Source of the DNA: Anniella stebbinsi
Taxonomy: Eukaryota > Chordata > Lepidosauria > Squamata > Anniellidae
NCBI GenBank assembly: GCA_029215795.1
Contig: JARDYH010000007.1
Coordinates: forward strand, 82,533,763-82,597,762
DNA: 64,000 nt
Direction: 5' to 3'
Part shown: one piece after another, positions 1 through 64,000 of the stretch
Position numbering within the stretch: position 1 is the first letter of the stretch
Layout: every line of letters starts with the position of its first letter
The notes under the pieces: generated by a model
The model's input: the letters and a program-made list of their open reading frames with translations, nothing else
Told to the model about the DNA's origin: nothing
Databases searched by the model: none
Made by a program: the position numbers and the translations under genes

Positions 1-69
1 GCAAGAAGAGAAAAGATGGTATAATGGTCTTGCGACCGTAATAAATTCTATTCTATATTCTATAATGAT

Positions 70-194
70 CTTTAAGGAGTGTTCCAGGGAGGAGCTATTT
101 CGTGATGTTGTGGATACCCAGCCAATCAGTGTGCTGTACAGCCGCTTCGGCTCCATACTGGAACAACTCCACACCACCAAAGCTCAACCCTCAG
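70..194 (+). CDS. possible internal coding exon, gene unknown
   Basis: From about base 70 a plus-strand frame stays open to a good splice donor (TCAG|GTAAGC, GT at 195-196). The frame reads roughly ECSREELFRDVV...LEQLH, looks like ordinary soluble protein, and may have an acceptor at CTTTAAG just before it. The same frame is open back to base 2, but bases 1-60 look like the 3' tail of a LINE (TCTATTCTAT runs). I do not recognise the protein, and no following exon was found to the right. It could be a real exon of a neighbouring gene or chance. Confidence 0.2.
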
Positions 195-281
195 GTAAGC
201 ATACCTGCAGCGATTAAGGTGGCAAATGCACTTTCCAGGACCGTGAGGATCCAGTTTTAATTCATGGCTTACATCAGTAAT

Positions 282-408
282 AGGCAACTCGGTGCCCTCC
301 AGATGTTTTGAACTACAACTCCCATAAGCCCCAGCCACCATAACCAACAGTCAGGAATTATGACAGGAGGTTGTGGTCCAAAACCTCTGGAGGACACCAG
401 GTTGCCCA
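282..408. repeat. palindromic MITE, 'ACTACAACTCCCAT' family
   Basis: The two halves are inverted copies. The left half runs GGTGCCCTCCAGATGTTTTG then ACTACAACTCCCAT. The right half ends in TCCAAAACCTCTGGAGGACA then CCAGGTTG. The same family recurs at 1430-1552, 2753-2875, 7995-8115 and 21211-21665 in this window, with partial copies elsewhere. Confidence 0.8.
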
Positions 409-489
409 CCCCTGACTCTCCCCTGTATGCCGCTTCATCCATTACAGCAGGGGGCAGAACTTCTTCCAGCCAGGGGGCTGGATTAAGCT

Positions 490-790
490 CACAGGGGCTG
501 CATTCCAGCGGTGGGTGGGGCCAAAGGGGCAGGGCCAAAGGGAAAATGGATGGGGCCAAAATACAAAATTGCCAGCGTATTTGAGGCTGAGGTTCTTAAT
601 ACCTGTAATTAAGCCTTAGGAGAAGCGTTTCAACCTTTTCAATGGGGAAAAACGGCACAAAACCCAGGAAATCACCAAACGATTGAAGGCCCAAGGAAGT
701 GGGGCAGGGCCAGGGAAGGGAGCGTGGCCAGACTGGGACCCCAGAGGGCCAAATCCGGCCCCTAGGCCTGAAATTCAACACCCTTGCATT
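490..790 (+). repeat. interspersed repeat, unclassified
   Basis: The block beginning GGGGCTGCATTCCAG, followed by GTGGGTGG, GGGGCCAAA and CAAAATACAAA, matches the sequence around 33570-33700, so it is a dispersed repeat. No ORF of interest is seen. I cannot assign a class. Confidence 0.5.
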
Positions 791-1212
791 ATATTACGGT
801 GCAGTCCCCCAGCGCCAATCACATTGAGCTAGATGGAACCACCGCTAGCGCAAAGGGAAGTACCATCCCAGAAACGAGTGCTTCTGGTGCGTGAGAAGTC
901 AGTGGAAGTTCCTTCTCCAAGCTCCACTGAGTTCTCCCATTCTGGAAGGGCTAATCTGAGCTTGTTTCCAGGGTTGCGCTGTGAAGTGCTAGCTTCCTGT
1001 GGCGCTAGCGGTCATTCCGCCCGCGCAATTGGATCCTGCCCACAGAGAGCCAGGACAAAGTGCAGCTCCCTGCTGAACACAGGAGGAAGTTAAAAAAAGA
1101 AAAGAAAAAGGGGAGATACCAGCACAGGAATGAGGAAACCAGGAAACCGCAAAAGATGCACTTGAAACCATTCTGTGAGCCCCTTCATGGGGGGGAACAG
1201 CTAGATCGCCTT

Positions 1213-1309
1213 CTGCAAGGGATGGATAAGGATGTGTTGAAGGCTATCTGATGAATCCTTCTTTACAGCATCAGATAGCAGGCAGAATGGCCTTATCCAT
1301 CCCTTGCAG
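1213..1309. other. miRNA-like imperfect hairpin
   Basis: Two arms of about 41 bases face each other across a 15-base loop. The outer 19 bases (CTGCAAGGGATGGATAAGG) and the inner 11 bases (GCTATCTGATG) are perfectly complementary, with about 11 unpaired bases between them. This could be a small MITE or a hairpin RNA precursor. Expression cannot be judged from sequence. Confidence 0.5.
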
Positions 1310-1429
1310 ACATGGGCTCAGCAGTACCCCATAGACAAGTCCCCCACCCCCGGACTCAAAGAGCATTCTGGCTTGAACGAATTGTTTCGAGTGCACCTTT
1401 GAGGTCCTTTCTTGTCTTTGTTTCTCCAA

Positions 1430-1552
1430 GACAGCCTTCCCCAACCTGGTGCCCTCCAGATGTTTTGGATTTCAACTCCAATCTGCCCAAGCCAGCATGG
1501 CCAAGGCTCAGGAATGCTGGGCGTTGCGGTCCAAAACATTCGCACACCTAGC
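1430..1552. repeat. palindromic MITE, 'ACTACAACTCCCAT' family
   Basis: Left half CTTCCCCAACCTGGTGCCCT, then CCAGATGTTTTGGA. The right half carries GTCCAAAACATTCG. It is diverged compared with the 2753 copy. Confidence 0.75.
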
Positions 1553-1574
1553 AAAAGTGGGGGGAACTCTCCGG

Positions 1575-2095
1575 TGCCGGATGCAGGTTTTGGAGGGCGC
1601 TTGAGCAAGACTCCCTCCATGAGTCCCCTTCTCCATTGCCCCTGTCACTGGCTGCCCTTGCTCCTCCTCCTGTTTCTCAACATCGTTGTCACTTGCTTGC
1701 TCGAGAGGCAGTGAGCAAATAGACACCAGTGGCCTGTTCAGACAACCCACTAAGCCATGGTTAGGCCACTAACCCTTTTGCAACAAATGGTTAGCGAACG
1801 TGTTTAAACCGTGGTTATGTAGCCACCGTGGTTAGGAATGGTTCACCCGACACGCTGAGCCATATTGTTTCGCTCAAAATGCTTATCCACCACGGCTTAA
1901 CGTGTCGCCTGAACAGGGTCAGCGACATCTACTGTTCTTCCTCCAACCACGACTGGCTGGGCAGCTTGCGAGAGGCAAATGAAGAAGCAGGTAGCAAGGG
2001 TGAAGGGGAGGAACAACTCCAGGGGGCTCTTGTTAGTGGGCCCCTGCTGGGGTCCTGGGCAGATGCCCAACCATGCAGACTGTTGATGCCAGCTC
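1575..2095 (+). repeat. interspersed repeat split by a MITE
   Basis: Segments 1575-1727 and 1938-2095 match, in order, a continuous repeat at 15650-16005. Shared features include the CTTGCTTGCT tract, GCGAGAGGCA, and the ending around GCAGATGCCCAACCATGC. The element at 1731-1922 therefore inserted into this repeat. Confidence 0.6.
1731..1922. repeat. MITE with CCTGTTCAGACAAC termini
   Basis: Terminal inverted repeats CCTGTTCAGACAACCCAC and CGTGTCGCCTGAACAGG flank a palindromic interior (CCATGGTTAGGCC; ACCGTGGTTA). Relatives lie at 50113-50330, 54985-55140 and 58978-59545. It is probably a non-autonomous hAT-like element. I saw no clear target duplication. Confidence 0.7.
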
Positions 2096-2752
2096 TGTAA
2101 CCTGCCTGCACAATCACGGTTTGCAAATACTTCCTCCCCTGGTTCCCTGTATCATGTGAGAAACTCTTCTAAGCAACCAAGCCAACAAGCTTTTACTGGT
2201 GGAGAGGAGCAAACCCCTCATGCCCAAGCTGGCCCAACTCTGTTTCAGGCTGTTGATGTGCCATAAGTGGCAGGTATTTGCAGGCTAAGACAGCCAATAA
2301 ACATTTGCGAGCTATTAACTTTGGCAGACGTGGCCAAAAGGCTGCAATAGAGCTGTAACAGGGAACATCGTCCTCAGAAGCAGCAACTCTGGCATGGCAA
2401 AAATTACTGGCTGAGTTATAAAAGCCTCGAGCAGAGAAGAGGCTTTCCGACCGTGGGCCTGCAACCCGACGCGGAAGCACCGTTGAACCCAGAGGGATCT
2501 ACCAGCAAAATAAACAGGCATGGCTTCAGAGCGAAAGCAGAAACAAAAGATTCTGCTCAGAATTGTTTCCCCCATGTAAAGCTGCAAGGGCGTACTTGTT
2601 TTGGCTGCTTTGGGTTGGTTTTTTTTGGGGGGGGGGGGAATAAATAAATATTGAGCCCTGTTTTCCTCGAGTTTAAAGTGTCCTGAGCAAACAGGTTTGG
2701 GGATAATAGCAGGACAACTGCAACCGCGCACAGCTTGTGAATGCAAAAAGGC

Positions 2753-2875
2753 AGATTTCCCTAACCTGGCGCCTTCCAGGTGGGTTGGACTACAACTCCC
2801 AGCATCCCCAGCAAGATGGTTGGGAATGCTGGGAATTGTAGTCCAACCCACCTGGAAGGCGCCAGGTTGGGGAAG
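2753..2875. repeat. near-perfect palindromic MITE
   Basis: Arms AACCTGGCGCCTTCCAGGTG...AGCATCCC and its inverse are nearly identical over about 50 bases each side of a short centre. This is the least diverged copy of the ACTACAACTCCCAT family here. Confidence 0.85.
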
Positions 2876-2879
2876 GTGG

Positions 2880-5800
2880 GCATAAAAATGGCTAGGGTTT
2901 GCTCTGGGTTAAAAACAACAACCTTGCGATGCAGTGCCTGAGACATGGAAGCCCCCTGCTGAAGCATCTTCTGGGGCACGCCCACACAAGCAACCACGCC
3001 CACACAAGCTTTCCCTTTTCCCTTCCCCAATTAATCCCGCAGTTGTTCCACTTTCTATGTCCCGACGGCAATCCACTCCCCTTCTCGTGATTAAGCTGCT
3101 CGTATTTTAGGATTTTTCCCACAGCAAGAAACGCCTTGTGAATGCAACACTGCCGCTCAAATCCTCAAGTAAGTAACCCAAAAGGATCTCTTCATTCTAT
3201 TCAAAGAGTTCTAAACAAATCAAGGCCCTTTCACCTGCTGGACAATTGATTCTGTCTACTGTAGGGGTGGGGTGGGTCCTCTAGGCGGCCTTGACGTTCA
3301 TATGCATGGTCTTTTTTCATGAGCTTAGAGTCAAGATGCATCTACCCCCACCCCAGAAGACCACTCCCCATTCCCTGGCCCCACCTCCTTTCACTCAGTC
3401 CACTGGTAGTTTGGTGGTTTCCTGGATTTTATAGTTTTTCCCCATTCTAAAAGATTGAAATGCCTTTTCTAAGGGTTAGGTACTGGTATGAAGACCTTTC
3501 AGCTACAATATACTAGTATTTTTGGTATATTGGACCCTTCTCATCCCCATCTTACCTTAATCCTCTTTCTGCTTCTCCCCCTTTCCATGTAGAAAGATGT
3601 TTGCTTCCCCCACCCCAATTCCTTTCAAGAACATCTCCACAAGTTGCATCCCAGTAAATATTTCAATTTGGTTGCATCTTCTGCAGCTTTATTCTCTACC
3701 ACCCTCGCCCTCCATTTAAGACAGTGGCAGGTGGGGATGTACAGAGTGGGTTAAATCCATTCTTGCTTTCAGGGATTGTCAGGCATCTTTTGTTCTACTG
3801 TCTGCTCACTGATGGAACCAGAGTTTTTAAAATCAGAATGTTGTTCTATTTGCACGAATGCACGTTATTGCATTTCTGCATGCGCGCGTTTGACAAATCC
3901 ACCCCCCACCGAAAGGGAAAAAAGTGGTCCGTAAGTCCAAGAAATCCTGACTGCTTGGAAAAAGTAGGCTGGATTCATAAAAATCCAAACACATTTGAAT
4001 CAGTTGTGGGTTTCTCCCACATTCCTAGCGGCGGTCCATGGCATTCTATGTCATTGGACTTCCAACAACTGTCAGCCCATCAACATCTGGTGGGTGCACA
4101 TTGCTTGCTAGATTTAAGAGATGCAAGAACAGGTAGCTTTTTTGTTTGAAAACTTATCTTCAGGCCTTGATTTCCGCTCCTCCCCATTTTGTTCCTCATC
4201 AAAAAACCAGTCCTTTACTGACCGCCTTGTATTAGTCACAACACAAGCATGCAGAAGCTAGATCAAGATGCCTTGGGAGATCTACAGGCAATTTGCAATC
4301 AATCAGCAAGGATTTCTGAGTCCCTGTTGATTAACAACAGCAGCAACCAAGTGACCCCTTCCAGCACTAAATTATACTGCTGAAATGAAGAACGCTGGGA
4401 GTGGGAAGTGACCCAGAATAGATTTTTGTGTGGAAGGACTGTGAAATCCATTCACTATTGGCACTCCAAATAAATTCCTGAGCTCAGTTCTTGAATTCTA
4501 AGCCTGCCTTTTGAATCAGTTGGTGAATCTTGGGGTTCTAGTACAAAACAACACCCAAGTAGATCCTATCAGCTTGAGGTCTGCCCACCCCAGCATTACA
4601 ATATCTTTGAAATGCTTCTTGGAAGCACTTCAGACAGGCACGCCAGAATCACCCAAGCGACATCAGAAGCGGCCAGGATTTTGCTTTTAATCTCTCCCAG
4701 TCAAGCCAAGCGATTCCATATCAGTTCTGAAGCTTTCCTCCTTGCCCCATCTTAACCTTCCTCCCTCTTTAACCAGACAGGGGCAAAGGGTAATTGAACG
4801 GGACAGCTTAAGCAACACTAAATCAATAAGAAATGGCAAATCTGCAAACGCAAGCAGTCTGATGTTGAAATGACGATTACTGGCCATAAAGGTGTTATCT
4901 TAGAACAACATTGTTCAAGAAGAAAAGCCCACCAAGCTATTCTCAAACCTGAAAAATAAACATCTACCCCAACAGCCAGGAAATAATGCAACCGTAGTTA
5001 ACAGGAGCAAAATGATGGCTGTGACTGATAAAATAAAACTCAGCTTACCTTCTCTGGCTCTACCGCTCTTTCACCCTTGCTGCCCCTTATACCTAGAAAC
5101 TGCCTCCCAGAACATTTGGGTGACCTCTCTGCCATCCCTCAATTCCTTCTATGAAATCTACCTTTTCCACGAAGCCTTTGGCACAACCTCCACATTCCAT
5201 GCGTAACTCAGCCAGTAACCCGGACTAAGCACATGGAACTGAAGCCAACACATCTTGCTTCTTTATTTGCCCCTGCCTCCCCTCCCCGTGTCATTTTCCC
5301 ATGACAACTTTTAGGCTGGAAGCTCCTCAGGGCAGAGACCTGTCCTCTTGTCCCTTGTACACCCTAGTGCACAGTAATGGCAAGAGTAACAACCCCTTTT
5401 CTCTTCATTGTTCATTATATGCAATGCCATAAACAGACGTTAAAGCAGACATCACAACGTTGTATTGAATGAGCTGTACAGGGTCCCAATATATTTCACA
5501 CCGCAGTTCCACCTTTTCAAAACCCTACTCGATCTAGGCTCAAGAAGTCTCCAGGAGCGTCTATTGCTACATTAACATCCCCCACACTAAAATGTCCTAA
5601 AATCAGCAGAAGAGGCACCGAGTTGGGATGAAGCACGAGGCTTTCCTAGTGGTGGCACCAGTGTCATAGAACTCCTTTCCCAGAAATGTTTGTCAGGTCA
5701 GCTCAATTCCTTATTATACAGGATTGTTGAAATAAACATTTAAACGTGTTTACAGTTGGGAGCCTGAACCTTGGGGGGTGGGGGGTGGGAATACACTAAG

Positions 5801-6490
5801 TGTCTACATGGAAAACTTTAGTAAAAGGCGAAAGATTTATACAATCTGAAGAGAAACCAGAAACAGAGTGTCTGTTTAACTGCTTAAAAAAATTGATTGA
5901 GTATTTTGTTGCTACCAGAAGTACAGTGTTAAATTCTAAATGCAAGAACTCATCATGACAGCTTATAGCTATGCCCTCAACAAGACTCCACAGGCATGCC
6001 TGCAGGATATATATCTTTGGCCTGCTTTTCTATTGGCTCCAAGGAGCCAATATTCTGATTAACAACATCATCCTAAAACAAACATCCAAAAACTAAACTA
6101 ATAAAATCTCACAATTAGGTTCATTGGGTATGAATGCAATTTTTTTACATAATTATTTTGGAATAAGCTCCACCAAACTTACTCCTAGCTAACTATGGTG
6201 CTTCTCCAGTGAACTTACTCGGTTGAATTTACTCCCAGAGAACTATAGCTATTTCCAGAGAACCTGTGATTGCATAGTCTTCAACTTGAAAAACACATTG
6301 CAATACAACCTTCAGTTTGCTTTTAATAAGAAATGCAAACAACCTTGTAAAGAAATGTTTCCAATTAAACTGCTAGTGACAAGTAGGGACTGCAAAAAAG
6401 AAAAGGAGAGAATTATCCAGCTCCTGCGCGACTGTTTTCCTTACTCTCTCATTTCCTCTGTGTGAGCCTGTCACAGTGTGAGAGCCAGTT
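2880..6490. other. no gene recognised
   Basis: AT-rich non-coding sequence. I saw no convincing exon. A weak remnant of the ACTACAACTCCCAT MITE family lies near 4045-4105, and short G runs lie near 5775. Open frames here (for example 141 codons at 3724-4149) have no recognisable domains and run into repeat sequence. Confidence 0.5.
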
Positions 6491-6493
6491 TGT

Positions 6494-6727
6494 GAGCCAG
6501 TGTGGTGTAGTGGTTAGAAGATTGGACTGGGACTCTGAAGATTTGGGTTTTAGTCCTCACTCAGCCATGAAGCTCACTGGGTGACTTTGGGCCAGTCACT
6601 GACTCTCAGCCTAACATACCTCACAGGGTTGTTGTTGTGGGGATAAAATGGAGAGGAGGAGGACCATATAAGCTGCCTTGGGTTCCTTACAAGGGGGGGG
6701 GGGGAAAGGGAGGATATAAATAAGTAA
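6494..6727 (+). repeat. Sauria-type SINE
   Basis: Typical tRNA-related head (CCAGTGTGGTGTAGTGGTTA), then GGGTGACTTTGGGCCAGTCA, CTCACAGGGTTGTTGTTGTG and an AT-rich tail. Plus-strand relatives lie at 45973-46232 and 52837-53085. The family assignment is from memory of squamate SINEs. Confidence 0.75.
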
Positions 6728-7149
6728 AGGCACAGGTAGAGGGTCTAATCTCTACCAACTCTCTATTGTGCCTCAGCCCCTCTTTGACACACATGGGTGG
6801 ATTCTGACAGAACTTCTGTCATAGTTGATGAGCAAGGGAGTAAAATGATAGGAATGGCTTTAAAAGCTCTTTACCGGTGATTTGTTTATGTCTTGATTTC
6901 ATTTCTCACCTACTACCATGGATCCACAGCAAATAACAAACAATTCCATTCTTTCTTACTTGACAAGTAAAACCAACTAAGATTGCATACTATAAATCAG
7001 TAGTGTACTAGTGGAGGGGGAATACAGCTCTGGGACTTCTTTTCAGAGCAGGAACAATGACCGCATCTGACGAAGCACCAGAGCAATTGATGGACTGTAC
7101 CCACTCCAGCAAATGAAAGGGGCAATAACAAGACTTTCCCGTTTTACTA

Positions 7150-7390
7150 TTGTTTTATTTTATTATTACATTTATCACCTGTCTTCCCTGCAAGTAACCT
7201 GAGGCAGCTTATACGTCCCTCTTCCTTTCCATTTTATCCTCACAACAACCCTATGAGGTAGGCTAGGCTGAGAGTCTGTGAGAAAAGACACAGGTAGAGC
7301 GAGCTTCGTGACCAAGTGGGGACTAGAACCCAGGTTTCCCGCACCCCAGTCCAACACTCTTACCGCTACACCACACTCAGCTGTACTATC
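7150..7390 (-). repeat. SINE, minus strand, diverged
   Basis: On the minus strand it carries TGTGGTGTAGCGGTAAGAGT, a CCTCATAGGGTTGTTGTGAG block and an AT-rich tail at the low-coordinate end. This is the same body plan as the SINE at 6494 but more diverged. Confidence 0.65.
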
Positions 7391-7614
7391 AGGGGAAGGC
7401 TCACCCAAAACCTTTGCAGCTCTTTGGAGTACAGAGCAGAGGCTTTCAAGAGCCCTTTGCCCATCCCCATAACAGGACAAGACTAGTCCTTGCTCAACAC
7501 TTGCGCAATGCAAAATATGGCTCTGGCCAATCGGGTATTTATGGCATCCATACAGAGATACTTTGCAATTCTAAGAAGGGGGGGAAAGGAGGAATTGGAG
7601 TGAAACAACATAGC

Positions 7615-7685
7615 CGCTACTACAACTCCCAACAACCCCAGCCAGCATGGCCAACACATCTGGAGGACTCCACTCCCAGATTGAC
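7615..7685 (+). repeat. partial MITE, ACTACAACTCCCA family
   Basis: Only one half is present: ACTACAACTCCCAACAACCC followed by CAGCCAGCATGGCC and CATCTGGAGGAC. Confidence 0.6.
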
Positions 7686-7994
7686 ATTATGCACATTTTA
7701 AAAATCCAGGATTAATTCATTTGGAACTTTCTACATCAATAGAGATATTATTTCCCACTCCTGTTTTAGACCCCTTAGAGTGAATTTAAAGGGGCAAGTC
7801 ACATTTTCCTGAGTGGATCCTAAAATATTCAGTGTTGGGGTCAGAAAGGGTCAACAATGCAGCAGTCTCTCTTGGCGAAAAGGCAGTGGCCAAAGTTTGC
7901 CTCACTATCCCTGGAAATGGACAAATCCTGTCCTTAAACTGCCCCCTCTCCACCCACAAGTAGCAGCGGGGGGGGGGGGGAAGCTGCATAGTCT

Positions 7995-8115
7995 TTTCCC
8001 CCAACTTGGCACCCTCCATGAGGGTATCGGACTACAACCCCCATTATCACCAGGAAGGGGATAATGGGGTTTGTAGTCAGAGGCCTCTTAGAGGGCACCA
8101 GGTTGGGGGAAAAGT
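7995..8115. repeat. palindromic MITE, ACTACAACCCCCAT variant
   Basis: Arms CCCCCAACTTGGCACCCTCC and GAGGGCACCAGGTTGGGGG lie around a central ACTACAACCCCCATTATC and its inverse. Confidence 0.8.
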
Positions 8116-8500
8116 CGATATTCCGTGGGGCATGCCCGCACATGTACGCTCGACCACTGAAATTAAGACAAAACAGGAACTGGCGCGTTTCTTTCCCCAA
8201 TGAGAGGTAACCAACTCAGTTGGGTCCCTTAAGGACTTGCATGCAAAGCGATCCAAAATCCAGGTTGTTTGCCATAATCCCAAACTACAGGCGTTACTCG
8301 GAACTTTTAATACAAGCATGAAAGCCGGCGCAAAATCAGCGCAACCTGCTTCGCGGCAAACAGAAGCGGGCTTTCATCGGAGGATCCGACGACCGAGCAG
8401 GCTCTAGCCTCCAATACGTTGATGAGTCGTTAAGGTGCCGCAATAAATGGGCGTTCGGGCCGAAGCGACTAACTAAACCCACTGTAATCGAGCCACTTAC

Positions 8501-8560
8501 CATTTTGCTTGCTTCAGAAGGAGGGAAGAAGGATCTCCACTCGCGCCGGTGGCTAACTCT
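8501..8560 (-). other. candidate first exon ending in ATG|GTAAGT
   Basis: On the minus strand a pyrimidine tract (CTTCTTCCCTCCTTCT) is followed by GAAGCAAGCAAAATG and directly by a strong donor GTAAGTGG. A short pyrimidine-started leader whose first exon ends at the initiator ATG is typical of 5'-TOP genes such as ribosomal protein genes and snoRNA hosts. I found no second exon, so the gene is not identified. The 5' boundary is a guess. Confidence 0.3.
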
Positions 8561-9287
8561 CCTATCTCGTTTGATCATTTTACCTCGTTTCGGTAGCAAC
8601 CGGACTTACTCGCCGCGGTATTGCAAACGGCCTCGCTGGCTCTCCCCTTCTACACCCCGGTTTGTTTTTTTCAGACCCAACTGCGCTCTCTCTCGCTCTC
8701 CCGCTCTCTCGCTCTCTGGCTGATGCAACGAGACTCTTAAAAATGTATCCCCTTCGGAGGGTCATCATAACAACCATCCTTTACGCAACTCTGCAGTAGC
8801 AACTGGAGTGGTCCACCCATCACTCCTCCTCCTCCCCCTAAAATGGCAAAGGACAGAGAAAGACAAACAGCGTCCACCGGCTCAATATGACACACGCTCA
8901 GGGCTGCAACTAAAAGGCAACCGGGTCTTCCAACCCGCCTCTCCCCCAAATCGCGTTTTTAACAGAGACACGCGACTGCCCCGTTCATACGTTACCTCTT
9001 TCCTCCTCAAAGTCCCACAGCTCTCGCAGGGTAAGTAGCTTTGGACTCCGGAGGGGTCGCAACTCTCGGGGTCTGAGACTATCATGGTGTCTTGTTGTCG
9101 TTGTTTTAATTTGGGGAAGAGTGGGGGAGCAGGTTATTCTCGGCCCTCCTCCAAAGTTGGGAGACTTTTTAGCTTCTTCAAAGAAGGATCGAGAGAGGAG
9201 GAATCGACAGGACCGGGCACAAGAAGCAGCTCCCGGGGCCGGCAAGTGTCACGGGAGGCTGCGCGCCCCGGGGGATGGTTCCACGGG

Positions 9288-9372
9288 AGAACGTCCGAAA
9301 AGAAGCAGAATTCTAGAACGTCCGAAAGTGGGACCGTTCTAGAACGTCCGGCCGCATCAGGGTTCTAGAATG
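9288..9372. promoter_or_regulatory. 26-bp-spaced array of TTCTAGAA sites
   Basis: TTCTAGAA occurs at 9311-9318, 9337-9344 and 9363-9370, exactly 26 bases apart. Each copy is preceded or followed by related sequence (AGAACGTCCGAAA and similar), and a partial unit lies at 9288. TTCnnGAA is the inverted-pentamer core of heat-shock elements bound by HSF1. The array sits at the edge of the CpG island. Binding is an inference. Confidence 0.55.
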
Positions 9373-9529
9373 CTCAAGCAGCTTCCTGCGCGCCGGAGTC
9401 GAACTCTCTTCCAAGTGATTGCTCTCAAGAGCATTACATTTTTTAAAAACTAAACCGAAGGGTCCCGCCTCCTAACAGCTGCTGATTTCGTACTGATGAG
9501 TCCAGGGAGGGGGCGTCGACACCCCCACG

Positions 9530-9645
9530 AAGCCAATCACTTCGGAGCGGGCGGAGCTTTCCCTAGACTTGGGCGTCAACCTCCCGCCCTTCTGCACCAA
9601 TAGGGAGAAGGAAATCGGGCGTGGGATCATGGGAAGTGTAGTTTC
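9530..9645. promoter_or_regulatory. CCAAT boxes, GC box and ZNF143-like site
   Basis: Two plus-strand CCAAT boxes lie at about 9533 and 9594, with a GGGCGG box between them. On the minus strand at about 9626-9645 the motif ACTACACTTCCCATGATCC is one or two changes from the ZNF143/STAF consensus. The cluster is compatible with a housekeeping promoter beside the CpG island. Confidence 0.45.
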
Positions 9646-9844
9646 TACTGGGGTTGTTTGTTTCCTAAGTCCCCGAGAAAGGGGTGGAAAATTGGGTGGC
9701 TTGTTTGCTTCTGCCGGAGGCGGACTTCTGGCTGCTCTGGAAGGCGCAAACGAGGTGGAGTGATCTCCGAGGCCCATACCTCTATCGCGATACTAGGAGA
9801 AACTATTTTAGCTTTTAAGGATGGCTGGAAAACAGCACGATCGT

Positions 9845-10590
9845 AGGCATGTTTACTCAGAAGTAAGTCCCATTGACTGTATTGTGCTGCCGTCTTAATT
9901 TGTAGAGCATGGAGCCCAATTCTGTACATGTTTACTGGGGAGTAAGGCCCAGTAATTTCCACGGACTTACTTCCAGGTAATTACGTATAGGGCAGGACAA
10001 TACTAGGCAAGTTTACTCAGCAGTAAAGTCCATTTATGACAATGAGACTTACTCCCAAGTATGCGTGCATAGGATTGTAAAGCATTATCAACAGCTTTGT
10101 AAATAGACACGTGTGCAATTCAATCTTGTACTTGTTTACTTGGGAGTAAGTTCCACTCTCTTCAGTGGGGCTTCCTCTCTTGTCAGTGAACACACTGAAA
10201 AGCGAGGATTGGACTCTTATTCAGTTATATATAGTCAAGACCTTTGCAATTTGCCTGTTGAGAAATTGCCTGAAACTGGAAAATTTGCAAGCACTTACAC
10301 AAACTTAAAATATTCCAATAAGGCTGCAATCCTATATATACCTGGGAGTTAAGTCCCATCAACTCAGTGCGACTTGGGTCTGAGTAGACCTACCTGGGAT
10401 TGCTCTGTAACAGAGAGAACTTCTTTTTAAAAACAGTGCAATCCTGTGCATATCTACTCAGAAGTAGGTCCCACAATATTTAACAGGATTTGCTCCCAAT
10501 CCTATGTACACTTCTTACTTGTGAGTAAATCCTGTTGGATTCAGTGGTGCATATGTTTGAGAAAACATCACAGGATTGTGCTGTCAATCT
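9845..10590. repeat. cluster of 'TTACTCAGAAGTAAGTCCC' repeats
   Basis: At least five diverged head-to-head copies of a short repeat are seen. Their hallmarks are GTTTACTCAGAAGTAAGTCC, CCATTGA, GACTTACTCCCAAG and GGATTG. More copies occur at 10950-11030, 11640-11790, 11870-11900, 13720-13790, 14560-14720, 37930-38010, 48460-48535, 55335-55425 and 63480-63620. Its class is unknown to me. Confidence 0.7.
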
Positions 10591-11639
10591 CTCCAAGGTA
10601 ACAGAAAAGAGAAGGAAACACAATTCTAAATATATTTGAACATAAATGCCATGATTTACGACTTCTGAGAAAACAGAAAGGAAAATGTTATTGCCACTGA
10701 CTCAAGCAATGGACACAATCAGAAAGAAAGTGACATCTCTATGTAATTTGTGCCAAGTTCAAAATATGGTCACACAGATTAAAACAGCATTTGAATCAAA
10801 AGGCATTTGAAAATCATTTTTTTTTGCTTTGTTAAAAAAACAACCAACCTTTGCTTTGTTTTATATGGATTTTAAAGCAAGACAGTTCAAATGAAATTTA
10901 AAATACAGAACCCCATTTAAAACAAAGCCGTAATAGTTACCTAATGGCAGCACAATCTATGCATGTTACTCAGAAATATGTCTTTTTGAGTTCAATAGGG
11001 CTTACTCCCAAGTAAGTGTACCTAGAATCACATCAAAATCTTTTATGATTTGGGAAAAGCACACATTTCACTTAGTTTCAAGCAGCCAACAATATTTATA
11101 ATGGAAATATTCAGAGCATCTCTAATATAAAGAACTTTAATTTTGCTGGTACAGTGCGGGTTGTCATACAATCAGACCAAAGCCTTACAAAAACAACCTT
11201 AAAAATGGGTATTTGGAAAGTACCATCTGTCTAGAATGCTGCAGCTGGCCTATTTTTTGGTGCCCCATTATAGAGACCACATTACTCCTTTGTCTACATT
11301 AGATCTTGATTCATTTCCAAGTGCAATTTAAAGTGCTGGTCATTACTTTAAAAGTTCTCACAGTGTGAGTCCAGAGTAACTTAAGAGCTGTTTTTTTCCT
11401 ATACAAATCCGCTCACTAATTGAGATCTTTAGCAGAGGTGGTTCTGTCTCTACCATTATCAGAGTGCAGTCACCTGTGACTGACAGGGCCTTTGCCCATA
11501 TAGTCCCACACTGCAGGCAAGTTCATGCACTTGTAAAGACTATTTTATTCCATTGGGCCTTGGCTTCTGAATGAATGGTCGCTGCCCTGGTTTACTCTTG
11601 ACAACTCAAAGCCTTAAATGGTGCAGGCCGACCCTAGGT

Positions 11640-11900
11640 GTCGTTACTCAAAACTCACTTCCACTGACTTCAGTAAGACATTATGGCACAATGCTATGCA
11701 TTACTCAGAACTTGAGTCCCATTGAGTTCAATGGGACTTATCCTTAGATAAGTGTATAGATAGGATTGCAGCCTTATGCAGCTACGGCTGCAATCCTGTG
11801 CATGCTTCCCTAGCAGCAATCCTGTGCATGCTTCCCTAGCAGCAACCCTGACTGAACACAGTAGGGCTTACTCCCTAGTAAACATGCAAAGCACTGAGCA
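11640..11900. repeat. TTACTCAGAAGT repeat copies plus 26-bp tandem
   Basis: Diverged repeat copies flank a local tandem duplication. The 26-base unit starting GCAATCCTGTGCATGCTTCC occurs at 11790-11815 and 11816-11841, with a partial third unit. Confidence 0.65.
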
Positions 11901-12424
11901 GTAACTATTCGAGCTCAGCTAGAACTGCATTTAAGGCCGGTAGGCAGCTGCTGCCTTAAACATCAGGAGTTAATTGCCTTCTGATATTTCACTGGTATGA
12001 CTAAGCCAGGAACAGAATTTTTCTGTGAGTAACAAACAACATAGGTGTCTATTCTTCTCTTCAGTTTCTGAGATGAGTTAAGAAAACAAACATAGACTGA
12101 ACAAGTGTCAGTCTCCTTTCTGGAATGTGCAAAACAACTGCAGTAGAGGAAAAACAGCAGCAGGAGGGGGAGAGGGGGAAAGATTAGCGCTGTTTGAATA
12201 ACATTTGTTCCTGGAAGGTTCAAAGCACGAATCATAAATTGGCCATTAAAGTAAACAGTTCTGTAACAGCCCTTCTGAATCGACTTATAAACCATTGACT
12301 TTATTTATAAAATTATGCGTGAGTCATCTTTGTGGCTAACAATGGCCCCGAAGGCGACAAACGTTTTAAGAAGGACGTTGACAAGTAGGAGCGGATCCAG
12401 AGCCCAGTAACCAGGACGGTGAGG

Positions 12425-12815
12425 GGTCTGGAAAACCATGTCCTATGAGGAACGGTTGAAAGAGCTGGGTAGAATTAGCTGGGCAAGAAGAGCTAAAGAG
12501 GAGGCATTAGAGCAGTCTTCAAATATCTGGAGGGCTCTCAGGCAGAAGATGGAGCCAATTTGGCCTCTGTTGCTCCAGAGGGCAGGACTAGAACTGATGA
12601 CTGGAAATGGCAGGAAAGTAGATTTTGGCTAAACATTAGGAGAAACTTGCTAACAGTGAGGGCTGCCTGGCAGTGGAATAGACTGCCTCAGAAGGTGGCG
12701 GGTTCTCTGTCCCTGGAGGTATTTAGCAGAGGCTGGATGGCCCCCTAGGGATGCTGTAGTTGTGCCTTGCGTTAAACAGGAGGTTGGACTAGTTGATCTC
12801 TGAGGTCATTTCCGA
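12425..12815 (+). repeat. CR1 LINE 3' fragment
   Basis: Reads as the CR1 3' region: GAGGAACGGTTGAAAGAGCT, AGGAGAAACTTGCTAACAGT, GGCAGTGGAATAGACTGCCT and GGTTGGACTAGTTGATCTCT. The reading frame is broken. Confidence 0.8.
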
Positions 12816-12939
12816 TGATGAAGATAGGGAGGGAGTTCCACAACTGCTTCCACAGAAAAGTCCCTGTCCCATATTCCCACCAACCTAGTGTTTCTTGGTG
12901 TGGGACATATAGCCAGGTCTCCAAAGTAGATAATAAGCT

Positions 12940-13175
12940 ACTGGCAGGTTTGTATGGGACAGGCTGGACATCAGGAAAAATTTCCTGACTGTTAGAGCAA
13001 TATGACAATGGAACCAATGACCTAGGGAAGTGGTGGCCTCTCCCACATTAGAGGTATTCAAGAGGCAGCTGGACAACCATCTGTCAGGGATGCTTTAAGG
13101 TAGATTCCTGCATTGAGCAGGGGGTTGGACTCGATGGCCTTATAGGCCCCTTCCAACTCTACTATTCTATGATCT
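12940..13175 (+). repeat. CR1 LINE 3' end
   Basis: A second CR1 tail with GGACATCAGGAAAAATTTCC and GAGGTATTCAAGAGGCAGCT. It ends GGTTGGACTCGATGGCCTTA and TTCCAACTCTACTATTCTAT, the usual CR1 terminus. Confidence 0.8.
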
Positions 13176-13184
13176 TTCAGTCAG

Positions 13185-13500
13185 CATAGCCCCAAACTGT
13201 TTAGGGCTTTATAGGTAATGACCAGCACCTTGAAATGCACCCGGAATCAATTTGGAAGCCAATGCAGCAGAAAGAGGATCAGTGTAATATGGCCAACAAA
13301 GCACACACCAGAAAGCAATTGAGTTGCCGCATTTTGCACTAGCTGTGGTTTCAGAACACTCTTCAAGGGCAGCCCCATGCAAAGCACAATGTAGTAGTCT
13401 AAATAGGACATAATTAAGGCAAGAGCCTTCCTTCCCCAGGAAGGGGTGCAATCAGTGATGTCTTCCTGATATCTCAACTGCTCTGTGTGGTGTACAATCA
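13185..13500 (+). repeat. dispersed repeat, LINE-like, unclassified
   Basis: Shares blocks such as AGGGCTTTATAGGTAATGAC and CAGCACCTTGAAATG with the family seen at 48690-49165 (minus) and 62945-63205 (plus). Confidence 0.5.
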
Positions 13501-13554
13501 AATATACTGCTCCAAAGTTGTTTTGAGTGAATCCATCATTCATCTTGCCCAGGA

Positions 13555-13695
13555 TTGTCTCCTGTATCAAGTGGCGGGTCGGGGGAGGGGGTCTTTCCTG
13601 GCACTTGTATCCAAGTCCATTTTAGCTGAGGGTGTTAGGATTGAGCCTGGGACATTTTGCATTCAAAACATGTGCTGTTCCTCTGAGCTGTTTCC
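13555..13695 (-). repeat. tRNA-derived SINE fragment
   Basis: On the minus strand it carries a tRNA-like B-box neighbourhood (GTCCCAGGCTCAATCC) and the ATGCAAAATG block shared with 16125-16200. Confidence 0.5.
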
Positions 13696-13699
13696 CTTC

Positions 13700-15540
13700 C
13701 CTTCAATAAACTCTTCAACAGTACAATATTTTGTGTGTCTACTCATAAATGAGTTACTCCCAGGTAATTGTCTATAGGATTGCAGTCTAAAGCATTCATT
13801 TTCAATTACTTTGTTGGGATGTGACTAGTGTGTCTTGGACTGTCTTAAGGTGGAACACACCAGCAGCACCACATTTGTTTAGGAGAGAAAGGAAAACAGA
13901 AAGATGGGAAGAGAAAACTAAAAGTGTGGTGGAGATTTGGCTACACCAGCCTTTCCCAAGCTGGAGTGCCCGGGCTTACGGGATTTACATTGTTTTTTTA
14001 CTGGAACCCTGAGGTCCACCTACTGAAAGCCTTGCCTTTTGTTATTACATAATACGGGGAACCCTCCAGCCCCCTGAAGCTGCTACACGGAGGGGCAGGG
14101 GGCCTGATGAATGGGGTGAGTTGTGGTGCAGTGGGGAGAGGAACGGTTTGTTGAGTCAATTGCTGGGAGAGCGAGAGCCTTGTTTGTTCTTACTGATGCT
14201 GAACTCAGCAAGAACTAGAAAAAATGGGGGGGGGGAAGACAGAAGTGGAGCAAGAGGGACACCTGGGGAAGAAAAAGTAGGAACTGAGTCAGGGATGCAG
14301 AGAGCAAAGGAAAGGAAAAAAGGGGGGGCAGAGCTGGATTTACAGACAAACCTATTGAAGCAGGGAGAAAAAGAATGCAGCTGCAACTCTTATCTTCTGC
14401 ATTTTCTGGGGCACAATCCTATGTAAGTTTAGACAAAAAGTCCTACAACTCCTATCGTTTCCCAGGGAGTTGTCGGAGTTTTTCTGTCTAAACATGCGTA
14501 GGATTGCGCCCTTCATCAAAAAACAACTGTTCCTCTGGAGTAAATGTGGATTGGATTGCAGCAGTGTGGCCCAATCCTGAGCCGGTTTACTCAACGGTCA
14601 TTCCCACTTATTTGATTTCAGTGGGACTGAATTCCAGCGTGAGCATGTATAGGCCAGGCAGCAAAGGGACGGATGCTTACTTGGAAGCAAGCCCCAGTGT
14701 ATGAAGCAAGCGGGATTTACTTCCCCATAAACATGCAGGAGGATGAGCTGCTCATTTCTTGAAATGCTACTTCTTTCTTTTACCAATTATTAATGGGCGA
14801 AATAATTCAGTTTTAAAAAAAAATAAAAAAATCCAGTGCTGCGGTTTCAGCTTCGGCTTCATTGCAACAAGAAAGGGGGGTTAAAATCCAGAGCAGAGCA
14901 TCAGATAGCAATGTCTGCTTTGGATTTGAGGAGTTCCATGCAACAAAGTCCAGAAAACAGAAATAGCTGCAAACTACCCCCCCCCCCACAAAATTACCCA
15001 CCCATCCCAGATCCCCCCCCCTTTTTTTTGCCCAGCAACAGCTTCCTTCATCTGCCAAGGAAGGAGCATGTCTTTGCACCTTTGCCTTAGAGCACTTCCC
15101 AGAACACCCAATGAGCATGCAGGGGAGGCAGATGGCAGAGCCATGATTGGCTGAGAAAGGCGGCTCCTGGGCCAATCTGGGCAAACGACCCGGCAAAGGG
15201 GGGAAGGGGGGAGAAGAGGAAACTTGAGGTCTGGCTTATCCAGACTTGTCCCACCCCACATATTGACTTATGAGCAGCCAGGCGCACGGCACGGCGCACG
15301 CACCTAAGAGCTATTTTTAACCGTGCTTCCCCATTGCACAACTCTGGCTCAACAAGGGTTCGCCCAAGCTAGCTAGGAGGATTTTGTTATTGCCAGCTCA
15401 AACCGCTCTTTGTGAATGGTGGCTAAATCTTCCGACTTTCTGAAGCTGTTGCAGCAAAAACAAAACATAAAAGGCATATTAAAAGTAAACACGTTTATTG
15501 TTCCCAAATCCAAATGACTCTAATATCTTTTGGTATTACA
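13700..15540. other. no gene recognised
   Basis: Contains diverged TTACTCAGAAGT repeats (13720-13790; 14560-14720), a palindromic fragment around 14410-14515 (ATCCTATGTAAGTTTAGACA and its inverse near 14490) and C/A-rich low-complexity sequence near 14975-15030. I saw no exon. Confidence 0.5.
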
Positions 15541-15554
15541 CACACACACCAAAA

Positions 15555-15598
15555 TGTGCAAGCTTTCAAGATCTCGAGATCTCCTCATCAAGCAAGCT
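15555..15598 (-). ncRNA. hammerhead ribozyme-like motif (Penelope-type)
   Basis: On the minus strand the core reads TTGATGA, then a self-complementary helix (GGAGATCTCGAGATCTT), then GAAAGCTTGCACA. The hammerhead core is CTGATGA ... GAAA, so one core base (first C) is changed. Penelope-like retroelements are known to carry such ribozymes next to this kind of GCTTGCACA sequence. The fragment is probably a remnant. Confidence 0.6.
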
Positions 15599-15649
15599 AT
15601 TATAAAAGGAGGGGGGGTAATAGGAAAAGGTATGGTGGGGGCTCACTTC

Positions 15650-16005
15650 AGTGCTGGCTCCAGGTTCTTGAGGGCCATTGGGCAAGACACCCTCAATGGG
15701 TCCCTCCTTCAGTGGGTCTACTCATTGGCGCTTCCAACAGCTGCTCTGTCTCATCTTCTTTCTCAGCAGCATTGCAACCTCTTGCTTGCTTGACAATCAG
15801 AAAGCTAGTGAGCGAACAGGCCGTGGTATCTCCTGCTCCCCCTTGACACCGCTATTATTGCCTGGGCTAGAGCGAGAGGCAGGTAAACAAGCAGGCTGCA
15901 ATGGGGGAGAGGAGGAGGAAGTCCAGGCGGCTGTTGTCAGTGGGCGCCTGCTGGTGTGTGGGTCCTTGGCAAGTGCCTGACCATGCCTACTCTTGACACT
16001 CGCTG
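15650..16005 (+). repeat. interspersed repeat, full copy of the 1575 family
   Basis: Continuous copy of the repeat that is interrupted at 1575-2095, including GAGGCAGGTAAACAAGCAGG and TTGTCAGTGGGCGCCTGCTG. Non-coding. Confidence 0.55.
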
Positions 16006-16124
16006 TGACAGATTTGATGGTGAAGTCACATTGTCTGCATGTTCAGCGTTGTGACACATAAAGCTTTTAATGGACCGGAGCCACAGGAACCTATCCAGGA
16101 CTTCAAGCAGGGTTTTTTCCTGTC

Positions 16125-16200
16125 TTACTTGGAGATGCCGGGATCGAACCTGGGACCTTCTGCATTCAAAACAGGTGCTCTGCCACTGAGCTATGCCTCC
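16125..16200 (-). repeat. tRNA-derived SINE head
   Basis: The minus strand reads GGAGGCATAGCTCAGTGGCA ... GGTTCGATCCCGGCATCTCC, with intact A- and B-box-like promoters. The acceptor stem does not pair fully, and relatives are dispersed at 13555, 37085, 44985, 53790 and 56447. I therefore call it a SINE rather than a functional tRNA gene. Confidence 0.65.
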
Positions 16201-16629
16201 TTCCCCACCTAAAGGGCTGCCAGAAAGAACACTATCCTCTATTTGAAAGGCTGCCCTGTCCAATTCTGGTTTAAGATAAAGGACCATAAGAACTGCAGCC
16301 CATTCGTCGTGAACACCTGAACAGCAAACTGAACAGGCAGGCAGACAGATCACTTGGTCACAGTCTTCCCCACTCTGACTTCTCCCCAGAACACTTAATT
16401 TTAAAAAATTAAAGGTGGGTGGGGAAGAACAGAGATCAGCAGTCGACCCAAAAGCTGGCCCCGGTAGCAGCATACATTTTGTGGGTTAACTTATATGGAA
16501 GAATGGTGTGTTGTACTTTGTTTCAGGTTAAATTATAATGATTATTTCTGAATTTGCATCTATACACATAGATTATCGTATGAAGATTTTATGCAAATAG
16601 GTGTCCTCTTTTTTTGGTGATGCATTTCT

Positions 16630-16631
<2 letters not shown>

Positions 16632-16672
<41 letters not shown>
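16632..16672 (+). repeat. (ATT)n microsatellite
   Basis: About 13 tandem ATT units. Confidence 0.95.
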
Positions 16673-16675
<3 letters not shown>

Positions 16676-17317
16676 CCACCCTACTAGCAGACGAACCAAG
16701 CTATAAACTCGGTACAAAATAACCTCTAGCTGGTTTCACGAGCCACTCTGACCCAAAGGGAAAATAAATTCCCTACCTACCCCCAAATATGGTGATCAGG
16801 CTGATGCCGAAGTGACAGCAATTAATACTCTTTGCCCTCCATCAGACTGAGGAGCCCAGCTGGAGGAGAAGGAGAGAGAGTCTGTCTTCAGCTGCCAGCC
16901 CCTTCTGCTTGAAAGACCTATCCTCCCTCTGGGAAGCTCCCTTGATCCTATTCCCATCTCACAAAAAAGGCCAGACGTTCAGGGAAAGGCGGATGGCTAA
17001 GAGAGAGCCTCTCCCTTTGGGTTCATTGGGAAGAGGAGGAGGAGGAGGCGGTGGATTTGGGGAGCTTGAAGTCACAACTTGAGGAGCAGTTGGGCCTTTT
17101 GAGGATGAAGCAGCAGCGGTAGAAATTTGCACCGGGGATGCTTTTCCTCAGACAACGGCCTAACAGCATATGCCACAATATTGCTAGATTTAGCGGAATC
17201 CTTGTCCCAGAGGCTCAAATTTCTTAGGATTTCTTCTTGTTGTTGAATCCTCTCATACAGGGTGAGGAGGAGAGAAATGCCAAGCGCAACTTTCAGTGGG
17301 GTCCCCTCTACAACGAT

Positions 17318-17600
17318 TCGCTTTTGCGCCTGGTTAGCCGATTATGCGCATAATCGCAGAAGCGCATTTATGCCTAATCCCTTTGCACGAGAGGTGGTGA
17401 GAGGCGGCGAAGCGCATTAACGGATGTCCAAAATGCGGTTTACATGTAGTTAATGCGCATAAGCGCTTATTCACACAGTCAAAATGTGCTTTAACAGATG
17501 GAGCAAAATAAAACTTGCGATTTAACGCGCATTCGATAATGCACATAATCGGAGAGATAACGCGCCTCTACGCCCCATTTGCGCTCCACTGGTGTGGAGG
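17318..17600. repeat. MITE-like element with GCGCA-rich inverted ends
   Basis: The left end contains CCGATTATGCGCATAATCG. The inverse of the right end contains CCGATTATGTGCATTATCG. The GCGCA/TGCGC motif recurs about ten times between. The left end holds a perfect 18-bp palindrome at 17339-17356. It has no coding capacity. Family unknown. Confidence 0.55.
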
Positions 17601-17779
17601 TAAATTTTTTAATGAGACTTCAAAGAGCATTAAACCTCTCGTGAAGAGGCACCCTGAGGCTCAGGGTCAGCATCAGATATTCAAAGTGGGGGCGGGGGGA
17701 GGAATGGGATACAGGGCGCCATTTTAATTTCCCATAATGCTCCAGAGCAAGGCTATGTTGGGTGCTGTGGACCCAATGT

Positions 17780-18099
17780 TAGGGTGACCAGATAAAATCC
17801 AGGTCAGGGCTCATGTAACTTTAACAGTTGTAGAGAAAAGGAAATTTCAGCCAGTGTCATTTGTATGCAATTAGTTCCTGGTGAAATTCCCTCTTCATCA
17901 CAACAGTTAAAGTTGCAGGGGCCCTGCCTTCTTTTGTATCTGGTCACTCTAGTATAGTGCCTGCACCTTTAACTGTTGTGAGGAAGAGGGAATTTCACCA
18001 GGAACTAATGGCATACAAATGACACTGGCTGAAATTCCCTTTTCTCTACAACTGTTAAAGTTACATGTGCCCTGACCTGGATTTTATCTGGACACCCTA
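17780..18099. mobile_element. hAT-type palindromic MITE, copy 1
   Basis: A 320-bp element with ends TAGGGTGACCAGATA and TATCTGGACACCCTA. The whole element is a long inverted repeat (TTTAACAGTTGTAGAGAAAA and its inverse). It is flanked by the 8-bp duplication CCCAATGT at 17772-17779 and 18100-18107. The 8-bp duplication is the hAT signature. Confidence 0.9.
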
Positions 18100-18593
18100 C
18101 CCAATGTAGACGGGGGGGCTTCTGTGGGCCTCCTCAAACCCCTTGGCTGGTCTGTGCACTCGCCCTCTCTTTTTGTCAGGCAGCAATGACTGCAGGCATC
18201 TCAACTGCCCCTCATGGCTGGCTGAATACATTTGCCGCCTGAGGTTAATGATGTGATGATGCTCCTGTCCCTGCCTTTCCAGGTAGAGAAGCAGACCAGA
18301 GTGGTAGCTGAACATTATTTCAACAGCACACTTGAGGTCAGCAGGATACCTAAGGGGTAGAGAATGCAAGGCAGGCAGCGTGGCATATACAGCTCTGTCC
18401 TCCAACAGCTCATGACTGCTCGCCGCCCCTCAGCTCCTGCTGCCTGGGGCAGCTGCCTCACGATGCCTAAGGGTAGGGCCGGCCTTGCGTCTAATGCAGT
18501 TTAACGGGGTATAAGATTGTCCCTTTCTCCCCGTCTGCTTGCTTGAAAAAAGAGCCAACTTTTCCCAATCCGCTCCACTCTCTCAGGGGCAGT

Positions 18594-18833
18594 GTAAGCC
18601 CCAGGCAGCATGGCCAATAGTCAGGGATTCTGGGAGCTGTAGTCCCAAACATCTGGAGGGCACCGTAAGCCCCAACCAGCATGGCTAATAGGAATCATGG
18701 GAGTTATAGTCCAAAACATCTGGAGGGCACCTTAAGCACCAGCCAACATGGCCAATAGTCAGAGATTATGGGAGTTCCAGTCTAAAAGATCTGGAGGGCA
18801 TCATAAAACCTAGCCAGTATCTGAAGAGCACCT
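18594..18833 (+). repeat. tandem array of MITE half-units (about 70 bp)
   Basis: Units start at about 18594, 18665, 18732 and 18802 (the last partial). Each contains CAGCATGGCCAATAG, GGGAG..GTAGTC and CATCTGGAGGGCACC. It is a half of the ACTACAACTCCCAT MITE amplified in tandem. Confidence 0.75.
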
Positions 18834-19261
18834 GGTGACACATCAAACAAATGAGACAATTATTTACAAAGACAATTCAGCAGGAATCATAAGGGAGAGT
18901 CGCTTCCACCCAAACGCCACTGTGCAACACTGCCCATCCCACCCTTGGCCAGGAATGGAATAATATCCTATTCCTAAAAGAGCGCCAGGAAGGATCCATG
19001 TTGGCACAATTTCTCTGTACTCATGCTCATAAAGGCCAGGCTTTGCTGGCTTAGGGGCATGATTCATGTTTAGATGCATGTGTGTTAGGTGCTACAAATC
19101 AGGGACTCATGCAGCGTACAGTTAACAGTTGCTCCAGGCTGTTGCCTTGATCCTCTCCACCAAGAACAGGTCTTTTGTAAAGTTATTTATTCTGAATTGC
19201 CCATTTAATTCCAGATCAAACCCCCACAAATACTTTGCATTAAAACAGGGAACAATATACT

Positions 19262-19582
19262 TAGGGTGACCAGATAAAATCCAGGTCAGGGCTCATGTAA
19301 CTTTAACAGTTGTAGAGAAAAGGGAATTTCAGCCAGTGTCATTTGTATGCAGTTAGTTCCTGGTGAAATTCCCTCTTCATCACAACTGTTAAAAGTTGCA
19401 GGGGCCCTGCCTTCTTTTGTATATGGTCACTCTAGTATAGTGCCTGCCCCTGTAACTGTTGTGATGAAGAGGGAATTTCACCAGCAACTAATTGCATACA
19501 AATGACACTGGCTGAAATTCCCTTTTCTCTACAACTGTTAAAGTTACATGAGCCCTGACCTGGATTTTATCTGGTCAGCCGA
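19262..19582. mobile_element. hAT-type palindromic MITE, copy 2
   Basis: A 321-bp sibling of copy 1, flanked by the 8-bp duplication AATATACT at 19254-19261 and 19583-19590. The right end reads TATCTGGTCAGCCGA, diverged at its tip. Confidence 0.9.
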
Positions 19583-20459
19583 AATATACTGTTGTTAAAA
19601 AAATGCATTCAGAAGGAACAGGGAAGTCTATGGGGGATGGCAGATGATGTCAGCAACCCTGCTAATAAAGCAGTGCTGGTGTGGCGTCCCTGTAAACTGT
19701 GGCTCAAGTACACCACTGAACCCAACAGAAATGCGCTGGCTTCTTAGAGGGTGAATGTCCCCTATCTAAACCACAGAAACTGAAGGGGTATGAACTCGTT
19801 TCCATCACTATCCCATGCATCAGATATGGATCTGATATAGGCAAGCTCACATAGTCCTATCCCTACCCCCCTAGGATCAAAGGCTGTTCTTGGACAATGG
19901 GCCAAGGGGTGTGTGAGATGGTCCGTGCTAAAGATCAGGTATAAAAAAGAATCTGCTAGACTTGCTGGAACCAGGGGCTCAGCTCAGCCTTTCGTCTTTC
20001 CAACCCAAACAGAAAGAAAACAGAGCCAAGCGGAGAATCTTAAAGACGCCTGTGGATTTTTCCACCTGCAGTATCAACTCCATCTCCACACCTCCCATCC
20101 CTGTTGGAAGAGGGGAGACGTTGCCCTAAAGAGCTCCCTATGGAGGCAATGTGCATAGTTTGGGCCATTGTGGAGCAATCTTCAAAGGGAGATGAGAGCG
20201 AGACTGCTGAATTAGAATCCATCCACAGGTTTAATTCTATCACCAGAGGCTTGAATCGGGATAAAGGATTTTTATCACATCCCATGTTAATTGGCTTACC
20301 TATGGACAGGATGTTTGTGCTTTTAGCAACAGCTGCACTATAAATGACCACTAATAGTACTTCCTTGTCACTCTTGGTACTTTCTGCATTTCGTTTCCTT
20401 CTGACCTCAGTGTATACAACTCTGTTACCACCACCATGTGTACTGCTGTGTAAAAATCT

Positions 20460-20580
20460 GAAATTCTCCATAACACGCCATGCGTCTGATGAAGTGGGCT
20501 ACAGTCCACGAACGTTTGTGCAGGAACAAATGTGTTAATGTTTAGGTGCCACAAGATGCTTTGTTGTTTTTCCTGCAAGA
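20460..20580 (+). repeat. Penelope-like 3' fragment with hammerhead-like motif
   Basis: CTGATGA at 20487-20493 is followed by a stem (GTGGGC TACA GTCCAC) and GAAC. The hammerhead core needs GAAA, so the last core base is changed. The tail AGGTGCCACAAGATGCTTTG is the usual continuation of this repeat in reptiles (from memory). Degenerate copy. Confidence 0.6.
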
Positions 20581-21210
20581 GACCAACCACATAGCTACCT
20601 TCTGGGAATTGTTTATAATGGTTAAATATCTTACAGGAAAGCGAGACATTCCCCCACCGGCCACTGGCTTTATGCCTTAAACTCAGGGATGTGCAACCTT
20701 TTTGGCCACGGACTGCACATCTAGTTAACTGATGCATGATAGCCAGAAGCAGAAAGTTTTCCTCTGATCAATACTCTTCCATTGGGCATCTGCTGACTTT
20801 CAACCTGAAACTGGTAATGACCCACAATTGTGCGTTCGTGTGCATAGAACTAACTTAACTGCTTAGGGTGCAATTCTATGTGTGCTGGCTGGGAAATGCT
20901 GGAGTTGTAGGGCTCTTTTCTGTCTAAACATGCATAGGATTGCACCTAGAGATTATATTAAGAGGTACGTAAGTATTCCTAATAAAGAAATGAATAAATA
21001 CAGAAATAGCAAGTCTTTTAACTTCTTGACACCCTCCACAGAGAGCTAAATTCCGAAGTCCGACAGCTCCCGCGACTCACCCTAACAACATTTTAACATA
21101 GCATCCTGCCTCGGATAGATTTTATAAAGAGACGGTGTTGAAAATAAAATAAAAAGGCAAAAGTAGGGGACAGCTGATGTATCAGGATTTAGGACTATTT
21201 AACCAGAATA

Positions 21211-21665
21211 GCCTTCCCCAGTCTGGTGCCTTCCAGATGTGTTGGACTACAATTCCCATATCCCAATAGGGTGACCAGATAAAATCCAGGTCAGGGCTCG
21301 TGTAACTTTTAACAATTGTAGAGAAAAGGGAATTTCAGCCAGTGTCATTTGTATGCAGTTAGTTCCTGGTGAAATTCCCTCTTCATCACAACAGTTAAAG
21401 TTGCAGGGGCCCTGCCTTCTTTTATATATGGTCACTCTAGTATAGTGCCTGCAACTTTAACTGCTGTGAGGAAGAGGGAATTTCACCAGGAACTAATGGC
21501 ATACAAATGACACCGGCTGAAATTCCCTTTTCTCTACAACTGTTAAAGTTACATGTGCCCTGACCTGGATTTTATCTGGTCACCCTACCCACTAACCATG
21601 CTGCTTGGGGCTGATGGGGATTGTACTCCAACACAGCTGCAGGGCAGCAGGTTGTGGAAGGCCTG
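21211..21665. repeat. ACTACAATTCCCAT MITE split by hAT MITE copy 3
   Basis: The left half (CTTCCCCAGTCTGGTGCCTT, then GGACTACAATTCCCAT) lies at 21211-21266. The right half (TGATGGGGATTGTACTCCAA, then AGGTTGTGGAAGGCC) lies after 21595. The hAT MITE sits between them. Confidence 0.75.
21267..21587. mobile_element. hAT-type palindromic MITE, copy 3
   Basis: A 321-bp copy with ends TAGGGTGACCAGATA and TATCTGGTCACCCTA. The flanks TATCCCAA and CCCACTAA do not form a clean 8-bp duplication. It is nested in an older MITE. Confidence 0.85.
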
Positions 21666-21669
21666 GATT

Positions 21670-23549
21670 AGAAATACTATCCCTGCTACATAAGGCCATT
21701 TGCAGTCACTGTTTTGTTAGTGGTTCACACATTCCCTTGTGCAGGGGATATATGAAATGGTTGCTACTTTCTTCCCTGCATAGGAGCATGCTGAGAATTT
21801 TCCAGGCCTGACCCCAGACACAAATCTGCCATCGGAAGGGTTCAAAAACAAAGCACCCCTGTTTTTTCCATTGTCCTAATCCTGATATTCTCCTGGGAGT
21901 ATTAAGATATTGAGGCCTGTGTGATTTCTTGAGCACACTGGGCAAATAGATAAATTGGTCCTGGCTAAAGCAGTCAACATTCTGGGAATTAATCTTTCTT
22001 TTATCAAATTTCTAGCCCTTCTGGCTGAGCGGCAAATATAACCAGTGTGTGGACAATGCCTGATAAAAAATAGAATACAATCTGTGATTGTGAGATAGTG
22101 AAGCTGAGTCTGGTAGGAGGATTTGCAGGCTTAATTCTGAGCTAAGACTGGAAGGAGTCCCCCACCCCCAGGTCTAGGCTACAGGTCCACACAGATTTTG
22201 GAACAATAACAAATAGGGGAATGCCTCTTACCAAATGGAGAATGCCTTTTGGCACTGAGTAACTACCGTCCACCTTAAACACAACATCACAAATAAGGAG
22301 ACAGGGTTCCTGGCTCTAAAGGCACCATTTCCAGATAGGATTCTGCCTTGGAGCAGTTTTTCTCATTTGAGTAGCGATTTTTACAGAAATCGGGTGCTGT
22401 GAACCAAAGGATCCAAGTTCATTTTACATAGACCATTTACTATGTATTTGAATGGTGGTCATGGCGTGCTGTTGACGACCCACTTTGGTCAGGTTGCGAC
22501 TGAGCAGCGGTCCTCCTGACCCATAAGTTGGAGACCGGTGTTTTAGAAGACCTTGTCCTGTTGTTGCACGCTGGCATTTCTGCTACCTTTAAACTGAATC
22601 CAGCCTGCCTACCTGGAACCTTACCTGGGCAGCTCGGAGCATTTGTGAGCATCGTTCTCGGAAGTTTCCGAAAGGGCAACTTCTGGACAGTCTCAGCAGG
22701 AGCACCAGGCTCTGTCTGGTGCAGCTCCAATGCTGTTGCTTTGGATGACTCTCTGTTTTTCTGGCCATTTCCTGACGGGCTAGGGTGCTGGGGGATGTAG
22801 CTGACCAGAGCTTGGGCCAAGGCGTCCATCGCTTCTTCTCAGGTCTTTTCTCCTCTGCTAAGGAGTCTGACCCACTTCACAGAGTCCAGGTGGCCTTGAG
22901 ACATTGCCTGATACTTTCCCAGGTCCTGGTGGGTGGCACTTTGTCAAGCACCCTTGGCAGATTGGATGCCTTCTTTAGCATCAGTGGTGGAATTCATGCA
23001 AATCCCAGCGATGGGCAGGCATGTCACTTCTTGGAATCGCAGGGGGCCACCTTCTGCACTGCTGTCTCTGCCTTCAGTCATTTCCCCCCTGGAAATTTCT
23101 CAGCCCAGGTTCCTCACAAGCGGACAAGGCGACTAGCAGCTATGACTACCTAGGAGCTCGCCCACCAGGCTGATACGGCCATGCAATCATCTAATCTTCC
23201 CCCAACGACCCTCAAAGTCCTCCAATCCTTCCTCTTGTTTGGAGGCAGGCTGTTAAAAAATACATCTCTGACTGGCTGATGCAATCTATTTGTCTCCCCA
23301 GTTGGATAAAACGGAGCCAGAGCCGCAAGCTGTAACAGATAAAGGGGGCAGTAGCTTAGATCAACAGGTCCCAGTGCATGCTGGGAACTGTAGTTTTTCT
23401 TTGTGCGGGAAGCAGGGTGCAAACTCCAGTCTGTTCACAAGGTTTAGTGCCTGTCAGGGAAAGAGGTGGCAGGGAAGCTGTGTTATGCTGTTAAAAGAAA
23501 TTCAAAATCTACACTGTAAGAAACCTGACAACTCTGCACTAGACCAGGA

Positions 23550-23550
<1 letters not shown>
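21670..23550. other. no gene recognised; possible old retroelement
   Basis: Mostly unique-looking sequence. The minus strand of 22440-23160 has a semi-open frame (about 130 codons open at 22440-22829, with the upstream part in related frames broken by stops). It looks protein-derived but matches no family I know. A fragment related to the repeat at 51170 lies near 22470-22540. I cannot support a gene. Confidence 0.35.
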
Positions 23551-23595
<45 letters not shown>

Positions 23596-23596
23596 G
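23551..23596 (+). repeat. (AAT)n microsatellite
   Basis: About 15 tandem AAT units abutting the R4-like LINE fragment. A shorter tract of the same repeat lies at about 23848-23865. Confidence 0.95.
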
Positions 23597-23609
23597 AAAG
23601 ACAAATATA

Positions 23610-23790
23610 CACCACTGGCCATGGAAGTAAAAGAACTATGGCAACAGGAAAAGGTCACAATTATTCCATTAGTCACATCAGTCACCAGAATCACATCAAA
23701 AAATTATACAGAAAACCTTCAGAAACTGGGCCTACCAAAATACACACATCCCAACATCCAGAAAGCAGTCATACTTAAAATGTGCTTAAG
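23610..23790 (+). repeat. R4/Dong-type LINE, C-terminal ORF fragment
   Basis: The open frame at 23621-23806 reads like the end of R4-clade LINE proteins (WQQEKVTIIPLV ... NLQKLGLPKY ... NIQKAVILK). R4/Dong elements are known to target (TAA)n tracts, and here the fragment lies between two such tracts. It is heavily 5'-truncated and stops early. Confidence 0.65.
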
Positions 23791-23804
23791 TATGACTGCT
23801 TTCT
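23760..23804. repeat. perfect 19-bp inverted repeat
   Basis: AGAAAGCAGTCATACTTAA and its exact inverse are separated by seven bases. The left arm is part of the R4-like ORF, so the right arm is an inverted re-copy of it. Confidence 0.8.
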
Positions 23805-24242
23805 AGTCTGTGTAGAAAAACCATCATGAGCGAGAAAGATATTAAATAGTAATAATAATAATAATGCAAAATGTATAAATGCTTGATGGTACCATTCTGC
23901 TAAATAGTTTTGCCAAACAGCTATATTAATTACTGACAGTCAGTCCATTTTTCAAACACAACAATACCAGTTATATCTGGCAATCAATTTTACAAAAACA
24001 CTTACATCAGTGATATCTGGCAGTCTATGGCCCCGAGTTGATTCCGTCTCAACTATGAAAGGTCTTCCTCATGTATGTTCTAATAGCCATTTACAGAAAC
24101 TGATAACCTTGAGAAATAGCTTCCCTTTCCTGAATGACTGGATTCTTTCAGTGGTCTACTGGTAGGTAAAGGCAAAATAGCCCACTAAATTTATAAGGTA
24201 AGAGTGAAATAATCCCAATGATTTTTCCAGCACACCTAGACC

Positions 24243-24283
24243 CAATCTACACCAAGCAGGATATAGCACTATGAAAGCGGTAT
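24243..24283 (+). repeat. MITE, left part (split by the retrovirus)
   Basis: The terminal inverted repeat ATCTACACCAAGCAGGATAT, then AGCACTATGAAAG, matches the inverse of 32525-32566. The provirus inserted in this MITE. The rest lies at 32389-32566. Confidence 0.8.
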
Positions 24284-24820
24284 TGTGACATGAAATTAAG
24301 AAGAAAAAAAATTAATTAATGTTTGCCTCTCTGCCCTGAAACCCCCAAATCCTCTAGCAGGGCAGATGGTCTTAAGTATCGGCAAGTACCTGTGATTTAC
24401 AGACAATAGATCAATATCGAGGTGACAAGTAGTTAGCTTAATGAGAGGAGCTGGCAATTCAAAAGATGCTTTGCTTTGTTTCCAGTCGAGAGGCCTCCCG
24501 GCTATCTTTTCTCTGGAATGTTACGATTGACCTTGCTTTTTGCATTTCTGTAACTGCTTGCAATAGAAGCATTATTTCTTCTCCCCCTCCCCTATTTCTT
24601 AGTTGAAAGAAGTTTCTAGACACGTACGTCACAAGAGAGGTGTTTCTTTTCATGCCAAGAGAGTAAAAACCTTTGTCTATGTTGGTTAAGGGCGGTTCCT
24701 CTGTATTTTGGCCATGAGGCAACAGGGTTCCGTCTCAGCGCGCTGATTCTCTTTTAATAAAATCGAGTTGTACCTCCCTCCTTACTATCTGAGATTTATT
24801 TTAAGTAACTCCAGGTAACA
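24284..24820 (+). repeat. 5' LTR (537 bp)
   Basis: Starts TGTGACATGAAATTAAG and ends CTCCAGGTAACA. AATAAA near 24757 is the probable poly(A) signal. A TATA-like AGAGTAAAAACC lies about 95 bases upstream of it. Differences from the 3' LTR: C versus G near 24616 and A versus G near 24637. Confidence 0.95.
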
Positions 24821-24825
24821 TATCC

Positions 24826-24843
24826 TGGTGCCGTGACTCGGAT
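24826..24843 (+). other. primer binding site, tRNA-His type
   Basis: TGGTGCCGTGACTCGGAT lies five bases after the LTR and is complementary to the 3' end of tRNA-His (…CACGGCACCA). The same primer gives human HERV-H its name. Confidence 0.85.
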
Positions 24844-26030
24844 GGTCATTCCGGTGAATTACCTGCCCAATTGGCTTCAGCTGTGACAAGCAAGGCTTCC
24901 TGTTGCTGATGATCACACCTCATGGCGCCAACTGCATTTTTGCGGAGAGAGGACTGAGCGCCGGCTACTGGAGGCCAGCTGTACAGCAGCCAGGAACGGG
25001 TGAAAAAGGACGGGGTTTCTTTCTTTCTTTCTTTTTTCCTTCCTTAACCAGAACAAGACGCCGGCCGGCAGGTAACGTATGAAAAAGGGAGGCCTCCATA
25101 GAGAACAGGACTTAAGCCATCCTGTTGGACCGGGGGGAGGTTCTGGCTTAAACCTCATTACCCCGACGTGGTCCTGGAGAAAGGGTTTGGAAGTGTGATT
25201 GGTGAATGCGTGGATTGGTGGCTGAGACGGTTATCTGATAAGCAGAGACCCGAAAAACGAATGTGACTCTCCCTGGAGAGTGGGACCCTTGACTAACGCG
25301 TTTCCTTGTCCTGGAGACAGGCAAGGCCGTGAAAAAGGGGTACGTCTGGATTGTCTGTCCATACCTTTTTGTGTCAGCTGTGTGGACCCCTTACCACACG
25401 GCCTGGTTTCCCTTCCCTTGTGTTGCCTTGTTTGTATGGAAAGCGTGACGTCTCTGTGAAACTCATAATGGGTGGGAGAAACTCAAAGAAAACCCCAAAA
25501 ACCATATTGTAGTATATGGTAGAAAATCTAGAAATAGATTCAAGAGAGGGGTAGTTAATCTTGAAAGTGGATTCAAGAGAATGTAGAGAAGAGTTAGACC
25601 CACATGTATTGAGACGTTGTTTGTCAAATAGATCTGCCAAGTCAGAGTGATTTTTAGAAGGCAGAGGAGAGGTGTAACTTAGATAGAAGAAAATTTTAAG
25701 GAAGCCTACCAATCATTGTGAGTGTTCCACATCCTGATCAGTTCCTGTATCAATAGCCCACTAATTATCAAGAAATGCCAGCGTGTCTAAGAAATCCTTG
25801 TAAACAGGCATGCACCACAGCCAATTTGGTGATGCCAGTACAGTGAACGCCTAAAAGAGGAAAAAAGCCTTAAAGGCAGAGGGCACCCGGATGAAGAGGT
25901 CCCTAGAGGCAGAGAGAAGAAAAGTGAGGGCACGCAAGTCAAGAAAAGAGTTAAAACTCCCCAGAGCCTTTGCCCAGGATGGGGAAGATGAATTGTCACC
26001 GCCACAGCCACCATATAGCCAGCTTTGCAA
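24844..26030 (+). other. proviral leader, no intact ORF
   Basis: Untranslated leader (GGCGCC at about 24923, pyrimidine tract near 25018-25050) followed by degraded sequence. No start of a recognisable gag matrix frame is visible. The packaging signal would be expected here but cannot be recognised by eye. Confidence 0.5.
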
Positions 26031-26175
26031 GCACCCCAACCAAGTCCATCAGCTTGTATCCAGTTGAAAAGAAAGACTCAGGCCAGTACAAACCAGTACA
26101 TGATCTACGCGCTGTGAACTCTAGAGTAGAACCATTGACTCCACTGGTTGAGGACCCTTCCTCAACAGACTGCCA
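26030..26175 (+). pseudogene. reverse transcriptase fingers fragment, displaced
   Basis: The frame gives SLYPVEKKDSGQYKPVHDLR followed by AVNSRVEPLTPLV, which matches the gammaretroviral RT segment of the type VKKPGT-x-YRPVQDLR-x-VN. Only about 45 residues are recognisable, and the catalytic YVDD region does not follow. It lies about 1.1 kb upstream of the gag capsid remnant, the reverse of normal gene order, so a deletion or rearrangement is implied. Confidence 0.7.
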
Positions 26176-27195
26176 CCTGACATGCAATGGCACAATGTCC
26201 TAGCAGATTTGTGTGCAAAGAGAGCAGCACGAGAGATGGTCCCAGGCTTTTATCCCAAAGCCTGTATGTATACAAGCTTCACCAGTGCAGACACGCCAGT
26301 CTACAAAAAGGCTTAACCAGCCGAGTCTTCAAGCCCTATGGGCTGAAGAGAAAAATGAAAGCAGGGAGCCAGGGAAACGTCTCCAGAGTAAGGAGACGGA
26401 CCTGCAGAGAGAGCAGGCCCAGTAAATGTATGCAGTTTATGTATACAAAGGATGAAGAGGCATTGCAGCGGGCAATGGCTTCTCCCCTGGTTCGAGATGG
26501 CGTGCAAAGAAGCAGGGACAGGGACCCAGAAAGAGAGATGATGTCAGAACTCCAGTATGGCAATGAAAGCAGCGCGGATGGCAGACCGATTGAGTGCTTT
26601 GGCAAAGAGGAAGCAGATCGGGAGCCGAGGAGAGAGGTGAAGAGTCAGTGCCCCCATTGAGCTGAATCCAGCGAAGTAGGCAGCGCGACCAATGCTCAGA
26701 AACTAAGCTGCAAAGTGAGAGGTGTTTTTATGGCAAAGTAATAAAAAACTCTCAAACGAGATTGTTCAAAGTTAGCAGCTGAGAATCCCCCCCTGACCAG
26801 AGCATTGATAGAAGCGGCAACGGCTGTCCTCATTAGCATTCCTCCAACTGAAGCGATGTCAGCTGAGGAGAAGTAAAGGTATGCAGACGCGAGAGCAGGG
26901 GCTGGAAGACAAGAGTTTTCCCGATGACTGCGTCCTTTTGAAGCCCTGCATGGCGTGTATAACTATGTAGTTTGGAAAGTGGCAAGGTGATGCTGAGATC
27001 CAATTTTGCCATCCCCTCAAACAATGTTCCATCCGGCCCGACGCCCCACTGGTTGCTGAGTCACCAGAAGCTACTCAAACTAGCGCCCCAGCGTTTTCAC
27101 GGCCAACGCACTCAGAGAGGAAAAGTTGAAACTTGTGCTTTAAGTAACATTAAAGGTACAAGAGTGGCGGGACCCAGTTCCCATAGATCTCAATG
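26176..27195 (+). other. degraded proviral interior
   Basis: Purine-rich sequence with short frames (157 codons at 26187-26660). No recognisable retroviral domain. It may derive from gag matrix/p12 or from pol, or be recombined sequence. Confidence 0.45.
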
Positions 27196-27199
27196 TGAT

Positions 27200-27710
27200 G
27201 ATCCCCAGATGGAATGTCACAGAAATCACTGACTGAAGTCCCCATACAAATGGCTGATTTGTGGGAAAATGTCATAAACACGTATAGTCCCACATGGCAA
27301 GACCTAAGAGTCTTAGAAAGCCCTCTGTATGGTACAGAAGAGAGAGGGCGCCTACATCAGGCCATAGGGCAAGAACTGAGAGATCTAGCAGCTGCAGATG
27401 AGACACGTAGGATCCCCAATGAGACCCTCATAATGTGAACCATGAGTAGAGGCGTCAAGAGTTGTGCCAATTGACCACAAGAGAGATTCGGAGAGCAGCC
27501 AGGAAAGCTATGAATGTAGCTGAAGTGATGCAGGGTCCAAAAGAATCCCCAAGGGCTTTTATGGAAGGACTAAAAGAAGCCTATCGACAATACTCCCCAG
27601 TGGACCCAGATGAGGCTGCCAACAGACGTACAGTGAACATGTCCCTTGTGAGTCAAGCTACAGAGACATACAGGAAGAAACTCCAGAAATGTGAGAGAGT
27701 TTAAGATAGA
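27200..27710 (+). pseudogene. gag capsid remnant
   Basis: Two consecutive frames carry capsid-like sequence. 27214-27438 has MADLWENVINTYSPTWQDLR and GTEERGRLHQAIG, like the CA N-domain. 27462-27704 has VMQGPKESPRAFMEGLKEAY and ETYRKKLQKCE, like the major homology region and CA C-domain of gammaretroviruses. A stop and frame change separate them. No clear CCHC nucleocapsid zinc finger follows. Confidence 0.75.
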
Positions 27711-28955
27711 AGCCCAGACATGCAGTTTAAAAGTCAGAAAATAAAAAGGCAGAGAAAGTAGCAAGCAGAAGGGAATATAGACGAAGGAAAAGTCGATGTA
27801 AAGACTGTGAAGACAGTGGCAACTCCCTAAGACCACGGCGACTCCTTGAGAGACAAGAGATGAATGCAGACCAAGAGGAATTGGATTTTGGCTATAGGAG
27901 AAAAGGCGAGAAGTTTAGCAAACTTCAGTGTGGCAAGAGATGAAAGTGAAAAGAAAGAAAAAGACACAGCCCAAGACTTCAGAAGCACAGGGGCCAGATG
28001 CTACAAAAATTGTTCCCCATCAGACTCGAAGGTCTGAAGAGGCTCTAGGTGCCAAAAAAGAGGGGAAAATTAGACAGTGAAAGGTCTAATCAACAAGTTG
28101 AGCAACTGAAGCCCAGAAAGGAGCAAACGCAGTAAGGAAGCAATCTATGCTGGCAACAAAAATCATGACGTGAGGAAGATCCCTGGTTGTGATCCTGAGC
28201 CTGTCGAGAAATTACAACCCCAAGCCAAGAATGCTAAAGCATTAGAAAAGCCAGTTTTGCTAAAAGAATCAAGATTAAAGCTATAGAGTCAAGTTGCAAA
28301 CCCCACTTGTGTAGAAAAAGCAACTTGAGAGGAAAATGCAGACTGTTTGCTTGAATTCCTTTAAGGTGGACCAGGAGTAATGGGATTACTCAAAGGTTTT
28401 CCAGGTCTGTCTGCTCCTTGGCAAAATAAAGCAATAGAAAGAAAGAAGGCAGGGGGAGGGAGCAGAAAGAGTTAAAGCCTTGAGCTGGAGCAGAGTCTGC
28501 CAGAGAAGAGCGTTTAACCTTACCCCCCATTGAAAGCAATAAGAAGAAACGATACAGAGAAATTTAAGGAGGACTGACAGAATTAGCATAAACATACTGC
28601 CTGCAAGGCATAGTTTTGGAAGTCATAGTGCCAGGGCTTACGAGATAAGAAAGTCCAAAAGGACAAGCCCTGTCAGAAGCTGTGACCCTAAACGCGAAAA
28701 GTAGCAGTAATGTATTGTCTGATACTGCTAAGTAAAACCAGAAGGCTGAGCCCAAGAGGAAGAGCTAATTCTGTACACACCAGTCCTGCAAACTCAAGAA
28801 CCTCCAAGCAAGACTGACCTTTGAGAGAGACAGAGGTTTCGAGTTCGAGGTCCCACACGAAGGAGATGTCTGTACAGTATTCATGCCAAACATGGATGGC
28901 AGTATAAGCTGTTATGGGAAAGAAGTGGCCAGCCGATAGCCATTATGCCCCCCAT
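27711..28955 (+). other. degraded gag 3'/pol sequence
   Basis: Basic, lysine- and arginine-rich short frames (27780-28250) may be remnants of nucleocapsid or protease. There are many stops and no catalytic motif is visible. The RT palm with YxDD appears to be missing. Confidence 0.4.
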
Positions 28956-28959
28956 GATT

Positions 28960-29360
28960 GAATTGACAGATGTTCCAGAGAGTGTGTGGATCCCAGAGAG
29001 AAGATGGGAAACGAGCCCTGTTGCCAGAGCAAGTGCAAGCAATTTGTAATATTGCACCACCCACCACAAGGCGAGGACTGAGAGCCTTCTTAGGAATGGT
29101 GGGTTACTGTCGGCTCTGGATCATAGATTATGCTACACATGAGCAGCCACTCTACAAAGCAACGGAAGGGAAAGACACAGACCATGTTTATCTGGGGCAC
29201 AGAGCAACAAAGAGGCTTTGAAGAATTAAAGCATCAGCTAGCACATGGACCCAACCTGTCCAAACCCTTCCAATTATATGTTACAGAGAAGAGAGAAATC
29301 AAAGCAAATCCTCACACCAGAGACAGGAGAGATTGGGGAGCCGAAAATAGCTGACAGGAG
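28960..29360 (+). pseudogene. RT thumb/connection remnant
   Basis: Frames at 28970-29221 and 29130-29354 carry APPTTRRGLRAFLGMVGYCR followed by LWI, then a GFEELKHQLAHGPNLSKPFQ-like segment. This matches the gammaretroviral region after the RT palm (…[20 protein letters not shown]…). A frame change near 29190 breaks it. The RNase H active site is not seen. Confidence 0.75.
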
Positions 29361-29699
29361 ACTCTAGTGAAGACGCTCCAGAGAAATACACCCACGGGCT
29401 CCCACTACAGCTGAACTCAGAAGCGCACCCGTTGATAGTGTGAGAGACAATGAGGTCTCTAAAGCATTGAGTGGAGACTGCAAGTTGAGAAAAATAAACT
29501 GAACTACTGGAGACCTACTGACTAGAGTTTGCTGTTGCCATAGATATTGTTCAGGATGCCAAACACTCCCAAGGGAAAAGAGTAAATGGACCTCCTTTTG
29601 AGGCCATGTAGGTGGGCCCTCCCCGTTGTGGAGAAAATGTGGCGGTAGTTAAGATGCCCCAAGAGAGGTAGTCCCATGGGCAAAGTGCATTGTAGAGGT

Positions 29700-29980
29700 A
29701 AGGAAGAACTTAAACTAGAAGGTGCCTTACCTCTTACAGATAAAGTACATAATATAGAGCCAGGAGACTGGGTTTATGTGAAAAAGTGGAAAACAGATTC
29801 TTAAAAACCAAGATGGTCAGGCCCACACCAAGTAATGCTGGTTACTCCAACTGCTATTAAATGTTTTGGTTTTAAATCCTGGACACATTACAGCAGAGCA
29901 AAACGTGCTGAGGCACCGGGACTGTGGAAGGCCAGCCCAGTGAAGGGAACTCTAAGGGTTAAACTGAAGAAATCTTAAAG
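29700..29980 (+). pseudogene. integrase C-terminal domain remnant
   Basis: The frame gives LPLTDKVHNIEPGDWVYVKK, then a stop, then KPRWSGPHQVMLVTPTAIK and a short tail ending near 29976. This is the SH3-like C-terminal domain of gammaretroviral integrase, normally just upstream of env. The catalytic core (DDE) is absent. Confidence 0.8.
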
Positions 29981-30158
29981 CATCTGTCTGACCCAAGCGA
30001 CCCCCCCTTACCGAGAGCTGACACTCTGTGGAGAGAGAGAGAAAGAAAAGAGCTTCAGCTCAAAGGAGCTGTCACATCCGGAAGCTGACAGCCTCCTCTG
30101 ACGAAGAATCCAACAAAGGATTTCTACGCTATTGGACTATCTGAATGAACTCTATGTC

Positions 30159-30317
30159 ATGATTGATGGGCCACTGATTATAGTCTTGATTATAGCATTA
30201 GCTGTAATTAGAATAACGATAGTGTGTTGTTTCAGACCAGAACAGTTTCTTGGCAGATCTCGCCAAAATGTGCTCCCTCTTTTGGTTATTAACCCTGATA
30301 GCCATATGTTTGAGTAA
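30159..30317 (+). CDS. small hydrophobic ORF overlapping the env start
   Basis: The first ATG in this frame is at 30159. The peptide is about 52 codons, with one strongly hydrophobic segment (LIIVLIIALAVIRITIVCC) followed by a basic stretch. It overlaps the env start in another frame. A splice-acceptor-like TTGTTTCAG ends at about 30238 inside it. It may be a chance frame in an env leader. No family is recognised. Confidence 0.25.
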   Translation: MIDGPLIIVLIIALAVIRITIVCCFRPEQFLGRSRQNVLPLLVINPDSHMFE

Positions 30318-31641
30318 ATCTGTAGAAAAAGAAGAGCCCAATCTATGGATTCAAATCGTGAAGCAAACTGCAGCAGTACTCAATAATAATAAATCTTGTG
30401 TAATCTGTGCACTGACTCCCAAATCTCACCAAGATGGACTTCCGTTTTTGCCCACCCCCCTTAACAGAACAGGGATTGTAGCAGATTGGGGGTTTCAAGA
30501 GGTGCCCTTCAAATATGCACACTATAATTCCAGCGGAGCCCTCAAAGTAGTTCCTTTGCCGGGACAAATCTGCATTTCACAGAATGGTTCTGAGATATTC
30601 GTAGGCCAGTCAGAATGTCAGGAGACTTGGTATTCTGACCAAGTAGCCCCCAGAGAAGGAACCTGGAACTGTAGCAACCTGAAAAGAGTGCCTTTTAAAT
30701 ATTGTGGCTGCTCTTTGGGTGAAGAATGGATGCATACTTGGGGGAGGAACTGCACCCACTACGGAAGTGGGGTCCGTATGGAAAGGCCTGCCTCGATGTT
30801 TTCCCTGACCCTCGCTCTCCTTCTGTCCAGAAACAAAGGACATAGACACCACTTGTGGTGGATTTGCGGAGAATGGGCTTTCAAACAATTACCTAAAAAT
30901 TGGAAAGGAAGTTGTTATTTGGGAATTGTAGTTCCAGGATTGTGGATGATTTCCCCTGACACTTCCCCTGACATCTATAAGAGAGAAAAGAGATCTTTGG
31001 ATCTAAAAAGCATAGCTGGAGGAGGAAATCAGAAATGGGGAAGTGAAGAATGGCCGGCTGAGCGAATAGTTGAGTGGATAGGTCCTGCTACCTGGGAATC
31101 TAATGTGGGTGGCAGAACCAGCCACTATTTGACAAATAGACTCATACGGTTACAAGCAGTAGTGGAAATCATGGCAAATCACACAGCTGATGCTTTAGAT
31201 TTGATCGCCACTCAACTAACTCAGCTCAGGACGGCCACTTTACAATTAAAATTGGGATTAGATTATGTATTGGCAGTGCAAGGCGGTCTTTGTGTTGCCC
31301 TAAATTTTTCTGACTGTTGTTTTCAAATAGATGACAATGGAGAAGTTATAAAAAGCTTAGCAAAAAACATAAAGGAAGTAGCTCATGTGCCAGTCCAGGA
31401 TTGGAATGGATGGAGTTTTGATTGGATCACATCATGGCTTCCAAATCTTAGATGGCTTAAAACCGCATTTTTGGTATTTTGCTTGGTTGTGATTCTAATT
31501 TGCATTTTGCCTTGCTGTATCCCGTGTTTCATGGCTTTAGTAACACGAATAGTGAATTCCATTGTAGAACGCAAAATATATTCTCATTATGTATCATTAG
31601 CTATGCAAGATGATGTAACACATGAAGAAGTAGAAAAGTAG
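30268..31641 (+). CDS. env: retroviral envelope glycoprotein, uninterrupted (457 codons)
   Basis: The frame is open back to a TTG at 30250, but the first ATG is at 30268 and begins a signal peptide (CSLFWLLTLIAICL). Visible features, numbered from that ATG: a CVIC (CXXC) motif at about 44-47 in the surface subunit; several N-glycosylation sequons; a furin-type REKR site at about 239-242; an immunosuppressive-like segment; a CX7CC motif near 342-351; a membrane anchor near 398-418; and a cytoplasmic tail of about 35 residues. This is the gammaretrovirus-like surface/transmembrane plan, but short. The residues after REKR are polar and glycine-rich, not the expected hydrophobic fusion peptide. 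No stop or frameshift interrupts it, unlike gag and pol. Fusion ability cannot be judged. Confidence 0.85.
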   Translation: MCSLFWLLTLIAICLSKSVEKEEPNLWIQIVKQTAAVLNNNKSCVICALTPKSHQDGLPFLPTPLNRTGIVADWGFQEVPFKYAHYNSSGALKVVPLPGQICISQNGSEIFVGQSECQETWYSDQVAPREGTWNCSNLKRVPFKYCGCSLGEEWMHTWGRNCTHYGSGVRMERPASMFSLTLALLLSRNKGHRHHLWWICGEWAFKQLPKNWKGSCYLGIVVPGLWMISPDTSPDIYKREKRSLDLKSIAGGGNQKWGSEEWPAERIVEWIGPATWESNVGGRTSHYLTNRLIRLQAVVEIMANHTADALDLIATQLTQLRTATLQLKLGLDYVLAVQGGLCVALNFSDCCFQIDDNGEVIKSLAKNIKEVAHVPVQDWNGWSFDWITSWLPNLRWLKTAFLVFCLVVILICILPCCIPCFMALVTRIVNSIVERKIYSHYVSLAMQDDVTHEEVEK

Positions 31642-31835
31642 ACATAGTTAAGAATGTATCTAATTTCTGTTTTGCACTCTACACATGCTCTAAACCCTGC
31701 TAGCAGCTTTAGAGGCACAAAAAACAATGAATGACTATAGACAAGATGAATGTAACTAACAGTGATTTTTTTTTTCTGTAACCTTATGTTTCTTAAGTAT
31801 AGTAAAGAACCAATGCAAAGATAAGATTAGTTCTT

Positions 31836-31847
31836 TAAAGAGGGGAA
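31836..31847 (+). other. polypurine tract
   Basis: AAAGAGGGGAA lies immediately before the 3' LTR TG. It is the expected plus-strand primer. Confidence 0.8.
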
Positions 31848-32384
31848 TGTGACATGAAATTAAGAAGAAAAAAAATTAATTAATGTTTGCCTCTCTGCCC
31901 TGAAACCCCCAAATCCTCTAGCAGGGCAGATGGTCTTAAGTATCGGCAAGTACCTGTGATTTACAGACAATAGATCAATATCGAGGTGACAAGTAGTTAG
32001 CTTAATGAGAGGAGCTGGCAATTCAAAAGATGCTTTGCTTTGTTTCCAGTCGAGAGGCCTCCCGGCTATCTTTTCTCTGGAATGTTACGATTGACCTTGC
32101 TTTTTGCATTTCTGTAACTGCTTGCAATAGAAGCATTATTTCTTCTCCCCCTCCCCTATTTCTTAGTTGAAAGAAGTTTGTAGACACGTACGTCACAAGA
32201 GGGGTGTTTCTTTTCATGCCAAGAGAGTAAAAACCTTTGTCTATGTTGGTTAAGGGCGGTTCCTCTGTATTTTGGCCATGAGGCAACAGGGTTCCGTCTC
32301 AGCGCGCTGATTCTCTTTTAATAAAATCGAGTTGTACCTCCCTCCTTACTATCTGAGATTTATTTTAAGTAACTCCAGGTAACA
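31848..32384 (+). repeat. 3' LTR (537 bp)
   Basis: 535 of 537 positions match the 5' LTR by direct reading. Ends …AGGTAACA, followed by the GTAT duplication. Confidence 0.95.
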
Positions 32385-32388
32385 GTAT

Positions 32389-32566
32389 GAAAGCAGTATA
32401 TAAAAGGCAGAAGCCACACTTCTGCTTTATAGCAGTATTGGAGTGCACTGACAACTGTTGGGGCCCATAGACACATGCCATATACCGCTATATCCTGCTT
32501 GGTGTGTGGCTCCTGCCTTTTATATACCACTTTCATAGTGCTATATCCTGCTTGGTGTAGATCGGG
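32389..32566 (+). repeat. MITE, right part (split by the retrovirus)
   Basis: Carries an internal ATACCGCTATATCCTGCTTG block and the right terminal repeat CTATATCCTGCTTGGTGTAG, followed by ATCGG. It completes 24243-24283. Confidence 0.75.
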
Positions 32567-32617
32567 CCCCAATGTAGATACTCCCACGACTAGTTGCTGC
32601 CACACTGCTATACACTC

Positions 32618-32640
32618 CATAAATAAATAAATAAATAAAG
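32618..32640 (+). repeat. (AAAT)n microsatellite
   Basis: Five AAAT-type units. Confidence 0.9.
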
Positions 32641-34485
32641 GTTTTGTGTATCCTTTTTAGCCCGTATTTTAAAGAGTGACATATGTATATGTCGCACAAT
32701 AATCTGAGTTTGCATTAAATCTAGGTGCCAAAGAAAACCTCTTAAAAATATCTTCCCTTAGGTGGCCCTGGATTGTTTCAAACAACTGTGTTTATGCCTT
32801 CTATGCTGGCTGGGGAATGCTGACAATTATATGATTTCCCCACCCCCCCCAGTCTAAATGTGCATACGATTGCACCCTGAAAGACCCACCCTAAACATTA
32901 AACTGGAAATAAATGAAGGGGGAAAGGACAGATTGCATAAAGGATGTGTATAGATTTTTTAAAAAAATTAAGCACACCAAGGAGAAAAAGGTAGTAAATG
33001 TGATTGTTAAAAGATTTAGGGCACAATCTTATGCATGATTAGACAAAAAAAAATGGCTGAGGCTTCCTGGGAGTTCTGAGATCTCGAAAAACTAATTGAA
33101 TACCTGGTGGCTCCATGATCACTGCTTAGAAAGCATTGGCAAGTCCCAATTTCTCATAATGTGTGGTTTGGGACTGATACTATAGTAAGTGGGGTGTCCC
33201 AACTTGGGAGGAGTATGGGGGATTCCCAGTTTTGTTTTAGTTCATGAGATATCCTCACACGGGACAGAAAACTCAAGTATCGGAGGCAGGAAGCCTGTAT
33301 ACACCAGTTATTTGGGAAACATGGGTGGGAGGGTGCTGTTGCACTCATGTCCTGTTTGTGGGTTCCTGGTTGACCATCTGCTTGGCCACTGTGTGAACAG
33401 AGTGCTGGACTAGATGGACCCTTGGTCTGATCCAGCAGGGCTCTTATGTTCTTAAAACTCCAGCAGCAAGTGCCTTATTTGTGATCTTTGCACGCCATTC
33501 TGGGAACCTTTCTAGAAGGTCAGAGTATTGAATTTGTCAGTCTGAGGGCTGAATTCCATTCTGGGTAAGTCCTTGGGGGCTGCATTCCAGTGGTAGGTGG
33601 CGCCAAAGACGAAAGGGGTGGGACCAAAATACAAATATATATATACCAGCATATTGTAGCTTGTAGCTCTTATTGCCACTGACAAGGAGCTTCTCCACGA
33701 GTGATTTATTGCACACTCACGATTGGCCACTCACAGACATTTGCGGATCCTTTTCACGCCATCAACTTCCAATGCCTGTGCCACTGTTTTCAAGCAGGAA
33801 TCCGACATTTCTTAAGACCGTGAAAATGCAGTATTAAATGGAAAATGCACTACAAAACAGCGCCACCTGCTGGCAGTGGAATTGAAACATATAGGAAGGA
33901 ACTGGCGAAAGCAAGTGGGGGAGGGGCGCGTGTATTGTCGATTGTCAAAACCGCAAGACTCCAGAAGACAAAGTCCAGGTAAGGCTGTGTGGGTTTTGTT
34001 TGTGTGGAATGTGGAGAAGTCTTATTCTTAGTAGAGACATGCCAACCTTTTAGAATAAGGAGAAACTTCACAAAAACTAAGAAACTGCTGAACGGTTTGG
34101 TAGTCAGAAGAAAGTGGGTGGGGCCAAGGAGCCATCGCAGGGCATTCCAGAGGACTGGATTTGGCCGCTTACCTGGGGTGCTGCACCCCTGCTTCAGATA
34201 GGCAGACAGGACAAAACCCTTTGGGAATCGTGGCTGTTTTTAAACAAGTAATAATAGCTGCAGTGTAGTGGTAAGCCCAAAGCAGGCTTATCAAACAAGA
34301 AACCTTCTTTCGGAAAATACTGTTTAATCCTCTGCGTACATCAAATTCCACAATAGCACCAAAAGCTTTTTGTGCTTCACGTCGAATGCCCGTCGCTGGA
34401 TCAGGCCCAAGCCACAGAAGAAATGGTGTCTCTCTGCTGACTCATAGACAAAATATCAAAACGTGAAACCACAGAAAGTTCCCCC
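32641..34485. other. intergenic, repeats only
   Basis: Contains a palindromic fragment near 32805-32880, a minus-strand copy of the GATCAGACCAAGG repeat at 33280-33455 (CTTGGTCTGATCCAGCAGGG), and a copy of the 490-790 family at 33565-33700. No exon seen. Confidence 0.55.
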
Positions 34486-34489
34486 CTCC

Positions 34490-36273
34490 CCCAAACCACA
34501 TTTTTTATTTTACATTTCTTGTTTTGTACAAATCAATGCATCTCTTCAAAATTGCCAATGCTACAAATGTAGAAAGAAAAAACAGCATCACTATAAATCA
34601 CCCACTTTAACGCATGATCAAATTGTCACAATTAAGGAAAAAACCCACTATTTACAGAAAAATCCTTCTCCTTGACTTAATTGTTTTGTAGACTGAGGAA
34701 GCTAAAAAACAATCTCGATTAGATCTATGTGAATCAGTTGTTCCTGGAAATGTTTTATGCCTAAAAATTAGGTTTCTGCTGTGATACTCCTTCCAGTGCA
34801 ATGGATTCTTAACAAGGCTAAGGGGTTTGTATGTTGTTTTTAAAAAAGCAAAACAAGATAAAAAAATAAATAACCTACAGCAGTGTATTCCTTTCAATAT
34901 TCTTTCCTCCATATTCACGGCTTGTAGGTCTTCAAAGTGCTATTGAAGAAAATCATATATATACACACACACACATACACACAAATTAAAGCTCAGCTGC
35001 TGCAGATGTCTCTAATCTTATAAAAGGAGAATTTCATGTCTCGGATTGCTGTGCTAGGTGTGTTTGCGTAGTGGGGTCTTTCTCCCCGGACCCTCCTGCT
35101 CAGATTGGGCTCTGCGCAAGGGAGTAACCTAGCCAGAGACCTACAGACAGTGATCTCAGCTGCATCGGAACTTCAGGGCAGGGCTCACACAGTTGCAGAG
35201 CTCATCTCTCTGCTAATTGGGACAGGGGTTAGGAATTTAGATTCTCTGTTGACCTTACGGGGCACTTCAAGCAGCCTCCTTTTTCTGTGAAGTTGGTGTC
35301 ATCCTATCAGGAAATATCCACCTTTCTTTCCCAGAACGCCCCAAACTTGTTTTTGCGTTGCTGCAAAGTGAATTGAAAAAGTGGTGCCCATTTTCTGCCC
35401 AGCTCCCTAGAAGCTCTGCATAGCTGTGCCTTGCTACCACTGAATTAACCCCTCATTCCTTGGCAGTGTCCTCACCATACCTCTGACCTTAGCAAAATAC
35501 TTACTTTCTCATCACCACCACTCCACAAACAAAATGAAAGAACAGAAGAAAGAGCACCCAAAGATGCTCAAGACCACCCCCCACAGCACTATTTTCAAAA
35601 ATGAAAAGAAAAAAGCAATGTCATATAAATTAGCATAATAATAAAAACACAGGGTAAGTAAAATCCTAATTAGTGAACCGTCGTGATGTCTCCAATTACT
35701 TTGCCCAGAGACCTTTAACCTCTAGAATCCAGAGTCAACGGATGATTTAATCTGCACTGCCAATTCTGCAAAATGGAGTGTTTGAGAAATGGTCTCAAGG
35801 TGCTCTGAATACCAGGTGACACATAAACATTCTATAAATAAGAAGAGTTTGGTGTTTCCTTTTAAAAAGCTGGATGCAAACAAGAGTTTTAAAATTGGCT
35901 CCCATCACTATATGCCTAGTTAAAGAGAAAGCAACAGAAGCCGGAGGAGAATCCGATTCCAACCCAACCCCTCTTTCCTTACCAATTCAAGGGCAGGGAT
36001 AATAAAACCGAATGAGGGGAAAACATCTCTGTGTTGGAAGTGTTTTGTTCATGAGCTCAGAAGGATGGGAGTGGTGGAAGACATGCCGCCAACCACTCTT
36101 GCCGTTGGACTAGGACAGGAGAACAAGCTACTGAAACCCAACACTCAAGCACGCTATTGAATGGTCACACACAGAGGTTTCTGTAGCAATAACAACCGAA
36201 GTGTCCTGGAAAGGAACCAGTGGGGTTTGCAGCTGAAAGAATCCTTCGTGCGGGAAGAGTTCCTGTATTGTAT
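34490..36273 (-). other. FAM76A: FAM76A 3'UTR (inferred) with poly(A) signal
   Basis: Repeat-poor AT-rich sequence follows the FAM76A stop. On the minus strand AATAAA lies at 34504-34509, followed by a G/T-rich downstream element (TGTGGTTTGGGGGAGGGG) just beyond, which fits a cleavage site near 34490. A (CA/TA)n tract lies at 34958-34984. The end is inferred, not proved. Confidence 0.5.
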
Positions 36274-36417
<144 letters not shown>

Positions 36418-37084
36418 TCAGTATAACTGCTGGCAACTATAAAGAAGGAATATAAGGCAGGGGACACTTCGCACTACAATAAAGGTAACATAAAAACATT
36501 CTGCACCGAGAAAAAGCTCAGTGCTGTGACCTGCATACATTATGCAGACAAATTTATCCTGCATCATTTTTTATTATTCGGCATCATTTATTCCAATTTT
36601 GCCCACTGGACATGGGAAAGCCCTGCCCTGACCACTGTGGTTCTTACCAAAGCAGCCTTCTGCCTCCTGAGATTTCCAGTAGACATTGCTCACACGCTGT
36701 CAAGCATATCTCTGCAGCCAATCAATGAACGTGGATATTATCAGGAAATAGAATTATATACCTAGCACCACATGCTGCAGGTTTTCTGCGCTCCCGCAGG
36801 ACCATGGCATACATACAGCCATAGATGTAAGCAATGGGTTGTACCCAGTTGTGTTGTTTTGTCAGCAGGAGGAAACCGCTGGTGGAACAGATTTCTTTCT
36901 CTCCCCTGCAGCTCCTCATGCTCCCCCCTAAATTTGGAAGGTTGGGGGAGTCCCTGGAGAAGAGCTGGTGCATGCCTAGGAGGCTACAGGGGGAGGAAAA
37001 GATGGGGAAGTCCTGAAACGTAGAAGATTTCTGATTGCGCAAGGGTTGGATCCAACCCAATATGACCCAACACCATGAAGTCCG

Positions 37085-37215
37085 GCTCGCAGAACAGATG
37101 CTTTGTATGCCAAAGGTCTCCCTAGTCTGAAATCCTGGAGACTCAACTACTAGTCAGTGTTGATCACACTAAACTAAATGGACCAACGGCCTGACTAGAT
37201 AGAAACCAGCTTCCT
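37085..37215 (+). repeat. tRNA-derived SINE, diverged
   Basis: CTTTGTATGCCAAAGGTCTC ... GAAATCCTGGAGACTC ... CCAACGGCCTGACTAGA ... AGCTTCCTATGATC follows the same order as the copy at 44985-45170. Confidence 0.6.
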
Positions 37216-38690
37216 ATGATCTTAAAAGCTCCATCACACCTAATTCCCCCCCCTGGTTTGTCTCCACGGTTTTTTTTTACCTCTGATGCTAAGCGTGTCA
37301 AGCTGATGATTCCTTTAAACGGAATAGCTGCTCTTTCGCTCATTGCTCCACTCCTCCCCTTCCCTTTCTCCCTCCAGTCAGGTCCTGTCAAATGAGTACT
37401 TCAACCAGACCGCCTTTCTCCCGAGCAAAAATGGAACGACCCTTTAGTCTGGCTCTTTGGGGACATCAAGGGAGTACAATCCTGCCTCTGCAGAGATTCA
37501 GGCGTTGCATGATTTTTTAAAAAAACGCTTTCAAGCCTGGGATGCAAGGTTTGAGTTTTATATTGAGGCTTGGATCCGGCTGCTGGGAGAGATCGCTTTT
37601 CCCTGCCAGGACCTATGCAATCCATTCAAGCCCCCAGTTCCTTAAAACTACACGGAGACTTAGGGTGCCTTCAATGCGCTTAGGGAAAATAATCCAGACT
37701 TTTAGCATTCTAGGAAAGGCTGGGGAAGAGGCGGGGTGTCAGCAGGACAGGCACAGCGTCATGTGAGTACCGTGCTGCAAATCCACACACCAGGCATGGC
37801 GAGAGTGCACTAAATTGCTGGTGTGATGGAGGTCTAAGTCTGGTGTTGCAGCTGCATCAAAGGGCAATTAATATGTTTCAGAAAGATATGATCACCCTTT
37901 CATCTAGAACTCCTTTGTGGGTTTAACAGAACCCCTCATGTCTACTCAGAAAAAGTCCCATTGAGTTAAATGAGTCTTGCAGTGAAGTCTGTATAGGACT
38001 GCAGCCTGAAGGGCCATCTGCATGATAGTGCCTGCTTGGGAGACCAACAGGGGCTGAATGTGGGTCTGAGTGTAAATGTGGGTGTATCTCTGCATAAGGC
38101 TTGAAGAGACGGGATGTGCTGAAAAAAATGCATTAGGAAAAGCGCTGAGTGCAGCTGTGTTGTAACAGCAGGGAAGGGAAAGAGATAAGGTTTTATCAAA
38201 GACACTAAACGGCAAATTTTGACATTCAGTCACTGCAAGCCTGGACTTGATTTACACCAAACAGCTTAAGATCAAACGGCCTGTTATGTTAAATATGTCA
38301 AAAATAGCAGCCATAAGGGGCAGCGACAAGTAGGGTAGGGTAGATCAGGAAAGAGGGTTTAATCCTTTCTCCCTGTATCACAGTCTCAACAAAAATCTCC
38401 CCTCCCCAAAGTTTGTGCCAACAGCAGCTTCCCTCCTCTGGCAAAAGAGGGAAATGGTTAACCCTATTCCTGGGATCCCATCCCCCAGTGCTAGTTTTTA
38501 GAACCCCAGACACGCTACATGTGATCACACATTTCACATAACAGGTAGTTTGGCCCTTGGAGGTCGATGCATCTATTGCTTATCCTTCCAGAATCATCAG
38601 TGATAGAAATGGGCAAAAAGGTTTTGTAGGTATTGTGAGATGTGTTATTCTAGCCCCACTCTGCTTTGACACTGCCCGTTTATCCTGACC
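37216..38690. other. FAM76A last intron, no further feature
   Basis: Unique-looking intronic sequence with one TTACTCAGAAGT-family remnant at 37930-38010. No exon-like sequence seen. Confidence 0.5.
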
Positions 38691-38697
38691 ACTTAGC

Positions 38698-39078
38698 ATA
38701 AGAACATAAGAAGAGCCGTGTTGGATCAGACCAAGGGTTCATCTAGTCCAGTACTCTGTTCACACAGCTGTCAACCAGGGACCCACAAGCAGAACACGGT
38801 GCAACAGCAACCTCTCACCCATATTCCCCAGCAACTAGTGTATACAGGCTTACTGCCTCTGCTACTGGAGGTAGCACATAGCCCTCAGGACTAGTAGCTA
38901 TTGATAGCCTTCTCCTCCAGGAATTTATCCAACCCCCTTTTTAAGCCATCCAAATTGGTGGCCATCACTACATCTTGTAGTAGCGAATTCCGTAATTTAA
39001 CAATAAGCTGTGTGAAGAAGTCCTTCCTTTTATCTGTCCGGAATCTCCCACCAATCCCTTTGCTAGTGGAACCAAGCT
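38698..39078 (+). repeat. GATCAGACCAAGG dispersed repeat, long copy
   Basis: Starts AGAACATAAGAAGAGCCGTG and TTGGATCAGACCAAGGGTTC. It continues with CCACAAGCAGAACACGGTG, ACTGCCTCTGCTACTGGAGG, a 'TGGTGGCCATCACTACATCT' block and TGTGTGAAGAAGTCCTTCCT. Shorter copies lie at 33280-33455 (-), 47220-47455 (+) and 54125-54375 (-). It is probably a CR1/L2-type LINE 3' region, but the class is uncertain. Confidence 0.7.
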
Positions 39079-39149
39079 AGGACCAGCAAATGCAGGTTGC
39101 TTACCTGTAACTGTAGTTCTTCGAGTGGTCATCTGTGCAGTCACACATA

Positions 39150-39269
39150 TGGGCTCGCGCCGGCGCCGAGCTCGCTTCGGGAAACTTCTATCTATCTAGG
39201 ATTCTTGGCGGGAACCCCTCCCCCCACCGTCCTACCGCGCATGTTCAGGGTCCCCGCCTACCTCAGTTC
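39150..39269 (-). repeat. DIRS inverted terminal repeat, left
   Basis: Contains GGCTCGCGCCGGCGCCGAGC, then TCGCTTCGGGAAACTTCTATC and CCCCGCCTACCTCAGTTC. The inverse is at 44759-44886 with a few differences. Confidence 0.9.
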
Positions 39270-39395
39270 CCTGAGACCGCTAGGCCTCGCGACTAAGGCA
39301 ATGCGATTTTTATATTAATACTTAAACTATTTGAGCATGCCGGAGTCAGCTTGACAATCAGAACAGCGATGCCAAGAGGGGACGGCGGGTGGGTT

Positions 39396-39490
39396 GTGTG
39401 ACTGCACAGATGACCACTCGAAGAACTACAGTTACAGGTAAGCAACCTGCATTTCTTCTTCGTGGTCTCTGTGCATCACACATATGGGCA
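39396..39490 (-). repeat. DIRS internal complementary region
   Basis: 39396-39452 is the inverse of the left tip (39088-39145). 39453-39490 is the inverse of the right tip (about 44872-44909). The junction is at GCAACCTGCATTTCTTCTTC. Confidence 0.9.
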
Positions 39491-39535
39491 AGTAATAAGC
39501 CAACTTACCGGAGGTGGGAGAAGCACGCTGTGTGG

Positions 39536-40620
39536 TCATTGGCATATCGAAGATAGGACCGCTCTGCCGAAGGAGGAGTCCTGGCGCGCTCTGACATCCA
39601 ACCGGTAATGCTTCACAAAAGTGGAGGTATTGGCCCAGGTGGCCGCCTTGCACAGGTCTGAGACCGTTGCGCCATGAAGGAGTGCCGTTGAGGTTGCCTG
39701 TCCCCTGGTAGAATGGGCAGTTAGTCCAGTGGGCACTTCTTTACCCAGGAGTTAATACGATAGGGTGATCGTGTCGACAATCCATTTGGAGAGACGTTGC
39801 GAGGATACAGGTAAGCCTTTCTTCTTACCACCAAAGCAAACAAAGAGTTGGCGCGACTTGCGAAACTCTTCTGAGCGAGACTTGTAGAAGGCTAGAGCCC
39901 TTCTAACGTCCAGAGCGTGCAACGTGGAGCATAACGGATCGTGTGATGCTTCGAAGAAGGTAGGTAGCACAATGTCCTGATTTATATGAAAATCGGAGGC
40001 AACCTTGGGAACAAAGGAAGGAGGAGGATGGAGGACGACCTTGTCGCGGAAAAACTGTGTGTATGGAGGGTCGACAAGTAGTGCTGCAAGCTCTGACGCG
40101 TGTCTTGCGGACGTGATGGCAACAAGGAAAACCGTCTTGAGCGTCAACAAACGAATATTGGTTGTAGCTAACGGCTCAAAGGGCTTAGTGGACAAAGCTG
40201 TCAACACCAACGAGAGGCTCCACTGTGGAACTAGTGGGCGAGCGGGTGGGAAGAGATTGTGTAGGCCTCTAAGGAAAGCCTTCGCAAGAGGGTGAGTGAA
40301 TGCCGAGACTCCGTCGATGAGAGGATGGTGAACTGCAATGGCCGCTAGATAGACACGGATAGAGGATAGCCTTAGGCCTGTAGTATGCAGAGAGTGAAGG
40401 AAGGCAATCACGTCAGTAATAGTAGCCGAAGCACTATTGAAGCCCTTGGCTGCTGCAAAAGCTTGGAAGCGTCTCCATTTCGCCAAGTAGGAAGACCTAG
40501 TCGAGGGCTTTCTAGAGGCGTCCAAAATAGTCTTTATGCCTTGAGGTAAAGTTATTCCTCGCCAGATGGCAGGAGTCTCCAAGCCGTGAGGCGTAAGGTC
40601 TGTATGTCCGGGTGTAGTAT
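39536..40620 (-). pseudogene. DIRS ORF3: tyrosine recombinase with one stop
   Basis: The recombinase-like part begins near 40600 (GITLPQGIKTILDASRKPST). It contains the SAM-like N-terminal domain, the first catalytic arginine in SARHASELAAL, the HSTRGQ (HxxR) box, a tryptophan in AATWANTSTF and the nucleophile tyrosine in VKHY. An in-frame TAA at 39752-39754 separates the HxxR/Tyr part (39536-39751) from the rest. The same frame continues on both sides, so a single substitution explains it. The frame is open upstream to 42391, overlapping ORF2, as in other DIRS elements. The enzyme would integrate the circular cDNA. Confidence 0.88.
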
Positions 40621-42564
40621 TCTGCCGCTTTCTCTGGAGAGAAGGTCCGGAGAGGCTGGGAGACGCCATACTCGGTGACCCGCTAGTCTGCGTAGAGGCG
40701 TGAACCACGCTTGTCGTGCCCACCACGGTGCAATCAGGATAGCGTTGGCCTGATGGCATCGGGCCGGTGTGATCGTTTTCGCTATCAAGGGAATCGGAGG
40801 AAACATGTAAAGGAGACCTTGCGACTAGTCCCGTAGGAAGGCATCTCCTAAGGAGTCGCGACCGATGCCTGCCCTGGAGCAATAAGCCTGGCAGACCCTG
40901 TTGTCTGTGGCTGCAAAAAGGTCGATCTCTGGCGTGCCCCAACGGGTAAAGAGGCGATCCAGAACACGGGGGGATAGTTCCCATTCGTGGGTGTCTTTGA
41001 AAGATCGGCTTAATTCGTCCGCTTTGACGTTGGCTGCCCCTGCTATATGCAGAGCTGAGAGCCGCATGTTTTTTGTGATCGCCCAGTGTAAGATGTCCAT
41101 GGTAAGGTGAAGCAGACGCGGGGAGCGGGTGCCACCTTCTTTGTTGATGTACCATACTACAGATGTGTTGTCTGAGAGCACCCTCACATGGCGTCCCCGT
41201 AGCTGAGGGAGGAATGCCTGCAGGGCTTTCTTTACAGCGAGGAGCTCGAGTTTGTTTATGTGTAGGGGACTCTCTGAAGGTGACCATCTTCCTTGTATGA
41301 ACAGATCGTCCAGGTGTGCCCCCCAGCCCTGTAGCGATACGTCGGTCGTGACAACTCTGGAGGGACCGGGATCGTCGAAAGGCAGTCCTTGCGACAGATT
41401 TTTTGGATGCGACCACCAGAGGAGCGAACGATGTACGTGGTGCGGGATGGTAAGTACTAGCTTGCGTGGATCCTGCAAGGGCGTATAGCGACCCAAGAGG
41501 AGTTGCTGGAGGGGACGCATTCTTAGTCGCGCCCATCTGACCACGAAGATGGCTGCCGCCATAAGCCCTAGGAGCCGTAAAATAGTGAGGGCTGTTGCCT
41601 GTGGTCGGGTACTCAGTCTGGCCGCTAAGTGTTGTAGGGTCTCCAATCTGTCTTGGGGGAGGAAGGCTCTTGCGGCAGAGGAGTCGAGATGAACTCCGAT
41701 GAACTGAAGTGCTGTGGCAGGTTGGAAAACTGACTTTTCGTAATTTATCTGCAGGCCTAAGGAGGAGAGGATGGACTCCACCGTGTTGATGTCTGCGATC
41801 GCTTGGTGGCGAGTGGGGGAGACGACTAGCCAGTCGTCTAGGTAAGGATAGACTTCGATGTTGATGGATAGAAGGTGTGCACAAACCGCTGCCATGCATT
41901 TGGTAAAAACTCTTGGGGCTGTTTTTAACCCGAATGGGAGGACTACGAATTGGTAGAGCTGGGACCCGATGGCGAAACGGAGGTATTTCTGGTGTTCGTC
42001 GAGGATGGCTATGTGGAAGTAGGCATCCTTGAGGTCGATCAGCGTAAACCAACTGCCTCGTCTGAGGAGTGGCAGGATGGTAGAGAGTGTGATCATGCGA
42101 AATTTCTGGGGTCTGATAAATTTGTTCAGACTCCGGAGATCCATAATAGGACGAAGTCCCCCGTCCTTCTTGCGCACTGTAAAATAACGGGAGTAGAACC
42201 CGTTGCTTGACTGATGCGTTGGAATAGCTATGATCGCGCCTTTGTTCAACAAGGCCTGTGTTTCCTGACGCAGGGTTTCTGATGAAGGCGTGATTTTGAC
42301 AGTGCCTAGAGGAGAAAGGACTTCGAAGTCTATTGCGTAGCCCCGTTGAATGATTTGGAGAACCCACCGGTCGGTGGTGATGGATGCCCAAGTATGGTAA
42401 AAGGGCTGGAGCCTGTTTAGTGACAGAATGGAGACCCGTAGGGGTAAGTCAAAGACGGCGTTTTTGAGGCTGTGCTTGCTTTGAGCGAGACTGTGCGTAC
42501 CGAGGGGTGGACTTGTGCTGCTGGTAAGATGTCGATGCACTCGGTTGCTGGTAGCGTTGACCAC
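40552..42564 (-). pseudogene. DIRS ORF2: reverse transcriptase/RNase H with one stop
   Basis: The RT fingers (FTVRKKDGGLRPIMDLRSLN), palm with YLDD in the segment VYPYLDDWLV, and thumb are all present. RNase H follows, with TTDVSLQGWG (catalytic D), NKLELLAV (E), LSDNTSVVWY (D) and an AGAANVKADELSR end. An in-frame TAG at 40825-40827 follows GDAFLRD, and the same frame then runs 91 more codons to 40552. A TGG-to-TAG change is likely, because the position is usually W in this family (from memory). The codon at 42564 is GTG, not ATG. The 116-bp overlap with ORF1 suggests frameshifting or reinitiation. Confidence 0.9.
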
Positions 42565-44557
42565 GATCCTGGCCCTGTCGTGACTGGTAGGGTAAGGGCC
42601 TGTACCACTTCCGGGGTCGGAAGGACTGCGCCGGAGGTTGACTGAGCCCCATCTTTTTTGCGGTCATCTTGGCCTTGTGGATCGTATCCATTGTAGAATC
42701 GGTTTGCGTGTTGAATAACCCCTCCCCGTCAAAGGGCAAATCCTCTATCCTGTTCTTTGTCTCGATAGGGAGATTTGCCGAGCGTAGCCACGCGTGCCGG
42801 CGGAGGGCAACAGCTCCGATCATGGCCTTTGAGCCTGAGTCCACTTGGTGTCTGGCAGTGGTCATCTGCTGTTTTGATAGCCGGACAGCTTCCGCCTGAA
42901 AAACGCGTGCCAGGTCTCGCTGGTCGTCTGGCAGGTAATCAGTAAGGTTGGAGATCTTCTTCCACAAAAACAACTGATACCTGGCCATCATGGCCTGGTA
43001 ATTTGATGTTTTCATTACCAAAGCCGCCGAAGAGTATATCCTCCTCCCAAAAGAGTCCAGTTTGCGGCCCTCTTTGTCAACAGGGGCGGCATGAGATTGA
43101 CCCGACTTTCCCTGGGAAGCCTCCACAACAATAGAGTTCGGTTTAGGGTGGGTAGCCAGGAAGGGGGCTTCCGCCTCCTTCACCTTGTAGAGAGCGTCAA
43201 GTCGCTTCGAGGTGGGAGCTAGCGTTGCTGGATTGGACCAAGATTGTTTGGCCGTCTTTAGTAGGGTGGGAACCAGTGGGAGCGTCAATTGAGGTGTTGG
43301 TTCAGTCCTCATGACGTCATAAATATCCCCTTCCTCTTCTTCGGGCTGTTGGACGTCTATTTCAAGTGATTGGGCGAGACGGAGCATCTGCTCATTGAAG
43401 CCCCCTAATTCCATGGTTGGAGAGGCTCCCTCTTCGGTAGCGACTTCTTCTGTTGGAGATGGCATTGATGGAGCCGGCGACGGGATCGAAGACGGGTCTG
43501 CCTCGTAGTCGTCTAATGACGGCGACGGTAACGAGCGTCGGTACCGAGGGACAACGCATTGCTCCGGTACCAAGGAGGCCTGAGACCGATTGCGCCGACG
43601 CGTCGACGCCGGGAGGAGTGATGTCGTACGGCGAGGCGGTACCGGTGGAGGCATGCGAAGGGAGAGATCCGAGCCGCGGTCCCAGTCCTGGGAGGCGGAG
43701 CGCGATCGCGACCGACGATGGTGCATCGGTACCGAGGCCTCGGTACCGGTGGGGTTGGAGTACTCTTCGTCGATGACGAGGACGTCCGATCCGAAAGGGA
43801 GGATGTCCTGTAACTCAGGTTGCGAAGGCGGTTCTGTTGGTACCGGAGACGGCAGAGAAGGGGGCCGAGTTGGTGATTCCGCAACCGGAGTCGAGTGGCC
43901 TGGCTGGGGTTGTGCATCCGATGGGGAGTGTCGCTTCGATCCCGAAGGCTGGTCTATCGGCAGCGATGAGGGACGTTTCCGTGGCTTAGATGCTTTGGAT
44001 GCCGACGGTAACGAGGACGGTACCGATGAAGACTTTTTCGGTACCGTGGTGCTCATCGGTTTGTGTGTTACCGAGGAGAATTTCTTCGGTATCGAGGGCT
44101 TCGATGTCGATGGCCATGTCGATGGCCCTGTTTTCGATGTTTTCGTCGAAGTCGATGATTGCTTCGACTTTTTTGCCGTTTTTCCCTTCTTTTGCTTAGG
44201 AGGAGGGGAAGATGGCGACAACGATGCCTGAACTGTGGCCCGAAAAGAGGACAAGTCAGGAGTTGCTGGGCGTGAGCATAAGTTGGGCGACAGCCCTCGC
44301 TCCCCAGAGGATGATGGCCTCGGCTCCATGCGGCCTGTACTCGGGCGGTCAATGGCGGAGAGGGCTTTACTCCAAAGGAGACTGCGCAATCGGTCGGCTC
44401 TGTTCCTCCTGGTCTGTCTTGAGAATCTCATGCAATGGGAACAGGATTCCGTAATATGGCCTTCCCCCAAACAACCCAGGCACAGCGAATGTCCGTCCGT
44501 GAGGGCTAGTTTGGCGCGGCAGCCAGAGCAGCGCTTGAAGAGCGCGGTCTGCGCCAT
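42449..44557 (-). CDS. DIRS ORF1: gag-like protein (702 codons)
   Basis: Starts at ATG 44555-44557. The N-terminus has a cysteine-rich cluster (KRCSGCRAKL ... SLCLGCLGEGH ... SCSHCMRF) that could bind zinc. A long serine/proline/lysine-rich low-complexity region follows. A more ordered C-terminal half (about residues 380-620) ends in an Arg/Gln-rich tail (YRPLPYQSRQGQDRGQRYQQ). It is intact. The role is inferred to be a nucleic-acid-binding capsid-like protein. A 213-codon frame on the opposite strand (43590-44231) is a shadow of its biased codons. Confidence 0.8.
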   Translation of the reverse strand: MAQTALFKRCSGCRAKLALTDGHSLCLGCLGEGHITESCSHCMRFSRQTRRNRADRLRSLLWSKALSAIDRPSTGRMEPRPSSSGERGLSPNLCSRPATPDLSSFRATVQASLSPSSPPPKQKKGKTAKKSKQSSTSTKTSKTGPSTWPSTSKPSIPKKFSSVTHKPMSTTVPKKSSSVPSSLPSASKASKPRKRPSSLPIDQPSGSKRHSPSDAQPQPGHSTPVAESPTRPPSLPSPVPTEPPSQPELQDILPFGSDVLVIDEEYSNPTGTEASVPMHHRRSRSRSASQDWDRGSDLSLRMPPPVPPRRTTSLLPASTRRRNRSQASLVPEQCVVPRYRRSLPSPSLDDYEADPSSIPSPAPSMPSPTEEVATEEGASPTMELGGFNEQMLRLAQSLEIDVQQPEEEEGDIYDVMRTEPTPQLTLPLVPTLLKTAKQSWSNPATLAPTSKRLDALYKVKEAEAPFLATHPKPNSIVVEASQGKSGQSHAAPVDKEGRKLDSFGRRIYSSAALVMKTSNYQAMMARYQLFLWKKISNLTDYLPDDQRDLARVFQAEAVRLSKQQMTTARHQVDSGSKAMIGAVALRRHAWLRSANLPIETKNRIEDLPFDGEGLFNTQTDSTMDTIHKAKMTAKKMGLSQPPAQSFRPRKWYRPLPYQSRQGQDRGQRYQQPSASTSYQQHKSTPRYAQSRSKQAQPQKRRL

Positions 44558-44758
44558 AGGCCGTAGAAGAAAATCTATCTAAGTAAAACTTATCTAATTG
44601 AAAGATTTTTTTTTTTTAACAATACTAATGAGAACTAGAACCTAGCTAACTAAACTAACAGTAAGATAACAGTAAAACTAAGCTTTCTTGTCCTTCTTAC
44701 AGGTCTCCGACGACGGAGGAAGTCTCCCGCGAGGCATTCAGCGAAGCGGTCGAAGAAG

Positions 44759-44886
44759 AACTGAGGTAGGCGGGGACCCTGAGCATGCGCGGTAGGACGG
44801 TGGGGGGAGGGGTTCCCGCCAAGAATCCTAGCTAGATAGAAGTTTCCCGAAGCGAGCTCGGCGCCGGCGCGAGCCCATATGTGTGA
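44759..44886 (-). repeat. DIRS inverted terminal repeat, right
   Basis: Inverse partner of 39150-39269. It carries GGCGGGGACCCTGAGCATGC and CGAGCTCGGCGCCGGCGCGA. This is the upstream (5') end for the DIRS genes. Confidence 0.9.
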
Positions 44887-44984
44887 TGCACAGAGACCAC
44901 GAAGAAGAACCATGCTGCTTCAGTAACATAATTTTCCATAAAATCTGCCGAAACAGAAACACTAACTAATAGGCTCCAGGCCTG

Positions 44985-45170
44985 ATGGACCAATTGAGCT
45001 TGAGGCTTTGCATGCAGAAGGCCCCAGGTTTGATCCCCAGCATCTCCAGTCAGGGCATAAAGAACACCTGCCTGAAATCCTGGAGATGCTGCCAGTCAGT
45101 ATTGACAATACAGGGCTAGATGGACCCACGGTCTGACTCAGTATAAGCCAGTTTCTCACGTTCCTATGAC
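44985..45170 (+). repeat. tRNA-derived SINE
   Basis: GCTTTGCATGCAGAAGGCCC, CAGGTTTGATCCCCAGCATC and CTGGAGATGCTGCCAGTCAG, followed by AGGGCTAGATGGACCCACGG and an AGTTTCTCACGTTCCTATG end. The B box is recognisable. Confidence 0.75.
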
Positions 45171-45310
45171 CAACGGTCTCATTTAATAGAACGCAGCTTC
45201 CTATGTTCAACAGAGGGATAATAGTAGATACAAGAATATGAGCGCTTGTCCAAGTGGCCCAATGCAGACAACGTTCAGCCACTCTTGCGAATAGCTCATT
45301 GATGGATCTA

Positions 45311-45454
<144 letters not shown>

Positions 45455-45972
45455 TTAAATTCCTTTGCACTAAACATATGTCACACAATGGGATATGTCC
45501 TTGTAGAAATCTAATCTGTTGAGAATGTCATAGAGCTTCTCCTGGGGAAAGGATAAGGTGCTTCATTACGTTCATATAAGTTTAACCTGAAAACTAAAGT
45601 AGGAACCTAGCTGGCAATGGCCAATTCCCTTCTGACTTAACTTCCAGAACCAGAGAGCACAACTGGTTCCCATTCATCTTTCTACAACTGCAACACATGA
45701 GTACAGTGGACTTTAAAATGTGCAAGATTTTAGAGCGCATTCCGTATCTTGGAATCTTAGCTTAAACAGATTTTTGAGCAAGAAGGAACATTGCACATTA
45801 TATACTAATTCCAGAAGCAATCAGAACTGAACCGCAAAGCCCCAGTGGGGACCAACACTAAAGCAAGGTGTCATGAGCCAGAATCCAATCCTGTTCTTCA
45901 CCATCCTTTTCCACCAAGAGACCCACTTAGCAGCTTTATCCTTTGCATATTAGCAGTATATGGGCTAATATG

Positions 45973-46232
45973 AGCTAGTGTAGTGTAGTGCCTAGAGCGT
46001 TGGACTGGGAGTCGGGAGATCTGGGTTCAGGTCCCCACTCGGCCATGGAAGCTCACTGGGTGACTTTGGGCCAGTCACAGACTCTCAGCCCAACTTACCT
46101 CACAGGGTTGTCGTTGTTGTGAGGATAAAATGGAGAGGAGAATAAAATGGAGAGGAGGAGGATTATGTACGCTGCCTCGGGTTCCATAAGAAGGGGTGGG
46201 GAAGTGGGACATACATGTAATGAATTGATTGA
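45973..46232 (+). repeat. Sauria-type SINE
   Basis: TAGTGTAGTGCCTAGAGCGT, GGGTGACTTTGGGCCAGTCA and CCTCACAGGGTTGTCGTTGT, with a short internal duplication of AAAATGGAGAGGAG and an AT-rich tail. Confidence 0.8.
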
Positions 46233-46392
46233 TTCAAACTCTGGAAATGATAGGTGATCATATAAAGGTAGCACTAAGATGTTATGATATGTTAGCACCC
46301 CGTTATTAACTGTATTTTATTACTGTTATTTAATTGCATATTCACAATTACGCAATTTCTTTATTAGGACCAACCCAAATGCTACAGAAGAG

Positions 46393-46437
46393 TGTGCAAG
46401 CTTTCGAGTTCTCCAGAACTCTGCATCAGGCTAGATG
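46393..46437 (-). ncRNA. hammerhead ribozyme-like motif (Penelope-type)
   Basis: On the minus strand CTGATGC is followed by a strong helix (GAGTTC TGGA GAACTC) and GAAAGCTTGCACAC. One core base (A9) is C. The helix and GAAA box are otherwise intact. It matches the ribozyme unit found in Penelope-like elements. Confidence 0.65.
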
Positions 46438-46483
46438 GCATAAAAAGCAGGGATGGGGTGGGCGATAAAACAACAACAACAAC

Positions 46484-46760
46484 AACAAAGTACAAAGGCA
46501 AGGCCAGATGTTGCAGCCATGAGGTCTGCAACTTAGGCTCAAGTATGGAGACTGCAGACTGAATGAACTGGTCACTGGTAGGTGGTGCAGGTATCTGGCC
46601 AGCAATTGTTTCTTTGTCCCAGAATGTTAGGTGTAATCTGATATCTGCAGCTCCTACCTGTGACTAATTTATTCAGTCCACAATCTCTATCTTGAATCTA
46701 AGCCTAAGCTACAGACTTTATGGCCATAACATCTGGCCGTATTTTTGTACTTTCTCACCC
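46484..46760. repeat. long inverted repeat beside the hammerhead motif
   Basis: The left arm (AAAGTACAAAGGCAAGGCCA, then GATGTTGCAGCCAT) and the inverse of the right arm (AAAGTACAAAAATACGGCCA, then GATGTTATGGCCAT) match over roughly 90 bases with mismatches. It may be a MITE or part of the Penelope-like repeat. Confidence 0.6.
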
Positions 46761-46784
46761 TCTCCTTTTTGTACCATCCAGCTC

Positions 46785-46860
46785 AGCTTTCCACAACTTG
46801 GCGCGCTCCAAATGTGTTGGATTGCAACTCCCAGAAAACCCCAGCCAGCTTGATGAAGAA
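46785..46860 (+). repeat. partial MITE, ACAACTCCCAG type
   Basis: CTTTCCACAACTTGGCGCGC, TCCAAATGTGTTGGATTGCA and ACTCCCAGAAAACCCCAGCC: one half only. Confidence 0.5.
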
Positions 46861-47219
46861 TTCTGGAGTACTCAAAAGCCAGCACGCTTTTTGTGGCATT
46901 TTGGTGGGTCCTAATTTTCTAACTGTGGATTTTGGAGTTTCTTTTTCTCATGGACCAGTGCAGCCATCTTCGCCTTTTAAAATTGTTGGAAGCAAACTTC
47001 TGGGTCTTGTTTTTGAAATACAAGGCAGACATTTTAAAACAAGCTATGTTGGTATCAAGGTCACATTGAATCAAAGATACAATGAAATAGTAATAACAGT
47101 ACTTTTAAAAAGAACTGGTAAAAGGAGGAAAAGACTCAGTGTGATAATGGAGAAAGAGAAAGGAAAGGGATAAACTGATAAAGGGAATAAGAATTGAGAA
47201 ACAAAGACATCAGAAGAAC

Positions 47220-47455
47220 TTGAGAAGAGCCCTGCTGGATCAGACCAAGGGTCCATCCAGCCCAGCATCCTGTTCACGTAGTGGCTGACCAGCTGCTGAT
47301 GCAAAACCCACAAGCAGGACTTGAGTACAACGGCACCCTCCTGCCCATGCTCCCCAGCAGCTGATGTACATAGGCATATTGCCTCTGATACTGGAGGCAG
47401 CATATAGCCATCAGAACTTGTAGCCTTTGATAGCTTTATCCTCCACTAATGTAAA
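47220..47455 (+). repeat. GATCAGACCAAGG dispersed repeat
   Basis: AGAGCCCTGCTGGATCAGAC, CCACAAGCAGGACTTGAG and ATTGCCTCTGATACTGGAGG, in the same order as the 38698 copy. Confidence 0.75.
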
Positions 47456-47855
47456 TATCCAACAAGGCTGTGGTCATGGGGAAACGAACCGTGCGCACCG
47501 GCTGGTTCTTTACCCTTTAAAAAAGACACAGCGGTCGAAAGTGCTAGGGGGGTCCACAAATCAATTCAACATAGTCATCACGGTGAGCATCCCTCGCCTT
47601 CTGGCGAGTGTGACGTTGAATGCAACAGGGGTGCTCACCATCGCACATCCCAACGTGCAGCTGGTAAGGAGGGCATGGGTTCAGTTTCAGAGATGCTGCA
47701 AACCTGGCAGAATGTCAGAGGTGAGGCCCTGACCCACCCTTCTCAGAGCGGATGAGGGCAGACGGCAAGCAAATGTTTCCTGACACCATCACTGCACATA
47801 TGCCGGCTATGCCTCTCTCACATAAACTGGCCCATTGTTCCACCAAGGAAGCTCA

Positions 47856-48053
<198 letters not shown>

Positions 48054-48689
48054 TCACATGAGAGGTAAAGCCATGAGCGAGAGAGGTCAGTCGCAGGGAA
48101 TAACAGGCTTGCAAAACGCCCCCGCCCCCCTGGTCATCTAGCCATCATCATTCATTGGGATTTTAAACCTCCCTTTCTCCAATGATCTCAAGATAGTCTA
48201 CAACATTTAAAATAGTAATACATACTGCATGCGCGACACATTTATTGAAAGCGAGTTGCTCCAACCACCAATTTAAATCATGGCCCAACACATTCCTTTC
48301 TTTTATACAGCAACTGTACCGTGGACAATGTTATCCATTCCTTGGCTATTGCCATTGCAAAAGTCCACCTAATCTTTAATGCTTTTGTATTCCTGCAACA
48401 AAAAAGCCAGACTTTGTAACAAACAGAACAACTGCTCAAACGTTGACAACGTAGTCCTAGGCACACTTACTTAAATATAAGCACTGCTGGACTCGGTGGG
48501 GCTTAATTTCAAGTAAAATTGCATAGATTGGGCTGTATGCATCTAAAATGTATCAAGGCACATCCTGGGAAGAAGGGGGGGGGGGAGAGGAATTATCTAG
48601 CTTTTCAACCGCATCTCCTTCTTTGCTAAAAACAAGCAGATACCCAGCTGTCCTAAACATCTGTCCTCTCTCTTATTTATTTACTGTCC

Positions 48690-49165
48690 TCTCTCTTATT
48701 TATTTATTTACAAATATTTATAAATTGCTTACAACTAAAGATTTCAAAACAGTGTACATAGAAACAAAAATAACAACCCATACATAGAATATATCATATC
48801 TACAGCACGACACAGGGAAGAGTTGCATAAACAGATGGATCTTCGTCGCCCGCCTAAAACTAAAGCGTTGGTGCTCATCCAACGGCAGCGAGATTATTCT
48901 GCATAGTGGGGGCCACCACACTAGATACCCTGCTCCAAACGACTGCACAGCAAACCTCAGAAGTATGTGATGCCAACAGGAAGAGATCAGCATCGAATGG
49001 GTCTACAGGGGAGAAGGCGGTCTCTCAGATGAACAGACCAAGTTATTTAGGGCTTCATATACTAACAAAACCTTAAACATATCCCAGTAGCCAACAAGCA
49101 GCCAGTGCAGCTCCTTTAACGCAGGTGTAACAGGCTGCCCCACTCAGCAACTTAGATGTGTTCTG
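48690..49165 (-). repeat. dispersed LINE-like repeat, unclassified
   Basis: Minus-strand relative of the 62945-63205 family: GTGGGGGCCACCACACTAGA, the GGGGAGAAGGCGGTCTCTCA block, TTAGGGCTTCATATACTAAC and CCAGTGCAGCTCCTTTAAC. Confidence 0.5.
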
Positions 49166-49494
49166 CATTAGCTGCAGATAGTAGAGTAGGCAGGGATGCC
49201 CAATTGGTGGCTTGCAAGTCATAAAGTACCTTTCTGTGTCCTTACTAAACTTTAATAACATTGTACAAGATTTTGGCCACCTGTAAAGTAGAGCGGCAAC
49301 AGGTCTACTTTGGAGATACACTCCTTGTGTATTTGGAGATACACTCCTTGCCCGTGGAGAAGAAAACAGACTGAGATTCCAAGTAGCATCCTAAACAAGC
49401 TGCATAGTGGATTAATTTTACATGTTTCCAGTGAAGGATGTGATCAATTGTGTTAGAACACACCATGTGTATGGTTCGCATGATCAAAACAAGC

Positions 49495-49735
49495 CATGGA
49501 GGCTTGTTTAAATCGGCGGAGTGTGCCAGGTGCCATTAGCCTAATTACCAGCTCAGGGGCGGCCCAGGCAGCATGGCCTGCTTGAGGGGGAACAACTCTG
49601 AAGCAACCCAACAACAGACCATGGGTTATTTGAGGATTATTTCCCCTCTCAAAAACGCCATGCTGCCCAGGCTCAAACAACATGACAAGCTGAGCCCAGG
49701 TGGGTAATTAGTCTAATGGTGCCCACTCATCAACG
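49495..49735. repeat. MITE-like inverted repeat
   Basis: The left arm has AGGTGCCATTAGCCTAATTA and GCCCAGGCAGCATGGC. The right arm inverts both (GCCATGCTGCCCAGGC; GGTAATTAGTCTAATGGTGC). Family unknown. Confidence 0.65.
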
Positions 49736-50112
49736 ATATTTGAACATCCCCATTGGCTCTTTAGGATCGTGCAAACCGGGTTATCTTATGCAGACTTCAG
49801 AAAGGCAAAGAATCACTGCCATCCTTGGTGTAGATCTATCCCAAGTCATAGGGAGATGGCAGGCGCAGGGAAGACAATAATCTGGTCCGTATGATTGCCA
49901 GGTGCTTAACAAGTCACCGTGGCTTGTTAACCACTTTGTGCATGCCGGCCTGATTTGCTTCATTACCTTTGGACATGAGTGCATTAGAACCCTCCAACGT
50001 GTTCCCCAGTAACTGGTATCCAGAGGCACCCCGACTCTGGTTCTGAGGTGGTATACAACCAACATGACTAGCAGCCACTGATAGCCTTAGATAAACCATT
50101 AAACACAATGAC

Positions 50113-50330
50113 CCTGTTCAGACAACAAGCTAAGCCACAGTGGCTAAGCATTTTGAGCTAAACATTATGGCTTAGTGTGTCATGTGAACCATGACTTAGT
50201 GTGTCGTGCAAACTATTCCTAACCACGGTGGCTACGTAACCACGGTTTAAACACGTGCACTAACCATTTGCTACAAAAGGTTTAGTGGCCTAACCATGGC
50301 TTAGCGTGTTGCCTGAACAGGCCGCACATA
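50113..50330. repeat. MITE with CCTGTTCAGACAAC termini
   Basis: Starts CCTGTTCAGACAACAAGCTA and ends GCGTGTTGCCTGAACAGG. The interior contains ACCACGGTGGCTACGTAACC. It is a close, inverted relative of 1731-1922. Confidence 0.8.
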
Positions 50331-51164
50331 GGTATTAATACTGGAGAAACAACATCCCAAATGGAAAAAGGGTAAACCCCTATGTTCATGTAAAAGTTTT
50401 CCTTCAGGAAAACAGAAAGAAACTGTATTTCAACTCTGCTGACAGCACATTCAATTCACAAACTTTAATGAAGACACAGTACCAAAAAGGAAGTCGGATA
50501 AAAAAAAGGGGTGAAGTTTTTCTGCAATAATCCACGTTTTTGAGGACTATGCATATTTATCTACACTCCAGCCTTTTTGTCCAAGGATCAATTCTGAGTG
50601 AGTACAGACTCTTCTGGGCTAGGGGCCATACCTGTAATCACATGTGAACCAGGCCGTATGAAGACAGCCGTGGCCATTCCTGCAATGGCAGGACTGTTTG
50701 CCTGCTGTTTCCCACGTACAGCCCAGTTCACAGCAACGCTTCCCCCAAGCAATTGCGGACATGAGCATAGCTGAAGCCGCTCTGGAGCAGGGGAAACTGG
50801 CTGAACAGCCCAAGGAGCATTTCCCATCTGCTAATGTAATAGTGCTAGTTACCAGATAACTTTTGAACCAGAGTTTTCAGAGAGAGACGGGGTGGGGGCA
50901 GGATCCAGCAATTACTTGGGAGGGCATGAACTCCCTTGAACCCTTCTTTTCCTCCTCTCTCCTGCCCAGGCTTGCTTGAAGCAGGCAGCACAAGACTACT
51001 GCATGTTTCCACCTTCCCAATCAGGGTGCAGCTGTGACCTCTCCTCAGCCTGTAGGGAAGGGCAGTGCTGAATGCAGCCTATCATCTTCACCACCCCTAT
51101 TTCTACAGCTTGAAGCAGGCAGCAAAACCAGAAGGGACTTGTAACAAAATATTACAGTCTAGAG

Positions 51165-51347
51165 CAGCGGTCTTCAACTGGTCCAGACCCAAGACCCACC
51201 TCGGACTCCCAACCTGCAACATGGGACCCATTTCCACAATTTTCTCCATGCCCAACATGGCGGCAAAAACTTTGTCGCGGCTTGTCGGGACAGATCACAT
51301 GATCCGTTTTTGGGTCGTAACCCACCAGTAGAAGACCATTGGTCTAG
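51165..51347. repeat. hAT-like palindromic repeat
   Basis: AGAGCAGCGGTCTTCAACTGG at the left is inverted at the right (ACCAGTAGAAGACCATTGGT, then CTAGA). The interior has GGGTCGTAACCCACC. A fragment of the same family is near 22470. Confidence 0.6.
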
Positions 51348-52836
51348 AGTGTTCTGCCCTCTGTCCCATTTCCCCCTTTTGCTTACCCCCATCAACAATT
51401 AGTAAGCAATCCGTGGCAACTAGACCTTCCCCCACTTGCCCCCAATGATGGGTTGTCATTCTGCAAACCTTGGGAGTTCTCCCAAGACTGCTGGTAACTC
51501 CCTCTTTCGGGTGGATATAGTGCTGTTTTGGATATATAAGCAACAGTAATGCTGGAAATAGAGGAAATTAAGACACTGAGCCTCTGGTAGCTATGACTGG
51601 CTTGGAAGGCCAGACGTTGTGCAGGTCTGCGGTAATTAGTCACTAGGCTCTATTCCTCACTAAGGAGGTTAACCTGGGTCTGGGCTGTCACACTTCATCC
51701 TGCAGGGGAGGGTGTGTCACATGACTGAATGCTCCTTCATACAAAACAATTCCCTGTACATAGAAAGCTAGCATGTCAAGAAGGCGGCTAAGCTATAGAA
51801 CTTCTCTCTGACATCTAGTTTGTCACGTGAAGGGAATCTATTCGACTGGAGCAACATTCAGCCATGAAGTGGGATAGGCCAGAGACAAGTAAACCACATC
51901 AGTGAGAACGATGTGGCCCAAACGTTTCATGAATTAGCCACAGAATGTTACTTCCTCTGTCTTTAGAACTGGATGTTCAGGCGTATGTGCACTATTCCAG
52001 GGTGGGAATAAAGCTAAATAATATCTACCATACATAGAAAGTGAAGGGCCTTTGCTGACTCTTCTGTTTATATCAAGCTCTAGATAGCTTCAAGGCTCAC
52101 CTATGTGCAGATTTAGTGAAGTTTCTTGTTGTATGTACCAGCCAGAATACAGCCTTGTTATGTCTGTTAGCAGTAGCCCTGCAGACCCAGTTCAAAGACA
52201 GTTCTGATCAGCTCTTTCGAGAACCAAAATTCTTACTGAGCGTGAGCCTGGAATTTCTTTGTGCTGGTTTATGTCTGCCCTCCAGTGGAAGTGAATAGAA
52301 ATAGCAAGCGATGGTGCTAATCAATTGAATTCAGTTCCAAAGAAACACTTTCAGAAATTGTGGGTATACTCAATTCCAAAGAAACACTTCCAGATAGTGT
52401 GTTCCAGTCGAGTACGTTTAGACAGTGCACAGAGTATAAGGTGACAGAGCAATAAGAATAAAATGAGACAGACAGACACACACATGATGGGTTGGATCCA
52501 GATTTAAGCTGGATCAACTGTGTTGGCAGAAGTGGATTTCTCTGCCTCCCCCTCCCCATGGGAGCACCAGCTGAATGGAGTGAGCTACAGTGTGGTGGGG
52601 AGGGGGATCCCCCAAAATTGGGTGGAGGCACCTTCCTTGAGGGGAGCCCTTCCTCTTGGGGAAGGCAGATCCTGGATCTCATCCATATACAGCAATAAGA
52701 ATAAAACAAGAGAGAGACACATGTATGAAATGTTATTCTTACTGCTGTAATCACTCTACTTTGTGAACCTCCTATTTATTGGACCTTGATATAGAACTAG
52801 TAATACAACATCACATCCCGAAATGATAATGGAAAG

Positions 52837-53085
52837 AGAGCCAGTGTGGTGGAGCGGCTAGAGTGTTGGACTGGGAGTTAGGCGATCCGGGTTCTAGTCC
52901 CCACTCGGCCATGGAAGCTCACTGGGTGTCTTTGGGCCAGTCTCAGGCTCTCAACCCAGCCCATCTCACAGGGTTGTTGTTGTGAGAATAAAATGGAGAA
53001 GTGGAAGATTATGTATACCACCTTGAGTTCCTTGGAGGGAAAAAGGTGGGGTATAAATGTAATAAATAAACAAATAAATAAATAT
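52837..53085 (+). repeat. Sauria-type SINE
   Basis: GAGCCAGTGTGGTGGAGCGG, GGGTGTCTTTGGGCCAGTCT and ATCTCACAGGGTTGTTGTTG. It ends in an (AAAT)n tail. Confidence 0.85.
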
Positions 53086-53789
53086 AAAGGGAAAATCTTG
53101 TTGTGTTTGTGCGCACGCGGAGGGGATATATTTGTTATGTTGTTAACAGCTCCGCAAGCCCCAGCTACGTCTGATCTTGGATAAGAGATTTCCTTGGAGC
53201 TGCTTTCCGTTTCCCAAAGGAAGAGGGGGATGTAAGCGCCACAAAGAGATAAGTAAAAGAGAAAAGGGGGTAAAGAGGGTTTGGTAAGAATCTCAGAGCT
53301 GGCGTAGCTACACAGGGGAGCAGGAGCCAGATTGTTGATGCTTTTAATTAAGCAACAGTTCTTGAAACAGAAAGGTAATAAAAGAGGAAACGTAAAAAAC
53401 CAACCCAACAAAAACCTAGCACTTGGCAAGGGCTCAAGCAGAGGAGTGGCGTATTATACATAAGAGAACGGAATTAATAAACAGCATGGCCGCTGGGAGA
53501 CTAGGGTAGGGAGGAAGACAGGCACTGCGCATTACATGCGCTACTGGAAAGAAGATTGCACAACCAATTCTATATGGAAATTGCAACTAGCGATGGAAGT
53601 TCTAGCTGTCAGAAGTAGGGAAATTGCTTTTTCCCCAGGGAGGAAAAAATATTTATCCTATGCCTGCCGGGGAAAAGGAATACCTGTACTACAGAAGAGC
53701 TGGCTTAAGTGAACACATCTGGATCCTACACAACAAATGAGTATCAACTGAACAATACCTGTGATGTCTGGAAAACTTGATACTGCAAA

Positions 53790-53960
53790 GAGGAGCCATA
53801 GCTCTGTTCTAGAGCACGAGCTTTGCATACAGTCTCTAGCATCGCCAGTTAAAAAAAGCTGGCGATGTGAAAGACCTCTGCAGGCAACCCCAGAGAGCTG
53901 CTGCCAGTCATAGATGGACCAATAGCCTGATCTGGCGTAACACACTCCTACATTCCAAAG
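53790..53960 (+). repeat. tRNA-derived SINE, diverged
   Basis: GAGCTTTGCATACAGTCTCT, CAGAGAGCTGCTGCCAGTCA, ATAGATGGACCAATAGCCTG: same order as at 44985. Confidence 0.6.
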
Positions 53961-54124
53961 GGTTTCAAGGTTGCTTAAGGCCATCATCTCAAACTACAGG
54001 CAATGCTTGCACACATCCTTTGCTTAAATCTGGGTCTGCCTTCATCGCAGAGGGAGCCTTCCCCAAACTAGAACTCTCCAGGTGTGTTGCACTGCAACTC
54101 CCATCATCGGATTGCAACGCCCGT

Positions 54125-54375
54125 TAGACAAATTCATGGAGGATAAAGCTATCAATTGGCTACTAGTCCCAAATGGCTATATACCACCTCCAGTATCAGA
54201 GGCAACCTGATTATGCACACCAGTTGCTGGGGAACGCAAGTGAGACGGTGCTATTGCACTCACATCCTACTTGCGGATTCCTGCAGGCAGCCGGTTGGTC
54301 ACTGGATGAACAGAATGCTGGATTAGATGGACCCTTGGTCTGATCCAGCAGGGCTCTTCTGATGTTCTTATCTGG
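54125..54375 (-). repeat. GATCAGACCAAGG dispersed repeat
   Basis: Reverse copy ending GGACCCTTGGTCTGATCCAG then CAGGGCTCTTCTGATGTTCT. A half MITE (GCACTGCAACTCCCATCATC) lies just before, at 54055-54110. Confidence 0.7.
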
Positions 54376-54984
54376 AGGACACCAGATTGGAGAAGGCTGA
54401 AATAGAGAGCGGAGCGAATGTAATCTGAAGAAACTGTTGAGTTCTGATTTCCGTTCCAATCACAGCGAGTGGAGCAAAAGCTGACCTTACAACAGACCCT
54501 CTGCCAAGATACTTTTTGACCCATTGGGTTCATTTCCAGTACCAGAGGCTTGCAGAGGATAAAGGGAGATCTCGCAAGCGAATGCAGGAAGGGGTGGCCC
54601 ACCTCCTCCCACTGACGTATCACATTTTGATTGTAAACTCCACTGCCCTCCCCAGTTGGGTGTGTCTGGCCTTGAGTCTCAGACTGGACATGGCAGCTTT
54701 GAAAATTGGTGGCAGCATTATGGTCAGGTTTGCAGCCTCTGTATTCACGATGCCAGTTTAAGGGCCAAACTAGGCACGAAGTTTACCCAAATGATGCACA
54801 CCTGATTTGTTATGGAAATAGCAGCCCTGCGCAAGCCTGAGAAGGTACGGAAGCATGGGGGCTGGGGAGGGGAAATTCAATGCTTTCTTTCCCTGCCACA
54901 GTCCCAACAAATATTGGCGTGTTAACTGTACAGCGTGGCTTATTTTTCTCAAAAAAGCCACCTTGAGAACCCATGGTTTGTTCT

Positions 54985-55140
54985 TGGGTTGTTCAGGGTG
55001 GTTAACAAGCCACACTGCATGGTTAGTAAGGTACCCTGTGGGAAATGTCCTGGGTTCAGACAACACGCTAACCCATGGTTCAACAACAACCCACACTCAA
55101 TCACTGAGTGTGGGTTAACGTGTTGTGTGAACAGCCCCAT
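54985..55140. repeat. short MITE with TTCAGACAACACGCTAA termini
   Basis: GGGTTCAGACAACACGCTAA at 55050 and the inverse TTAACGTGTTGTGTGAACAG at 55115-55134 enclose CACACTCAATCACTGAGTGTG. Confidence 0.65.
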
Positions 55141-55334
55141 TCTTAGCCCTTATGCTGCACCATCACATTTGACATTTTGCATGTAAGAGTGAAGATGGTC
55201 CAGTAGTTTGTACATTATATTTAGTATTCTACATTCGCACGCTTTCTCTCTAATACACACGCACACACAGACAAGAGCCCGTGGGGATGTCAAGCAGATA
55301 CCTTAACTCCCAACTGTGTGCCAGGACTTACAAG

Positions 55335-55425
55335 ACCAATCCTAGGCATGTTTACTCAGAAGTAAGCCCAACTGTGTTTAATGGGAATTATTCCTGGGTA
55401 AACATGTGTAAGTCTGCAGCCTTAA
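55335..55425 (+). repeat. TTACTCAGAAGTAAG repeat
   Basis: CATGTTTACTCAGAAGTAAG ... TTCCTGGGTAAACATG, a clear single copy. Confidence 0.75.
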
Positions 55426-56446
55426 ACATGCCCAAAGTAGAATCTCTTAGCTTATTTAAAGGATGCTCTGAAGACACCAGTTTATAACCAAAGGCTGGTA
55501 CTTCTCACCTAAAAGGAACAAGCCACTCTAGAATCAGTCAATGAGTATAAAATAAAAATTACTTGGGGACATTATTTGAAGCATGGGCCCAATACGGGTG
55601 GAATAAGCAAGAGGTTGGGCAGCAATTTCTATTGCTAGAAGGAAGAATATTGACTGGAAAAAATCCGACAATGAGATACTGATGCCAAGAAATCTGTTCC
55701 CTTCACAGCGATGAGTTTGGGCGATACGACTTTGAGAGGACTAGGAGATTGTTATCTAGACCCAGGTGTCCACCGGCCTCCTATCTAGAATAAAACAGAT
55801 CAACACTAGTAATGTTTTGGAGAATGGCTGGTTGGCTGGTAGGCAGTCTCAACAGAAAGTGTCTTAGAATACCCTGTGTCCACTTTATGATTTGAAAGTA
55901 TAATAAGCTATTGTGATGGCAGGAGAGGCAGAAGACAATGATTTTAAGTAAAGTAAAAACACAGGACACTGCCTTTCTGATATGTTTAGGGCATCTGTGC
56001 ACAACTTCCAAATAACTTCACTCCTCACTAAACTGTGAAGTACTCAGGGCCGGAAGGGAGGGAGGACAGGAGACAGTTGAAGGGCAGACTCCATCAATCC
56101 CCTGCTGTCCAGGGCCGGCCCTACCATTAAGCAAAGTGAGGCAGTGGCTACAGGTAGCAGCTGCTGGAAGGCAGCAGCAAGGCATTCAGAGGAGAGAACT
56201 GAATGCTGCGTGGCTTGATCTATGCCCCCCTAAGCTGGCTGGAGGACACTGTCCCATCGTCGGTGCTGAAGAAAGATTCGATGGCCAGCCCAGTTAGTGT
56301 CTACATGTGGAATGGGAGGGGGCACCATCTTGTTCTTTGCCGCAGGCAGCAAAAACGTCTTAGGCCAGCGCTACGGTTGACCCATGCCAAATGCGGGACA
56401 TCTGATCGCGTACTATTGTAGGTATCCATCAGTCCATGTAGCTCCA

Positions 56447-56575
56447 GCCTGTCTACACTGACCGGAAGGGTTCCAGACAGCGCTCTTTCCCCCCTGTCCT
56501 ATCTGGAGACGCCAGAGCTTGAACCTTGGATCTTTTGCATGCAAAGCAGGCACTCTTCCCAGGAGCCAAGGCTAT
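56447..56575 (-). repeat. tRNA-derived SINE, minus strand
   Basis: Inverse of GCTTTGCATGCAAAAGATCC and GGTTCAAGCTCTGGCGTCTC. The B box is degenerate. Confidence 0.6.
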
Positions 56576-58240
56576 TGCCTGTGTTTTTGTCAAAAGATTG
56601 AACCCAGACCACTGTGAAATAGCAAAGCTGCTCATGCCGGGTGCCCCTATAACCCCAGGGCAAAACCAGGCCATGATAGCAGGAGGGCAAGAGAGAGAGC
56701 AAGAGAGCAGGAAGAATAAGAATGCAAATACGTTTGGGGTTACATATGGACTCCTGCAGTGCTAATGTACCAGTGGCACAGAGGGGATATTTTCTGAATT
56801 AATTCAATGGGGAAAACAATCAGCTGGAGACATTCTCAGCAGTTGTGCCCAGGCCAACCTTGTAAGGTTCTTGAGAAAATGTTTTAAGAAAGGTCCATCT
56901 AGTCCAATATCCTGTTCCCAGCAGCAGCTTTTCAGATGGGTGTTCACAAGTAAAGCCCCCAAATTATGTTCTTCTCTCATTTAAACCCCAGCACCTGAAA
57001 TTCAGAGTTACAACTGGGACCTGCAGCCAAATGCTGCAGCTGTGGTTCCAGCCAACCAGCCATGCCCTTTTCTAAGATACTCCATTCCACTTCCCCCAAT
57101 AGTGAGTCAGCATTCTGTGCCCACCAGACACGTTGTCCTCAATTAGGGTGCTTTTGGGCTTCTCCTCCTCCCCCCCCCCCCCGTTTTCCCCTCAAAGGAT
57201 TATTTGTACGTTGCAAACCTTGGGCTTCCTTCAAGCTTGCTGATACCTCCCACTTGTGCATGGATGGTGGCTGTGTTAAAAATCCACGCTTAGAGAAGGG
57301 CCTTGCTATTTGTATATAGGGTAATATGGTTTCTGCACATCAACGAAGAAGTGACAGAGAGTCACACGGACCATGGAAATTGAAACAGAATGTCAAGCGA
57401 GTGATTACCAATTAAAACACACTTAGGAGTTTCAGCCTACAATCTGGCTCATGCTCCTGGCCCGACAAGGGTGGAATCCACCAGCATGGATTGCTTCCAC
57501 AAATGAGACAATTCCCAGGGTTGGGAAGGAAACAGGGGAGAAAATGATAGGTGATCTCACTTCAGGATGTCAGTGCCTTGAGAAACAGGACAATCATGGG
57601 CACCGAGACTCTGTTGGGACGCAGCCCACTGCACCAACACGGACGGGGCACTCTGGATAGGGGGGCAAAGCATCTCGGGAGAGGAAGGAACGCTGAGAAT
57701 TAGAGAGGAAAGGGAGGAATGAAAATATGCACATCAAGAGTGTCAATTCTAACTATTTCCCCTGCATCCTTTCCCAATAAGCACCAGGGAACCCTATCCT
57801 GCTACCTCACTCGCTGTCGCCTTTCTGAAAGGGAAATATCGCAACAGTAATGGCAGAACAGACATTTCAGCCTTCAGAGATGGCTGTGACTTTCCTTTTC
57901 CCAGAACAAAGGACGGAAAAGAAAGGGGAGATTTGTTTATGCTCTTGCTTGACAATAGCTTTGCTTTAGCTTAGATATGTGTTTCTATTCTGGGCTGCCT
58001 AAACTAAGACTTCAGCCTGGAATACGGAAACTGTACTGGATGGCCATAAAAATAAATACAATACATTAAAAAGGTTCCCCATAAAGAGAAGGTGGGTCCA
58101 CAAGAACCCAGCAACTTCAGAAAAGGAACTTTCCTTTTTGCCTCTAAGCACTGAGACTTGTACTAAATGATTATTACTCTTAGGTTTAAGTAAAGACCGA
58201 TCAGACCTCCCACCCACACTTCCAAAATGTAACTGGCTCA

Positions 58241-58492
<252 letters not shown>

Positions 58493-58750
58493 TTAGTGCA
58501 CCCCCATTAAAAACCTTGCACATGCTCAGTGGCTACATATTTTATAAGAAGCTAACAGGAATGACACTCCACAGCCCAGACTTTCCCCAGCTACTTAACC
58601 AGAGCAGAAGGGCATGTAGATTTTTTTATTATGTCCAAATAATTGCTTTGGATTCTGCTGACTAAGTTAACCTGTCTTTATACATTACAGGGGCAGAGTA
58701 ACTGCTAGGAAGCAGAGTACTTAACAGTAACAGGGAGAAAGAGGCTGGCT

Positions 58751-58977
58751 GAATTCGGATGACACATTAAGCAACTGGGGGGGGGGGGGGAAACAATCGT
58801 CAGTTGTATTGACAATTATGTCGTCCGAATGCTGCCATAGTCAACTCAGTGCTGATCCTAATCCACACCGCGGTTGATTATTTATTACCATGTTGTGTGG
58901 GGAGTACCCCCTAGATGAACAACTGTAAAGTTGTTTATTACCCCACCATTGACTATCGTGTTGTCCGAATTCAGCCA
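58751..58977. repeat. MITE with GGCTGAATTCGG termini
   Basis: The left end GGCTGAATTCGGATGACAC and the right end GTGTTGTCCGAATTCAGCC are inverse. It includes a poly-G run near 58779. Confidence 0.7.
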
Positions 58978-59545
58978 TTCAGTTCACACAACATGTTTCT
59001 CTACGCAGTATGAAAACTCCACTCAACGGTTGAGTTTGTAGGGGGTACTCACCACACACCACATTCCAACTCCACCACTGTGTGAATGTGGGCTCCCGTG
59101 GAGTTGAGTAAAAGTCAATGCAGCGTCTGACTGACAGTTCCTCCACCCTCTCTCCTCCCCCAGTCCTCCTAATGGTATCCCATCAGCCATTGCTGCAAAA
59201 AAACACCCAGTCCCGGTGGCTCTCCTAAAGCGGAACTCGTTCCTTTCGCCGTACTCATTCCTTTCACCGCACTAGCCAGGGAACTCTGTAGCCAGTGGGA
59301 AAAGTCCACTCAACGCAACAGGAAGCTCCACGGAGCCCTCCACACAATATGGAACACAATGGTTGTGCAGGAACTCTCCTCTGCACAGCATGGGTATTCT
59401 GCGTGGAGTGTTTCTAAAAAAAACCCTCCACCATTGGGTGGAGTTTTCCCTCCAGACAACACATTTCTCAATGGTGGTGTAAAAGCTCCACAGTGGAGTT
59501 CTAAAATCACCGTTGAGAAATGTGTTGTCTGAACTGAGCCAGAAT
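58978..59545. repeat. MITE-like element with TTCAGACAACACA termini
   Basis: Left CATTCAGTTCACACAACATG and the inverse of the right CTCAGTTCAGACAACACA match. Repeated ACTCCACTC/CAACGGT motifs lie inside. It abuts 58751-58977 directly and ends a few bases before the FAM76A exon donor. Confidence 0.6.
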
Positions 59546-59547
59546 TA

Positions 59548-59706
<159 letters not shown>

Positions 59707-59709
59707 CTA

Positions 59710-62620
<2,911 letters not shown>

Positions 62621-62624
62621 ATAC

Positions 62625-62679
62625 CGTCCCATAAAGTTTCACGTTTTGAGCACACTTCTTGCATATTGTGTTCGTTTTG
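62625..62679 (-). CDS. FAM76A: FAM76A exon, first visible
   Basis: A 55-nt exon. Its first base completes a codon. It then encodes KTNTICKKCAQNVKLYGT with a CKKC pair. Acceptor CTGTTAG, donor ACG|GTATGT. The preceding exon(s), with the N-terminal cysteine pairs and start codon, are outside the window. Confidence 0.96.
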
Positions 62680-62717
62680 CTAACAGAATGAGAAAGAGGA
62701 TTAAATTGTGATAAGGA

Positions 62718-62741
62718 ATTATTATTATTATTATTATTTGC
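62718..62741 (+). repeat. (ATT)n microsatellite
   Basis: Seven to eight ATT units. Confidence 0.9.
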
Positions 62742-62944
62742 ATTTGTATACCGTCCCATAGCCAAAGTAATCTGGGCAGTTTACATAAGATTAAAACACT
62801 TTAAAACAATATACAAAAATTAAAACTGCAGAAACATACAATATACACCTATATTTAAAACCACGACAATAACTTTAAAAGCTATAAGCCTAAAAAACAA
62901 AACAGACCCAGGCTCATCAGATATTGCTAAATGCCTGAGAGAAG

Positions 62945-63205
62945 AGGAAAGTCTTGACCTGGCACCGAAAAGTTAACAAAGTTGGCGCCAGGTGGGCCTC
63001 GTTGGGGAGAACGTTCCACAATTGGGGGGCCACCACAGAGAAGGCCTTCTCCCTTGTTGCCGACCTCCGAGCTTCCCTTGGAGTAGGCACTCTGAAGAGG
63101 ACCTTAGATGTTGAATGTAGTGTTCGGGTAGGTTCGTGTCAGGAAAGGCGTTCTGTCAGGTATTGTGGTCCCAAACCATATAAGGCTTACAGGTTAAAAC
63201 TATGA
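62945..63205 (+). repeat. dispersed LINE-like repeat, unclassified
   Basis: GAGAACGTTCCACAATTGGG, GGGCCACCACAGAGAAGGCC, CTTCCCTTGGAGTAGGCACT and GTCAGGTATTGTGGTCCCAA. It is very common in reptile DNA (from memory). Relatives lie at 13185 and 48690. Confidence 0.65.
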
Positions 63206-64000
63206 TGATGTGATGTAGTCTGCATTTATGCATTATATAACAAACAGAGCAGAATTTTGAATATCTTTGTGACATTTATGTATTATATGTTATTTATGCC
63301 TTACATGGTCTTATATAGTAATTATGTAACCGTTGTGTTCTGGGCCAATTTTCAGAATATTTTAATTGGATAAACTGTAGAAAAGGCATATGATATGCAC
63401 CACCCCCACAAATAAATACTGCCAGACTGAATGCAGTCAGAAGGGACAATTTGCTGAATTATCCTCCATTAATAGGAGCTGATTGTGCTATGCGTGTCCA
63501 ATTCAAAAGTAAATCCCATTAGGTTTAGTGGGATTTAGGCTACAATCCTATACCCACTTACCTGAAAGTAAACCCCACTAAATTTAATGGGACTAACTTC
63601 TGAATAGGAATGTATAAGATTGTGCTGATAGTGCATATTGTGTTTTTATTAATATCGTCTGCTTCTACTCTGAAGCCAGAGCTTACTAATTGTTCTAACT
63701 GCAGTAGCTGCAGGGTTCTTTTGGTTCAGGATGCCATCGATTTTAACTGCCTTCTCACTGAGCACTGGGATCCATACCACAATTATCATTATCCATATCT
63801 AATGTGGCATAGCTGCCACTAAAAGACACCCTTCACCATGGCTCATGTGGTCAATTCCAACACCAGTGACAAACCTCCACTGGGGCTTCTGGGGCTGGTG
63901 TTGAATATAACCATGCATTCTGACAATCAGCATGATCAGCCCTTCTATGCCTGGTTTGCACATCACAATAACTGTGATTTAAAAGCAAACAAACAAACTC
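63206..64000. other. FAM76A intron to window end
   Basis: Contains a TTACTCAGAAGT-family remnant at 63480-63620. I did not find the missing 5' FAM76A exons here. Confidence 0.5.

What the first reader, a model, noticed from the sequence alone, without database searches (positions are those of the whole stretch)
24284..32384. Young provirus with near-identical LTRs and open env but scrambled gag-pol
The two 537-bp LTRs differ at only two positions and the GTAT target duplication is intact, so insertion was recent. Env is uninterrupted, yet gag and pol are reduced to short broken fragments. That much decay cannot have happened after insertion. The element was therefore copied in a defective state, presumably helped in trans, while env stayed open. 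This may be a non-autonomous family that keeps env under selection.
Basis: partly seen in the sequence, partly recalled or inferred. Interest (0 to 1): 0.78.

Follow-up and report, generated by a model that had tools for sequence, protein, structure and literature searches.

The report
Helper-dependent provirus with swapped envelope gene
This is a young copy of a crippled retrovirus family whose broken core genes were probably copied with the help of more complete relatives in the same genome, and whose still-open envelope gene seems to have been swapped in by recombination.

Summary
The 537-bp LTRs differ at two positions, the target duplication GTAT is intact, env (457 codons from its ATG) is open, and gag-pol is a set of short fragments in scrambled order. 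The decay predates insertion: all 17 siblings fetched with two LTRs carry the same RT-to-integrase fusion, 16 of 18 copies (window included) have an exact 4-bp duplication, and LTR pairs differ at 0-4 sites. Helper-type relatives exist in the same genome: nine copies by pol sequence, one read in full (open gag and env, pol in two frames, same PBS and PPT).

Env shows strong purifying selection (dN/dS about 0.1 between window and other copies); gag and RT fragments do not. But env and core have separate histories: window and L012 differ by 1.75% in the core yet by 20% at synonymous env sites. Env lineages interleave with helper copies, 21 of 40 scored core matches have no listed env match nearby, and 13 of 27 scrambled copies have a broken env. 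The non-autonomous family is confirmed; "the family keeps env under selection" is not shown. Import from a replicating pool explains most of it; signals within env groups found only on scrambled copies leave in-family selection open.

The parts
24280..24283 (.). 4-bp target-site duplication GTAT, left copy
24284..24820 (+). 5' LTR, 537 bp, TG...CA ends
24826..24843 (+). primer binding site; identical in 17 of 17 siblings, in L029 and in helper-type L030, not found exactly in L031 (tRNA-His is my recollection, not shown)
25333..26054 (+). decayed 5' part of gag, in pieces, matching residues 1-243 of the L030 gag piece
26045..26202 (+). displaced reverse-transcriptase fragment, upstream of capsid
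26194..26253 (+). displaced downstream pol fragment fused to the RT fragment at about 26202; the halves are 1.5 kb apart in L030
26252..26335 (+). gag fragment (residues 266-293 of the L030 gag piece)
26336..27222 (+). core segment without match to the L030 gag or pol pieces; includes part of a 157-codon open frame that shows no constraint
27223..27722 (+). gag capsid fragments (Gag_p30), interrupted
27723..28792 (+). core segment without match to the L030 gag or pol pieces
28793..28989 (+). pol fragments (residues 97-163 of L030 pol piece 1)
28988..29347 (+). later RT / RNase H-like fragments (residues 399-521 of L030 pol piece 1)
29532..29975 (+). integrase C-terminal fragment (MLVIN_C), interrupted; no match to the integrase core
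30268..31641 (+). open env, 457 codons; REKR furin-type site, CX7CC motif (meaning of the motifs recalled)
31837..31847 (+). polypurine tract before the 3' LTR
31848..32384 (+). 3' LTR, 537 bp, two mismatches to the 5' LTR
32385..32388 (.). 4-bp target-site duplication GTAT, right copy

Best explanation
The element is one copy of a non-autonomous class I (gammaretrovirus-like) ERV lineage. Its core is a rearranged gag-pol in which capsid is interrupted and most of the RT and the integrase core are missing. Its RNA, which keeps LTRs, PBS and PPT, was most likely packaged, reverse-transcribed and integrated by proteins of more complete relatives that share those cis sequences. Template switching between co-packaged RNAs reshuffled cores and ends, so closely similar cores carry several env and LTR types or almost no env. 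The window copy joins a core nearly identical to that of the env-poor copy L031 with an env of a distinct type. Env is open because it came from a replicating pool in which env was constrained, and because the copy is young. Shown: shared defect, youth, helper-type sequence, mosaic structure, purifying selection on env. Inferred: mobilisation in trans, template switching, direction of env transfer.
For: Same RT-integrase junction in 17 of 17 paired-LTR siblings plus L029, L031, L052; 16 of 18 copies with exact 4-bp duplication, LTR differences 0-4. Helper-type: L030 with stop-to-stop pieces gag 628, pol 606 and 632 in two frames, env 473, LTRs 99.65% alike; 8 of 20 probes upstream of other env copies match L030 pol at 99.3-99.8%; 3 of 11 gag matches of 85% identity or more over 539 or more residues have no stop. 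Same PBS and PPT in window, 17 of 17 siblings, L029 and L030. Mosaic: window-L031 core 0.0-0.7% in six segments over 25400-28720, but 4.6-15.7% in the matched parts of the other segments; env dS 20% versus core 1.75% for window-L012, 25% versus 1.05% for window-L017. Six scrambled copies sit among the nine helper copies in one env clade (support 0.95), e.g. L046 with L043 (0.96), L050 with L044 and L045 (1.00). 21 of 40 scored core matches have no listed env match within 7 kb.
Against: No helper with every gene shown intact: L030 pol is in two frames, and only 601 bp of pol were read in the other eight. The window's env clade (5 copies, support 0.96) was found on scrambled copies only, so its donor is not identified. 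In it and in co-diverging groups there is a deficit of amino-acid changes: clade 9 N, 2 stop, 29 S (binomial P 1e-8); window-L022 5 N, 11 S (P 0.001, one stop in L022 left out); X-core 7 N, 4 stop, 10 S (P 0.049). No transcript or mobilisation data.
Confidence: 0.7

Rival explanations
1. The scrambled lineage itself keeps env under selection: copies with working env reinfect the germ line or complement helper particles better, so env is the one gene this parasite maintains.
For: Env dN/dS 0.07-0.14 between window and eight other scrambled copies against N-rich change in gag CA (30 N+stop to 4 S) and RT (20 to 4) fragments. Shared env variants seen only on scrambled copies: 25 N, 3 stop, 52 S (omega about 0.21), against 4 seen only on helper copies, though 27 scrambled and 9 young helper copies were compared. 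The window's env clade, 5 of 5 on scrambled cores: 9 N, 2 stop, 29 S. X-core: 11 non-synonymous or stop sites, below what core variation predicts (Poisson P 0.00006 at the core mean 118 of 4208, 0.0097 at a rate of 0.020). Private changes counted within 26 scrambled copies alone: 25 N, 8 stop, 22 S, P 0.008.
Against: Env synonymous divergence is up to 24 times core divergence, so most of it arose before the two were joined. Copies with shared stops were transmitted (codons 154, 270, 382 in L015, L016, L025). 21 of 40 core matches lack a listed env match nearby. Changes private among all 36 copies and lying on scrambled ones are near neutral: 23 N, 7 stop, 16 S, P 0.13.
Confidence: 0.32
2. This env is a host-domesticated gene kept after insertion, syncytin-like.
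For: Open frame, furin-type site, TM region similar to syncytin-2.
Against: Many young dispersed copies. Private changes in 27 scrambled copies (46) match the 47 expected from LTR divergence of 18 copies and are near neutral, with 7 stops against 3.5 expected. No conserved single locus shown or sought in other species.
Confidence: 0.03
3. The scrambled interior is an assembly artefact, or this copy decayed after insertion.
For: None found.
Against: Same junction in 20 other loci on several contigs, different target duplications.
Confidence: 0.01

Closest known systems
Bovine ERVK[2-1-LTR] C-type and D-type elements (PMC10924933; abstract, outline and passages seen)
   Same: More complete and defective copies of one ERV clade in one genome; defective copies mobilised in trans and numerous; one recombinant reported.
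   Different: That is ERVK, and its D-type lacks all functional genes, env included; here 13 of 27 scrambled copies with env have it open at full length, and several env types sit on similar cores.
CfERV-Fc1(a) of canids (PMC6407205; passages seen)
   Same: Gammaretrovirus-like, disruptive changes shared by several proviruses, spread by trans complementation proposed, seven intact env frames with average dN/dS 0.525, recombinants.
   Different: Here a fixed rearranged core with displaced pol pieces, lower env dN/dS, and a measured mismatch between env and core divergence.
recKoRV / PhER of koala (PMC10536682; passages seen)
   Same: A younger retrovirus recombined with an older degraded element.
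   Different: In those passages the recombination is tied to degradation of env; here env is the part left open.
Env-less ERV 'superspreaders' (terms met in papers listed; concept recalled, no paper read)
   Same: L031 has the core with almost no recognisable env.
   Different: The window copy keeps an open env; L031 also lacks intact gag-pol.
EAV-HP of chicken (PMC4607243 passages seen; loss of pol with env kept is recalled, not in those passages)
   Same: An avian ERV family discussed for its env and its recombination.
   Different: Alpharetrovirus; no scrambled core known to me.

Membership tests
Class I (gammaretrovirus-like) ERV | Gag_p30 capsid and TLV_coat env | tested here: met
Class I (gammaretrovirus-like) ERV | gag and pol in one frame separated by a stop, in a more complete relative | tested here: met
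   L030: one TGA between the gag piece and the first pol piece
Class I (gammaretrovirus-like) ERV | TG...CA LTRs and 4-bp target duplication | tested here: met
   18 of 18 LTR pairs TG...CA; 16 of 18 exact duplications, L016 and L024 not
Class I (gammaretrovirus-like) ERV | RT phylogeny | not tested
   no tree of pol was made
Non-autonomous ERV family mobilised in trans | Many young copies sharing one inactivating rearrangement | tested here: met
Non-autonomous ERV family mobilised in trans | Intact cis sequences (LTR, PBS, PPT) | tested here: met
   17 of 17 siblings; L031 lacks the exact PBS
Non-autonomous ERV family mobilised in trans | Helper with intact genes and shared cis sequences in the genome | tested here: inconclusive
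   gag and env open, pol in two frames in L030; 3 of 11 close gag matches without stop; pol of the other helper-type copies not read in full
Non-autonomous ERV family mobilised in trans | Observed mobilisation | not testable with these tools
   no pedigree or expression data
Domesticated env (syncytin-like) | Constraint after insertion | tested here: not met
   changes private among 36 copies, on scrambled copies: 23 N, 7 stop, 16 S, P 0.13; counted within 26 scrambled copies alone P is 0.008
Domesticated env (syncytin-like) | Orthologous locus conserved across species | not tested

The most novel reading that the evidence does not exclude
An env-only satellite of a retrovirus: a lineage that has lost gag-pol function and uses its helper's, yet maintains its own envelope by selection, so it would supply or compete for the entry step of the helper's particles. 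This would be the mirror image of env-less ERVs that spread without env.
Probability: 0.28. Interest if true: 0.75.

Novelty: new variant of a known kind. Interest (0 to 1): 0.5.

Why it matters
Helper-dependent ERV families are known, but this genome holds helper-type copies, env-bearing defectives and an env-poor defective form that share one core, with young LTR pairs in the copies read. It makes testable whether env is maintained in a replication-defective retroviral lineage or only borrowed, and it warns that an open env and a low dN/dS in a defective provirus need not mean that the defective family is under selection.

Tried and rejected
Post-insertion decay and assembly artefact: rejected by the siblings. 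Domesticated env: near-neutral private changes. L022 (9.9 kb) as the helper: rejected; it has the scrambled junction and an insertion of about 1.6 kb. The 157-codon leader frame (26187-26657): no constraint (26 N+stop to 10 S). RNase H-like piece 29172-29350: 5 N to 3 S, P 0.35, too few to say. Integrase C-terminal fragment as a control: it cannot serve the scrambled copies, yet shared variants looked constrained (omega 0.28; 11 N, 1 stop, 14 S without L031, P 0.005), which speaks for import of a block with its history; but 13 of 16 other rows carry an indel against the window, which disturbs the register, and pairs disagree (window-L012 8 N, 1 stop, 3 S; window-L017 11 N, 20 S), so I give it little weight. 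A first reading of six copies including L033 as the window's env clade was wrong: L033 branches outside, and the clade has five; the count over six (21 N, 2 stop, 41 S) is not used. tRNA-His as primer: the three places fetched held no tRNA gene; it stays a recollection. Rows dropped: L026-L028 (3 of 20 fetched) showed one LTR place only and were left out; L024 lacks most of env and was left out of the tree and the later env counts; L047-L049 served only as outgroups; sites with three or more alleles were skipped in the N/S counts.
Full report
What is there. The LTRs at 24284-24820 and 31848-32384 are 537 bp long and differ at two sites, and GTAT flanks the element on both sides. The PBS lies at 24826-24843 and the PPT ends at 31847. 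Env is open from ATG 30268 to 31641, matches TLV_coat and solved syncytin-2, and its nearest relative among 21 matches is an Alligator protein at 47% identity.

The interior is rearranged, not merely decayed. Against the protein pieces of a more complete relative (L030, below) the order is: gag 1-243, an RT piece (pol piece 1, 225-279), a downstream pol piece (pol piece 2, 227-246), gag 266-293, 0.9 kb without match, capsid (gag 335-516), 1.1 kb without match, pol piece 1 97-163, pol piece 1 399-521, 0.2 kb without match, and pol piece 2 485-632, followed by env. Comparison with solved structures shows independently that an RT piece precedes capsid. Most of the RT domain (232-402 of pol piece 1) and the integrase core (359-454 of pol piece 2) have no counterpart.

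Siblings. An LTR search of the window's own genome (1.89 Gb) scored 40 of 393 candidates. Of 20 stretches fetched, 17 hold two LTRs. All 17 contain the RT-to-integrase fusion, as do L029, L031 and L052; in L030 its two halves are 1.5 kb apart. Of the 18 copies including the window, 16 have an exact 4-bp duplication (not L016 and L024), and LTR pairs differ at 0-4 sites. The defect is therefore inherited and many separate insertions are recent.

Helper-type copies. L030 has, stop to stop, gag (628 codons: MA below its cut-off, CA), a TGA, pol in two overlapping frames of 606 and 632 codons (protease, RT, RNase H, integrase domains) and env (473 codons). Of 20 probes of 601 bp taken upstream of other env copies, 8 match L030 pol at 99.3-99.8%, 6 match the scrambled core, 1 matches both in part, 1 falls in an LTR and 4 match neither. 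Env has no stop in 8 of these 9 helper-type copies. A gag search (70 of 4781 candidates scored) gave 11 matches of 85% identity or more over at least 539 residues, 3 of them without stops. So intact single genes exist; a copy with every gene intact was not demonstrated. L030 shares PBS and PPT with the window.

Env in scrambled copies. Of 27 scrambled copies with most of env, 13 have it open at full length (L010 lacks six codons), and L051 is open with a 348-bp in-frame deletion; the other 13 carry stops, a large or frameshifting insertion, or lack the start. Copies were typed as scrambled by sequence or, for L032, L034, L035, L040, L042 and L046, by a core match beside env. Stops at codons 154, 270 and 382 are shared by L015, L016 and L025, and 270 and 382 also by L009, so broken env was transmitted.

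Selection. Variants were classed as synonymous or not and compared with random relocation of the same changes. Among the 13 scrambled copies with open env: 44 N, 84 S, omega about 0.21. Gag capsid fragments (28 N, 2 stop, 4 S) and RT (19 N, 1 stop, 4 S), from 17-20 copies, show no constraint; Fisher P for env against capsid is 1.2e-8. Pairwise, between the window and eight scrambled copies, dN/dS is 0.07-0.14. Over 36 copies (9 helper-type, 27 scrambled), changes private to one scrambled copy number 46 (23 N, 7 stop, 16 S; P 0.13), close to the 47 expected after insertion from LTR divergence of 18 copies. Counted within scrambled copies alone, private changes still lean to synonymous (25 N, 8 stop, 22 S in 26 copies, P 0.008; 13 N, 2 stop, 22 S in 18 copies), because some of them are shared with helper copies or are older than insertion. 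My reading is that constraint acted during replication and little at the resident loci.

Where did it act? For window and L012 the core differs by 1.75% and env by 20% at synonymous sites; for window and L017 by 1.05% and 25%. Env and core of these copies therefore have different histories. The window's core matches L031 at 0.0-0.7% over 25400-28720, while the matched parts of the other segments differ by 4.6-15.7%, and only the last 20 codons or so of env are recognisable in L031. Of 40 core matches scored (of 164 candidates), 19 have a listed env match within 7 kb and 21 do not; among the 20 most similar, 3 do. The env list scored 92 of 1215 candidates, and one of the 21 (L024) keeps an env remnant, so some absences are misses. 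In the env tree all nine helper copies sit in a clade of 15 (support 0.95) together with six scrambled ones, intermingled.

Evidence on the other side. The window's env clade (window, L014, L021, L022, L032; support 0.96) was found on scrambled cores only and is constrained: 9 N, 2 stop, 29 S, binomial P 1e-8. Of shared variants, 80 occur only on scrambled copies, 4 only on helper copies and 42 on both, with 27 and 9 copies compared. Where env and core diverged to a like degree there is a deficit as well: window-L022 (core 5.0%, env dS 3.8%) 5 N to 11 S, P 0.001; X-core (eight copies) 7 N, 4 stop, 10 S, P 0.049 by composition and 0.00006 against the mean variation of the core, 0.0097 against a rate of 0.020. 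Recombination within such groups is not excluded: segment divergences between the same two copies range from 0 to 10%, and an unsampled helper with the window's env type could have been the source. I put selection in the family itself at about 0.3.

Compared with what is known. Mobilisation in trans of defective ERVs alongside intact ones is described in cattle (PMC10924933: abstract, outline, passages) and proposed in canids with moderately constrained env (PMC6407205: passages). Env exchange and recombination with degraded elements are reviewed in PMC10536682 (passages). In the listings of searches I saw no title on an env-bearing scrambled family of this kind in a reptile; that is absence from those listings only.

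Noticed in passing
17779-18103, 19251-19593, 21267-21591: Three copies (95-97% alike) of a roughly 320-bp element that also matches its own reverse complement at 86-89%, a foldback or MITE-like repeat.
   Followed up: partly
G000 C3:17715505-17716542 (L051) and five other places: Six env copies appear to share an in-frame deletion of about 115 codons around the SU/TM boundary; five of six have no stop in either half. Only L051 was read.
   Followed up: partly
L031 (G000 C7:74346100-74354700): Scrambled core with different 499-bp LTRs (99.8% alike) and almost no env; core matches without a listed env nearby are numerous.
   Followed up: partly
G000 C2:366415568-366442723: Seven distant gag matches (35% identity, 370 open codons each) at an exact spacing of 4386 bases, a tandem array of a gag-bearing unit.
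   Followed up: no
G000 C5:163853846-164050281: Four related env matches with stops within 200 kb.
   Followed up: no
26336-27222 and 27723-28792: About 2 kb of the core matches neither the gag nor the pol pieces of L030; origin unknown.
   Followed up: partly
16130-16200: tRNA-Ser-like match on the minus strand, possibly a SINE.
   Followed up: no
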